A stretch of 43,903 nt of DNA from Belliella alkalica (lineage in GTDB: Bacteria; Bacteroidota; Bacteroidia; Cytophagales; Cyclobacteriaceae). The position numbers and the translations under genes were made by a program. The stretch's first letter is position 1. Every line of letters starts with the position of its first letter. The notes under the pieces are model-generated. The model was not told where the DNA came from. It saw only the letters and a program-made list of their open reading frames with translations, and did not search any database. The stretch is from positions 1-43,903 of the forward strand of contig NZ_JAKZGO010000027.1 of NCBI RefSeq assembly GCF_022549785.1, given 5' to 3'. This document shows, one piece after another, positions 1-43,903 of this stretch.

Positions 1-114
1 AATACTGATCAAATCGGGACTCTTTCCGAAGTGACCTGAAACAACACTTACAAGACTTAGATATGTCTTGATACTTCTTGGAGAGTAATGCCGATAAGAC
101 ATCTCTTCATACAT
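1..114 (-). CDS. Tyrosine recombinase (phage integrase family), N-terminal fragment cut by the window edge
   Basis: The minus strand from base 114 to base 1 reads as 38 open codons starting MYEEMSYRHYSPRSIKTYL and continuing through HFGKSPDLI. This is the pattern of the SAM-like core-binding domain at the start of tyrosine recombinases; the catalytic domain lies outside the window. The same frame extends upstream as LRQR (a TTG start at 126 is possible), a phrase typical of recombinases of this group. An ATG at 140 is separated from this frame by a run of eight A (complement of 129-136); nine A would give one continuous frame beginning MEKKSLRQRMYEE. The gene may therefore start at the internal ATG or TTG, or be frameshifted. 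Family assignment is by pattern recognition from a short fragment. Confidence 0.66.
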   Translation of the reverse strand, partial: MYEEMSYRHYSPRSIKTYLSLVSVVSGHFGKSPDLISI

Positions 115-366
115 CCTTTGACGCAAACTTTTTTTTCCATGATGATATAAATTAATGATTTAACATGGTGTAAATTTACGATAAATACCAAAAAATCAAC
201 CACTTGAAGATAATGTAAATACTACCGACGAAGGAGGTTTAGTTCAACCGCTGTTTACAACATACCTGTGCTCCTAGGCGTAGCGCGCAAGGGTAATGGG
301 TTAATTAGTTTTAGATGAATAAACGGACATAAAACACGTCATTTTTCTGGTGAAACAGATAAGAAA

Positions 367-400
367 GCGGATATACATATAAAGTAATATGATTATCCGC
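367..400 (+). repeat. Hairpin repeat copy 1
   Basis: GCGGATA (367-373) pairs with TATCCGC (394-400); inside, CATAT pairs with ATATG around a loop AAAGTA. The left part, GGATATACATATAAAGTAAT, recurs exactly in copy 3 and with one change in copy 2. It lies upstream of a tyrosine recombinase, so a recombination-site or element-end role is possible but unproven. Confidence 0.75.
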
Positions 401-454
401 AATCATGCCATTAATCAATTAAACGGTTGTTTTTTAGATTCTACTGGTATGAAA

Positions 455-488
455 ACGGATATACACATAAAGTAATATTTATATCCGC
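455..488 (+). repeat. Hairpin repeat copy 2
   Basis: CGGATA (456-461) pairs with TATCCG (482-487). The core differs from copy 1 by one base (ACACAT for ACATAT), and the inner stem is weaker. It lies 88 bp after copy 1 in the same orientation. Like copy 1 it is followed by CAAT. Confidence 0.7.
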
Positions 489-538
489 AATAGCACCACT
501 ATCCACATTTAGGTACACACCTAGAATTCATGCTGTCA

Positions 539-550
539 ACTGTCGACAGT
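539..550. repeat. 12-bp perfect palindrome ACTGTCGACAGT
   Basis: The sequence equals its own reverse complement, and another GTCGAC follows at about 557-562. Function is unknown; a dimeric binding site is one possibility, chance in a repeat-rich region another. Confidence 0.5.
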
Positions 551-607
551 CAATAGTCGACGATTATACGCTTGATCGAATTGCTTTATTTTCCTACTGA
601 CCTCATT

Positions 608-629
608 GCGGATATACATATAAAGTAAT
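608..629 (+). repeat. Hairpin repeat copy 3, left half only
   Basis: The 22 bases from GCGGATA to AGTAAT are identical to the left part of copy 1. The closing TATCCGC arm is absent, so this copy cannot form the same hairpin. The bases just before it (ATT) match the complement of what follows the right arm in copies 1 and 2. Confidence 0.7.
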
Positions 630-750
630 CCTAAATCAATAAGATACAATACTCCTTTTTATTGTTTAGAAACTTTCTTGATAAATTTCCAAAATTGAAA
701 TAGATGAAATTGGAACGAGCATTTACAGAAGTTAGCTTTCTGACAAAATA

Positions 751-2103
751 TCAATTTCCCAAATATTTCCTTTCTCTTGGGATCCCAAGAATTTCTTTTT
801 GTCTACCATCAAGATACACCACTCTTTCTCCATCAAAAAAGGCTCCCTCTTCTAACATCACTCTTATTTCTTTATTCCACTCTTTCACAAATACAACAGC
901 ATTCAGTTCTATGGCATAGGCGGTATTTGGATATAATGGATAATCCCCTGCTCCAGGTGTATCAAATTGATTGTCCCACATACCAATAGTTGGTCCAGAA
1001 GCATGTCCATGATAGCCCATAGGATGTGAATAAATACTTCCTTGAATCCCTTCTTTTTCCATCATTGACCTCGTATTTCTCAAGATTTCATTGCCTGTTC
1101 TTCCGGTTACAAAATTAGATGTTAAGAGATCTTGCAATCTATTGCCAACTTTCAAAGCGTCGTTGAGATATTTTGGTACTGAATGTTCCCCAGGCTTTAG
1201 AACATATGCCAACTGTTGTGTATCTGTATTCAGTCTCAAGTATGTAATCCCAAAATCTATATGCAATAAATCTCCTGGCATGATAATTTGAGAATCTGGC
1301 TTAATGGCGAAGGATCTCAAATGCTCTTGTGAGGCGGGGTCAGGTCTTTGGATATCTACAGTAGGATGAAACCAAGTGTCCAACTTCATTTCTGCGATTC
1401 GTTCTCTATACCACCAAATAACATCGTCTGTAGTGGTGATGCCAGGTGTGATTACTTTTTCTGATAGTCCCTCAGCTATGATACTATTTGCAATAGTCTG
1501 TAATTGTCTATAAGTAGCCATTTCTGAAGGAGTTCTTGTTTCTAACCAAGCAACTGCCAAGTTTTGGGCTGATACAATTTTTGACTTCGTGCTTTCATCT
1601 AAATATTCTAAAAGTGTATTATATTCACTAACATTCAGTCCATCGGCATGTCCATAATCTTTTCCAATATTGATTGCTAATTTCTTCGGATTTCTTTCTT
1701 GAATCAATTCTACAAGTTTTTTCCATTGATCTGGCTCCAAATCTGGGTCCCAAGCTCTTTTAAACGACTTACCAACATCATACCTCGCTACCGCTAGTGC
1801 TTCAACCTTTTCGCTACCCTCTGCTTTGTAAATCAAAAGCATGGTTCGTCTTCTGGCCGCAAACCACGTAGATGGCAAAAAAGTACGAATTACTGGATCT
1901 TCATTATATTCTCTTGATATAATCAACCACATATCCACTTCCTCCCTTTCCATTAACTTGGGAAGTAAATTTTGGACTCTTTCTTCAAGCCAATTATCAA
2001 TCACTACAGCCTGTTCTTTTTTTGACAAGACTGCCGGGCTCTGTGCAAAGGCAAAATGTCCAATAAATGTAATCAGCACATAAATCACTAAAACTTTTCT
2101 CAT
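751..2103 (-). CDS. M24 family metallopeptidase (Xaa-Pro aminopeptidase-like), exported
   Basis: This 450-residue protein begins with a signal peptide ending near FAFAQ, so it probably acts in the periplasm. It matches the creatinase/aminopeptidase P fold: an N-terminal domain (about 25-190) followed by the M24 pita-bread domain. Likely metal ligands are visible in order: D283 in LLHIDFG, D294, H360 in SHPMGYHGH, E399 in AIELN and a glutamate at 418-419 in MLEEG. The family splits peptides, usually at an X-Pro bond; the actual substrate cannot be read from the sequence. Only three bases separate it from the thioesterase gene upstream, so the two are probably co-transcribed. No clear terminator follows it. 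Confidence 0.9.
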   Translation of the reverse strand: MRKVLVIYVLITFIGHFAFAQSPAVLSKKEQAVVIDNWLEERVQNLLPKLMEREEVDMWLIISREYNEDPVIRTFLPSTWFAARRRTMLLIYKAEGSEKVEALAVARYDVGKSFKRAWDPDLEPDQWKKLVELIQERNPKKLAINIGKDYGHADGLNVSEYNTLLEYLDESTKSKIVSAQNLAVAWLETRTPSEMATYRQLQTIANSIIAEGLSEKVITPGITTTDDVIWWYRERIAEMKLDTWFHPTVDIQRPDPASQEHLRSFAIKPDSQIIMPGDLLHIDFGITYLRLNTDTQQLAYVLKPGEHSVPKYLNDALKVGNRLQDLLTSNFVTGRTGNEILRNTRSMMEKEGIQGSIYSHPMGYHGHASGPTIGMWDNQFDTPGAGDYPLYPNTAYAIELNAVVFVKEWNKEIRVMLEEGAFFDGERVVYLDGRQKEILGIPRERKYLGN

Positions 2104-2106
2104 TCT

Positions 2107-2658
2107 TTATTTGGATTGGTTGACGCAGCGTTCATTTTCAAGCAAGCTTGCAATTTCTTGTTTATCCCAAGATTTTTTGATTTTGTTAAGATTAGCTTCG
2201 TAATCTTTCTTGAAGCCTTTTCTAAAAATAGCCTCAACAAACCTTCTTACATCAGTCTTATTCTCTAAAATTAAGGCTGGAACAGTCGTAGGTTTATCTT
2301 CATCATTTTTGGCCACCATGGTAAAGTAACAAGTGTTTGTGTGCTTTACCTCACCTGTTTTGACATTTTCCGATATCACTTTGATACCTATCACCATAGA
2401 ACTATTCCCTACATAATTCACTGAAGCCATCAAGGAAACCAATTCCCCTACTTCCACAGGTTGCAAAAAATCTACTGTATCCACAGAGACAGTGACGCAA
2501 TATGCACCACTGTGCTTTGAGGCTGTAGCATAAGCTACTTTATCCATAAGGGAAAGTAATATTCCACCATGAATTTTTCCTCCAAAATTAGCGTAAGATG
2601 GGATCATCAGTTCTGTAATTACTACTCGTGAAAAACTGGCTGGACGTGATGCTATCAT
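2107..2658 (-). CDS. Acyl-CoA thioesterase, hotdog fold (YciA/BACH type)
   Basis: The protein has 183 residues from the start MIASRPASF; the longer open frame upstream is rich in F and N and unlike the family, so ATG 2658 was chosen. The hotdog signature NFGGKIHGGILLSLMD (about 24-39) contains the Asn and Asp expected in acyl-CoA hydrolases of this group, followed by VTVSVDTVDFLQPVEVGE. The family hydrolyses acyl-CoA to free acid and CoA in the cytoplasm. The last 50 residues are charged and may be an extension. It is the first gene of a probable two-gene unit with the M24 peptidase. Chain-length preference is unknown. Confidence 0.9.
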   Translation of the reverse strand: MIASRPASFSRVVITELMIPSYANFGGKIHGGILLSLMDKVAYATASKHSGAYCVTVSVDTVDFLQPVEVGELVSLMASVNYVGNSSMVIGIKVISENVKTGEVKHTNTCYFTMVAKNDEDKPTTVPALILENKTDVRRFVEAIFRKGFKKDYEANLNKIKKSWDKQEIASLLENERCVNQSK

Positions 2659-3093
2659 TATTTTTTTTCTCAAATTAAAGATAATAGCAAGAATAAAAAA
2701 ATGAAAATTCCATGAACCCCTACTTCGATTAAAAAAACAATATAATTTCAGCAATAACACCAGAAGCTAAATTAATAGACAGGTTCAAATGGATAATCGC
2801 CATTCGATATTAGTACAAAAGCTATCATTGCGCCAATTAATTTAAAACATATCATCTTGTTTGGCTACCGATATGGAAGTTGATACATATAAAAGAACAA
2901 TATGATTTGCACAAAAACACAAGTAGGAAAGTTTATCACCTTTATCTAAACGAAATAACGTAAACAGTCAGCATCCAACCACTGCTAATTGAAATGTACT
3001 TCATACATCATTACATATAACTACTGATAGTAAAGCATATCTACTAACTAAAAAATAACTTATCCTAAATATCAAATAGGTCTATTTATCACT
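2659..3093. other. Gene-free stretch before the MATE exporter
   Basis: No gene, hairpin terminator or strong promoter is evident. A degenerate relative of the left-edge hairpin repeat is visible at about 2882-2910 (ACATATAAA then AATATGATT then GC). Confidence 0.5.
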
Positions 3094-4440
3094 TTAGTAT
3101 TTCTTAAGTAATCTTGCACTCAATGAATGAAATCTATACAAAAGCATAAACCCAGTAACTGTAAGTCCTATCAATAGCCCATACCAAATCCCTTTCTCTT
3201 GCATATCGAGTACGAAAGCAAAGAAATATCCCAAAGGCAAACCTATCACCCAATATGCAACCAATGTTACTAAAGTAGGAACTTTCACGTCAGACATACC
3301 ACGCAAGGCTCCTAAACCAACTACCTGAATACCATCTGATAATTGAAATATTCCAGCTATGACCAACAAACTTGCACTCATTTGGATCACTGTAACATCA
3401 TCAATATATAAAGACGGAAGAAACTCTCTCATGGTAATGAATAAAACAGCAGCACATAACATAAAAATGGCAGTCATTCCAAATACTGTAAAACCTGCTT
3501 CGCGAAGCGTTTTAATATCTCTTTTACCAAGCTGATTACCAACCCTTACCATTGCTGCTGCCGAAAGACCAGAGGCCATCATATAACTGATTGATGCAAG
3601 GTTTATTGCTATTTGATGCGCTGCCAATGCCGAAACACCTATCCAACCCATCATAATGGCTGCCGCACTAAACGCTCCCACTTCAAAGATAAACTGAAAA
3701 CCGGTCGGAACTCCAATTCTAAGGATTTTCGAAACCATAGGAAATGAAAATCTTTTGATCTTAAAACCAAGATCAAAAATCTTATATCTTTTTGATTTAA
3801 ATACATAATAAGCAATAACGATTGCCATTAATACTCTTGAAATCAAAGTTGCCCATCCAGCACCATTCAAGCCCAGAGCCGGAAAACCTAAGTTTCCATA
3901 AATCATTACCCAATTTAGAAAGACATTAAGACCATTACAAACTATGGTTATGTACATGGCTTGCTTGGTTTGGGATAAACCTTCGGCAAATTGCTTAAAT
4001 GTCTGGAAAAACATAAAAGGCAAAATAGAAAGAGTAATAATGGCCAAATAAGGAATGGCCAACTCAACAACTTGCTGAGGCTGATTCATGTATTTGAGTA
4101 GCGGTGAAAATAATATAATTACCATAAACAAGACCATGCCAGTAGCCATATTTATAGTAAACCCATGTCTAAAAAGTCTTCCTATCCTGCTACTCTTATT
4201 TTTACCATCAGCCATAGCAACTAGTGGTGTTATAGCCATAGACACCCCTATTCCAAACATCAACAAAACAAAGAAAATACTATTTGCCAATGATGCAGCA
4301 GCTAAAGGCTCAGCTCCCAATCGTCCTACCATCATACTATCAGCCACACCTACCAAAACTTGCCCTAACTGGCTCAACATTACTGGATAAGCTAAAATGA
4401 ATGTTTTGGAGAAATGATCTTTAAAATTATACTTAGTCAT
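3094..4440 (-). CDS. MATE family efflux transporter (NorM/MdtK-like)
   Basis: This 448-residue protein is almost entirely hydrophobic, with about twelve membrane helices in two related halves, the usual size and layout for multi-antimicrobial extrusion transporters. N-terminal phrases such as FILAYPVMLSQLGQVLVGVAD and the later VGVPTGFQFIFEVGAFSAAA are typical of the two halves. The family exports cationic drugs or metabolites in exchange for Na+ or H+. It starts 28 bp after the Nudix gene on the same strand and is probably co-transcribed with it. Substrate is not predictable here. Confidence 0.93.
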   Translation of the reverse strand: MTKYNFKDHFSKTFILAYPVMLSQLGQVLVGVADSMMVGRLGAEPLAAASLANSIFFVLLMFGIGVSMAITPLVAMADGKNKSSRIGRLFRHGFTINMATGMVLFMVIILFSPLLKYMNQPQQVVELAIPYLAIITLSILPFMFFQTFKQFAEGLSQTKQAMYITIVCNGLNVFLNWVMIYGNLGFPALGLNGAGWATLISRVLMAIVIAYYVFKSKRYKIFDLGFKIKRFSFPMVSKILRIGVPTGFQFIFEVGAFSAAAIMMGWIGVSALAAHQIAINLASISYMMASGLSAAAMVRVGNQLGKRDIKTLREAGFTVFGMTAIFMLCAAVLFITMREFLPSLYIDDVTVIQMSASLLVIAGIFQLSDGIQVVGLGALRGMSDVKVPTLVTLVAYWVIGLPLGYFFAFVLDMQEKGIWYGLLIGLTVTGFMLLYRFHSLSARLLKKY

Positions 4441-4468
4441 TGGTAAAATTCAAAATTATGTTCTAGCT

Positions 4469-5008
4469 TCAGATATTGAAAATTTTAGCTACTTTGAGAA
4501 GGCCTGCTATAGAAATTGCGTCAGTTATTTCACCATCCATCACTTTTTGAATTGCTTCCTTAAGTGGCAATTTCATCACTTCTATTTGCTCTGTTTCTTC
4601 AAACTCAGTATCTCCAGGAGTCAAATTTTCCGCCAAATATACAAATCCTTCCTCATCAGTCACAGAATTGGAAGTATGAATGGTCATGATTTTGGTCCAT
4701 TTTTCAGCTGAAAAACCTGTTTCTTCTTTGAGTTCTCTTTTGGCACTATCCAAATAATCATCACCTAACAGTCCTCCACCCATTGGGATTTCCCAAGAAT
4801 ATGCATCCAATGTATATCTGAATTGGCCGACAAGCCATGTATTTCCTTCACTGTCTATGGGTATGATGCCAATTGCTTTATTTTTGAAACATACTTTGCC
4901 ATATATACCGTCTTTACCGGATGGAATAACGACTTCATGATGTTCCAATCTAATCCATGGGTTTTCATGGATAGTTTTAATGCTTTTTGTTTTCCAAGGA
5001 TTTTTCAT
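4469..5008 (-). CDS. Nudix hydrolase, ADP-ribose pyrophosphatase-like
   Basis: The 179-residue protein contains the Nudix box from G77 to F99, ending RELKEETGF with catalytic-type glutamates E92, E95 and E96. The first glutamate of the Gx5E pattern is an aspartate (D83). The length and the IPMGGG lead-in resemble ADP-sugar pyrophosphatases, which cleave ADP-ribose to AMP and ribose 5-phosphate in the cytoplasm. It lies just upstream of the MATE exporter and downstream of the lrp terminator, so it likely has its own promoter. The exact nucleotide substrate is uncertain. Confidence 0.88.
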   Translation of the reverse strand: MKNPWKTKSIKTIHENPWIRLEHHEVVIPSGKDGIYGKVCFKNKAIGIIPIDSEGNTWLVGQFRYTLDAYSWEIPMGGGLLGDDYLDSAKRELKEETGFSAEKWTKIMTIHTSNSVTDEEGFVYLAENLTPGDTEFEETEQIEVMKLPLKEAIQKVMDGEITDAISIAGLLKVAKIFNI

Positions 5009-5029
5009 AGTAAATTATAGGTTCAAGAA

Positions 5030-5059
5030 AAAAGGGAGTCTATTTCTAGACTCCCTTTT
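5030..5059 (-). terminator. Intrinsic terminator of the Lrp/AsnC gene
   Basis: A 13-bp perfect stem (5030-5042 with 5047-5059) with a TTTC loop lies between the Lrp gene and the Nudix gene. Read on the minus strand it ends in a run of T, as expected for an intrinsic terminator. Confidence 0.88.
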
Positions 5060-5079
5060 GAATGATTTTTCAAAAAAAC

Positions 5080-5562
5080 TTAAGCCGGAATAGGAAGAAC
5101 TTTACTGTCCTTGAATGTAGAAAGAATAACCATTGACTGCATTGAATCAACTTCCCTAATCTCACTTACTTTCTCTAGCATCAATTTTTGATAAGCTGTA
5201 ATATCTTTAGCAATTATCTTCAATATAAAATCACCTGTACCAGTAATGTGATGACATTCAATAACTTCTTGAATATCGTTGATTTCTTTCATGAATGCAT
5301 CTATGTTACCTTTGTTATGCCCAATAAGGCTTACCAAAACAAAAGTACTTACACCAAGACCAATTCTTTCTGGATCTAACTTTGCGTGATAGCTTTTTAT
5401 AATACCTGATTGCTCAAGTTTTTTTACTCTTTCTAGAGTCGGAGCAGGTGATAGCCCTATGTCTTTAGAAAGCTGAGCGTTTGTGATTTTAGCGTTTGCT
5501 TGAAGGATTTCTAATATCTTTCTATCTATTTTATCGAATTTAATTCTGATGCTGTTATCCAT
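5080..5562 (-). CDS. Lrp/AsnC family transcriptional regulator
   Basis: The protein has 160 residues from ATG 5562 (MDNSIRIKFDKID). An N-terminal winged helix-turn-helix (about 10-60, KIDRKILEILQANAKITNAQ then LSPAPTLERVKKLEQSGII) is followed by the RAM ligand-binding domain (about 75-150, with HHITGTGDFILKI). This is the standard size and order for feast/famine regulators, which bind amino acids and act as multimers. An in-frame TTG at 5580 was rejected in favour of the ATG. A -7-like element lies 33 bp upstream and a strong terminator follows, so it is probably monocistronic. Its targets are unknown. Confidence 0.93.
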   Translation of the reverse strand: MDNSIRIKFDKIDRKILEILQANAKITNAQLSKDIGLSPAPTLERVKKLEQSGIIKSYHAKLDPERIGLGVSTFVLVSLIGHNKGNIDAFMKEINDIQEVIECHHITGTGDFILKIIAKDITAYQKLMLEKVSEIREVDSMQSMVILSTFKDSKVLPIPA

Positions 5563-5594
5563 AATATGAAGAATTTGCAAAATTTTATGTTGCG

Positions 5595-5602
5595 CAAAGT
5601 TA
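5595..5602 (-). promoter_or_regulatory. Bacteroidota -7 element for the lrp gene
   Basis: Minus strand TAACTTTG matches TAnnTTTG and lies 33 bp before the start codon. No well-spaced TTG was seen at -33. Confidence 0.5.
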
Positions 5603-5773
5603 ATATAATTTGAATTTATTTTAAAGACTATTTCAACAAAAAACGACCGCTCCTACAAAATATTGTTATTTTTTAATCGTATTTGAAGAAACAAATCAAC
5701 TGATAAACTTAAATATCATGACGATATTCAAATTATCTCCTGAATTTAAGTAATGCTTAACGTTAATTTCTGA

Positions 5774-6979
5774 TTAAAGTTTATTCTTTTTAATATAATC
5801 TCTAGCTTCCTTGTGTGCGGGATGCTTTCTCTTAGCATATTTTTTAACGAGATTAAAATATTGCTTGGCTTTTTTCTTATCTTTTTGTTCATTGGCGATT
5901 TTACCCAAGGCAATTAAAGAATATAAGTAGTATCCACTTTCTTGGCTTTCTGATTCTTCTCCGTAAGACAACGTCTTCTCATAATACTTTTTAGCTTCTG
6001 GCTTATTATTGATTCGATCATTATACTGAGCAATATAAAACGCTGCATACCTACCGCTATTGGACTCATAGCCAGTCCATTTTTCCTCAATTCTCTTCAA
6101 TATTTCGTGGGATACAGTATTGGCTTCATTTATCCTTCCTACAGCATACAAATGTCTTGCATGTGATCTATGAAAGTAAGGGTTGTTTGGATATTTTTGC
6201 ACTAAGTAATCAGTAATTTCAAGCGCTTTGTATGGTTGCTTTTCTTCGGATGCATACAGTCTAAATAAAAAATACTGTGCTTCTACTCTTGCATAAAATG
6301 CATTTTTTGCAACATCTTCCAACTGCTGTAATCCGAGTGATTTATTTCCTTTTGGAAAAAATGCAACTACTGGCTTCAATAACGGGTAGTTTTCTGGAAT
6401 CCACACAGAAAAGTAATTGAACAAAGCATCCCCCAACAACAGCTCTGGATTCAATTCATCATCACCTTTACTAAGGTTGAGATATTTCATTGCACTTTTT
6501 CCTGCAAAAGTGGCTTTGGTCCAACTTCTCCTTTCACTGTAAAGCCTTCCTTGAAAACCATATGCTCCTGAAAGGAAGAAAGCTGCTTCCTTATTTGTTG
6601 GATCTTTTTTATAGATCTTTTCTGCTTTTTCTATTGCCACGTCCATTTGTTTGATAAAAATGGCATCATAGCGCTTGTTTTCGAGATCAGGTGCTATTTT
6701 CCACCATGTACTCAATCCCATCAAGAAATATGGCAATGGGTGCTCAGGATATTGATATTGGATAACTTTGAAACCTCTTTCTGCTACTTCAAAATCAAAA
6801 TTATATAGGCTATTAACCGATTCAGTAATTCTAAACTGAAGCCCTTTGTCTAGCAGTAAATATTCTGATGTAGCTGAATTAGGATTTGAAGATTCCCTCT
6901 CTTCATTTTGCTGCGCTAATGTGGTCCCAATAAAAAAAGGTAATAGCAAACTGAATACAAATATTTTCAACTTCATCAT
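5774..6979 (-). CDS. TPR-repeat protein, exported
   Basis: From ATG 6979 the protein has 401 residues and begins MMKLKIFVFSLLLPFFIG with a signal peptide ending near TLAQQ. The rest is mostly helical with tetratricopeptide-like repeats, for example around 60-110, 200-300 and the final KKKAKQYFNLVKKYAKR. TPR proteins usually act as scaffolds. The open frame continues upstream for 35 codons, but the signal peptide and a -7 element at 6997-7004 favour this start. It is divergent from the membrane protein at 7057 with only 77 bp between. No enzymatic function is visible. Confidence 0.82.
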   Translation of the reverse strand: MMKLKIFVFSLLLPFFIGTTLAQQNEERESSNPNSATSEYLLLDKGLQFRITESVNSLYNFDFEVAERGFKVIQYQYPEHPLPYFLMGLSTWWKIAPDLENKRYDAIFIKQMDVAIEKAEKIYKKDPTNKEAAFFLSGAYGFQGRLYSERRSWTKATFAGKSAMKYLNLSKGDDELNPELLLGDALFNYFSVWIPENYPLLKPVVAFFPKGNKSLGLQQLEDVAKNAFYARVEAQYFLFRLYASEEKQPYKALEITDYLVQKYPNNPYFHRSHARHLYAVGRINEANTVSHEILKRIEEKWTGYESNSGRYAAFYIAQYNDRINNKPEAKKYYEKTLSYGEESESQESGYYLYSLIALGKIANEQKDKKKAKQYFNLVKKYAKRKHPAHKEARDYIKKNKL

Positions 6980-6996
6980 TAATGTTAATTTTAATG

Positions 6997-7004
6997 CAAA
7001 ACTA
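6997..7004 (-). promoter_or_regulatory. -7 element for the TPR gene
   Basis: Minus strand TAGTTTTG matches TAnnTTTG and lies 17 bp upstream of ATG 6979. Its position would put the transcription start just ahead of this ATG and supports the shorter protein. Confidence 0.5.
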
Positions 7005-7027
7005 TCAGGTATTCCAAACAAAAATTT

Positions 7028-7035
7028 ACATTTGA
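7028..7035 (+). promoter_or_regulatory. -7 element for the five-helix membrane protein gene
   Basis: TACATTTG matches TAnnTTTG, 21 bp upstream of ATG 7057. With the element at 6997-7004 it makes a compact divergent promoter region. Confidence 0.45.
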
Positions 7036-7056
7036 TAAAATTTAATTTCTGCTTGA

Positions 7057-7704
7057 ATGGTAAAACCCAAATCTCAAATTGCACAACGTATTGAAGACGT
7101 AATTAATTTCGATAAAAGAGTATTTTTTATCTTCCTTGTTTTGATTTTTATTGTTATCAGGTATATTACAAACGAAATAATTCTAGAAGCCATTCCAGGG
7201 CACGAACAGTTATCCCAAGATGGTTCTCTTACTTTTTTTCACATTTTCAATGCGCTGCATTACGTCTGGACTCCTTTTGCCCTTCTTTGGAAATTTACAC
7301 TGACAGCATTTATTCTTTGGACAGGTGCTTTTGTCCTTGGATACAAAATTTCATATAGGGATCTTTGGAAATTTACTTTGGTGGCAGAAATCATTTTTGT
7401 TTTTCCTGAATTGATCAAATTGTTTATTTTTCTGAATCCAGCAGACAATTTGACTTTTCAAGAAATCAAAGATTATTACCCTTTATCCCTTATGAGTATT
7501 TTGGATACTTCCGAAATTCATAGGAAATACTTCTACCCTCTTCAAACTATCAACTTGTTTGAAATCGTTTATTGGGGGTTGTTGACACTTGGAGTTCACA
7601 CTTTTAGCAAAAGAAGTCTGAAGGAATCAAGTATGATTGTATTTGTAGGTTATGTTTTGATTCTGTTCCTGTGGTTATTCTTTTACATTTTAGTGTATAA
7701 ATAA
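7057..7704 (+). CDS. Uncharacterised five-helix inner-membrane protein
   Basis: The product has 215 residues with about five hydrophobic segments (roughly 21-37, 66-96, 103-126, 164-183 and 193-215) and a short charged cytosolic-looking start. No catalytic motif or known transporter signature was recognised. It is divergent from the TPR gene and followed after 71 bp by the M3 peptidase. The open frame, hydrophobic pattern and -7 element upstream support a real gene. Function unknown. Confidence 0.75.
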   Translation: MVKPKSQIAQRIEDVINFDKRVFFIFLVLIFIVIRYITNEIILEAIPGHEQLSQDGSLTFFHIFNALHYVWTPFALLWKFTLTAFILWTGAFVLGYKISYRDLWKFTLVAEIIFVFPELIKLFIFLNPADNLTFQEIKDYYPLSLMSILDTSEIHRKYFYPLQTINLFEIVYWGLLTLGVHTFSKRSLKESSMIVFVGYVLILFLWLFFYILVYK

Positions 7705-7726
7705 AATGAACCAAAAGATTGATTTT

Positions 7727-7734
7727 TAACTTTG
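7727..7734 (+). promoter_or_regulatory. -7 element for the M3 peptidase gene
   Basis: TAACTTTG matches TAnnTTTG and lies 41 bp upstream of ATG 7776. Confidence 0.5.
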
Positions 7735-7775
7735 TTTCTTTAGAATCATTAACAGTAGCATTACCAAATTAAAAA

Positions 7776-9809
7776 ATGAATATGAATCCACTATTGGAAA
7801 AATTCAAAACTCCTTTTGAGACAGCACCTTTTGAAAACATCAAAACAGAACATTTTTTACCAGCTATAAAAGAAGGCATTGACCAGGCAAAGTCGGATAT
7901 AGAAGCTATCAAAAGCAATGAAAAAAATAATTTTGATAATACAATTGTTGCATTAGATCATGCAGGTGACAGATTGAATATTATTTCAGGAATATTCTAT
8001 AATCTAAATGCCGCTGAAACAAATGAACAAATACAAGCTTTGGCAAGAGAAATATCTCCTTTGCTCACTTCACATAGCAATGATGTATTGTTGGATGAAA
8101 TATTGTTTGAAAAGATTCAACAAGTTTATGATCAAAAAGATCAACTTCAACTGAATGAAGAACAGCAAACACTTCTTGAAAAAACATACAAATCTTTCGT
8201 TAGGAATGGTGCGAAGTTAAATGAAGAGCAAAAAATCCAGTTAAGAGAAATTGATAAAAATCTTTCACAACTCAGTCTAAAGTTTGGCGAAAATGTTTTG
8301 GCAGAAACAAACAAATATCAACTTCTCGTAGAAGATGAATCAAAACTATCAGGACTTCCCGAATCTATCAAAGAAGGAGCTTCACAAACAGCAGAGGAAA
8401 AAGGATATAAGGGCAAATGGGCTTTTACTTTGGATTTCCCAAGCTATTTTCCATTTATGACTTATGCCGATGATCGGGAGTTGAGAAAGGAATTGTTTCT
8501 GGCTTACAACACAAAAGCTTCCAAAGGTGATGACTTGGACAACAAACAATTCATCAAAGAAATGTTAGAGTTAAAAGCAAAGCGAGCGAAACTTTTGGGA
8601 TACAATTCTTATTCAGATTTTGTATTGGAAGAAAGAATGGCAAAAAGTGGCTCTGCTGTTTTAGATTTTCTCAAAAACCTACTTGAAAAAGCCAAACCTA
8701 AGGCACAGGAAGAAGTACAGGAACTTGAAGAATTTGCAAAAAAACTAGATGGCATTGATCAGCTTGAAAAATGGGACTTTACGTACTATTCCGAAAAACT
8801 GAAAAAAGAGAAGTTTGAAGTAGATGACGAACTTCTTCGTCCATATTTTAAGCTTGAGAATACTATTGATGGTGTCTTCCAAACAGCTGAAAAACTTTTT
8901 GGTTTAAGATTCAAAGCCAATAAAGAGATTGAAGTATATCATTCAGATGTGATAGCTTATGAAGTTACTGACAAAGAAGATAATCACGTAGCTATCTTTT
9001 ATGCTGATTTCTTTCCAAGGCCGGGAAAAAGAAATGGTGCATGGATGACAAGTTACCGAGGTCAAAAATTGATTGAAGGGAAAGATCAAAGACCTCACGT
9101 ATCCATAGTCTGCAATTTTACAAAGCCCACTAGGACAAAACCATCACTTTTGACTTTCAATGAAGTAACAACACTCTTTCATGAATTCGGTCATGCACTT
9201 CATGGAATGCTCGCTAAAGGTACATACGAGTCACTGACAGGTACGAGTGTGTTTTGGGATTTTGTAGAATTACCTTCGCAAATTTTCGAGAATTGGTGTT
9301 TTGAAAAAGAATGTCTAGATCTTTTTGCCAAACATTATGAAACTAGTGAAACCATACCTTCTGAATTGATTGAAAAAATTAAAAATGCTTCAAATTTCCA
9401 ACAAGGTTATCAAACTGTAAGACAAATAAGTCTGGCATTATTGGACATGGCCTATCATAGTACAGACCCAGTTTTGATTTCAGATATCGTTGCATTCGAA
9501 AAAGAGCAAATGAAAGAAACTTCTTTGCTCCCTGAAGTGTCTGATACATTGATGAGCACTTCATTTTCACATATTTTCCAAGGTGGATATGCTGCTGGAT
9601 ATTATAGCTACAAATGGGCTGAAGTTTTGGATGCTGATGCTTTTGAATTATTTAAAGAAAATGGGGTTTTTGATACGGTAACTGCAAATTCATTTAGGGA
9701 GAATATTTTGGAATCAGGCGGAAAAGTGCATCCGTCAATTCTGTATAAGAGATTCAGAGGAAGAGATCCAAAGCCAGAAGCTTTGCTAAAGAGAGCAGGA
9801 TTATTGTAA
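7776..9809 (+). CDS. M3 family oligopeptidase / peptidyl-dipeptidase (Dcp/OpdA-like)
   Basis: This 677-residue protein has the usual length and fold pattern of M3 peptidases. The zinc site HEFGHALHG starts at H469, with ligands H469 and H473, catalytic E470 and the third ligand E498 in WDFVELPSQ, exactly the family spacing. No signal peptide is present, so it probably acts in the cytoplasm, cutting short peptides or removing C-terminal dipeptides. The N-terminal half (about 1-300) is helical and shapes the narrow channel. A strong hairpin terminator follows and a -7 element precedes, so it is probably transcribed alone. Whether it is Dcp-like or OpdA-like cannot be settled by eye. Confidence 0.95.
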   Translation: MNMNPLLEKFKTPFETAPFENIKTEHFLPAIKEGIDQAKSDIEAIKSNEKNNFDNTIVALDHAGDRLNIISGIFYNLNAAETNEQIQALAREISPLLTSHSNDVLLDEILFEKIQQVYDQKDQLQLNEEQQTLLEKTYKSFVRNGAKLNEEQKIQLREIDKNLSQLSLKFGENVLAETNKYQLLVEDESKLSGLPESIKEGASQTAEEKGYKGKWAFTLDFPSYFPFMTYADDRELRKELFLAYNTKASKGDDLDNKQFIKEMLELKAKRAKLLGYNSYSDFVLEERMAKSGSAVLDFLKNLLEKAKPKAQEEVQELEEFAKKLDGIDQLEKWDFTYYSEKLKKEKFEVDDELLRPYFKLENTIDGVFQTAEKLFGLRFKANKEIEVYHSDVIAYEVTDKEDNHVAIFYADFFPRPGKRNGAWMTSYRGQKLIEGKDQRPHVSIVCNFTKPTRTKPSLLTFNEVTTLFHEFGHALHGMLAKGTYESLTGTSVFWDFVELPSQIFENWCFEKECLDLFAKHYETSETIPSELIEKIKNASNFQQGYQTVRQISLALLDMAYHSTDPVLISDIVAFEKEQMKETSLLPEVSDTLMSTSFSHIFQGGYAAGYYSYKWAEVLDADAFELFKENGVFDTVTANSFRENILESGGKVHPSILYKRFRGRDPKPEALLKRAGLL

Positions 9810-9848
9810 AAAAAGAGGATGCGCGGTTCATGCATCCTCTTTTTTTTT
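9808..9848 (+). terminator. Terminator of the M3 peptidase gene
   Basis: GAGGATGC (9815-9822) pairs with GCATCCTC (9832-9839), flanked by a run of A on the left and a run of T on the right. Confidence 0.92.
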
Positions 9849-9849
9849 A

Positions 9850-10166
9850 AAACACTAAAAAATACTGTTTATTACAGACCACTATGCATTATAGCCATTG
9901 ACTTACATTACTATTATAAATCCTACCAAGGCTAACCATACTATTGACGAAATCGCCAATAATACTCGAAATTGTCTATCCTCGTTCATGATCGTTTTTT
10001 TGTTGAATATACATTATTATATGCTGAATTTCAACAATTTCCATTAAAATTTCGATAATTTCTCCGAAACTATACAATAAAAGCTAGGTTTTTTCGTAAA
10101 CGACAAAAATTTTAGCGTTCAAAGTCGTTTCTTTTTCTATAGATAATCAAACTATTTAGAATAAGG
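9850..10166. other. Gap between M3 peptidase and CDF exporter
   Basis: Apart from the small membrane peptide at 9903-9989, there is only a weak stem (AAACGAC at 10098-10104 with GTCGTTT at 10124-10130, 19-base loop). Nothing else recognisable. Confidence 0.5.
9903..9989 (-). CDS. Possible 28-residue single-helix membrane peptide
   Basis: The minus strand from ATG 9989 to the TAA at 9903-9905 encodes 28 residues: a charged start MNEDRQFR followed by one continuous hydrophobic stretch LLAISSIVWLALVGFIIVM. This is the shape of a small single-span membrane protein. It lies alone in the gap between the M3 and CDF genes. An A-rich stretch precedes the start, but there is no clear Shine-Dalgarno or promoter. 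It could be chance; no known family was recognised. Confidence 0.4.
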   Translation of the reverse strand: MNEDRQFRVLLAISSIVWLALVGFIIVM

Positions 10167-11171
10167 TCAAGAAATTTTATCCTCAGCCAGATCGTGATAA
10201 TGCTTTTGATTTTTGGACATATTTCCTGCAGTCCATACTATTCTTGTTTTGTTTTCAAATTTCCTGACAGGGCAATTTTTAACTAGGCAATAATGACAGC
10301 ACTTATCAGGAATACATGGATCAGAGTGGACAAAAACTTCCACTACTCCCTTAAAATCATTTTCAAGAGCAGATTCGACTTTTTCCACCTCTTCATGAAC
10401 TTCTCTTAGGTTATAGTAGTAAGGCAAAGTCAAGTGTAAATCTATATGCCTATCAGCTCCATATTGCTGAACTCTCATATTATGTATATCAATCCACGAA
10501 TCCTTTCTTTCCTTATTCAAAACAGTAACAGTGTCCATCACAGCCTCAGGATTAGCTTCGTCCATAAGTCCCGCAACAGATTTTCTGACCAAGAAATACC
10601 CTGAATAAATGATATAGAAAGAAAACAAGACCGAGAATACAGAATCCAGCACGTTTAAACCAGTAAAATAAATAATTCCAACACCTACCACCAAAACAAA
10701 GCTAGACACAGTATCTGTTATCAAGTGTTTACCGTTAGCCACAAGGGTTAGGCTATTTAGCCTACTTCCTTCCTTCTTGAGTTTCAAACCCAAAAAGCCG
10801 TTGACCAATCCTGAAAAACCAATCAATGCTATACCTTCTAGAAGCATCTCCAATTCCTGAGGAAAGAAAAAATTATAAATGGCTTGATAAATAATAAACA
10901 AACCAGCCAAAATTATCAAAGTCCCTTCTATACCTGCACTAAAAAATTCAATCTTACCATGGCCATATGGATGGTTATCATCTTTAGGTAAAGAGCTCAG
11001 ATATATACTGTAAGAAGCAAAACTTGCAGTGACTACATTGACTATACTTTCCAAAGCATCTGTCAATATCGCAGTGGAATTTGTAATGTAGTAAGAGTAA
11101 AATTTAACCATCAGCAAGATGATGCTCACTACAAAAGAAATGATTATCCACTTTGATTTTTCCTTGTTCAC
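10167..11171 (-). CDS. Cation diffusion facilitator (CDF) metal exporter with cysteine-rich tail
   Basis: The protein has 334 residues with about six membrane helices. Family motifs are LTDALESIVN (D38 in helix 2), HPYGHGKIEF after it and GKHLITD (H149, D153) in helix 5, which together form the transport site. The cytoplasmic C-terminal domain follows (about 205-290, HIDLHLTLP). CDF proteins export Zn2+, Fe2+, Co2+ or Mn2+ using proton antiport. An unusual tail has five cysteines, C286, C291, C292, C295 and C300, which could bind metal. The upstream region has a TATTTTTG -7 element at 11195-11202. Metal specificity is not decided by sequence alone. Confidence 0.92.
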   Translation of the reverse strand: MNKEKSKWIIISFVVSIILLMVKFYSYYITNSTAILTDALESIVNVVTASFASYSIYLSSLPKDDNHPYGHGKIEFFSAGIEGTLIILAGLFIIYQAIYNFFFPQELEMLLEGIALIGFSGLVNGFLGLKLKKEGSRLNSLTLVANGKHLITDTVSSFVLVVGVGIIYFTGLNVLDSVFSVLFSFYIIYSGYFLVRKSVAGLMDEANPEAVMDTVTVLNKERKDSWIDIHNMRVQQYGADRHIDLHLTLPYYYNLREVHEEVEKVESALENDFKGVVEVFVHSDPCIPDKCCHYCLVKNCPVRKFENKTRIVWTAGNMSKNQKHYHDLAEDKIS

Positions 11172-11194
11172 TGAAATATACTATGATTGAAACT

Positions 11195-11202
11195 CAAAAA
11201 TA
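11195..11202 (-). promoter_or_regulatory. -7 element for the CDF gene
   Basis: Minus strand TATTTTTG matches TAnnTTTG, 23 bp upstream of the start codon. No properly spaced TTG seen. Confidence 0.4.
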
Positions 11203-11284
11203 GGGCTTATTTTATTGAAAACTCGTCAATAATTTCAATATTGGAGTTTATTTTAAAGAAATTACCTAAGCCAACTTTTAAATT

Positions 11285-12367
11285 ATGAACGAGAAAAAGT
11301 TAATACTTCCTTCTTACATCAAAGCTTTGCTAGTTTTGATGTTGATAATCATCATTGTATACATTCTCATCGTAGGTAAGAGTCTTTTGGTTCCCCTGTT
11401 TCTGGCAGGCTTTATCGCGATTTTGTTGACACCAGTTGGGAATTGGCTTGAGGAGAGAAAAATATCGAGAATGATAAGCGCCATTATTTCTTTGGTATCC
11501 GCATTGTTGATATTGCTAGGCTTTCTAACTTTTGTGATAATGCAGGTTGCGAGCTTTACTAAGGATTTAGAAAATGTAGGTGACAGGTTGAACAAATATC
11601 TCAGTGATATTGATTCTTGGATTTACGATAAATTTCAAATTGAGTCAGGTATAGGAAATGGAATCGACCAAGAATATTTTGTAGAGCTGCTTCAATCCAA
11701 CAGTTCCAGTTTGGCAGAGTTTATCCTTAATACATTAGGTTCCCTTTCAGGGATAATTCTTTTACCAGTTTTTATATTCTTCTTTTTGGTGTATAGAGAT
11801 CACTTGACAGATTTCATTGTGCAACTATTCAAGGAAGAAGATAAGACTCATATAAAAAATGAAATAAGAGACCTTAGAAAGGTTGTTCAAAATTACATTA
11901 TCGGGATTCTAAAGGTAATGGCAATACTGGCTGTAATGAATGTTGGTGTGCTTTTGGGTTTAGGAATCAAACATGCAGTATTTTTTGCAATTTTTGCGGC
12001 AATACTGAATATTATTCCATATCTGGGGCCATTATTGGGAGCAGTTCTCCCTACCATATTCGCTTTCCTTACAAAGGATAGTTTGTTTTACCCTGTTGCT
12101 GTAGTAGTAGCTTTCCAAATAATCCAAATCATAGAAAGTAACTTTTTGACTCCAAAGATTGTTGGTAGTAATGTAAATCTTAATGCATTTGTTACTTTCA
12201 TTGGGTTACTAGTAGGAGCATCAATTTGGGGTGTAATAGGTATGATACTTATCATTCCAACTTTAGCTGTTTTGAGAAAAATATTTGAATTAAGTGAAGC
12301 TACAAAACCTTATGCCTTACTATTTGGAGAAGAAAAATCATATGATGAAAATAAAAAGTCTGATTAG
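11285..12367 (+). CDS. AI-2E family transporter (PerM/UPF0118-like), copy 1
   Basis: The 360-residue protein has two N-terminal hydrophobic stretches, a soluble middle (about 95-155) and a C-terminal membrane block with phrases typical of the family, NIIPYLGPLLGAVLPTI and the later FIGLLVGASIWGVIGMILIIP. Family members have been linked to autoinducer-2 export or ion exchange, but the name is not reliable as a function. The lipoprotein gene overlaps its last 23 bp, so the two are translationally close. A second member lies at 25642. Confidence 0.9.
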   Translation: MNEKKLILPSYIKALLVLMLIIIIVYILIVGKSLLVPLFLAGFIAILLTPVGNWLEERKISRMISAIISLVSALLILLGFLTFVIMQVASFTKDLENVGDRLNKYLSDIDSWIYDKFQIESGIGNGIDQEYFVELLQSNSSSLAEFILNTLGSLSGIILLPVFIFFFLVYRDHLTDFIVQLFKEEDKTHIKNEIRDLRKVVQNYIIGILKVMAILAVMNVGVLLGLGIKHAVFFAIFAAILNIIPYLGPLLGAVLPTIFAFLTKDSLFYPVAVVVAFQIIQIIESNFLTPKIVGSNVNLNAFVTFIGLLVGASIWGVIGMILIIPTLAVLRKIFELSEATKPYALLFGEEKSYDENKKSD

Positions 12368-13292
12368 CCCTATTTTAAATGTTTTAGTATTGCTAATCGT
12401 AGTTTCCGGATGTGATTCACAGGAAGACCGAAAAGGTCGTTTTTTATTGAAAGGAAATGAAAAACTAAAAGAAAATGATCTTCAAGGGGCTTTGGAATAT
12501 TATTCTGAAGCCCTGAAGATTGATTCTGAATTTAATGATGCCTTACTCAATCGTGCCATAGTCTATGAAAAGCAAAATAATTTTGACCTTGCTATAAGGG
12601 ATTATTCCCAGATTTTGACCAATGGATCAGAAATCGACACATTGGTGTATTTTCAAAGAGGAATTGCCTACTTGGATAATGGCGAATATTACAAAGCGCT
12701 GGATGATGCTAAAAAGTTAGAAAACAATAACCCCAACAGTTGGAAATCATACTTTTTACTTGGCCTAGTTCATGAACAGCTCAAAGACCATTCTTCAGCC
12801 TTAGCAGCTTTTGAAAAGGGAATCGAGTTGAATCCAACTAACAATGACCTATTGGTAAACAAAGCAACAATCCATTATTATCAAAATGAATTGGTCGAAG
12901 CTATTTCATTACTTGAAAAAGCAGAATCAAACAATCCGAAGGAATCAAACATCTACAATCTTAGATCGATGATTTCGTTTGAGAAAAAAATGTATCAAGA
13001 AGCTTTAGAGTGGGTAGAGAAAGCCATACAGCTAAATTCCAAAGAGTCATATTTTTATAACAATAGAGGTCTATATCGATTATTTGTAGATGATTTGGAA
13101 AATGGCTTAGATGATATAAACTTTAGCCTTAAACAAAATCCTAAAAATGCATTTGCATGGAGAAATAAAGGGATTTATTATTATTTCAAAGGTGAAAAAA
13201 GTCTGGCTTTAAAATACTTAGATGACGCTTTAAAAAATGAACCTGAAATGCCTTTGGCAAATGAATACTTTAGACTTTCCAAAGAACTTTAA
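12345..13292 (+). CDS. TPR-repeat lipoprotein
   Basis: From ATG 12345 the protein has 315 residues with a lipoprotein signal, MKIKSLISPILNVLVLLIV followed by the lipobox VSGC, so it is likely anchored to a membrane facing the periplasm. The remainder is a run of about seven tetratricopeptide repeats (for example NEKLKENDLQGALEYYSEAL and AFAWRNKGIYYYFKGEKSLA). An ATG three bases earlier is an equal alternative. The frame is open further upstream, but that would overlap the AI-2E gene and lose the lipobox. It ends one base before the stop codon of the convergent histidine kinase. Role unknown, probably scaffolding. Confidence 0.85.
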   Translation: MKIKSLISPILNVLVLLIVVSGCDSQEDRKGRFLLKGNEKLKENDLQGALEYYSEALKIDSEFNDALLNRAIVYEKQNNFDLAIRDYSQILTNGSEIDTLVYFQRGIAYLDNGEYYKALDDAKKLENNNPNSWKSYFLLGLVHEQLKDHSSALAAFEKGIELNPTNNDLLVNKATIHYYQNELVEAISLLEKAESNNPKESNIYNLRSMISFEKKMYQEALEWVEKAIQLNSKESYFYNNRGLYRLFVDDLENGLDDINFSLKQNPKNAFAWRNKGIYYYFKGEKSLALKYLDDALKNEPEMPLANEYFRLSKEL

Positions 13293-13293
13293 A

Positions 13294-16251
13294 TCATGAC
13301 TCAATCATCAAAACTTCTTTTATTTTTTTCAATAATTCTGTAGCATCGATTGGCTTTGAAACAAATCCATCAAATCCACTTTTTGTTATATCTTCTATGA
13401 CTTCCAACTTTGCTGCTGCTGTCAATGCAATTACAGGGATATCTGACACTAATTTGATCTTTTGCGTAGCTTCAAAACCATCCATTATTGGCATTTGAAT
13501 ATCCATTAAGACTAAATTGAAATCACCTTCCTTTACATATTCATAAGCTTCTTTACCATTCGTTACCCGCTCACATTGGAAGCCCCACCTCTTGATTATT
13601 TTTCCTAAAACGAGTGCATTTACATCATTATCTTCAGCCATTAGAATTCTTAAAGAAGAGAAATCGACAGTTTCCTTTTGCACATACCCCAAATTTTGAC
13701 CATTCTCTATAAAAATCTTTTCAAAATCAATTTCAAAATAAAAACAAGTACCGACACCAACCTCGGATTCTACATGAATATCACTATTCATTCTTTTGAG
13801 TAACTTCCTCGTAATTGAGAGACCAAGACCAGTCCCGCCATATTTTTTACTAAATGAGTGATGTAATTGATCAAAATCTTCAAAGATTTTATCTAAATTC
13901 TCTTTAGCAATGCCTATACCAGTATCTTTTACTTCAAAATATATCTTAGCGGTATTTCCAATCACGGAATTTAGTTTTACGGATACATCAACAGTGCCAT
14001 TTTTTGTAAATTTTAGCGCATTAGTAATCAAATTATTTAAAACCTGAGCAAGCCTAACCTTGTCTCCTATGACTTCAAAATTGATTGAACTATCTATATA
14101 TAAATTCAAAGTATTCTCACTATCTCTTGCGTGAAACTCAAGTCCGTTCACCACCTGACGTATCACTTCAACAATATTGATAGGATTCAATTCCATATTC
14201 AATTTGCCTGCTTCAATTTTCTGAAAATCTAATAGATCATTGATCATGATTATCAGATTGTCTACAGCAAAATTTATGGTATTTAAGGCCGCTTTCTGTG
14301 GCAAGGAATGTTCATCTTGCAACAAAGTATACACAGATCCTGATATAGCATTGAGTGGCGTTCTCAACTCATGGCTTATCATTGATAAAAATTCCGATTT
14401 GATCTTACTCGCTTTTTCTGCTGCTTCTCTTGCGGCCTTAAGTGAATCTTCAAATTCTTTTTGTTCTGTGATATCTGATAAATACCCATACCAAACTACG
14501 TCACCTGTATTTATTTTTTCGGGTTTTGCAGCTCCCAACACCCAATTATATCCTTTTCCTTCGACTTCCTTTACCCTAAACTGACAGGACCAAGGTGTCA
14601 ACTTCTTGGCAGATGAAACTGATGACATCAATACCTTTGCAATATCTTCTGGGTGAATTTTAGAGATAATGAGTCCAATATCATCCATACCACTGATTTC
14701 CTTTTGTCCCAAATCAAAAATTGATTTGATACCAGGACTTAAGTATGAAAATTTCATAACTCCATCCCTATCTAATACAAATTGGTAAAGCGCTCCAGGT
14801 ACTTGTTCTGTCAAATGGAGTAGAAATTCAGAAGAATCTTGAAGTGATTTTTCAAGCTGGATCCTTTCTGAAATATCTCTTGAGAATGAAATGATGTATA
14901 GCTCACCTTGTACTTCTATTAAATTACAGCTTACCTCTAAAGGGATTTTTTTTCCATTTCTATGTATAAGTTCACTTTTATACCTTAGATTTTTCTCTTT
15001 TTCAAGTTGTTTGACATGTAGGCTCCAGCTTTCTGAATATTGAAATTTTTGATCATACAAGCTGATTTTTGGTCGAGATATATTTCCGTCAAAAATACCG
15101 AGTCGTTTATTGGCTTCTTGATTGGAGTATATTATGCTACCATTTAAATCTACAATCATTATAGACTCTGGAGATAAATCAAAAAGCTCCTTAAACAAGC
15201 TTAATTCTTCAACAAGCTGTTTTTCTTGAGAAACATCTTGGAATGTTCCAAACACACGAACAACTTTACTATCTTGAATTGAAGCCTTTCCAAGGACTCT
15301 AACCCACTTTTCTATTCCTTTATTGGTTTTTATCTTGACTGTATGATCAAAATCGTTTCCAAACTTTATACAATTCTCTAGGGACTTTTGAACTATGGGT
15401 CTAAATACAGGATGATAAAATTCAAGTGCTGAATTTATATTGACTGTTTTTGAAATATCATATACATCATGGATAGCATACACTTCATCACTCCAATAAA
15501 CTGAATTTATCGATAAATTAATTTCCCAAACACCAATTTTCGCAACTTGTTCACCTAGACGATAGAGTTCAATCTGCTTATCTTGCTGCAAAACCTCAAA
15601 CTGCGTCTCCGAGACATCTCTACCTGTGGCATAAAATTTACCTTCATTGAACTTTACATACCAATTTATAGATTTGTATAGACCATCCTTAGCCAAAATT
15701 CTTACTGTAAACTGAGTTACATCTAGCCCCTGTTTAACATTTTTCAGAAAATCCCTAGCTATTTCTAAATCATCTTTATAAAAAAATCTACACAATTCAG
15801 TATTTATCAATTCTGCAGGTTCATACCCGAGTATTTTATTAAAAGAATCACTAGTCCAAGTTAAAAAATTCTCTTCACCAATAGCAAAAAGATCTAAACT
15901 ACTGCGAAAAAAATGCTTAAAATCCTCTTTAGGTGGTAAAATACTATCTGCAATTTCCTTTCCTTTGTAAAACAGAAAATAGTTAGATCCATTTTCTTGA
16001 GGCAGCTCCAATTGAAAAGAGTATTCTTTTTCTTTAAATTTTATTATTAATTCTTCCTTAAAAATATAAGAATTGATATCCAAACCAAGCTCAATAAGAT
16101 TCATCTCTGGCAATCTACTTCCAATAAGTGTATCAAATTGAACATTAGAGTAAAAAATATTATAAGGATAAGTATCATTCACGAGAAAAACCATCTCGGA
16201 AGATTCATAAACGATTTTCTTGAATGTATTATTTAATCCCCTTTCCTTCAT
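13294..16251 (-). CDS. Hybrid sensor histidine kinase with multiple PAS domains and receiver domain
   Basis: This 985-residue protein has no membrane segment and so is likely cytoplasmic. In order it shows a degenerate N-terminal region (1-105), PAS-type domains at about 112-215, 235-342, 350-462 and 475-597 (each ending in a PAC-like phrase such as VRVFGTFQDVSQ), a HisKA domain with H627 in SHELRTPLN, a HATPase domain (about 725-843, with DTGIG and GGTGLGL), and a receiver domain (about 868-983) with acceptor D917 in LMDIQMP and K966. The histidine would be phosphorylated and pass the phosphate to D917. No separate response regulator or phosphotransfer protein lies nearby, so its output partner is unknown. 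Confidence 0.95.
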   Translation of the reverse strand: MKERGLNNTFKKIVYESSEMVFLVNDTYPYNIFYSNVQFDTLIGSRLPEMNLIELGLDINSYIFKEELIIKFKEKEYSFQLELPQENGSNYFLFYKGKEIADSILPPKEDFKHFFRSSLDLFAIGEENFLTWTSDSFNKILGYEPAELINTELCRFFYKDDLEIARDFLKNVKQGLDVTQFTVRILAKDGLYKSINWYVKFNEGKFYATGRDVSETQFEVLQQDKQIELYRLGEQVAKIGVWEINLSINSVYWSDEVYAIHDVYDISKTVNINSALEFYHPVFRPIVQKSLENCIKFGNDFDHTVKIKTNKGIEKWVRVLGKASIQDSKVVRVFGTFQDVSQEKQLVEELSLFKELFDLSPESIMIVDLNGSIIYSNQEANKRLGIFDGNISRPKISLYDQKFQYSESWSLHVKQLEKEKNLRYKSELIHRNGKKIPLEVSCNLIEVQGELYIISFSRDISERIQLEKSLQDSSEFLLHLTEQVPGALYQFVLDRDGVMKFSYLSPGIKSIFDLGQKEISGMDDIGLIISKIHPEDIAKVLMSSVSSAKKLTPWSCQFRVKEVEGKGYNWVLGAAKPEKINTGDVVWYGYLSDITEQKEFEDSLKAAREAAEKASKIKSEFLSMISHELRTPLNAISGSVYTLLQDEHSLPQKAALNTINFAVDNLIIMINDLLDFQKIEAGKLNMELNPINIVEVIRQVVNGLEFHARDSENTLNLYIDSSINFEVIGDKVRLAQVLNNLITNALKFTKNGTVDVSVKLNSVIGNTAKIYFEVKDTGIGIAKENLDKIFEDFDQLHHSFSKKYGGTGLGLSITRKLLKRMNSDIHVESEVGVGTCFYFEIDFEKIFIENGQNLGYVQKETVDFSSLRILMAEDNDVNALVLGKIIKRWGFQCERVTNGKEAYEYVKEGDFNLVLMDIQMPIMDGFEATQKIKLVSDIPVIALTAAAKLEVIEDITKSGFDGFVSKPIDATELLKKIKEVLMIES

Positions 16252-16388
16252 AAATGCAAATCAGAGGAAATTTGGATGCCTATCTGGGTGAAAAACAGCA
16301 TTTAAAATTTTCTGATGCGTAAACATACAATAATTTGTTTTTCACAACAATATTTTTGACGTTAAAAATCATTAAGGTCAAATAAATT

Positions 16389-17612
16389 TTAGATCCCAAA
16401 TTCAACCTGAAACATACCTGTCCAAGAATTCCCTGAATTTTCGATTTGGTACAAACCTTCCAACCATCTGTAACCAATGTTTGCTTGTACTTTTATCCTA
16501 TGCCCATTTAAGTAATGTGTAAAGCCAATCAACGATTCGTCCACCCTATCCAAATATGTATCGATTGAAGCATCTGGTACTACAAAAGCATACCTTAACG
16601 CCAATTCTGATTTTGGTCCTACCATCCTGCTTACATGTGTGTTCATTCCCTTTCCTACAATGACAAATCGCACATCTCCTAATTCATTTGTTGTAATGGG
16701 ATCATTTGTAGATCTACTCATGTACTCAGACATCAATCCCCAACCTTTATATTTAAACATTGCATCGACTATTATACTATTGAGTGTTCTTGCCTGAAAA
16801 AGATCAGCACCAAGCTGCCCTCCTGTTCTAACAGCTTTTTGATTTTCAGAAAGCGTCATACCTATTGATAACTTAGGACGAGGTTCGAACTCCAAATCCC
16901 CCTCTGAATAATCTCCACTATTGCTAAAAACCCCAAAAGGTAAAACTTCCACTCTTCCTGTATAAGAAAGACCATTGTTTATCGCTGAAGCATTTCTTCC
17001 ATCACCAGAGGAAATCGCACCTTTCAAAAGAAAAATCGCCTCTGACTTCGTCCTCAAAGTATAATACCCAAACAAACCGAAGTCTCGATCAAGGGTAAAA
17101 AGGCTATTTGCAATTGACCTATCAGCAAATTGTAAGTTCCCTGAACTAATGACCCTTTCTCTATTTCCCGGCAATTTTGACTGGCCGAAACCTAAATAAA
17201 AGTTTTTGTTTATTGTATAATACAGTATAGCATCTCTAACTGGCTGTGCAATATCTCCAGTTTCTAAATCTAGATCGGCTTTAGAAAATGCTAATTGGAT
17301 GTAATATTGAAATTTTGGACTAAGCACATAGCCATCTAATCTTAACCTCAACCTCCTCACTCTCATTTCAAATTGTTCGACACCTAAGTTATCACCATTA
17401 TAAATTGAATTGAAACCTGCACGATTTTGCATTCTAAACCTAAGGTTCATTTGAAACAAAGAATCTTTGGAAAACTTAATCCCTTCATCGACATTCAATA
17501 GTGCTCTCTCATCAGATTCAACTGTCTGAGAAAAAAGCTTACTCCCACTAAAAACAGTGAAAATAAATAACATAAAAATATAAACCTTTCTATCCAGAAT
17601 GTATTTTTCCAT
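16389..17612 (-). CDS. OprO/OprP-type porin
   Basis: From ATG 17612 the protein has 407 residues, with a signal peptide ending near SKLFSQ. The body has alternating beta-strand character and ends in an aromatic-rich strand (MFQVEFGI), as expected for an outer-membrane beta-barrel. Phrases such as FRMQNRAGFNSIY, EMRVRRLRLRLDGYV and LGFGQSKLPGNRER are characteristic of phosphate-selective porin O/P relatives in Bacteroidota. The natural solute is not known, and phosphate should not be assumed. It lies downstream of the acn terminator and has its own -7 element at 17628-17635. Confidence 0.85.
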   Translation of the reverse strand: MEKYILDRKVYIFMLFIFTVFSGSKLFSQTVESDERALLNVDEGIKFSKDSLFQMNLRFRMQNRAGFNSIYNGDNLGVEQFEMRVRRLRLRLDGYVLSPKFQYYIQLAFSKADLDLETGDIAQPVRDAILYYTINKNFYLGFGQSKLPGNRERVISSGNLQFADRSIANSLFTLDRDFGLFGYYTLRTKSEAIFLLKGAISSGDGRNASAINNGLSYTGRVEVLPFGVFSNSGDYSEGDLEFEPRPKLSIGMTLSENQKAVRTGGQLGADLFQARTLNSIIVDAMFKYKGWGLMSEYMSRSTNDPITTNELGDVRFVIVGKGMNTHVSRMVGPKSELALRYAFVVPDASIDTYLDRVDESLIGFTHYLNGHRIKVQANIGYRWLEGLYQIENSGNSWTGMFQVEFGI

Positions 17613-17627
17613 AGCTGTAATTTTCTT

Positions 17628-17635
17628 CAAATTTA
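17628..17635 (-). promoter_or_regulatory. -7 element for the porin gene
   Basis: Minus strand TAAATTTG matches TAnnTTTG, 15 bp before the start codon and just after the acn terminator. This supports ATG 17612 as the start. Confidence 0.45.
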
Positions 17636-17651
17636 AAGCGAATAAGCAAAT

Positions 17652-17681
17652 AAAAAAGCTGTGGTCACCCACAGCTTTTTT
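17652..17681 (-). terminator. Terminator of the aconitase gene
   Basis: A 13-bp stem (17652-17664 with 17669-17681, TCAC loop) lies between acn and the porin gene; read on the minus strand it ends in six T. Confidence 0.92.
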
Positions 17682-17705
17682 ACTAATATATAAAACTATT
17701 GAATC

Positions 17706-19967
17706 TTACGCTTCTCCTTTGATTAAGTTCAAAGCAGAACCTGCCTTAAACCAACCAATTTGACCTGCATTGTAAGTATGGTTCACTTTGATTTCATCCT
17801 TGCTTCCATCAGCGTGGTTCAAGACCACCGTCAATGGTAATCCTGGCGCAAAAGAATCCAAACCTACGATATCAATGTTATCATCTTCTTGAATCAAATC
17901 ATAATCAGCTGGATTTGCAAAAGTCAAAGCCAACATTCCTTGTTTTTTTAAGTTGGTTTCGTGAATTCGTGCAAATGACTTCACCAAAATCGCTCTCACA
18001 CCTAGGAACCTTGGTTCCATAGCAGCATGCTCTCTTGAAGAACCTTCACCATAATTTTCGTCTCCGACTACGATCGAACCTACACCAAATTGCTTGTATT
18101 GTCTCTGTACATAAGGTACTTCACCATATTCGCCGTTAAGTTGGTTTTTAACTTTGTTAGTCTCTTCGTTGAAGTAGTTTACAGCACCAATCAACATATT
18201 GTTGGAAATATTATCCAAGTGACCTCTAAATCTCAACCAAGGACCAGCCATAGAAATGTGATCAGTAGTACACTTTCCTTTAGCTTTGATCAAAAGTTTC
18301 AAACCAGTCAAATCGGTACCTTCCCAAGGAGCAAATGGCTCCAATAGTTGAAGTCTTTCAGAATTGACATCTACAATTACACTCACTTCAGATCCTTTTT
18401 CCGCCGGTGCTTGGTATCCTGCATCTTCTACAGCAAAACCTTTTGTAGGAAGTTCCAAGCCAGATGGCTCTTCAAGCTTCACTTGTACACCTTCTTCGTT
18501 TGTAAGAGAGTCAGTCATTGGGTTGAAAGTCAAATCACCCGCAATGGCCATAGCGGTTACGATCTCTGGAGAAGCTACAAATGAATGTGTATTTGGATTT
18601 CCATCAGCTCTCTTTGCAAAATTTCTATTGAAAGAAGTGATGATTGAATTTTTCTCCTGCTTTTCTGCACCATGTCTAGCCCACTGACCAATACAAGGGC
18701 CACAAGCATTCGCCAATACTACACCACCCATTTGATCAAAAATACTTAAGAAACCATCTCTTTCTACAGTAAATCTTACTTGCTCAGAACCTGGTGTGAT
18801 TGTATATTCAGACTTTGCTACCAACTTCTTGTCTACTGCTTGCTGTGCCAATGAAGCTGCACGGGAAATATCCTCATAAGAAGAGTTAGTACAAGAACCG
18901 ATCAGACCTACCTCCAATTTTGCAGGCCATCCATTTTCTTTCACTGCAGCAGCAAATTTAGACAATGGCCAAGCCAAATCTGGTGTAAATGGACCATTGA
19001 CATGCGGCTCCAATTCAGAAAGATTAATCTCAATTACTTGGTCAAAATATTTCTCAGGGTTTGCATACACTTCATCATCTCCATTCAAATATTCTTTGAT
19101 ACCATCTGCTAAGCTAACGATATCTGCTCTGTCAGTTCCATTTAGATATGCTGCTGTTTTTTCATCATAACCAAAAATAGATGTTGTCGCACCGATCTCA
19201 GCACCCATGTTACAAATTGTTCCTTTTCCTGTTGCAGAAAGGGAATTTGCTCCTTCACCAAAATATTCAACAATAGCTCCAGTACCACCTTTAACAGTTA
19301 GAATACCAGCCACTTTTAAAATTACATCTTTCGCTGAAGTCCATCCAGACAATTTACCTGTCAACTTCACACCGATCAATTTCGGAAACTTCAGCTCCCA
19401 AGGTAGACCCGCCATCACATCACATGCATCTGCACCACCTACACCTATTGCGATCATTCCAAGTCCACCTGCATTTGGTGTATGTGAATCAGTACCGATC
19501 ATCATGCCTCCTGGGAAAGCATAATTCTCAAGTACTACTTGGTGGATAATTCCAGCTCCTGGCTTCCAGAAACCTATACCGTATTTATTCGAAACGGAGG
19601 ATAAAAATTCATAAACCTCTCTGTTTTTGTCTTTTGCCTTTGTCAAATCAGCTACTGCTCCGACTTCAGCTTGTATCAAGTGGTCACAATGTACAGTAGA
19701 AGGTACTGCTACTTGATCCCGTCCAGCTTGCATAAACTGCAAAAGTGCCATTTGAGCTGTTGCATCTTGCATAGCAACTCTATCTGGCTGAAAATCAACA
19801 TAGGAAACTCCTCTTTCATAAGCTGATTTTGGCTCACCCTCAGAGAGATGAGCGTATAATATTTTTTCTGTCAATGTAAGAGGTCTTCCTACCGCTTTTC
19901 TAGCAGCTGCTATCCTTGAAGGATATTTGTCATAGACCGCCTTAATCATTTCTATATCAAATGCCAT
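17706..19967 (-). CDS. acn: Aconitate hydratase, mitochondrial type
   Basis: This 753-residue enzyme interconverts citrate and isocitrate in the TCA cycle. The [4Fe-4S] cluster ligands are visible as C359 in [10 protein letters not shown] and C422 and C425 in CGPCIGQW. Other family motifs are GTDSHTPN (158-165) and, in the C-terminal swivel domain, [10 protein letters not shown]. The length and the start [19 protein letters not shown] match the mitochondrial-type branch rather than the longer AcnA (about 890 residues) or AcnB. A terminator follows, and possible tandem -7 elements lie 49-75 bp upstream, so it is likely transcribed alone. Confidence 0.97.
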
Positions 19968-20015
19968 TGGAAATGTATGGTTTAGAGTGTTGATAAGGTT
20001 TATTTAAATCGATCG

Positions 20016-20042
20016 CAAAGATAAAAAATTAGGGCAAAAATA
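20016..20042 (-). promoter_or_regulatory. Possible tandem promoter of the aconitase gene
   Basis: Two matches to TAnnTTTG are seen on the minus strand: TATCTTTG (20016-20023) and TATTTTTG (20035-20042). The nearest TTG upstream of the first is 23 bp away, a little long for -33. Confidence 0.45.
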
Positions 20043-20295
20043 GAAGCAAAATGAAATTAGAGTTGGTAATTTATATAGACTATAAAAAAGGGTTAAATTA
20101 GACTATCCTTTAATTTCAGGAAATAAAAGTCCAATGTTTAAAATAATCTACTTGATTCAACTCAACACTGTAAAGCCTTAATTTCTGATTTTTGGTGCAA
20201 AAAATCCTTTGAAATTTAGGTGATCATTTAAGCTACTTTACAGCTTTTCAAAGCTATAATCTAGACAGGCTTTCTAAAATCATCATCAAGGAAAA
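20043..20295. other. Gap between aconitase promoter region and fatty acid transporter
   Basis: Nothing convincing is seen. A small inverted pair GCTTT/AAAGC at about 20239-20250 is too weak to call a terminator. Confidence 0.4.
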
Positions 20296-21594
20296 TTACA
20301 ATAAAAAGAAAACAGCAACACCAAAAACAATCAATGCTGCTAAAAAGAAGAAAAAAGTATAGCGTAGAATTTCTTTTGCAGCAACCCCAGTTATTGACAA
20401 AAGTGGTAAAGCCCAAAATGGCTGGAGCATATTGCTAATCTGATCCCCATAGGAAAATGCCATCACCAAATTGGCTGGCTTGAGTCCCAATTTTACGGCC
20501 GCATCCATTATAATTGGACCCTGAATAGCCCATTGGCCACCACCCGATGGAATGAAAAGGTTCACCAATCCTGCACTCACAAACGAAAGTAAAGGAAATG
20601 TCTCTCCTGTCGAAACACCGATCATCCACTCTGAAAATAAAACCAAAAGGCCGGAAAACTGCAAGACACCTAATATCCCAGCATAGAAAGGGAATTGCAA
20701 AATTATTTCTACGGCTCCGCTCAATGCGATTTTTATAGCTTCAATATATGAAGAAAGACTTTTGAAAAGTAGCAATCCAGCGCCAAAAAGCATAAAATTC
20801 ACATAGTTCAAATCAAAAAAAACCAATGCTTGAGGAGAGAGAAAAAAATCAGAAATCCCCAGCAGTAAAATAAATAAACCTAGGAATAGACCTAAACTAT
20901 CTTTGCCATTTGCTGAAACATTATTTTCAGTTTTGATTGGATAAAACAGTTTCTGAACTTTTCTTTTGGAGAGAATCAAAAGGACTATTCCAATCACAAT
21001 TACAAGAATTAAATTAATCAGTAAATTGGATTTGGAAAAGATTGTGTCTCCAATTGATATGATTCCGATTTGATCTTGGAGAAAATGTCCCGTTTCGGCT
21101 ACTTTCAAAGGTGCAGAACCAGAAAGTCCTCCATGCCAGACCAGCATTCCCAAGTAGCCTGAAGCTGCGACTAAGGGATAGTTGATCTGTAACCCAGAAT
21201 CTCTTGCTCTGTTTCCTATTTCCCTAGCTAAAACGGCTCCGAGAATTAGTCCAAAACCCCAATTGATATAACCTCCAACCATTGCTGTAATACCAGTAAT
21301 CAGCACAGCTTGCGTATTAGTTTTTACTTTTTTTGATATCTTTATCAAAAGCCTATTTACAGGCTTTGATATCGCTAAAGTATGCCCAAAAACAAGAATA
21401 AGCACCATTTGCAAAGTAAACTCTAGTAACCCCCAAAATCCTTTTTGCCAAAATTTCAAAACTTCTAAAGTATATGAAATTGTCGAAAATTCTTGCGGTT
21501 GGGTGAATCCTACCGCTAGTACAAGTACGATCAGACTTAGAATCAGCGCTATTACAAATGTTGGAGATAAAGATGTTTTCAGTGAATTGTTCAA
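20296..21594 (-). CDS. Short-chain fatty acid transporter (AtoE family)
   Basis: The 432-residue protein has about twelve hydrophobic segments and the family hallmark VNLFIPSGGGQWAIQGPII in the C-terminal half, together with HGGLSGSAPLKVAETGH. Length is close to E. coli AtoE (about 440). Members are thought to carry short-chain fatty acids such as butyrate across the inner membrane. No fatty-acid activation genes lie beside it; the acyl-CoA reductase at 23496 is two genes away. It is divergent from the 7TM kinase with 137 bp between. Confidence 0.92.
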   Translation of the reverse strand: MNNSLKTSLSPTFVIALILSLIVLVLAVGFTQPQEFSTISYTLEVLKFWQKGFWGLLEFTLQMVLILVFGHTLAISKPVNRLLIKISKKVKTNTQAVLITGITAMVGGYINWGFGLILGAVLAREIGNRARDSGLQINYPLVAASGYLGMLVWHGGLSGSAPLKVAETGHFLQDQIGIISIGDTIFSKSNLLINLILVIVIGIVLLILSKRKVQKLFYPIKTENNVSANGKDSLGLFLGLFILLLGISDFFLSPQALVFFDLNYVNFMLFGAGLLLFKSLSSYIEAIKIALSGAVEIILQFPFYAGILGVLQFSGLLVLFSEWMIGVSTGETFPLLSFVSAGLVNLFIPSGGGQWAIQGPIIMDAAVKLGLKPANLVMAFSYGDQISNMLQPFWALPLLSITGVAAKEILRYTFFFFLAALIVFGVAVFFLL

Positions 21595-21731
21595 GGTCTG
21601 ATTATTTTTAGCTAAAAGTTAAAAGAAATTATTGAATGATAAATAATCTTAAAAATTAAAATTAAAACTAACAATAAAAAATTATCGTAAATTAGCCCCT
21701 AAAAAGAATTATATAATTCTATTAAGAATAA

Positions 21732-23501
21732 ATGAACCTAGACTTCAATGTTTTTTCTTTAACTCTCCTGATTTCTGGTCTGATTGTAACGGTCTTATCT
21801 TCAATAATTATTTTTAGGCTGAACGATTATATAAGATGGTTTGCATTTACGATGCTATTTGTTTCAACTTGGTCGATAGCATATGGCTTTGAACTTGCGA
21901 GTACTTCATTAGAATCTATGCTTTTTTGGATAAAAATCGAATACATCGGTATATCATTGGTTCCAGCATCTTGGTTATGGTTCTGCTTCAAATATTCAGG
22001 ATTAGAAAAATGGCAGACAAAAAATGTGTTTTTCTTGATTTCTGTAATTCCATTGACAACTTATATTATGGTATTCACAAATGAATATCACAACATGCAT
22101 TATGCAAATGTAGAAGTCTCTTTTGATGGCCCCTTCCCTTTATTAAAAATCACCCCTGGCTTTTGGTATTATGTTCACACGATCTATTTCTACATAGCCT
22201 TAGCACTTGGGAATATTATTTTGTTCAAAAGATTTAAAAACACAGAGCCAATCTTTCAAAATCAAACTTATGTCATCATCGCAAGTGGTCTTTTTCCATG
22301 GGTTATCAATATGATGTACCTTCTAGGTTACAGGCCTTTTGAGCACATTGATTTGACTCCCTACTCCTTTTTGTTTCTATATATCATAATAGGCATTGGA
22401 CTCTTGAAATTTGACCTTTTTGATATCAAACCTATAGCAAGAGACCGTGTAATTTATGCAATGACCACAGGTATAATGGTGCTTGATCCAAAGAATAGGG
22501 TTATAGATTTCAACCCATCCATGTTGAGGATATTGGGCAAACCCAAAAAAAATCTGATAGGCAAGTCGATAAATACAATTTTTTGTGATTATGAAGAAAT
22601 AATCAACAGAGCAAATGCCCAAAAAAAATGTGTAATTGATTTACGTATGCACTTTTCATTTACACAAAGGAATTTTAACATCAAATTCATTCCTTTATTT
22701 AATAAACAGAGCATTTTCAGTGGTTTACTACTTCAGTTTGATGATGTAACTGAAGAAAAAAACATCAAAGAGAAATTGATGGAACAAACTGAAGAGCTTC
22801 AAAAATTAAATAATCTAAAAGACAAATTATTCTCAATTATTTCTCACGATCTGAAAGGACCAATTTTGGGAGTAAGAGAATTGATCAAACTGACAGCTGA
22901 TGGTACTATAAGCCAAGAAGAATTCATCAACATTCTACCAGAAGTTTCAAAAAACATGGACTCTGTCTCCCTCCTGCTGGAAAATTTATTAGCCTGGACT
23001 TCTACCCAACTAAAGGGAGAGTATGTCGATAAGAAAAAGTTTAACCTCACAAATCTTATAAACCAACAATATTTGCTCTTCGAAAATTTGGCAAAAGAAA
23101 AAAATATTGAATTTGAAATTAAGGTAGAAAATGATCTCTTAGTATATGCTGATAAGCATATGATAGATCTCGTCATTAGAAATTTAATCAGCAATGCATT
23201 GAAATTTTCGAATAACGGTGATTTGATTGCCATACAAGCTACCCAAAAAGAAAATGAAGTAGAAGTGAAAATCATCGACACAGGTGCAGGTATAGCTAAA
23301 GAAAATCTAGAAAAACTTGAAAAAGGATTAAGTTTTACCACCACAGGGCTGAGAAATGAAACAGGGACTGGCTTAGGTTTGATTCTCGTGAGAGACTACA
23401 TCAAAAAAAACGGTGGTGTTTTAATTATAGAAAGTGAATTGAATCAAGGAAGTAAGTTTGAATTTTCTTTGCCACTTTTCAGTGAGAAAGTTAAATTATA
23501 G
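21732..23501 (+). CDS. Membrane histidine kinase with N-terminal 7TM, PAS, HisKA and HATPase domains
   Basis: The protein has 589 residues. About seven membrane helices fill the first 230 residues, a pattern of the histidine kinase N-terminal 7TM domain. A PAS domain follows (about 235-345, VIYAMTTGIMVLDPKNRVID), then HisKA with the phospho-acceptor H372 in SHDLKGP, and the HATPase domain (about 470-585) with NLISNALKFS, DTGAG and GTGLGL. It probably senses a membrane or small-molecule signal and phosphorylates an unlinked regulator, since none is encoded nearby. Its last six bases overlap the end of the convergent acyl-CoA reductase gene. Confidence 0.93.
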   Translation: MNLDFNVFSLTLLISGLIVTVLSSIIIFRLNDYIRWFAFTMLFVSTWSIAYGFELASTSLESMLFWIKIEYIGISLVPASWLWFCFKYSGLEKWQTKNVFFLISVIPLTTYIMVFTNEYHNMHYANVEVSFDGPFPLLKITPGFWYYVHTIYFYIALALGNIILFKRFKNTEPIFQNQTYVIIASGLFPWVINMMYLLGYRPFEHIDLTPYSFLFLYIIIGIGLLKFDLFDIKPIARDRVIYAMTTGIMVLDPKNRVIDFNPSMLRILGKPKKNLIGKSINTIFCDYEEIINRANAQKKCVIDLRMHFSFTQRNFNIKFIPLFNKQSIFSGLLLQFDDVTEEKNIKEKLMEQTEELQKLNNLKDKLFSIISHDLKGPILGVRELIKLTADGTISQEEFINILPEVSKNMDSVSLLLENLLAWTSTQLKGEYVDKKKFNLTNLINQQYLLFENLAKEKNIEFEIKVENDLLVYADKHMIDLVIRNLISNALKFSNNGDLIAIQATQKENEVEVKIIDTGAGIAKENLEKLEKGLSFTTTGLRNETGTGLGLILVRDYIKKNGGVLIIESELNQGSKFEFSLPLFSEKVKL

Positions 23502-24509
23502 TTCTGTCAAGAATTTCAATGTATCAATTCCATCTGCATAATCATCAAGGTCAGGATTCTGCGCTTTCCCAAAGCCTGAGCTTCCAAGATACCAAGCATC
23601 TTTACTTACTATGCATTGGATTTTATCTTTAATCAACGAAAGATCTGAATTCAACGAATCCAAATTATCATAAATTTCAAAATACAAAACTGAAATTGGA
23701 GAAACCAAATCCTTGCTTTCCTTCAACAAAAGAAATCCATTATCTAAATGGTGTTCACCATTCACCAAGTAAATAGACTTATTGTAGTCATAATTATTGA
23801 TATATTTATGGTTGCTAGCTATGATCTGAAAGCCATCTATTGCATCCAAAAAATCAATTAAAATATTTTTATTAGGCACATAAATTTTTGACACATTTCT
23901 ACAACCCAATCCAAAATATTGGAATATATCTTTAGCCAAAGCAACAAAATCTTCAGTTTTTTCACTTCCATCCAAAACAGCAATGGAAGTCCTGTTTTTT
24001 CTAATTATACTAGGATATTTCCCAAAGTAATAATTAAAGTACCTAGCTGAATTATCACTTCCTGTAGCAATATAGGCATCTTTATGCTTGAGCATTTCCT
24101 CAAAACTTATGAAATTCTCAAACAACGGCTGAATTGCAATCAGTTCATTTGCAAGCCATTTAATCAAAACAGAATCTGAAGAGCTAAGCTTTACGGCAGC
24201 TTTATGACCAGAAATCAAAACACATAAAAAATCATGAAAACCAACTGCTGGAATATTACCTGCCATAAGAATCCCTACTTCTTTTTGCGACTGAATTTCA
24301 TCGATTGGATATTTTTGAAGCCATTTATGAAGATTCTCTAGATCCAAAAAAACCACTAGCCCATCTAAAGCGGACTTTGTATGTTCGGCAGTAAACCAGC
24401 TATTATTATTCTCAACTCTCCACGCCAAAGCTTCAAACTCCTGAGATTCGAGATTAATTATTCTTTTTCCTAATTGATCGAAGGCTAAAATTCTTTCTTC
24501 TAATGTCAT
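23496..24509 (-). CDS. Acyl-CoA reductase, LuxC family
   Basis: From ATG 24509 the protein has 337 residues. Phrases such as GILMAGNIPAVGFHDFLCVL, YIATGSDNSARYFNYYFGKY and FGLGCRNVSKIYVP, with the likely catalytic cysteine, match the LuxC/acyl-CoA reductase family, related to aldehyde dehydrogenases. The family reduces an acyl group held as a thioester to the aldehyde. A TTG further upstream (24530) is in frame, but it overlaps a -7 element at 24528-24535, so the ATG was preferred. It is divergent from a ferredoxin gene, an arrangement that suggests a functional link. The physiological acyl substrate is unknown. Confidence 0.88.
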   Translation of the reverse strand: MTLEERILAFDQLGKRIINLESQEFEALAWRVENNNSWFTAEHTKSALDGLVVFLDLENLHKWLQKYPIDEIQSQKEVGILMAGNIPAVGFHDFLCVLISGHKAAVKLSSSDSVLIKWLANELIAIQPLFENFISFEEMLKHKDAYIATGSDNSARYFNYYFGKYPSIIRKNRTSIAVLDGSEKTEDFVALAKDIFQYFGLGCRNVSKIYVPNKNILIDFLDAIDGFQIIASNHKYINNYDYNKSIYLVNGEHHLDNGFLLLKESKDLVSPISVLYFEIYDNLDSLNSDLSLIKDKIQCIVSKDAWYLGSSGFGKAQNPDLDDYADGIDTLKFLTEL

Positions 24510-24527
24510 TTCACTATCTTTGAAGCG

Positions 24528-24535
24528 CAAAGTTA
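24528..24535 (-). promoter_or_regulatory. -7 element for the acyl-CoA reductase gene
   Basis: Minus strand TAACTTTG matches TAnnTTTG. It covers the alternative TTG start and so favours ATG 24509, leaving a very short leader. Confidence 0.5.
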
Positions 24536-24600
24536 TCTTATTTAAGAGAAAAAAATCTTAGTTAGATTAAATATAAATTATTTAGCATGACAACTTTTTT

Positions 24601-24632
24601 TTGGTGGTTATGTTATTTGCGTATTAATTTTG
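24601..24632 (+). promoter_or_regulatory. Promoter of the ferredoxin gene
   Basis: TTG (24601-24603), a 21-bp spacer and TAATTTTG (24625-24632) fit the Bacteroidota TTG/TAnnTTTG promoter well. It lies 30 bp before ATG 24663. Confidence 0.65.
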
Positions 24633-24662
24633 AATGATAATAATAAAAAACAAAAGTAAGCC

Positions 24663-25010
24663 ATGGCAATAATGATTACGGATGAATGCATCAATTGTGG
24701 TGCATGTGAACCAGAATGTCCGAATACAGCAATATATGAAGGTGGAATTGAATGGACCTGGGCAGGTGGTACAACATTAAAGGAAGTCACACTACCAGAT
24801 GGTTCGGTAGTAGATGCTACTGAGAAACAAGAGCCAGTATCAGATGAATTTTATTACATCGTTACTGAAAAATGTACTGAATGTACAGGTTTTCACGAAG
24901 AGCCGCAATGTGCAGCAGTTTGTCCTGTTGATTGCTGCGTAGATGATCCTGACCACCGTGAATCTGAGGAAACACTACTTGAAAAGAAAGTTTTCATGCA
25001 TGGAGAATAA
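24663..25010 (+). CDS. 2[4Fe-4S] ferredoxin
   Basis: The 115-residue protein has a first cluster motif CINCGACEPECP (from about residue 9) and a second one with CTECTGFHEEPQC followed by CAAVCPVDCC, the wider spacing typical of YfhL- or Alvin-type bacterial ferredoxins. It is a cytoplasmic electron carrier. It has its own promoter and terminator and is divergent from the acyl-CoA reductase, about 150 bp away, so it may supply electrons to that or a related pathway; the direct link is inference. Confidence 0.95.
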   Translation: MAIMITDECINCGACEPECPNTAIYEGGIEWTWAGGTTLKEVTLPDGSVVDATEKQEPVSDEFYYIVTEKCTECTGFHEEPQCAAVCPVDCCVDDPDHRESEETLLEKKVFMHGE

Positions 25011-25033
25011 AAAGAGGACTAGATCCTCTTTTT
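25009..25033 (+). terminator. Terminator of the ferredoxin gene
   Basis: AAAAAGAGGA (25009-25018) pairs with TCCTCTTTTT (25024-25033) around a five-base loop. Confidence 0.9.
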
Positions 25034-25189
25034 TGATTTTGGGCAGATTCAATTGATTTTTAACAGTTTATAGATAAAAATCAGCATGTTATCTAAAAAA
25101 ACTGTTTTAGCTATTGAATTTCTATGATGAATTCATTTATCTTGCCTCTTGATTTAATTCCTAAATACAAACAACAAAAACTTAGGGCT

Positions 25190-25519
25190 GTGGAAGACAA
25201 CAGAGGAAATGACAGAGAAGAGATCTTCTCTAAGAGAGTAAAGGCTGGTAAGAGAACCTACTTCTTTGATGTAAAATCAACCAGATCAAACGATTATTAT
25301 CTTACCATCACAGAAAGTAAAAGAAGAATGAATGGTGAATCATTCACTTTTGAAAAACACAAGATTTTCCTTTACAAAGAAGATTTCGGGAAGTTTATCG
25401 AAGCTTTGCAAGGTGCTGTAGATCATGTGAAAAATGACCTTTTACCTGATTTTGATTTCTCTCAGTTTGATGAGCAAGAGACAGAATCAGAATATGATGA
25501 TGAACTGAAGTGGGATTAA
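25190..25519 (+). CDS. PUR family nucleic-acid-binding protein (DUF3276)
   Basis: The core EEIFSKRVKAGKRTYFFDVK, then STRSNDYYLTITESKRR and HKIFLYKEDFGKFIEALQ, is the PUR-alpha-like repeat found in Bacteroidota and spirochaetes, where such proteins bind single-stranded or double-stranded nucleic acid. The tail is strongly acidic (DFDFSQFDEQETESEYDDE). The GTG at 25190 gives 109 residues and a start VEDNRGNDREE like that of known relatives. An in-frame ATG at 25124 would add 22 residues (MMNSFILPLDLIPKYKQQKL...) not typical of the family; it remains possible. Its regulated targets are unknown. Confidence 0.85.
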   Translation: MEDNRGNDREEIFSKRVKAGKRTYFFDVKSTRSNDYYLTITESKRRMNGESFTFEKHKIFLYKEDFGKFIEALQGAVDHVKNDLLPDFDFSQFDEQETESEYDDELKWD

Positions 25520-25641
25520 TCCTCTTCTGAACACTCAAATCATAACCGAGAAAGAAACTAACAATAAACAATTAAATTGTTTATATTAGGAAGATGCACC
25601 CTCATCTTTCATTTGTTTCTTTCTCTTTTTTATTTTGATCC

Positions 25642-26724
25642 ATGAAAAAAGTATTCATTTATGTTTCATTTTTTACCATTCTATTGTTTATAATAGGTTG
25701 GTACTTTTCTAATATTGCATTCTACATCATTTTTTCGATAATCTTATCCGCAGTTTTACGTCCCCTAACAAACAGAATAAATTCCATACATCTGATGGGA
25801 AGGCATATCCCTAGGTGGTTTGCAATTATCGTTTCCTTTTTTGTGATCGTAAATTTCATTGTTATCGTTGGGCTTTTATTTGTACCATTAATAAGCACAC
25901 AAATTCAAGTTATTGCCACGTATGATTTGGAGTTTCTGTATGAACAGATTCAGAATCCTGCGGGTAAAGTTGAAGATTTACTCATAAGATATCAATTGAT
26001 CAATAGTGAACCAGGGTTTTTGATAAAACAAGTAAGAGAAAATTTGATTTCAAATTTTAATATAATTAACATCCAAGGTTTTGTAAATACTGTCTTAAAT
26101 ACTACAAGCAGCATATTGGTTGGAGTAATGGCAATCACCTTTATTACTTTTTTCCTACTACTCGAAAACGGATTACTCAGGAGAAATATCATTAATTTGG
26201 TACCTAATTCATATTTTGAACTTTATGTATCTACATTCAATAAAATTGAAATGTTGCTATCCTACTATTTGATAGGATTACTGATACAGATGTCAGCAAT
26301 CTTTACCATTGCATCAGTAGGTTTATCAATTTTGGGAATTGAGTATGCCTTGACAATAGCTTTTTTTGCAGCAGTTGCCAATTTAATTCCATATGCCGGT
26401 CCAATTTTGGGGGCTACATTTGGTGTTATAGTTGGGTTAACTACTTCAAGTTTTGGAGAATCAACAGATGTCACATTGTTCATCATCAAGGTATTATCAG
26501 TTTTTTCGGTAGTTCAATTGACTGACAACATCATTTTACAGCCTTTGATTTTTTCTAAATCTGTAAAAGCGCATCCACTTGAGATTTTTGTTGTTATCTT
26601 TGCGGGAGCAAAAATCGCCGGTATTCCCGGAATGATCTTCGCAATACCAGTTTATACCGTATTTAGAGTAGCCATCATGGAATTCTACAAAGGGTATAAA
26701 GCATATAAAATATTTAAATTATAA
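25642..26724 (+). CDS. AI-2E family transporter (PerM/UPF0118-like), copy 2
   Basis: The 360-residue protein has the same layout as the protein at 11285: N-terminal hydrophobic pair, soluble middle and a C-terminal block with FFAAVANLIPYAGPILGATF and AGAKIAGIPGMIFAIPVY. The two copies are the same length but clearly diverged, so they are old paralogues. It ends 10 bp before ychF and probably shares its transcript. Substrate unknown. Confidence 0.9.
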   Translation: MKKVFIYVSFFTILLFIIGWYFSNIAFYIIFSIILSAVLRPLTNRINSIHLMGRHIPRWFAIIVSFFVIVNFIVIVGLLFVPLISTQIQVIATYDLEFLYEQIQNPAGKVEDLLIRYQLINSEPGFLIKQVRENLISNFNIINIQGFVNTVLNTTSSILVGVMAITFITFFLLLENGLLRRNIINLVPNSYFELYVSTFNKIEMLLSYYLIGLLIQMSAIFTIASVGLSILGIEYALTIAFFAAVANLIPYAGPILGATFGVIVGLTTSSFGESTDVTLFIIKVLSVFSVVQLTDNIILQPLIFSKSVKAHPLEIFVVIFAGAKIAGIPGMIFAIPVYTVFRVAIMEFYKGYKAYKIFKL

Positions 26725-26734
26725 AAAATTCATA

Positions 26735-27832
26735 ATGGCTTTACAGTGTGGCATCGTTGGACTACCCAATGTTGGAAAATCAACCCTATTCAATGCTTTA
26801 TCAAGTGCAAAAGCAGAAGCAGCAAATTTCCCTTTCTGTACAATCGAACCAAATGTTGGCGTCGTAACAGTTCCCGACAGAAGACTTCAAATTCTCGAAA
26901 ACCTTGTTTCTCCACAACGGGTATTGCCTACTGTGATTGAATTTGTGGATATTGCGGGACTTGTAAAAGGAGCTAGTAAAGGTGAGGGACTTGGCAATAA
27001 ATTTTTGGCAAACATCAGAGAAGTTGATGCAATTATTCACGTAATCAGATGTTTCAATGATGACAACATTGTGCATGTAGCTGGTGGTGTAGATCCTGTA
27101 TTTGACAAAGAAGTGATTGATACAGAGCTTCAATTGAAAGATTTGGAGTCTGTAGAAAAGAAAATCCAGAAGGTTGAAAAAATCGCAAAATCAGGAGATG
27201 CCAAAGCTAGAAAAGAATTGGAAACATTGATGCTTTTCAAAAATGCACTGGTAGGGGGAAAAAACGCCCGGGCTGTTGACGTAGAAAAAGAAGATTTGGA
27301 AGCTGTGAGAGACTTGCATCTTTTGACTATAAAACCTGTACTATATGTCGCCAATGTTGACGAGGAAAGTATCTTGACAGGAAATGAGTTTGTTGAAAAA
27401 CTGAAAGAAGATGTCAAAGAAGAAAATGCGGAAGTAATCATTTTGTGTGCAGCGTTGGAGGCTCAAATTGCAGAGTTTGAAGATGCAGATGAGAAAGCAA
27501 TGTTTCTTTCAGAATATGGACTGGAAGAAAGCGGATTGAACAGATTGATAGCAGGAGCTTACTCTTTGCTTAATTTAATCACCTATTTTACGGCAGGAGT
27601 ACAAGAAGTTAGGGCTTGGACGATAAAAAAAGGTTGGAAAGCGCCTCAAGCAGCTGGTGTGATTCATACTGACTTCGAAAGAGGTTTTATCAAGGCTGAA
27701 GTCATCAAACTACCTGAATATGAAAAGTTTAAAACAGAAGCTGCATGTCGGGAAAATGGTAAAATCGCTATTGAAGGAAAAGAATATATAGTCCAAGATG
27801 GTGATATTATGCATTTTAGGTTCAATGTATGA
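26735..27832 (+). CDS. ychF: Redox-regulated ATPase / Obg-like GTPase-family protein YchF
   Basis: This 365-residue protein matches YchF throughout. The P-loop GLPNVGKST (8-16) and switch region DIAGLVKGASKGEGLGNKFL are at the N-terminus, a coiled-coil insertion lies in the middle, and the C-terminal TGS domain ends in IVQDGDIMHFRFNV. YchF hydrolyses ATP rather than GTP, associates with ribosomes and is linked to oxidative stress responses; it acts in the cytoplasm. In place of the usual G4 NKxD motif is YVANVDEES, as in other YchF. It follows the AI-2E gene by 10 bp. Confidence 0.97.
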   Translation: MALQCGIVGLPNVGKSTLFNALSSAKAEAANFPFCTIEPNVGVVTVPDRRLQILENLVSPQRVLPTVIEFVDIAGLVKGASKGEGLGNKFLANIREVDAIIHVIRCFNDDNIVHVAGGVDPVFDKEVIDTELQLKDLESVEKKIQKVEKIAKSGDAKARKELETLMLFKNALVGGKNARAVDVEKEDLEAVRDLHLLTIKPVLYVANVDEESILTGNEFVEKLKEDVKEENAEVIILCAALEAQIAEFEDADEKAMFLSEYGLEESGLNRLIAGAYSLLNLITYFTAGVQEVRAWTIKKGWKAPQAAGVIHTDFERGFIKAEVIKLPEYEKFKTEAACRENGKIAIEGKEYIVQDGDIMHFRFNV

Positions 27833-27853
27833 TAAAACTTTGAAAAAAATTTG

Positions 27854-27861
27854 TACTTTTG
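27854..27861 (+). promoter_or_regulatory. -7 element for the Cas6-like gene
   Basis: TACTTTTG matches TAnnTTTG, 22 bp after the ychF stop codon and 76 bp before the GTG start. The closest TTG upstream (27840-27842) is only 11 bp away, so the -33 part is weak. It suggests the gene is transcribed independently of ychF. Confidence 0.5.
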
Positions 27862-27937
27862 CAAGAACCCGTAATTAAAATACAATTATAATATCAAGTC
27901 AAATTAATTAATTGTTTCAATTTTATTTTTAAAAACT

Positions 27938-28813
27938 GTGAGAATAAGATTAATATTTTCGTTAAAAAACAAAGGTGCTTATTTACCATTTCACCACCAG
28001 TACATTCTGGCGCAATTTCTCAAGGGTCTTATCGTAAAAGGTGGACGTGAGGAGTTTTTCAACTACAATTACTTCAACTTCTCTGGCCTAAAAGGTCAGA
28101 CTAAAGTAAGTAGAAGCGGATTACATTATTACTCGAGCTTAGTCACTCTAGTGCTTTCATCACCCAATGAAGAATTTATTGACTATCTACTTGAGCAAGT
28201 ATTTGCAACTCCGAAAATTGAGCTTGGAAATCTTGTTATCTCTCCTGAATACACGGAGCAAGAGACAGAGCCAGAATTAGAGACTTCAAACAAGTTCGTT
28301 TGTATCTCTCCTTTGGTACTATTGACCCCATCATTCAATGACGAGTCAGGTAAAAGATTTATCAATCCAGATTCAGATGAATTTTCTGATCTGCTTTATG
28401 AATCTACTTTGACCAGAATGGAAAGATCAGGTTGGTATTCCCAAGAGCAGATGGAATCGTTCTACAAGTTTCAAGTCGTTCCTGATATGAACTATGTAAA
28501 TAAGCTAAGAGAACAGCAAAAGAAATTTGCTAGAATCTATTCTGTTTACGACATGGATGTCAAGTATGAAGTAAGAGGATATACACTTCCTTTCACATTA
28601 TATGCTGCTCCAGAAGTACAGGATTTCGTGTTCAAATGTGGCTTGGGTGCTTTCACCCACAAGGGCTTTGGAATGCTAGACTTAGCAAACCACGGTCATA
28701 ACCAAAGAACTGAACCTTACAAATTCAAGAGAGAAGGATTTATTCCTTACAAAGCTCAAGAAAGAGTAAAACCTCAAGAAGGAGAAGGAGAACAAGGAAC
28801 CGAAGAAGCTTAA
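27938..28813 (+). CDS. cas6: Orphan Cas6-like RNA-binding protein
   Basis: From a GTG start the protein has 291 residues. The N-terminus (MRIRLIFSLKNKGAYLPFHH then QYILAQFLKGLI) and the C-terminal glycine-rich loop GLGAFTHKGFGML (about 235-247) match Cas6, the endoribonuclease that cuts CRISPR precursor RNA at repeat hairpins. The region YFNFSGL (45-51) matches the Cas6 FTYS strand. Where archaeal Cas6 has its catalytic Tyr and His (Tyr31 and His46 in P. furiosus), this protein by eye has Lys and no His, so it may bind without cutting. The last 25 residues are a charged Glu- and Gly-rich tail. No other cas gene or CRISPR array is in the window. It has its own -7 element and terminator. Fold assignment is strong; function is open. 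Confidence 0.8.
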   Translation: MRIRLIFSLKNKGAYLPFHHQYILAQFLKGLIVKGGREEFFNYNYFNFSGLKGQTKVSRSGLHYYSSLVTLVLSSPNEEFIDYLLEQVFATPKIELGNLVISPEYTEQETEPELETSNKFVCISPLVLLTPSFNDESGKRFINPDSDEFSDLLYESTLTRMERSGWYSQEQMESFYKFQVVPDMNYVNKLREQQKKFARIYSVYDMDVKYEVRGYTLPFTLYAAPEVQDFVFKCGLGAFTHKGFGMLDLANHGHNQRTEPYKFKREGFIPYKAQERVKPQEGEGEQGTEEA

Positions 28814-28824
28814 TTGCTAACTTA

Positions 28825-28858
28825 AATAGCCCAATCAATCGATTGGGCTATTTTTTTT
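28825..28858 (+). terminator. Terminator of the Cas6-like gene
   Basis: A 12-bp stem (28825-28836 with 28841-28852) around an AATC loop is followed by a run of T to 28858. Confidence 0.93.
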
Positions 28859-28902
28859 GTTGAGGTAAAAATCCAGAATAACACATTAAATTCTAAAACC
28901 TA

Positions 28903-28930
28903 TCACGTCCTGAAATTAATTGACACTTTT
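28903..28930 (+). repeat. 28-bp direct repeat, copy A
   Basis: It begins TCACGTCCTGAAATTA and ends ACACTTTT. The second copy at 29094 matches at 26 of 28 positions. The form resembles the end of an insertion sequence, but no transposase is present. Confidence 0.75.
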
Positions 28931-29027
28931 GCCTTCAATTGGAGGAGTTCAACCAATTTGGGGTTGTGGGTTCCTCTCCATCATCTTCATTCCCCCGCAT
29001 TTCATACGGAGCTATTTAAAGTTTAAC

Positions 29028-29046
29028 CCTGCCTGCAGCAGGCAGG
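29028..29046. repeat. GC-rich palindrome
   Basis: CCTGCCTGCAGCAGGCAGG has perfect 9-bp arms around one base and stands out against AT-rich DNA. Such CCTGCC palindromes occur as dispersed elements in Bacteroidota; other copies lie outside this window. Confidence 0.7.
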
Positions 29047-29093
29047 CACTTCGTGGTTGAATGAATATTGATGTCTTGAATTTCAAGTCTTTG

Positions 29094-29121
29094 TCACGTC
29101 CTGAAATTAGTTAACACTTTT
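29094..29121 (+). repeat. 28-bp direct repeat, copy B
   Basis: It lies 191 bp from copy A in the same orientation, differing by two bases near the 3' half (GTTAAC in place of ATTGAC). It may be a solo element end. Confidence 0.75.
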
Positions 29122-29150
29122 TTTTACTTAACCTCTCTTTTTATAGGGAA

Positions 29151-29176
29151 GTCATTTCGACTAAAGGGCGAAATCT
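29151..29176 (+). repeat. Dispersed palindromic element, forward copy
   Basis: It starts GTCATTTCGAC and ends GGGCGAAATCT, with ATTTCG pairing with CGAAAT. It resembles the GTCAT-TCGAC class of intergenic palindromes seen widely in Bacteroidota (from memory). Confidence 0.6.
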
Positions 29177-29232
29177 AATACTGAATACCACACCCCAACT
29201 TCAATTATAACTTTCCAGTTTCCAATAGGGAC

Positions 29233-29258
29233 GAGACCTCTCCTGTCGTCGAGGTGAC
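29233..29258 (-). repeat. Dispersed palindromic element, reverse copy
   Basis: Read on the minus strand it starts GTCACCTCGAC and ends GAGAGGTCTC, the same layout as the element at 29151 with the ATTTCG/CGAAAT arms replaced by ACCTC/GAGGT. It lies 57 bp away in the opposite orientation. Confidence 0.55.
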
Positions 29259-29280
29259 GTAGTTGTAGAAACTCGTTACT

Positions 29281-29320
29281 TGCATCTTGTGTCTCAAGTC
29301 TTGACTCTTGCGTCTTGAAT
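29281..29320. repeat. Low-complexity CAAG/CTTG tract
   Basis: Repeated CTTG and GTCTC or GTCTTG words follow one another, with no fixed unit. Related tracts lie at 34071-34182 and 39965-40000. Confidence 0.5.
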
Positions 29321-29327
29321 TTTCTAT

Positions 29328-30596
29328 TCAAAGTCTCCTTTTATTGGGATTGACATTGACGTATCCTACCAATTCGTCATACCTAGAGCCTACATCTCTA
29401 AAGTAAACAAAAACTTCGTATTCATTTTCTGTCTCAAAATGGTCTCCTTCTATTGGTGACATGTTCCACCCTTCCTCTGTCAAATATCCAAATTGATAAT
29501 CATACCACCCCTGCTTCAATAATAAAGTTGTCTGATAGGTTTTTGTCTTTGAATTCAACTCCATTTTTGCATCAGGATGGAACCCCCAATTTGTAAGACT
29601 TCCAATCAAATACGGGGTTTCTTTTATCCCTTCTGAAGCAAGGTTGAACGTAGCCAAAATATACTCTCCTTCCAAGTCATGATTTTGTCTCTCGAAATTA
29701 AAAATGGCATACTGACCATTTAGATCCATGTATTGGGAATAGACAGCAGTAGGCCTAGCTTTCTCAGTCAAGACCTCGGCAAATACTGCATCTTCTTCCA
29801 TTTCAATCTTCGCCACATTATTACCTCTTGCGCGGACATAGCGTAGATCTACAAATCTAAATTCATTTCCTGCAAAAAAAGCATTTGTCCCATCAAAAAG
29901 TTGATACTCCATAGACTTCAAATCCTCTCGAACCATCGTTGGAACAAGATCTGTCTTTACATTATCCCATCTTTGATTTTGACGAATCAATACCTTTAGG
30001 CTATTTCTGGGATCCAAGACTTCCCTTGCCTTATAGTTGATATTTAAATTTATCTGCTGTTGTTTTCTCCTAAATTCCGTTTGACTAGGAGGTACGACCT
30101 TTGCTCCTATTTGTATGGAATTATCAAAAACCATAAACCTCTTCGTAAGAATCGTCTGATTTGTATCTCTTGCTCGATATACTTGCACTACATAGTTGCC
30201 ACTTTTGGTTACGCGCGGCAATACAAAATTAAAATGTATATACGGAATCCTTGTATCTATGGAATAACTGTAATCGTTGACATTGAACTCATTAAATTGA
30301 TCCAAATAATCATTCTCCTTCAAATCGGATGGTGTCCAATCCATATCACAGTGGATAATCCTGGCGGAATACATATCAGGATCATAAGCAATATCATCAA
30401 ATGACAACAATAGTGGCGTCGCAGCTTGCAAAGAGATCGCAGGCGAACTCATTTGGCTACCAAAGTCTTGTGTTTGAGGGAAAAGCCTAACCGACTGAAT
30501 GTTTTCTTCGAATACTTTGTCAACCAAAACATCTTGTGCTATCGCTTGTGAGATTGAAACAATTAAAAAAGTGAATAGTAGGATTTTTTTTAGCAT
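29328..30596 (-). CDS. Type IX secretion system plug protein (formerly DUF5103)
   Basis: The 422-residue protein has a signal peptide ending near SQAIAQ and the characteristic body of the DUF5103 family, including FPQTQDFGSQMSSPAISLQ, IIHCDMDWTPSDL, NDYLDQFN and, near the C-terminus, YLIGSLTNWGFHPDAKMELN and QGWYDYQFGYL. In the type IX system this family supplies the plug that closes the outer-membrane SprA translocon on the periplasmic side. No other type IX gene lies in the window, which is usual since the components are scattered. It is downstream of the ABC-F gene on the same strand, with a hairpin between. Confidence 0.88.
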   Translation of the reverse strand: MLKKILLFTFLIVSISQAIAQDVLVDKVFEENIQSVRLFPQTQDFGSQMSSPAISLQAATPLLLSFDDIAYDPDMYSARIIHCDMDWTPSDLKENDYLDQFNEFNVNDYSYSIDTRIPYIHFNFVLPRVTKSGNYVVQVYRARDTNQTILTKRFMVFDNSIQIGAKVVPPSQTEFRRKQQQINLNINYKAREVLDPRNSLKVLIRQNQRWDNVKTDLVPTMVREDLKSMEYQLFDGTNAFFAGNEFRFVDLRYVRARGNNVAKIEMEEDAVFAEVLTEKARPTAVYSQYMDLNGQYAIFNFERQNHDLEGEYILATFNLASEGIKETPYLIGSLTNWGFHPDAKMELNSKTKTYQTTLLLKQGWYDYQFGYLTEEGWNMSPIEGDHFETENEYEVFVYFRDVGSRYDELVGYVNVNPNKRRL

Positions 30597-30720
30597 CTTC
30601 TGTTTATTTAATTTAATCTATTGATTACATCTTCTTTACAGTTTTATCCAATGTAAACATTTGTTTGTTTCTTGACAAAAATCAGGAAAATATAATAATT
30701 GTAAAGTATATAGGAAAATA

Positions 30721-30754
30721 TAATGCCAAACTCCAGAACAGGAATTTGGCATTA
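30721..30754 (-). terminator. Probable terminator of the ABC-F gene
   Basis: TAATGCCAAA (30721-30730) pairs with TTTGGCATTA (30745-30754), with a partly paired interior. It lies between the ABC-F gene and the plug gene. The T-run on the minus strand is short, so strength is uncertain. Confidence 0.55.
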
Positions 30755-30818
30755 AATAAAATTTTCAATTACGTTTTATTCTCGATCCAACACATTGTCT
30801 TGATATGAAAAAATTCTA

Positions 30819-32747
30819 TCATGAAACTTGCTCCTGAAGATCTTCGATCGCTTCAACCAAATATTCCCAGTCTTTATTTTGAGAAGCTTCTCTTGATTTC
30901 AGATTGGTATACTCCTGATTCAACTTCTCTAATTTTTCAATATCTGAGTATACTTCCGGCTTGGCCATTTCGGCTTCCAAAGCTAATTTCATAGCTTCAA
31001 GCTTGGATATTTCAATTTCGATTTTCTCCAATTCCTGTTCTTTTTTCTTCAACTCCTTTTTTAGGAGATTGGATTCAGGACTGCTAACTTCACGTTTCTT
31101 TGGTTCGACCTTTGGAGCATCAACTTTCACTTGTTTTGGTAAGCTGGTAGCTTCCTGCTTTTCTTTCCAGTCCACATACTCTTGATACGTCCCTAAGTAC
31201 TCTTTTATTTCATGGTTTTCAATGTACCAAATCTTGTTTGCCACACCTTTTATAAAATGCCTATCATGGGAAACAGTGATAAATGTACCCTCATATTGTT
31301 CCAAAGCTTGGATCAATATATTGACAGATTGCATATCCAAATGGTTGGTAGGCTCATCGAGAAGCAGAAAATTTGCTTCTGAAATTAAGGTTTTTGCTAG
31401 GGCTACTCTTGATTTTTCGCCTCCTGACAGAACCTTGATTTTTTTAAATACATCATCATTTGAGAACAAAAAGCAACCCAAAACACCTCTTAACTCTTGT
31501 TCTGTCTTCTTTGAGCCTGCTTGACCCATTTCCTGAAGAATTTCATTGTTGACATTCAAAGCCTCCAATTGATGCTGCGCATAAAAGGACTTGATTACAT
31601 TGAAACCATGTTCTCGCTTTCCTTCTATCGGTTCGGTACCATCCACAATTCTTAACAAAGTTGACTTTCCTTTTCCATTGGCACCTATCAGTGCTATTTT
31701 ATCACCTCTCTCAATTCTTGCGGTAGAATTTTTCAAAATGACTAAATCTCCATAAGATTTGGAGACATTTTCCAAGGAAACTAATTCTCTCCCTGATTTC
31801 TGGGAAAATTTGAATTTGAAATTCACAGAAATATTATCATCAACAACTTCATTTACCCTATCCAACCGATCCAGTGCTTTGACACGGGATTGCACCTGAT
31901 TAGACTTAGTGGCTTTGGCACGGAAACGCTCAATGAACTTTTCCGTCTGTTTGATCATTTGCTGTTGGTTTTCATAAGCATTTTGCTGGATTTCCATTCT
32001 TTCCTTTTTCTCCTCTTTATAGAATGAATAATTTCCAGAATAAAGAGTCAAGCTACCATGCGAAACCTCTACAGTGGATTCTATACAATTATCTAAAAAA
32101 TCCTGATCGTGAGATACAACAATCACCGCACCCTCGTAAGTTTTTAAATAATTTTCTACCCATTGAATAGAAGGTAAATCCAAGTGGTTGGTAGGTTCAT
32201 CAAGCATCAATAGAGAAGGCTTTTCCAAAAGAAGCTTAGCGAGCATCACACGCATTCTCCAACCTCCAGAAAAAGTCTTAAGTGGTCTCTGCAAATCCTT
32301 TGTATTGAAACCTATTCCTTCCAAGACTTCTTCAGCTTTTGCTTTGATTGTGTAGCCTTCATTGGCTTCAAATTGATCCTGAAGCTTAGCCAGTCTATTG
32401 ATTACATCATCAGAATAATCTGTTTCCATAAGCTTTAGAACAGCATCAATTTCCTCTTGTAACTTCAAAGTATCTTTAAATGCTTCCAAAGCTACATCCA
32501 AAATTGAGTCTTCAGATTGGTAAGAGAGCAAATCTTGGTTCAAAAAACCGATGGTACAATCCTTGGCTTTTTGAATTTCGCCTGAGGAAGGTTGATAGTC
32601 ACCATTGATGATTTTTAGCAAAGTTGACTTGCCTGTCCCATTGAGACCAACTAGTCCTATTTTGTCTTTTGGTTTTATATGTAGAGAAGCATTTTCGTAG
32701 AGTGCCCTGCCTCCGATGAAATACGAAAGATTATTGATAGATAACAT
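30819..32747 (-). CDS. ABC-F family ATPase (Uup/YheS-like)
   Basis: This 642-residue protein has two ATP-binding cassettes and no membrane segment, the layout of ABC-F translation factors. Cassette 1 has Walker A GLNGTGKST (34-42), signature FSGGWRMR and LLMLDEPTNHLD; cassette 2 has GANGKGKST, LSGGEKSR and LLLDEPTNHLD. A linker of about 80 residues separates them, and a charged C-terminal coiled coil (about 550-640) resembles that of Uup. ABC-F proteins act at the ribosomal exit or peptidyl site; this member's exact role is unknown. A -7-like TATTTTTG at 32752-32759 is only 4 bp from the ATG, so the mRNA could be leaderless or the true start later. Confidence 0.94.
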   Translation of the reverse strand: MLSINNLSYFIGGRALYENASLHIKPKDKIGLVGLNGTGKSTLLKIINGDYQPSSGEIQKAKDCTIGFLNQDLLSYQSEDSILDVALEAFKDTLKLQEEIDAVLKLMETDYSDDVINRLAKLQDQFEANEGYTIKAKAEEVLEGIGFNTKDLQRPLKTFSGGWRMRVMLAKLLLEKPSLLMLDEPTNHLDLPSIQWVENYLKTYEGAVIVVSHDQDFLDNCIESTVEVSHGSLTLYSGNYSFYKEEKKERMEIQQNAYENQQQMIKQTEKFIERFRAKATKSNQVQSRVKALDRLDRVNEVVDDNISVNFKFKFSQKSGRELVSLENVSKSYGDLVILKNSTARIERGDKIALIGANGKGKSTLLRIVDGTEPIEGKREHGFNVIKSFYAQHQLEALNVNNEILQEMGQAGSKKTEQELRGVLGCFLFSNDDVFKKIKVLSGGEKSRVALAKTLISEANFLLLDEPTNHLDMQSVNILIQALEQYEGTFITVSHDRHFIKGVANKIWYIENHEIKEYLGTYQEYVDWKEKQEATSLPKQVKVDAPKVEPKKREVSSPESNLLKKELKKKEQELEKIEIEISKLEAMKLALEAEMAKPEVYSDIEKLEKLNQEYTNLKSREASQNKDWEYLVEAIEDLQEQVS

Positions 32748-32841
32748 GGCGCAAAAATAGGCAATCTACCATTGATATAGAAAGATGCTGGAAAATTTAA
32801 AGAAAATGATGATATTTAATATCAAAGCAAATCAACTAACC

Positions 32842-33963
32842 ATGCTCAAAAACATCCCTCTCCTACTTGCTATGATGATTTCCATAGCTTGTAATGGTCA
32901 AAATAAAAATAATTATATCCAATTAGAAACCATAAAACTGCCTCCAAATTTTGAAATTTCGGTGTGGGCTGAGGATGTCCCTAATGCAAGGTCTCTGGCT
33001 TTGGGTGATAACGGAACCGTGTTCGTAGGAAATAGACAGGGAGACAAAGTATATGCACTCAGGGATAATAACAAAGATGGAAAGGCCGATGAAAAATTCA
33101 TTTTGGCAAAAGGACTTAGAATGCCAAATGGAGTTGCTTTCAAAGATGGAGATTTATATGTGGCTGAAGTGAGCAAAATTCATCGATTCAAAAACATTGA
33201 AAAAAACCTCTCAAACCCAAGTTCAGAGGTGATTTTTGACCAATTTCCCGACAAAGCACATCATGGTTGGAAATTTATCGCATTTGGGCCTGATGGGAAA
33301 TTATATGTCCCTGTTGGAGCACCATGTAACATTTGTGAACCAGATGAAATATTTGCCAGCATCACAAGAATCGATGTGAATTCAGCTTCCATCAAGCCAG
33401 AGATATTTGCAAAAGGTGTCCGTAATTCGGTAGGTTTTGATTGGCATCCTGTCACAAAAGAATTATGGTTTACAGATAATGGGCGTGATATGATGGGTGA
33501 TGATATCCCTGATTGCGAACTTAACCATGCTCCACAAAAAGGAATGCACTTTGGCTATCCATATTGGCATGCAGGAGATGTCAAAGATCCTGAATTTGGA
33601 AATAAAGGAAAAGAAAAAAATGCTTATACTGCCCCTGCTGCAAAGCTGGGTGCACATACTGCTCCTTTGGGAATGCGCTTTTACACTGGTTCACAATTTC
33701 CTGAAAAATTCAGAAATAATATCATTGTAGCCAAACATGGATCATGGAATAGAAGCAAGAAAGTAGGGTATCAACTAACACACATAACTATTAATGGCCA
33801 AAATAAAGTTGTGAAAGAAGAAGTCTTTGCTGAAGGTTGGCTGGATAAAGATTCCCAAGAAGTCTGGGGAAGACCAGTGGATGTGCTTCAACTCGCTGAT
33901 GGAAGCATCTTGGTGTCTGATGACATGTCTAATTGTATCTATAGGATCAGTTATAAGAAGTGA
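32842..33963 (+). CDS. Sorbosone dehydrogenase-like / PQQ-type sugar dehydrogenase lipoprotein
   Basis: From ATG 32842 the protein has 373 residues and a lipoprotein signal MLKNIPLLLAMMISIAC, placing it at the cell envelope. The rest is a six-bladed beta-propeller of the glucose/sorbosone dehydrogenase type, with blade phrases LPPNFEISVWAEDVPNARSL, LRMPNGVAFKDGDLYVAEV, HHGWKFIAFGPDGKLYV and WFTDNGRDMMGDDIPDCELN. The family oxidises sugars or aldehydes with PQQ, but this member's substrate and cofactor are not proven. An upstream in-frame ATG at 32785 gives a longer protein without a signal; the lipobox favours the later start. It is divergent from the ABC-F gene. Confidence 0.87.
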   Translation: MLKNIPLLLAMMISIACNGQNKNNYIQLETIKLPPNFEISVWAEDVPNARSLALGDNGTVFVGNRQGDKVYALRDNNKDGKADEKFILAKGLRMPNGVAFKDGDLYVAEVSKIHRFKNIEKNLSNPSSEVIFDQFPDKAHHGWKFIAFGPDGKLYVPVGAPCNICEPDEIFASITRIDVNSASIKPEIFAKGVRNSVGFDWHPVTKELWFTDNGRDMMGDDIPDCELNHAPQKGMHFGYPYWHAGDVKDPEFGNKGKEKNAYTAPAAKLGAHTAPLGMRFYTGSQFPEKFRNNIIVAKHGSWNRSKKVGYQLTHITINGQNKVVKEEVFAEGWLDKDSQEVWGRPVDVLQLADGSILVSDDMSNCIYRISYKK

Positions 33964-34070
33964 TGATTATAGAATGTAGATTGAAGAATTAAGATTTAGA
34001 ACGACAATGATTTCTTGATAGAAATCTATCAGTAAATTAGGTTATTGAGGGATTAGGATGTGAGATATGG

Positions 34071-34182
34071 GAAATGAGAGGAATCTCTGACAAGAAGCAA
34101 GAGAGACGAGAAGCGAGAGTCAGAGAAACGAGAGGCTAGTGTTTGAGACAAGAGTGTGAAAAGAGAATCAAGAACCGAGAAC
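34071..34182 (+). repeat. Purine-rich low-complexity tract
   Basis: Irregular GAGA, CAAGA and GCGAGAG words run for about 110 bp with very few pyrimidines, without a fixed period. It is the complement in composition of the tract at 29281-29320. Confidence 0.6.
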
Positions 34183-34212
34183 ATGCCCTGGAGGGACTTA
34201 TGATCCAAGCTT

Positions 34213-34226
34213 CGGGTCATGACCCG
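34213..34226. repeat. 14-bp perfect palindrome CGGGTCATGACCCG
   Basis: The sequence equals its own reverse complement and is GC-rich in an AT-rich gap. Possible dimer binding site or remnant of a palindromic element. Confidence 0.6.
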
Positions 34227-34380
34227 GTGTCTAAAAAGAATTCAATTATATGTTTGCCCTGAAAAGCCTGTTCCGCATCTTTATCGGGAGGCAATTGAAT
34301 GGCTAACGGAAATAAAGAGAAATCAATAAAAAAAGTATCAAATAATTTCAGGAGGAAATACTAACAAAAATTAAAAAAAT

Positions 34381-34854
34381 ATGGACAATAGAAACGTCAA
34401 AATACTCAGAAAGAAGCCTTTTGATAAAATATATGATTCTTTTTCTTTGGATGAAAAAGCTAGAAATCAAGAGGTTTGTAAAAGATTAAGCAAACATCAA
34501 AACAATCTTTTTTATGATGTGGTAAGGACTTACAGACATTCTCTAACTTTTATAATTTTAGCAGGATTTTTTTTGTTTGTGGGATCTAAAAAATCAATTG
34601 CAAAAAATCAATTTACACATACCAATAGCTTCATAATAAATCAAAATTATGACAATTTAGAATTTCAAGTACTTAAAAATAACAATACGGAAAGTCAAAT
34701 TCAAGGTATAGTTGTAGATAGCCATTCAAAAAAAACCCTTCAAGGTGTCGCTATACTAATTCAAAAATCTGTTGTTGGAACTGTTACTAGTAAAAATGGG
34801 GAATTTAATCTAGCTGTTCCTGATCAATTTAATAAAAAGAAAGTAAAAAGATAA
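34381..34854 (+). pseudogene. Decayed tandem copy of the carboxypeptidase-regulatory-like gene
   Basis: The open frame encodes 157 residues that align along their length with the next gene: KILRKKPFDKIYDSFSLDE for KISIKNPCDKKWDSLSINE, VVRTYRHSLTFIILAGFFLF for AARTYKHSLAFKVITGLFLF, and LEFQVLKNNNTESQIQGIVV for IDFQVLKNNNSESFISGKVI. It lacks about 30 residues holding the CxxC part of the zinc-ribbon-like region, the first Cys is Phe, and it stops after KKKVKR, so the last 55 or so residues are missing. It may still be translated, but looks like a pseudogene in progress. Confidence 0.75.
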
Positions 34855-34887
34855 AGATTTTTAGAATGTGACAAAAATTCAATAATT

Positions 34888-35616
34888 GTGGCGAATAAAA
34901 ATCTAAAAATATCAATCAAGAACCCCTGTGATAAAAAATGGGATTCTCTTTCTATCAATGAAAATGGTGGATTTTGTTCAAAATGTAAAACGACAGTACT
35001 CGATTTTACAAATTTATCGAATGAAGAAATTCTTAAATACATGAACAAAAGCAATCAAAAAGTTTGTGGGAAAATAAACAAACATCATAAAAGTCATCTT
35101 TTCGATGCAGCGAGAACATATAAGCACTCTTTAGCATTTAAAGTAATAACAGGATTATTTCTATTTACTGGGACTGATAAAATCAACGCCAAAAATCAAA
35201 TTCCTCAAGATAAAAATTATACTATAGGACAGACTTCTCAAGAATTGCTCAGGATAGATTTTCAAGTTCTAAAAAATAATAATTCAGAAAGCTTTATTTC
35301 AGGTAAAGTAATTGATGCAATTACAAGAGAGCCAATACCTGGAGCAGTGATTTTGCTTAAAAACACACAAGTAGGAACCACATCAAGTATTGAAGGAAAG
35401 TTTAAAATTGATATCCCAAATGACTTGAAAAGAAAAAAAAATGAAATAGAAGTTCGTTTCATTGGTTATGAAACTATTTCAATGAAATTTAAAAAAGATC
35501 AACTCCCAGTATTTCAAGACTTTGAAATGGAGGAATCCAAAGAGGAATTGATTGGCGAGATTATCATAATACAAAACAGAAAAAGATGGTGGCAGTTCTG
35601 GAAAAAAAAAATATAA
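34888..35616 (+). CDS. Carboxypeptidase-regulatory-like membrane protein with four-cysteine head
   Basis: The 242-residue protein starts at GTG (MANKNLKISIKNPCDKKWDS). Cysteines 14, 30, 33 and 60 form a likely zinc-ribbon-type site in a head region seen in several Bacteroidota proteins. A hydrophobic stretch (about 80-95, LAFKVITGLFLFTG) may cross the membrane. Residues 140-215 (ISGKVIDAITREPIPGAVIL, with VRFIGYETISM) form a CarboxypepD_reg-like beta-sandwich domain, usually found at the start of TonB-linked receptors. The end is rich in Trp and Lys. It sits 33 bp after its decayed copy. Function unknown; envelope signalling or adhesion is possible. Confidence 0.8.
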   Translation: MANKNLKISIKNPCDKKWDSLSINENGGFCSKCKTTVLDFTNLSNEEILKYMNKSNQKVCGKINKHHKSHLFDAARTYKHSLAFKVITGLFLFTGTDKINAKNQIPQDKNYTIGQTSQELLRIDFQVLKNNNSESFISGKVIDAITREPIPGAVILLKNTQVGTTSSIEGKFKIDIPNDLKRKKNEIEVRFIGYETISMKFKKDQLPVFQDFEMEESKEELIGEIIIIQNRKRWWQFWKKKI

Positions 35617-35741
35617 ACCACTCTCCTACTAATTCCAATTATTACTCTATTTTCCTTCCAAAGTTACATTTTGGAATAGGGTTTGCACTTTTTTGAGTAG
35701 CACTATTGAAAAAACATTTGTTTAATCAATTAACTACTACC

Positions 35742-36383
35742 ATGAAAAAGTCAATAATGATTGCCCTAATAAGTATAATTATGCTTTGGGGATGCTCACC
35801 CACCACTCAAGTTACCGCAAGTTGGAAAGCTGATGAAGCGAAAACAAATTACTCCAATATATTTATAGCAGCATTGTCAGAAGATTTGCAAATACGGCAA
35901 AACCTAGAAAATGAATTTGCTTCAAGGCTACAAAACCGTGCTGTTGTTACAACAAAAAGCTTGGACGTACTTTCTCCTGACTTCTTTGATTCCAGCGAAC
36001 CAAGTAAGGATCAAATCCTTGAAGCAATGCAAACCAATAATTCTGAAGCTATTCTAACGATCACATTGATCGATGTAGAAGAAGAAGAACGTTACGTTCA
36101 AGGTGGCCCAATCGGCCCTGGTTTTGCTCCAATGGGCAGGTTCGGTTATTATGGAAATTTTGGAGGATACTTTAATCACTGGCATGGTGCTGGATGGAAT
36201 CAGGGATATTATACAACTGACAAAAAATATTTTATGGAAACAAATCTGTATGATTCAGAATCCCTAAAATTGCTTTGGTCCGCACAATCAAGAACATTGA
36301 ATCCTGACGATATCAGTGGATTTGCTAGAGAATATGTGGATGCATTGAAAAAAGAATTAAGAAAAGAAGGATTGGTGAATTAA
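35742..36383 (+). CDS. Glycine-rich putative lipoprotein (DUF4136-like)
   Basis: From ATG 35742 the protein has 213 residues and a lipoprotein signal MKKSIMIALISIIMLWGC, so it is anchored at the envelope. A TTG start 36 bases earlier would place the lipobox too deep. After the lipobox is a phrase PTTQVTASWKADEAK like the start of DUF4136-type lipoproteins, and a Gly/Tyr/His-rich segment (about 130-165, GFAPMGRFGYYGNFGGYFNH) precedes a final helical region. A clear terminator follows. No catalytic motif is visible and function is unknown. Confidence 0.78.
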   Translation: MKKSIMIALISIIMLWGCSPTTQVTASWKADEAKTNYSNIFIAALSEDLQIRQNLENEFASRLQNRAVVTTKSLDVLSPDFFDSSEPSKDQILEAMQTNNSEAILTITLIDVEEEERYVQGGPIGPGFAPMGRFGYYGNFGGYFNHWHGAGWNQGYYTTDKKYFMETNLYDSESLKLLWSAQSRTLNPDDISGFAREYVDALKKELRKEGLVN

Positions 36384-36384
36384 A

Positions 36385-36410
36385 AAAGGCGACCTAAAAT
36401 GGTCGCCTTT
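36385..36410 (+). terminator. Terminator of the glycine-rich lipoprotein gene
   Basis: AAAGGCGACC (36385-36394) pairs with GGTCGCCTTT (36401-36410), followed by T-rich sequence. Confidence 0.9.
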
Positions 36411-36598
36411 TATTTTTTAATATGTATATCTATTTTCATACCAGTAGAATCTAAATAATTGAATTAAACTGTGATTTCGAACTAATATCAATAAATATCC
36501 AATATCTATTAGTATCAGTTTGCCAAAAAACAATCGTTTAATTAATTAGTGGCATGATTACGGATAATCATGTTTTTTAAATTCCAATATTCAAATTC

Positions 36599-37918
36599 CT
36601 ACTCTAACCATTCAGGTTTTGTGGTGACAATATTCGCTTCCAGCTGGTTAAGTAAATTATAAACTCCAAAATAGGTTCTATTTATATAAAGACCATGTCT
36701 CGAACCTCTAGCTTGTCTTGATTTTCTGAACATCTTATCATTGGAAATCCTATCACCCAGTTTGAATATCTGCTCAAAATATTCATTGTTGGCAAAATCA
36801 AAGGTTTCGACGTGGAAAGGTTTCCCCAAAAGAGAAATCATTTCCTTAAACACACCTTTGAAATAAATCTTTTCTTCAGGAGTATCCTTATCACTGATAA
36901 ATTCCAATCCATAGAAAATTTCATTGAGTTCATCTTCGTTGATCAACAATTCTCTTTTGATCAATGAAAAATAACCTTTATAGAAATCCTCTGGAATCAC
37001 TTTAACACAACCAAAATCTATGATACCTAATTTTCCATCATTCTGGATAATAAAATTCCCAGGATGGGGATCTGCATGCACTTGCATTAGGTTATGAACT
37101 TGATGGTGGTAAAAGTCCCACAAGGCTTGACCTATTCTGTTTTTATCTTCTTGAGAAGGATTGGTTTCAAGCCATTCTTTGATATGCTTACCATCGATCC
37201 AATCCATCGTAATCACTCGCTCTGCACTGAACTCCTCATAATAATCCGGGAAATTTAGATCTTTGATATGAGAACAGGCTTTGGAAATTTCCTTTGAGCG
37301 CTTTACCTCCAAGGTGTAATCTGTCTCTTCGAGCAGTTTTTCCTCAACCTCTTCCATGTAATGATCTAGTTCCTTTTCATTCATATTTAGTAATCTCAAT
37401 GCAAATGGGCGTACTAATTTCAGATCGGAACTTACTGAGTCAGCCACTCCAGGATATTGGATTTTTACTGCCAATTTCTTACCATTTTGTGTAGCTTGAT
37501 GTACTTGCCCAATGGAAGCTGCATTTACAGCAGATTTGGTGAAAGTATCGAAAATTGACTCTGGCGTCTTGCCAAAATACTTTTGGAAAGTCTTTACTAC
37601 AAGCGGGTAAGATAATGGTGGGGCACTGTATTGTGCCATTGTAAATTTATCCTGATATGCTCTTGGAAGGATATTCTTATCCATAGACATCATTTGAGCC
37701 ACTTTTAGCGCCGAACCCTTCAGTTCACTCAATGAGTTATAAATATCATTTGCATTGTTATTATGAAGCTCCTCCTTTGTCATTGAAGGGTTCACAACTT
37801 TTTTTGCATAATGCTTTACATAATTACCACCTACTTTGGCGCCTGTACTAATAAACTTTGCCGCTCTCTGTACCTTTGATGTAGGAATACTTTGCTGCTC
37901 TTTTACCTTACTCTCCAT
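36599..37918 (-). CDS. AarF/UbiB (ABC1) family atypical kinase
   Basis: From ATG 37918 the protein has 439 residues. Motifs of the family are visible: the KxGQ position reads KVAQ (72-75), the A-rich loop AASIGQVH (133-140), the ATP-site lysine K152 in LAVKIQYPG, HADPHPGN (281-288) and DFG (301-303). The family is linked to ubiquinone or other isoprenoid lipid metabolism, with ATPase activity rather than ordinary kinase activity. The Gly-to-Ala change in the KxGQ motif is worth noting. It starts 10 bp after the TetR gene, so it is probably in one operon with it. Confidence 0.92.
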   Translation of the reverse strand: MESKVKEQQSIPTSKVQRAAKFISTGAKVGGNYVKHYAKKVVNPSMTKEELHNNNANDIYNSLSELKGSALKVAQMMSMDKNILPRAYQDKFTMAQYSAPPLSYPLVVKTFQKYFGKTPESIFDTFTKSAVNAASIGQVHQATQNGKKLAVKIQYPGVADSVSSDLKLVRPFALRLLNMNEKELDHYMEEVEEKLLEETDYTLEVKRSKEISKACSHIKDLNFPDYYEEFSAERVITMDWIDGKHIKEWLETNPSQEDKNRIGQALWDFYHHQVHNLMQVHADPHPGNFIIQNDGKLGIIDFGCVKVIPEDFYKGYFSLIKRELLINEDELNEIFYGLEFISDKDTPEEKIYFKGVFKEMISLLGKPFHVETFDFANNEYFEQIFKLGDRISNDKMFRKSRQARGSRHGLYINRTYFGVYNLLNQLEANIVTTKPEWLE

Positions 37919-37928
37919 AATTCCTAGA

Positions 37929-38594
37929 TTACTTGTTTTGATACATGAATTTTGCAAAATCTATAAACGTGTCCAATGCGCTTTTTCCCATCAGATCAAA
38001 TGCTAAATTCACTGATTTCTCAATGGCTGCATCTGTTTTCTCAAAAGCTGGGGATGTATCATTCAGCCAAAATTGAAATACAAACCAAACCTGAAACCAC
38101 AACGCATCGTCATAGCGATCACTCAAAATTGGTCTGCTTGCAATTTCTTCGGTTTCTTTACCTTCCAAAATAATCTCGTTGGCAAAATCTTTAAATTTTG
38201 ATTTGAAGATTTTCACTTCGGTGGGTAAAAGACTTTTGATATCCTTTTTGCTGCCGTACAAAGACAAAAGGTAAGATCTGTTTTTCTTCAATTCCTCGAT
38301 CCATGTAAACAAAAAGCTTAGCAATTTCTCTCTTGCAGAGTACTCTCTATAAACTTCCTGAGATTCTATACTTTCTACAGTAGCCTCAAACAACTGTGAC
38401 CAAACCGCAGTTTTGATCGAGTCAAAAGAAGTGAAGTAATTATAAAAATCTTCCTCCTTCATCTTAAGATCCTTTGCAAATTTGAAAACAGATACAGGTT
38501 CGTACCCATGTTCCAAAACATGATTAACGTAGCCCGATACAATTTTACCTTTGATATCTATTTTTGTAGTTTTCTTAGCGGTTGTTTTTTCCAT
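37929..38594 (-). CDS. TetR/AcrR family transcriptional regulator
   Basis: From ATG 38594 the protein has 221 residues (MEKTTAKKTTK...); ATG 38615 is an alternative. The N-terminal part has a TetR-like helix-turn-helix (about 20-60, VSVFKFAKDLKMKEEDFYNY then FTSFDSIKTAV), and the rest is an all-helical ligand-binding domain. The HTH phrase FYNYFTSFDSIK fits the usual YxYFxSKxxL pattern of the recognition helix. TetR proteins usually repress transcription until a small ligand binds. It lies upstream of the AarF kinase and may regulate that operon. Confidence 0.82.
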   Translation of the reverse strand: MEKTTAKKTTKIDIKGKIVSGYVNHVLEHGYEPVSVFKFAKDLKMKEEDFYNYFTSFDSIKTAVWSQLFEATVESIESQEVYREYSAREKLLSFLFTWIEELKKNRSYLLSLYGSKKDIKSLLPTEVKIFKSKFKDFANEIILEGKETEEIASRPILSDRYDDALWFQVWFVFQFWLNDTSPAFEKTDAAIEKSVNLAFDLMGKSALDTFIDFAKFMYQNK

Positions 38595-38749
38595 GATGCT
38601 TTTATTTGCTATCATGTTAACCCGAAAAAGACACTCTAGGTTTAAAATAAAAGATAAAATAAATGAATTTGATTATCTGAAATTGTAAAGTACGGTTAAG
38701 AAGCGATATTGAAAATTAAACTTTGTCATTCCAGATTTCATTTCGCATT

Positions 38750-39046
38750 TTAAAGCTTGTAACTCTTAGGGTCAATGCGATTGGGCCTAAAGCTCACTAT
38801 CTCTATGTAATCTTCCTTAATTCGATAATAAATACTCGTTTGTCTGCTAAACACACATTTCCTCAATCCTTTTTTCCTACTAGATTCTCGATAAATTTCT
38901 GGAGATTTCGATATTTGCTCTAATGTAGTTTCGATTTTCAAATAAATTTCCTTTGCTTTATCAAGACTGAATTTCAGAGAAATATATTCCAGCAACTCTA
39001 TCTCTTCATGTTTCGCCCGAAGGGAATATCGGATCGGTAGTTTCAT
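38750..39046 (-). CDS. RelE/ParE family toxin of a type II toxin-antitoxin system
   Basis: The 98-residue protein shows the RelE/ParE pattern: an early helix pair (RAKHEEIELLEYISLKFSLD), then SPEIYRESSRKKGLRKCVF and YYRIKEDYIEIVSFRPNRIDP at the C-terminus. The family either cuts mRNA at the ribosome (RelE) or poisons DNA gyrase (ParE); sequence alone does not decide. Its ATG directly follows the antitoxin stop codon with no gap, giving an antitoxin-first operon. The final RPNRIDP matches the strand-end phrase common in ParE toxins. Confidence 0.85.
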   Translation of the reverse strand: MKLPIRYSLRAKHEEIELLEYISLKFSLDKAKEIYLKIETTLEQISKSPEIYRESSRKKGLRKCVFSRQTSIYYRIKEDYIEIVSFRPNRIDPKSYKL

Positions 39047-39280
39047 CTAAAAATTGAATTTTCTTCTTATCTCATCACGGACTGATTCATGGGAAACAAA
39101 TTGGCCTTTTTCCAACTGCTCCAACCCCTCATTAATTGCCTTTTTGTCATCGGCACTCAATTCTTGCCAAAAATCCACTTCATCTTCAATGTTTAAAAGT
39201 GATTTCACCTCATTCAAAACTCGCTCATCATTACTCTTGATGATTTCAGATATGATTTTATACTTGATTGCAATATCCAT
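39047..39280 (-). CDS. Antitoxin of the RelE/ParE pair
   Basis: The 77-residue acidic protein has an addiction-module-like body (DFWQELSADDKKAINEGLEQ followed by LEKGQFVSHESVRDEIRRKF). It ends TAG immediately before the toxin ATG, so translation is probably coupled. A small helical DNA-binding or toxin-wrapping protein is expected, but no clear ribbon-helix-helix or HTH was recognised. It is the first gene of the pair and lies downstream of hslV. Confidence 0.82.
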   Translation of the reverse strand: MDIAIKYKIISEIIKSNDERVLNEVKSLLNIEDEVDFWQELSADDKKAINEGLEQLEKGQFVSHESVRDEIRRKFNF

Positions 39281-39365
39281 CTCTTAGGGTATTATTATCC
39301 TTAAAGTTAATGATTTTTTGGTTAGGTTTATTTCATTTATTTCCTTCAGAAATTTAAAAACATCC

Positions 39366-39406
39366 GTTCTTTTGAGAAAAACAAGTGATGTTTTCCCCAA
39401 AAGAAC
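39366..39406 (-). terminator. Probable terminator of hslV
   Basis: GTTCTTTTG (39366-39374) pairs with CAAAAGAAC (39398-39406), with a further partly paired inner stem. On the minus strand a run of five T follows within a few bases, so it is a plausible but weak terminator. Confidence 0.5.
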
Positions 39407-39415
39407 TAAAAAACA

Positions 39416-39958
39416 TTAACCAATTACTTTCTCCACCACCAAATTGTGATTGGTATAGATACAGACATCTGCAGCTATCCCAAGACTTTCCCTTACCATT
39501 TCTTCAGCCGTCAGCTGTGGAGCAAACTTCTTCAAAGCTCTAGCCGCAGACTGCGCATACATGCTTCCTGAACCTATCGTGGCTATTTCCATATCAGGCT
39601 CAATAACATCTCCTGTCCCTGAAATAATCAATATATCCTGAGAGTCTGCTACTATCATCATCGCTTCGAGTTTGGAAAGCATTCTGTCTGTTCTCCATTC
39701 TTTGGCAAGTTCCACTGCAGCTCTTTTCATATTATTCCCAAAAGCTCCAAGCTTCTCTTCAAACTTTTCTAAAAGCGTAAATGCATCTGCTGTAGATCCT
39801 GCAAATCCTGTCACAATCTTTCCTCCTTGAAGTCTTCTGATTTTATTGACACTGCTTTTTGCAATTGTATTTCCCAAAGTAGCTTGACCATCTGCACCGA
39901 TCACTACTTCTCCGTTATGCTTGATTGCCACTACGGTGGTTGATTTTAATTTTTCCAT
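39416..39958 (-). CDS. hslV: ATP-dependent protease peptidase subunit HslV (ClpQ)
   Basis: From ATG 39958 the protein has 180 residues, the usual HslV size. The mature N-terminal threonine lies in STTVVAIKHNG (T7 or T8), followed by GADGQATLGNTI and, at the C-terminus, IYTNHNLVVEKVI. HslV forms a double hexamer and degrades proteins delivered by the HslU ATPase in the cytoplasm. The frame is open further upstream, but those residues have no counterpart in HslV. No hslU gene is in the window, so it is unlinked here. Confidence 0.95.
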   Translation of the reverse strand: MEKLKSTTVVAIKHNGEVVIGADGQATLGNTIAKSSVNKIRRLQGGKIVTGFAGSTADAFTLLEKFEEKLGAFGNNMKRAAVELAKEWRTDRMLSKLEAMMIVADSQDILIISGTGDVIEPDMEIATIGSGSMYAQSAARALKKFAPQLTAEEMVRESLGIAADVCIYTNHNLVVEKVIG

Positions 39959-39964
39959 TTTTTT

Positions 39965-40000
39965 TAGATGTAAGACACTAGACGTAAGATTTAAGATTAG
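39965..40000. repeat. Low-complexity AAGAC-type tract upstream of hslV
   Basis: Words such as GTAAGAC, GACGTAAGA and TTTAAGA follow one another just upstream of the hslV start. It resembles the tracts at 29281-29320 and 34071-34182, but is shorter. Confidence 0.4.
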
Positions 40001-40138
40001 AAAACCAAAATACATGTTTTCTGTATTAAAAATGTAAACCGTTCCTAATAGGTGGTTTATCAATTTTGCAGCAATCTTATTTCAACTTTATTTCAATTAT
40101 ATTTCTAATCCTTTTTATTCAATAACTATACAAAAACC

Positions 40139-40165
40139 AAAAAGTCCTGCGAAACAGGACTTTTT
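40139..40165 (-). terminator. Terminator of the E2 gene
   Basis: AAAAAGTCCTG (40139-40149) pairs with CAGGACTTTTT (40155-40165) around CGAAA; read on the minus strand it ends in a T-run. Confidence 0.92.
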
Positions 40166-40186
40166 GACATATTAAATTTTTATCGA

Positions 40187-41902
40187 TTAGATCAGTATTC
40201 TCACTGGATCTTCCAATAGACCTTTGAAAGTCTGAAGGAATGCTGAACCTACAGCTCCATCCACTACTCTATGATCACATGACAATGTTACCTTCATAAG
40301 ATTGCCTATTACCATTTGGCCATTTTTCACAATTACGGTTTCTTTGATCCCTCCTACTGCCATGATACATGCATCTGGCGGATTGATTATCGCAGTAAAT
40401 TCGTCGATTCCAAACATCCCCAAATTAGAGATCGTAAAGGTATTGCCTTCCCAATCCTTTGGTTGCAATTCTTTGGTTTTAGCTTTTCCTCCAAGAGATT
40501 TTGCTTCATTGGAAATCTGTGAAAGAGACTTACTATCGGCAAACCTGATCACTGGCACCAATAGACCTTCTTCTACAGCCACAGCCATACCGATATGGAT
40601 ATGATCATTGTACCTGATCTTATCTCCCAACCATGAAGAATTCACTTTTGGATGCTGGCGCAAAGCCGCAGCTGCCGCTTTGATCACCATATCGTTGAAA
40701 GAAATTTTCACTGGAGAGACTTCATTCATGCTTTTTCTTGCTTCTATGGCCTTATCCATGTTGATTTCCATGGTAAGGTAGAAATGAGGTGCATTAAACT
40801 TACTTTCAGCCAATCTTTTTGCAATCACTTTACGCATTTGGGAAACTTTCTCTTCTTTGAAAGATTCTTGACCTATAGCAGGTGCTGCAGCAGTGGTAGT
40901 TGCTTTTTCTTGTGTTGGTGCCTTGACAGAAGCTGGATCGAAACTCTCTACGTCTCTTTTAACTATTCTTCCACCTTCACCAGAACCTTTCACTAATTTG
41001 ATGTCAACACCTTTTTCAGACGCTAATTTTTTGGCTAGTGGAGATGCCTTCAATCTTCCATCATCAGAACCATTGCTATCCGAAGTACTGGATTTAGTCG
41101 GCTCTTCTGATTTTTTATCCTCTGATTTCTTTTCTTCAGTTTTCTTTTCTGGAGCTTTTTCTTCTTTCTTTTCCTCCTTTGGAGCTTCCTTAGAATCACT
41201 TCCCTTAGAACTATGGGCTTTGATCAATGTCTCAAAATCAGCTCCTTTTTCACCTATTACAGCGATCACTCCATCAATCTCTACTGCTTCACCAGCTTCA
41301 ACACCTATATGCAACAAAATACCATCGTCGTAAGACTCAAGCTCCATTGTAGCTTTGTCAGTCTCTACTTCGGCAATGATATCTCCAGCCTTGATTTCGT
41401 CACCTACTTTCTTCAACCATGTTGCAATCACACCTTCTGTCATCGTGTCAGACATTTTAGGCATTGTGATCACCTGAGCATTGATATCGGAAGTATCTAT
41501 CTTCTCCCCTTTTGAATTATCCTCAGTTTTGGAGTCTTCTTTCCCATTCTTTTCGTCCTTCTCCTTGACTTCTTCTTCTTTGTCTTCTTTCTTATCTTCT
41601 TTTGGAGATGAAGAAGAACCACCTTCACCTTTTGCCTCTTTTAGCAAATCGTCAATGTTTTCTCCCTTTTCACCAATTATCGCAATCACACCATTTACAG
41701 GTACTGCGTCTTTTTCTTCCACACCAATGTGAAGCAAAACTCCCTCTTCGTAAGATTCAAGTTCCATAGTAGCTTTGTCAGTCTCCACTTCAGCTAAAAT
41801 ATCACCTGGTTTCACTTCATCTCCTACTTTCTTCAACCACGCTGCGATCACCCCTTCTTCCATGGTGTCACTCATCTTGGGCATTCTTATTATTTCGGCC
41901 AT
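40187..41902 (-). CDS. Dihydrolipoamide acetyltransferase E2 of pyruvate dehydrogenase
   Basis: The 571-residue protein has two lipoyl domains (about 2-78 and 143-218, lipoyl lysines K43 and K183 in ETDKATME), charged Lys/Glu/Ser linkers, a peripheral-subunit-binding domain (about 285-318, ASPLAKKLASEKGVDIKLVK) and the catalytic domain (about 350-571) with the active site HRVVDG (544-549). It transfers the acetyl group from E1 to CoA at the core of the pyruvate dehydrogenase complex in the cytoplasm. The N-terminal phrase MPKMSDTMEEGVI is typical of pyruvate-type E2. No E1 or E3 gene is adjacent. It has one of the best promoters in the window (41939-41969). Confidence 0.95.
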   Translation of the reverse strand: MAEIIRMPKMSDTMEEGVIAAWLKKVGDEVKPGDILAEVETDKATMELESYEEGVLLHIGVEEKDAVPVNGVIAIIGEKGENIDDLLKEAKGEGGSSSSPKEDKKEDKEEEVKEKDEKNGKEDSKTEDNSKGEKIDTSDINAQVITMPKMSDTMTEGVIATWLKKVGDEIKAGDIIAEVETDKATMELESYDDGILLHIGVEAGEAVEIDGVIAVIGEKGADFETLIKAHSSKGSDSKEAPKEEKKEEKAPEKKTEEKKSEDKKSEEPTKSSTSDSNGSDDGRLKASPLAKKLASEKGVDIKLVKGSGEGGRIVKRDVESFDPASVKAPTQEKATTTAAAPAIGQESFKEEKVSQMRKVIAKRLAESKFNAPHFYLTMEINMDKAIEARKSMNEVSPVKISFNDMVIKAAAAALRQHPKVNSSWLGDKIRYNDHIHIGMAVAVEEGLLVPVIRFADSKSLSQISNEAKSLGGKAKTKELQPKDWEGNTFTISNLGMFGIDEFTAIINPPDACIMAVGGIKETVIVKNGQMVIGNLMKVTLSCDHRVVDGAVGSAFLQTFKGLLEDPVRILI

Positions 41903-41938
41903 AAGCTTTTTAGTATCCTAGTCAATTTTTAAGCAGGT

Positions 41939-41969
41939 CAAAAATAGTTCTTAAATTGTCTTTATTCAA
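41939..41969 (-). promoter_or_regulatory. Promoter of the E2 gene
   Basis: On the minus strand TTG (41967-41969), a 20-bp spacer and TATTTTTG (41939-41946) fit the Bacteroidota TTG/TAnnTTTG promoter well. The start codon is 36 bp downstream. Confidence 0.65.
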
Positions 41970-42025
41970 ATTTAATAATAGTATTTTCATGATTAGAAAA
42001 ATCAAATTATCGAGAAGAGACAAAA

Positions 42026-42985
42026 ATGCCCCTTATTAAAGAGATAGATTACATTAATCCCAAATGGTTATTCAACGGACATTTGCAAACAATCATTCCT
42101 GGTTTATTTAGAAGTGCGATTTCGTTACCTTTTGAAAGAGAAAGGATTGCGACGCTAGATGGTGATTTCTTGGACTTGGATTGGTTAAGAAAAGGAAGTA
42201 AAAAACTTGTGATAATTAGTCATGGTCTTGAAGGAAATAGTAAAAGACCATATATGTTGGGAATGGCAAATCAATTTTACGGAAAAGGTTTTGATGTAGT
42301 GAATTGGAATTTTCGTGGATGTAGTGAAGAAATGAACCACAAACCAATATTCTACCACTCTGGAGCGACCTATGATCTTGATACTGTGATAGATCATGCT
42401 GCTACATCATATGATGAAATCTATTTGGTAGGATTTAGTCTAGGTGGAAATCTTACACTCAAGTATCTGGGTGAAAAAAGAGCTAGAAATCCAAAGTTGA
42501 AAAAATCTGTGGCTATCTCTGTCCCTTTGCACTTAGAAAGTTCTTGTACGAAAATTTCTTCGAGAGAAAACATCGTCTATTCAAAAAGGTTTCTGAATAC
42601 CTTAAAGGAAAAAATCATCAAAAAATCACTCGTTTTTCCAGATGAAATCCCTGTTGGTCTATTGAGAAAAATTAAAACATTAAAAGATTTTGATGATTTT
42701 TTCACAGGTCCGATACACGGTTTTAAGGACGCCCATGATTATTATGAAAAAAATTCATCCCTTTATTTCATAGACCAAATAGAAATCCCCACATTGATAT
42801 TGAATGCACAAAACGATCCATTCTTAAGTGAAAAATGTTTCCCTGTGAATAAGGGAAAGTCCTTGCCAAACATTTGGATGGAATTCCCGAAACATGGAGG
42901 CCATGTTGGATTTAGCCCTAGAAATCGTTCAGAAATATATTGGTCAGAAAAGAGGGCATTTGAATTTATGAATACAGATCTTTAA
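42026..42985 (+). CDS. Alpha/beta hydrolase, YheT family
   Basis: The 319-residue protein has the alpha/beta-hydrolase fold with nucleophile S138 in GFSLGG, acid D264 in NAQNDPF and histidine H293 in HGGHVGF. The N-terminal phrase FNGHLQTIIPGLFR and HGLEGNSKRPYMLGMA are typical of the YheT/COG0429 branch, whose substrates are poorly known (ester or thioester). It is the first gene of a probable pair with the SRAP gene, 21 bp apart. No signal peptide is present. Confidence 0.9.
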   Translation: MPLIKEIDYINPKWLFNGHLQTIIPGLFRSAISLPFERERIATLDGDFLDLDWLRKGSKKLVIISHGLEGNSKRPYMLGMANQFYGKGFDVVNWNFRGCSEEMNHKPIFYHSGATYDLDTVIDHAATSYDEIYLVGFSLGGNLTLKYLGEKRARNPKLKKSVAISVPLHLESSCTKISSRENIVYSKRFLNTLKEKIIKKSLVFPDEIPVGLLRKIKTLKDFDDFFTGPIHGFKDAHDYYEKNSSLYFIDQIEIPTLILNAQNDPFLSEKCFPVNKGKSLPNIWMEFPKHGGHVGFSPRNRSEIYWSEKRAFEFMNTDL

Positions 42986-43006
42986 ATTTATCAAAATATC
43001 AAATCC

Positions 43007-43705
43007 ATGTGCGGAAGATACTCACTCAGTAAAAGTAAAATAGAGCTAGAAGAAAGATTTCAGGCAGAAATGTTAGGAGATTTCAAACCACGATTCAATA
43101 TAGCGCCCACCCAGCTACTTCCAGTATTGACATCAGAAAGTCCAAAAGGGTTCTCGTTTTTTTATTGGGGAATCACTCCTGATTTTGCGAAGAATAAACC
43201 TGTCTCCCAAAAGCTCATCAATGCCCGAGCAGAAAGCGTTAACCAAAAAATATCTTTTAAGTCGTCTTTTGAGAAAAGAAGATGTCTTATCCCAGCGGAT
43301 GGCTTTTTTGAATGGAAAAAAGTTGGAAAAAAAACTAAAACTCCTTACAGATTTACCTTATCGGATGAAAGTCTTTTTGCATTTGCAGGAATATGGGAAG
43401 AGTTTGAGAATGACAAAGGGGAATCCAACCACACATTTCTGATATTGACAACAGAAGCTAATGGCTTAGTGAAAGATGTTCATGATAGAATGCCAGTGAT
43501 TCTTAAAAAAGAAGATGAAAAAAAGTGGCTAGACCCATACACTACAGAGGAAGAATTGATAGATATGTTAATTCCCTACAAAGCTACAGAAATGATAACT
43601 TACTCAGTATCTCCACTGGTTAATCAAGTCAATAATGACACACCTTCAGTCCTAAAGAAAACATCACCCATGGATCAGTTTGGGAACTATACCCTTTTCG
43701 GTTAG
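43007..43705 (+). CDS. SOS response-associated peptidase (SRAP, YedK/HMCES-like)
   Basis: The 232-residue protein begins MCGRYSL, leaving the catalytic Cys2 at the N-terminus after removal of Met, which fixes the start. Other active-site residues are visible at N72 in INARAE, E102 in FFEWKK and H159 in VHDRMP. The family forms a covalent link between Cys2 and abasic sites in single-stranded DNA, protecting them from breakage. It follows the YheT-type hydrolase by 21 bp and is probably in the same transcript. Confidence 0.95.
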   Translation: MCGRYSLSKSKIELEERFQAEMLGDFKPRFNIAPTQLLPVLTSESPKGFSFFYWGITPDFAKNKPVSQKLINARAESVNQKISFKSSFEKRRCLIPADGFFEWKKVGKKTKTPYRFTLSDESLFAFAGIWEEFENDKGESNHTFLILTTEANGLVKDVHDRMPVILKKEDEKKWLDPYTTEEELIDMLIPYKATEMITYSVSPLVNQVNNDTPSVLKKTSPMDQFGNYTLFG

Positions 43706-43903
43706 CGATAAATATAATGCATTTGAAATATTGATTACTAAAAATTGTATCTGTATAATTGCTTTTTAACAGGATCCATTTATAACAAAATTTTAATTCA
43801 TTTCAATCAGCTGCGATAGCTTTTGCGCAGTAGTATAGATAACTTTGACCTATACCATAGAAACAAGTTGCTGTAGAATATTTACCGATTAAACGAGAAA
43901 TAT

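What the first reader, a model, noticed from the sequence alone, without database searches (positions are those of the whole stretch)
27938..28813. Orphan Cas6-like protein that seems to lack the catalytic residues
The protein has the Cas6 N-terminal fold pattern, the FTYS-like strand and the glycine-rich loop GLGAFTHKGFGML, but no CRISPR array or other cas gene is within 15 kb on either side. By eye, the Tyr and His of the Cas6 catalytic site (Tyr31 and His46 in P. furiosus) are replaced. A non-cutting, domesticated Cas6 could bind a cellular hairpin RNA rather than CRISPR RNA. It has its own -7 element and terminator beside the conserved gene ychF, which suggests a stable chromosomal role.
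Basis: partly seen in the sequence, partly recalled or inferred. Interest (0 to 1): 0.82.

Follow-up and report, generated by a model that had tools for sequence, protein, structure and literature searches.

The report
Domesticated Cas6 living without CRISPR
A protein related to the CRISPR enzyme Cas6, but without its known cutting residues, is an ordinary inherited gene in about half of the sampled genomes of one bacterial order, many without a CRISPR cas1 gene, and probably has a CRISPR-independent RNA-binding job.

Summary
The 291-aa GTG-start ORF at 27938-28813 (Belliella, Cyclobacteriaceae) is a true Cas6 homologue by profile and predicted fold. All three residues of the P. furiosus triad are gone: Tyr31 aligns with Lys29, the His46-bearing stretch is missing, and the Lys52 position is Asn44. 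In 11 other Bacteroidota Cas6s (6 shown to sit beside class 1 cas genes) Tyr and His are invariant. dN/dS is about 0.04, and ychF lies just upstream in 38 of 47 genomes. In the own genome I found a type II system and a second, solo Cas6. So it is best read as a domesticated, CRISPR-independent Cas6. Loss of cutting is likely but unproven: Sulfolobus Cas6 cuts without Tyr or His. Two new clues, a nearly fixed GUG/UUG start and a U-rich leader, suggest autogenous control.

The parts
27938..28813 (+). orphan Cas6-like gene, GTG start, 291 aa (stop included in coordinates)
27854..27861 (+). Bacteroidota-type -7 promoter element TACTTTTG (type recalled); present in the consensus of the upstream alignment of 80 named Cyclobacteriaceae loci
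   Evidence: sequence; alignment; position
27926..27930 (+). U5 tract of the leader just upstream of the GTG start; candidate binding site of the protein (inferred)
28827..28858 (+). intrinsic terminator: 9-bp stem (28827-28835 with 28842-28850) and T8
28022..28024 (+). codon of Lys29, aligned with catalytic Tyr31 of P. furiosus Cas6
28079..28105 (+). codons 48-56, FSGLKGQTK: F48 S49 K52 G53 Q54 invariant in the 38 aligned orphan rows; the KGQ part is not conserved in the 11 other Cas6s aligned
26735..27832 (+). ychF, immediately upstream; so placed in 38 of 47 orthologue genomes
25124..25519 (+). DUF3276 gene of the conserved neighbourhood (PUR-like nucleic-acid binding: recalled)
30819..32747 (-). 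two-domain ABC ATPase gene (ABC-F type: recalled) of the conserved neighbourhood

Best explanation
A Cas6 (closest to the Cas6b type) was captured early in the evolution of Cytophagales and domesticated. It lost the canonical active site (Tyr to Lys, loss of the His-bearing stretch, Lys to Asn) but kept the two-domain fold, and has since been inherited as a single-copy gene unconnected with CRISPR. It most likely works as a stand-alone RNA-binding protein that holds, without cutting, a short unstructured U-rich RNA in the cleft between its two domains, in the way described for PfuCas6 and the inactive PhCas6nc. One likely target is its own leader, giving autogenous control through a weak GUG/UUG start. 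Shown: homology, predicted fold, loss of the triad, presence without cas1, clade structure that fits vertical inheritance, purifying selection, non-AUG start and U-rich leader. Inferred: no cleavage, single-stranded RNA binding, autoregulation, and a wider post-transcriptional role.
For: Fold and family: (best PADLOC model Cas6b, 97.5 bits, against 223 for the Cas6 of a Cas3-bearing locus, L054). Triad lost: against Y29 and H44 invariant in 11 of 11 other Bacteroidota Cas6s, of which 3 lie near Cas3-HD genes and 3 next to RAMP genes. One clade, support 100/100, most multi-row families kept together. 144 of 291 genomes of the order, one match each; 64 of 144 without cas1; 35 of 47 without Cas3-HD above cut-off or RAMPs; the only Cas6_C match in 33 of 47. 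dN/dS median 0.041 (40 usable of 66 pairs). Positions that are K or R in at least 90% include R2 R4 K12 K52 K56 R59 K195 K196 R199 R213. Non-ATG start in 48 of 54 after moving two misplaced starts by one codon, against ychF ATG in 38 of 38 matched genomes. U5+ within 40 nt upstream in 44 of 54, against 59 of 222 control leaders; matched pairs Cas6 only 26, ychF only 2. Binding mode of close relatives: PMC3727216, passages.
Confidence: 0.5

Rival explanations
1. It is still an endoribonuclease with an atypical active site, like the crenarchaeal enzymes, and processes a specific cellular RNA, not CRISPR RNA.
For: SsoCas6 works with Lys and Arg (PMC3652601, passages); Lys29 sits where Tyr31 was; many invariant polar and basic residues, for example H20, K52, Q54, R213, Y215.
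Against: Position 29 is K or R in only 31 of 38 rows and Q, D, T or S in 7; the stretch that carries His46 is gone and the Lys52 position is not conserved.
Confidence: 0.25
2. It acts in trans for CRISPR systems elsewhere in the genome (binding or processing crRNA).
For: cas1 is more frequent in carriers (80 of 144) than in non-carriers (33 of 147); the family model is Cas6.
Against: 64 of 144 carriers lack cas1; in the own genome the searches found a type II locus, which does not use Cas6 (recalled), and no RAMPs or Cas3-HD above cut-off; in L048 and L054, loci with a Cas3-HD gene, a separate Cas6 with Tyr and His is present; 33 cas1-positive genomes have no orphan.
Confidence: 0.08
3. RNA binding is lost; the fold serves as a protein-protein scaffold, for example linked to YchF or other factors encoded nearby.
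For: Near-neutral charge; stable neighbourhood with ychF and an ABC ATPase gene in several families.
Against: Basic residues of both domains are invariant; in f2, f4, f15, f18, f19, f74 and part of f9 ychF is not beside the gene, and the neighbours listed for those shown are diverse.
Confidence: 0.12

Closest known systems
Catalytic Cas6 of type I/III CRISPR-Cas (TIGR01877, PF01881; PfuCas6 3i4h/3pkm; Cas6b)
   Same: Two-domain fold, glycine-rich loop, profile match above cut-off; best PADLOC model Cas6b.
   Different: All three residues of the Tyr-His-Lys triad lost; no array or cas operon beside it in the loci examined; single-copy inherited gene; KGQ motif invariant in orphan rows.
Non-catalytic archaeal Cas6 (PfuCas6nc 3ufc; PhCas6nc 3qjj)
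   Same: Among the nearest solved structures by sequence and fold; inactive homologue; PhCas6nc binds unstructured RNA.
   Different: PfuCas6nc is a paralogue of a catalytic Cas6 (PMC3652601, passage); here it is the only Cas6_C match in 33 of 47 genomes.
S. solfataricus Cas6 (Sso1437)
   Same: Lacks the Tyr and His, keeps the fold.
   Different: Active on CRISPR repeats through conserved Lys/Arg (PMC3652601, passages); the orphan's Lys29, the nearest candidate, is not invariant.

Membership tests
Cas6 CRISPR endoribonuclease | Profile score above curated cut-off | tested here: met
   73.6 bits against 58.65; 76.8 against 23
Cas6 CRISPR endoribonuclease | Two-domain RAMP fold with glycine-rich loop | tested here: met
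   AlphaFold2 pLDDT 88.4; Foldseek hits led by Cas6 chains; loop in sequence
Cas6 CRISPR endoribonuclease | Tyr-His-Lys catalytic triad (Pfu type) | tested here: not met
Cas6 CRISPR endoribonuclease | Encoded with CRISPR array or class 1 cas genes | tested here: not met
   no array found in the window or in 80 named loci and 21 further loci; 64 of 144 genomes without cas1
Cas6 CRISPR endoribonuclease | Cleaves CRISPR repeat RNA | not testable with these tools
   needs a biochemical assay
Non-catalytic Cas6 (Cas6nc) | Cas6 fold without the catalytic residues | tested here: met
Non-catalytic Cas6 (Cas6nc) | Paralogue of a catalytic Cas6 in the same genome | tested here: not met
   only 14 of 47 carriers have any further Cas6_C match
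Non-catalytic Cas6 (Cas6nc) | Binds unstructured RNA | not testable with these tools
   needs a binding assay

The most novel reading that the evidence does not exclude
A Cas6 captured in an ancestor of Cytophagales became a core, CRISPR-free, non-cutting single-stranded-RNA-binding regulator that controls its own translation through a U-rich leader and a fixed weak start codon, and acts on further mRNAs in bacteria for which no Hfq-type chaperone is known (the last point recalled).
Probability: 0.3. Interest if true: 0.85.

Novelty: new variant of a known kind. Interest (0 to 1): 0.68.

Why it matters
It would be a clear case of a CRISPR RNA-processing protein turned into a housekeeping gene across much of a bacterial order. 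At least one public record (Bernardetia) labels an orthologue 'CRISPR-associated endoribonuclease Cas6', so counting such genes as CRISPR parts would mislead surveys. It offers a defined entry (one gene, one leader) to post-transcriptional control in Cytophagales. In eight searches of the held full-text library I saw no listed paper that describes it; two lists were capped (25 of 88 papers, 12 of 34), and most subscription papers are not in that library.

Full report
What is there. The ORF 27938-28813 (+) starts with GTG and encodes 291 aa. It passes the curated cut-offs of Pfam Cas_Cas6_C (76.8 bits) and NCBIfam Cas6 (73.6 bits). An AlphaFold2 model from 38 aligned rows has pLDDT 88.4. Foldseek against the PDB gave 55 hits with E <= 0.001; the 50 listed are Cas6 entries or chains of CRISPR effector complexes, led by 5yi6, PhCas6nc 3qjj, PfuCas6nc 3ufc and PfuCas6 3i4h. 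The gene has a -7 element and a terminator of its own. The window is from Belliella: a named Belliella calami contig encodes an identical protein, and NCBI taxonomy places the genus in Cyclobacteriaceae, Cytophagales.

The active site. The orphan profile aligned with P. furiosus Cas6 and with the profile of 11 other Bacteroidota Cas6s gives the same picture. Tyr31 aligns with Lys29; the stretch with His46 is missing in the orphan (6 residues, 13); the Lys before the FTFS strand aligns with Asn44. In the 11 other Cas6s the Tyr and His are invariant. Of these 11, three lie in loci with a Cas3-HD gene (L048, L054, L055) and three beside a RAMP gene (L155, L161, L163); for the other five no cas neighbour was shown (four had one neighbour tested without a cas match; L167 was not tested). 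In the 38 orphan rows position 29 is K or R in 31 and Q, D, T or S in 7, and position 44 is variable. So the triad is gone family-wide. This does not prove that the protein cannot cut: S. solfataricus Cas6 is active without Tyr or His, through Lys and Arg (PMC3652601, passages).

CRISPR independence. In 59 genomes (the own one and relatives) the orthologue is present in 47. Of these 47, 28 have cas1 and 19 do not; 35 have neither RAMPs nor Cas3-HD above cut-off; 33 have no further Cas6_C match. In an even sample of the order, 144 of 291 genomes have it, one match each, lowest score 235 bits. In a sample of the phylum (395 genomes) 50 match at 1e-10; the 9 strong matches, the own genome included, are all in the own family, and the next score is 85 bits. 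Crossing with a cas1 search of the same sample: 80 carriers with cas1, 64 carriers without, 33 non-carriers with, 114 without. The association (odds ratio 4.3) counts against full independence; I read it as confounded by taxonomy and reduced genomes, but did not test this. The gene is missing in nearly complete genomes of the own family (G012, G018), so it can be lost. In the own genome the searches found a type II locus (Cas9 RuvC_III, Cas1, Cas2, 10-repeat array) and a second solo Cas6; types that lack Cas1, RAMPs, Cas3 and Cas6 were not searched for, and a whole-genome array scan was not possible.

Inheritance. A tree of 45 orphans and 11 other Cas6s gives the orphans as one clade (100/100, branch 2.4). 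Families f1, f2, f4, f16, f19 and f74 each form one group (f19 with weaker support); f9 does not, one of its rows being a long branch. dN/dS by NG86 is 0.041 (median of 40 pairs with dS below 2.5, of 66 pairs among 12 close relatives) against 0.020 for ychF (11 of 66 pairs). ychF lies immediately upstream on the same strand in 38 of 47 genomes (48 of 67 loci, some genomes counted twice). DUF3276, an AI-2E permease, a T9SS plug protein and a two-domain ABC ATPase belong to the same neighbourhood in several families. In f2, f4, f15, f18, f19, f74 and part of f9 ychF is not beside the gene, and the neighbours listed for f2, f9, f15, f19 and f74 are diverse. The pairing is old but not obligatory.

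Leader and start. Start codons of 54 orthologues were counted as GTG 24, TTG 22, ATG 6 and TTA 2. The two TTA cases (L038, L039) are one codon downstream of a GTG, so 48 of 54 are non-ATG. In 38 matched genomes the Cas6 starts are TTG 19, GTG 17, ATG 2, and ychF is ATG in 38 of 38. The 80 named Cyclobacteriaceae loci all have GTG, and the Bernardetia record uses TTG. The start position itself is inferred from the conserved N-terminus. A run of five or more U lies within 40 nt upstream in 44 of 54 orthologues, against 59 of 222 control leaders; matched pairs: both 8, Cas6 only 26, ychF only 2, neither 2. The word TTTTTTAA occurs in 16 of 47 leaders against 3.9 expected from shuffles. These counts are not corrected for relatedness. 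A persistent weak start with a U tract is what autogenous control would look like; that reading is inference.

Mechanism. [quoted passage not shown] PfuCas6 and its inactive homologue PhCas6nc bind unstructured RNA wrapped through the cleft between the two beta-sheets, the first ~10 nt giving most of the affinity (PMC3727216, passages). These proteins are among the orphan's nearest folds (the binding mode of the top hit, 5yi6, I did not look up), and invariant basic residues lie in both halves of the orphan (R2, R4, K52; K195, K196, R199, R213). I therefore propose non-cutting binding of a short U-rich single strand, with the own leader as first candidate. Against: the protein is not basic overall, and some distant rows have no positive charge in the loop.

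Literature. Eight searches of the held library (listings seen, two of them capped) showed no paper on an orphan Cas6 of Cytophagales. Two papers were seen in passages only (PMC3652601, PMC3727216).

Noticed in passing
G000:C1:557203-557589 (second Cas6 in joined L169/L170); L049 7269-8048, L050 7499-8278, L052 7419-8207: Belliella has a second non-canonical Cas6, acidic (net charge about -5 to -16), without the Tyr/His pair by eye. It lies beside a CRISPR array in L049, L050 and L052, with cas1 nearby and, in L050, a Cas9 gene; no array was found in the stretches held for L051, L053, L056 and the own genome.
   Followed up: partly
L137 17771-18349; L050 12072-12650: A 192-aa ORF with a PNHFHLL motif (REP-associated transposase-like, recalled; no Pfam match) lies between cas9 and cas1 of the type II locus in two Belliella genomes.
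   Followed up: partly
window 28903-28930 and 29094-29121: A 28-bp direct repeat, 191 bp apart, between the Cas6 terminator and the next gene; its core word was found only in the window and the loci cut from it among the loci then held.
   Followed up: partly
window 29028-29046: Palindromic element CCTGCCTGCAGCAGGCAGG downstream of the gene.
   Followed up: no
L191 15001-15813 (NZ_CP147018.1): The Bernardetia orthologue on a 601-kb replicon is annotated 'CRISPR-associated endoribonuclease Cas6' although no CRISPR feature or other cas gene is listed within 15 kb (that gene table is incomplete by the tool's own note).
   Followed up: yes
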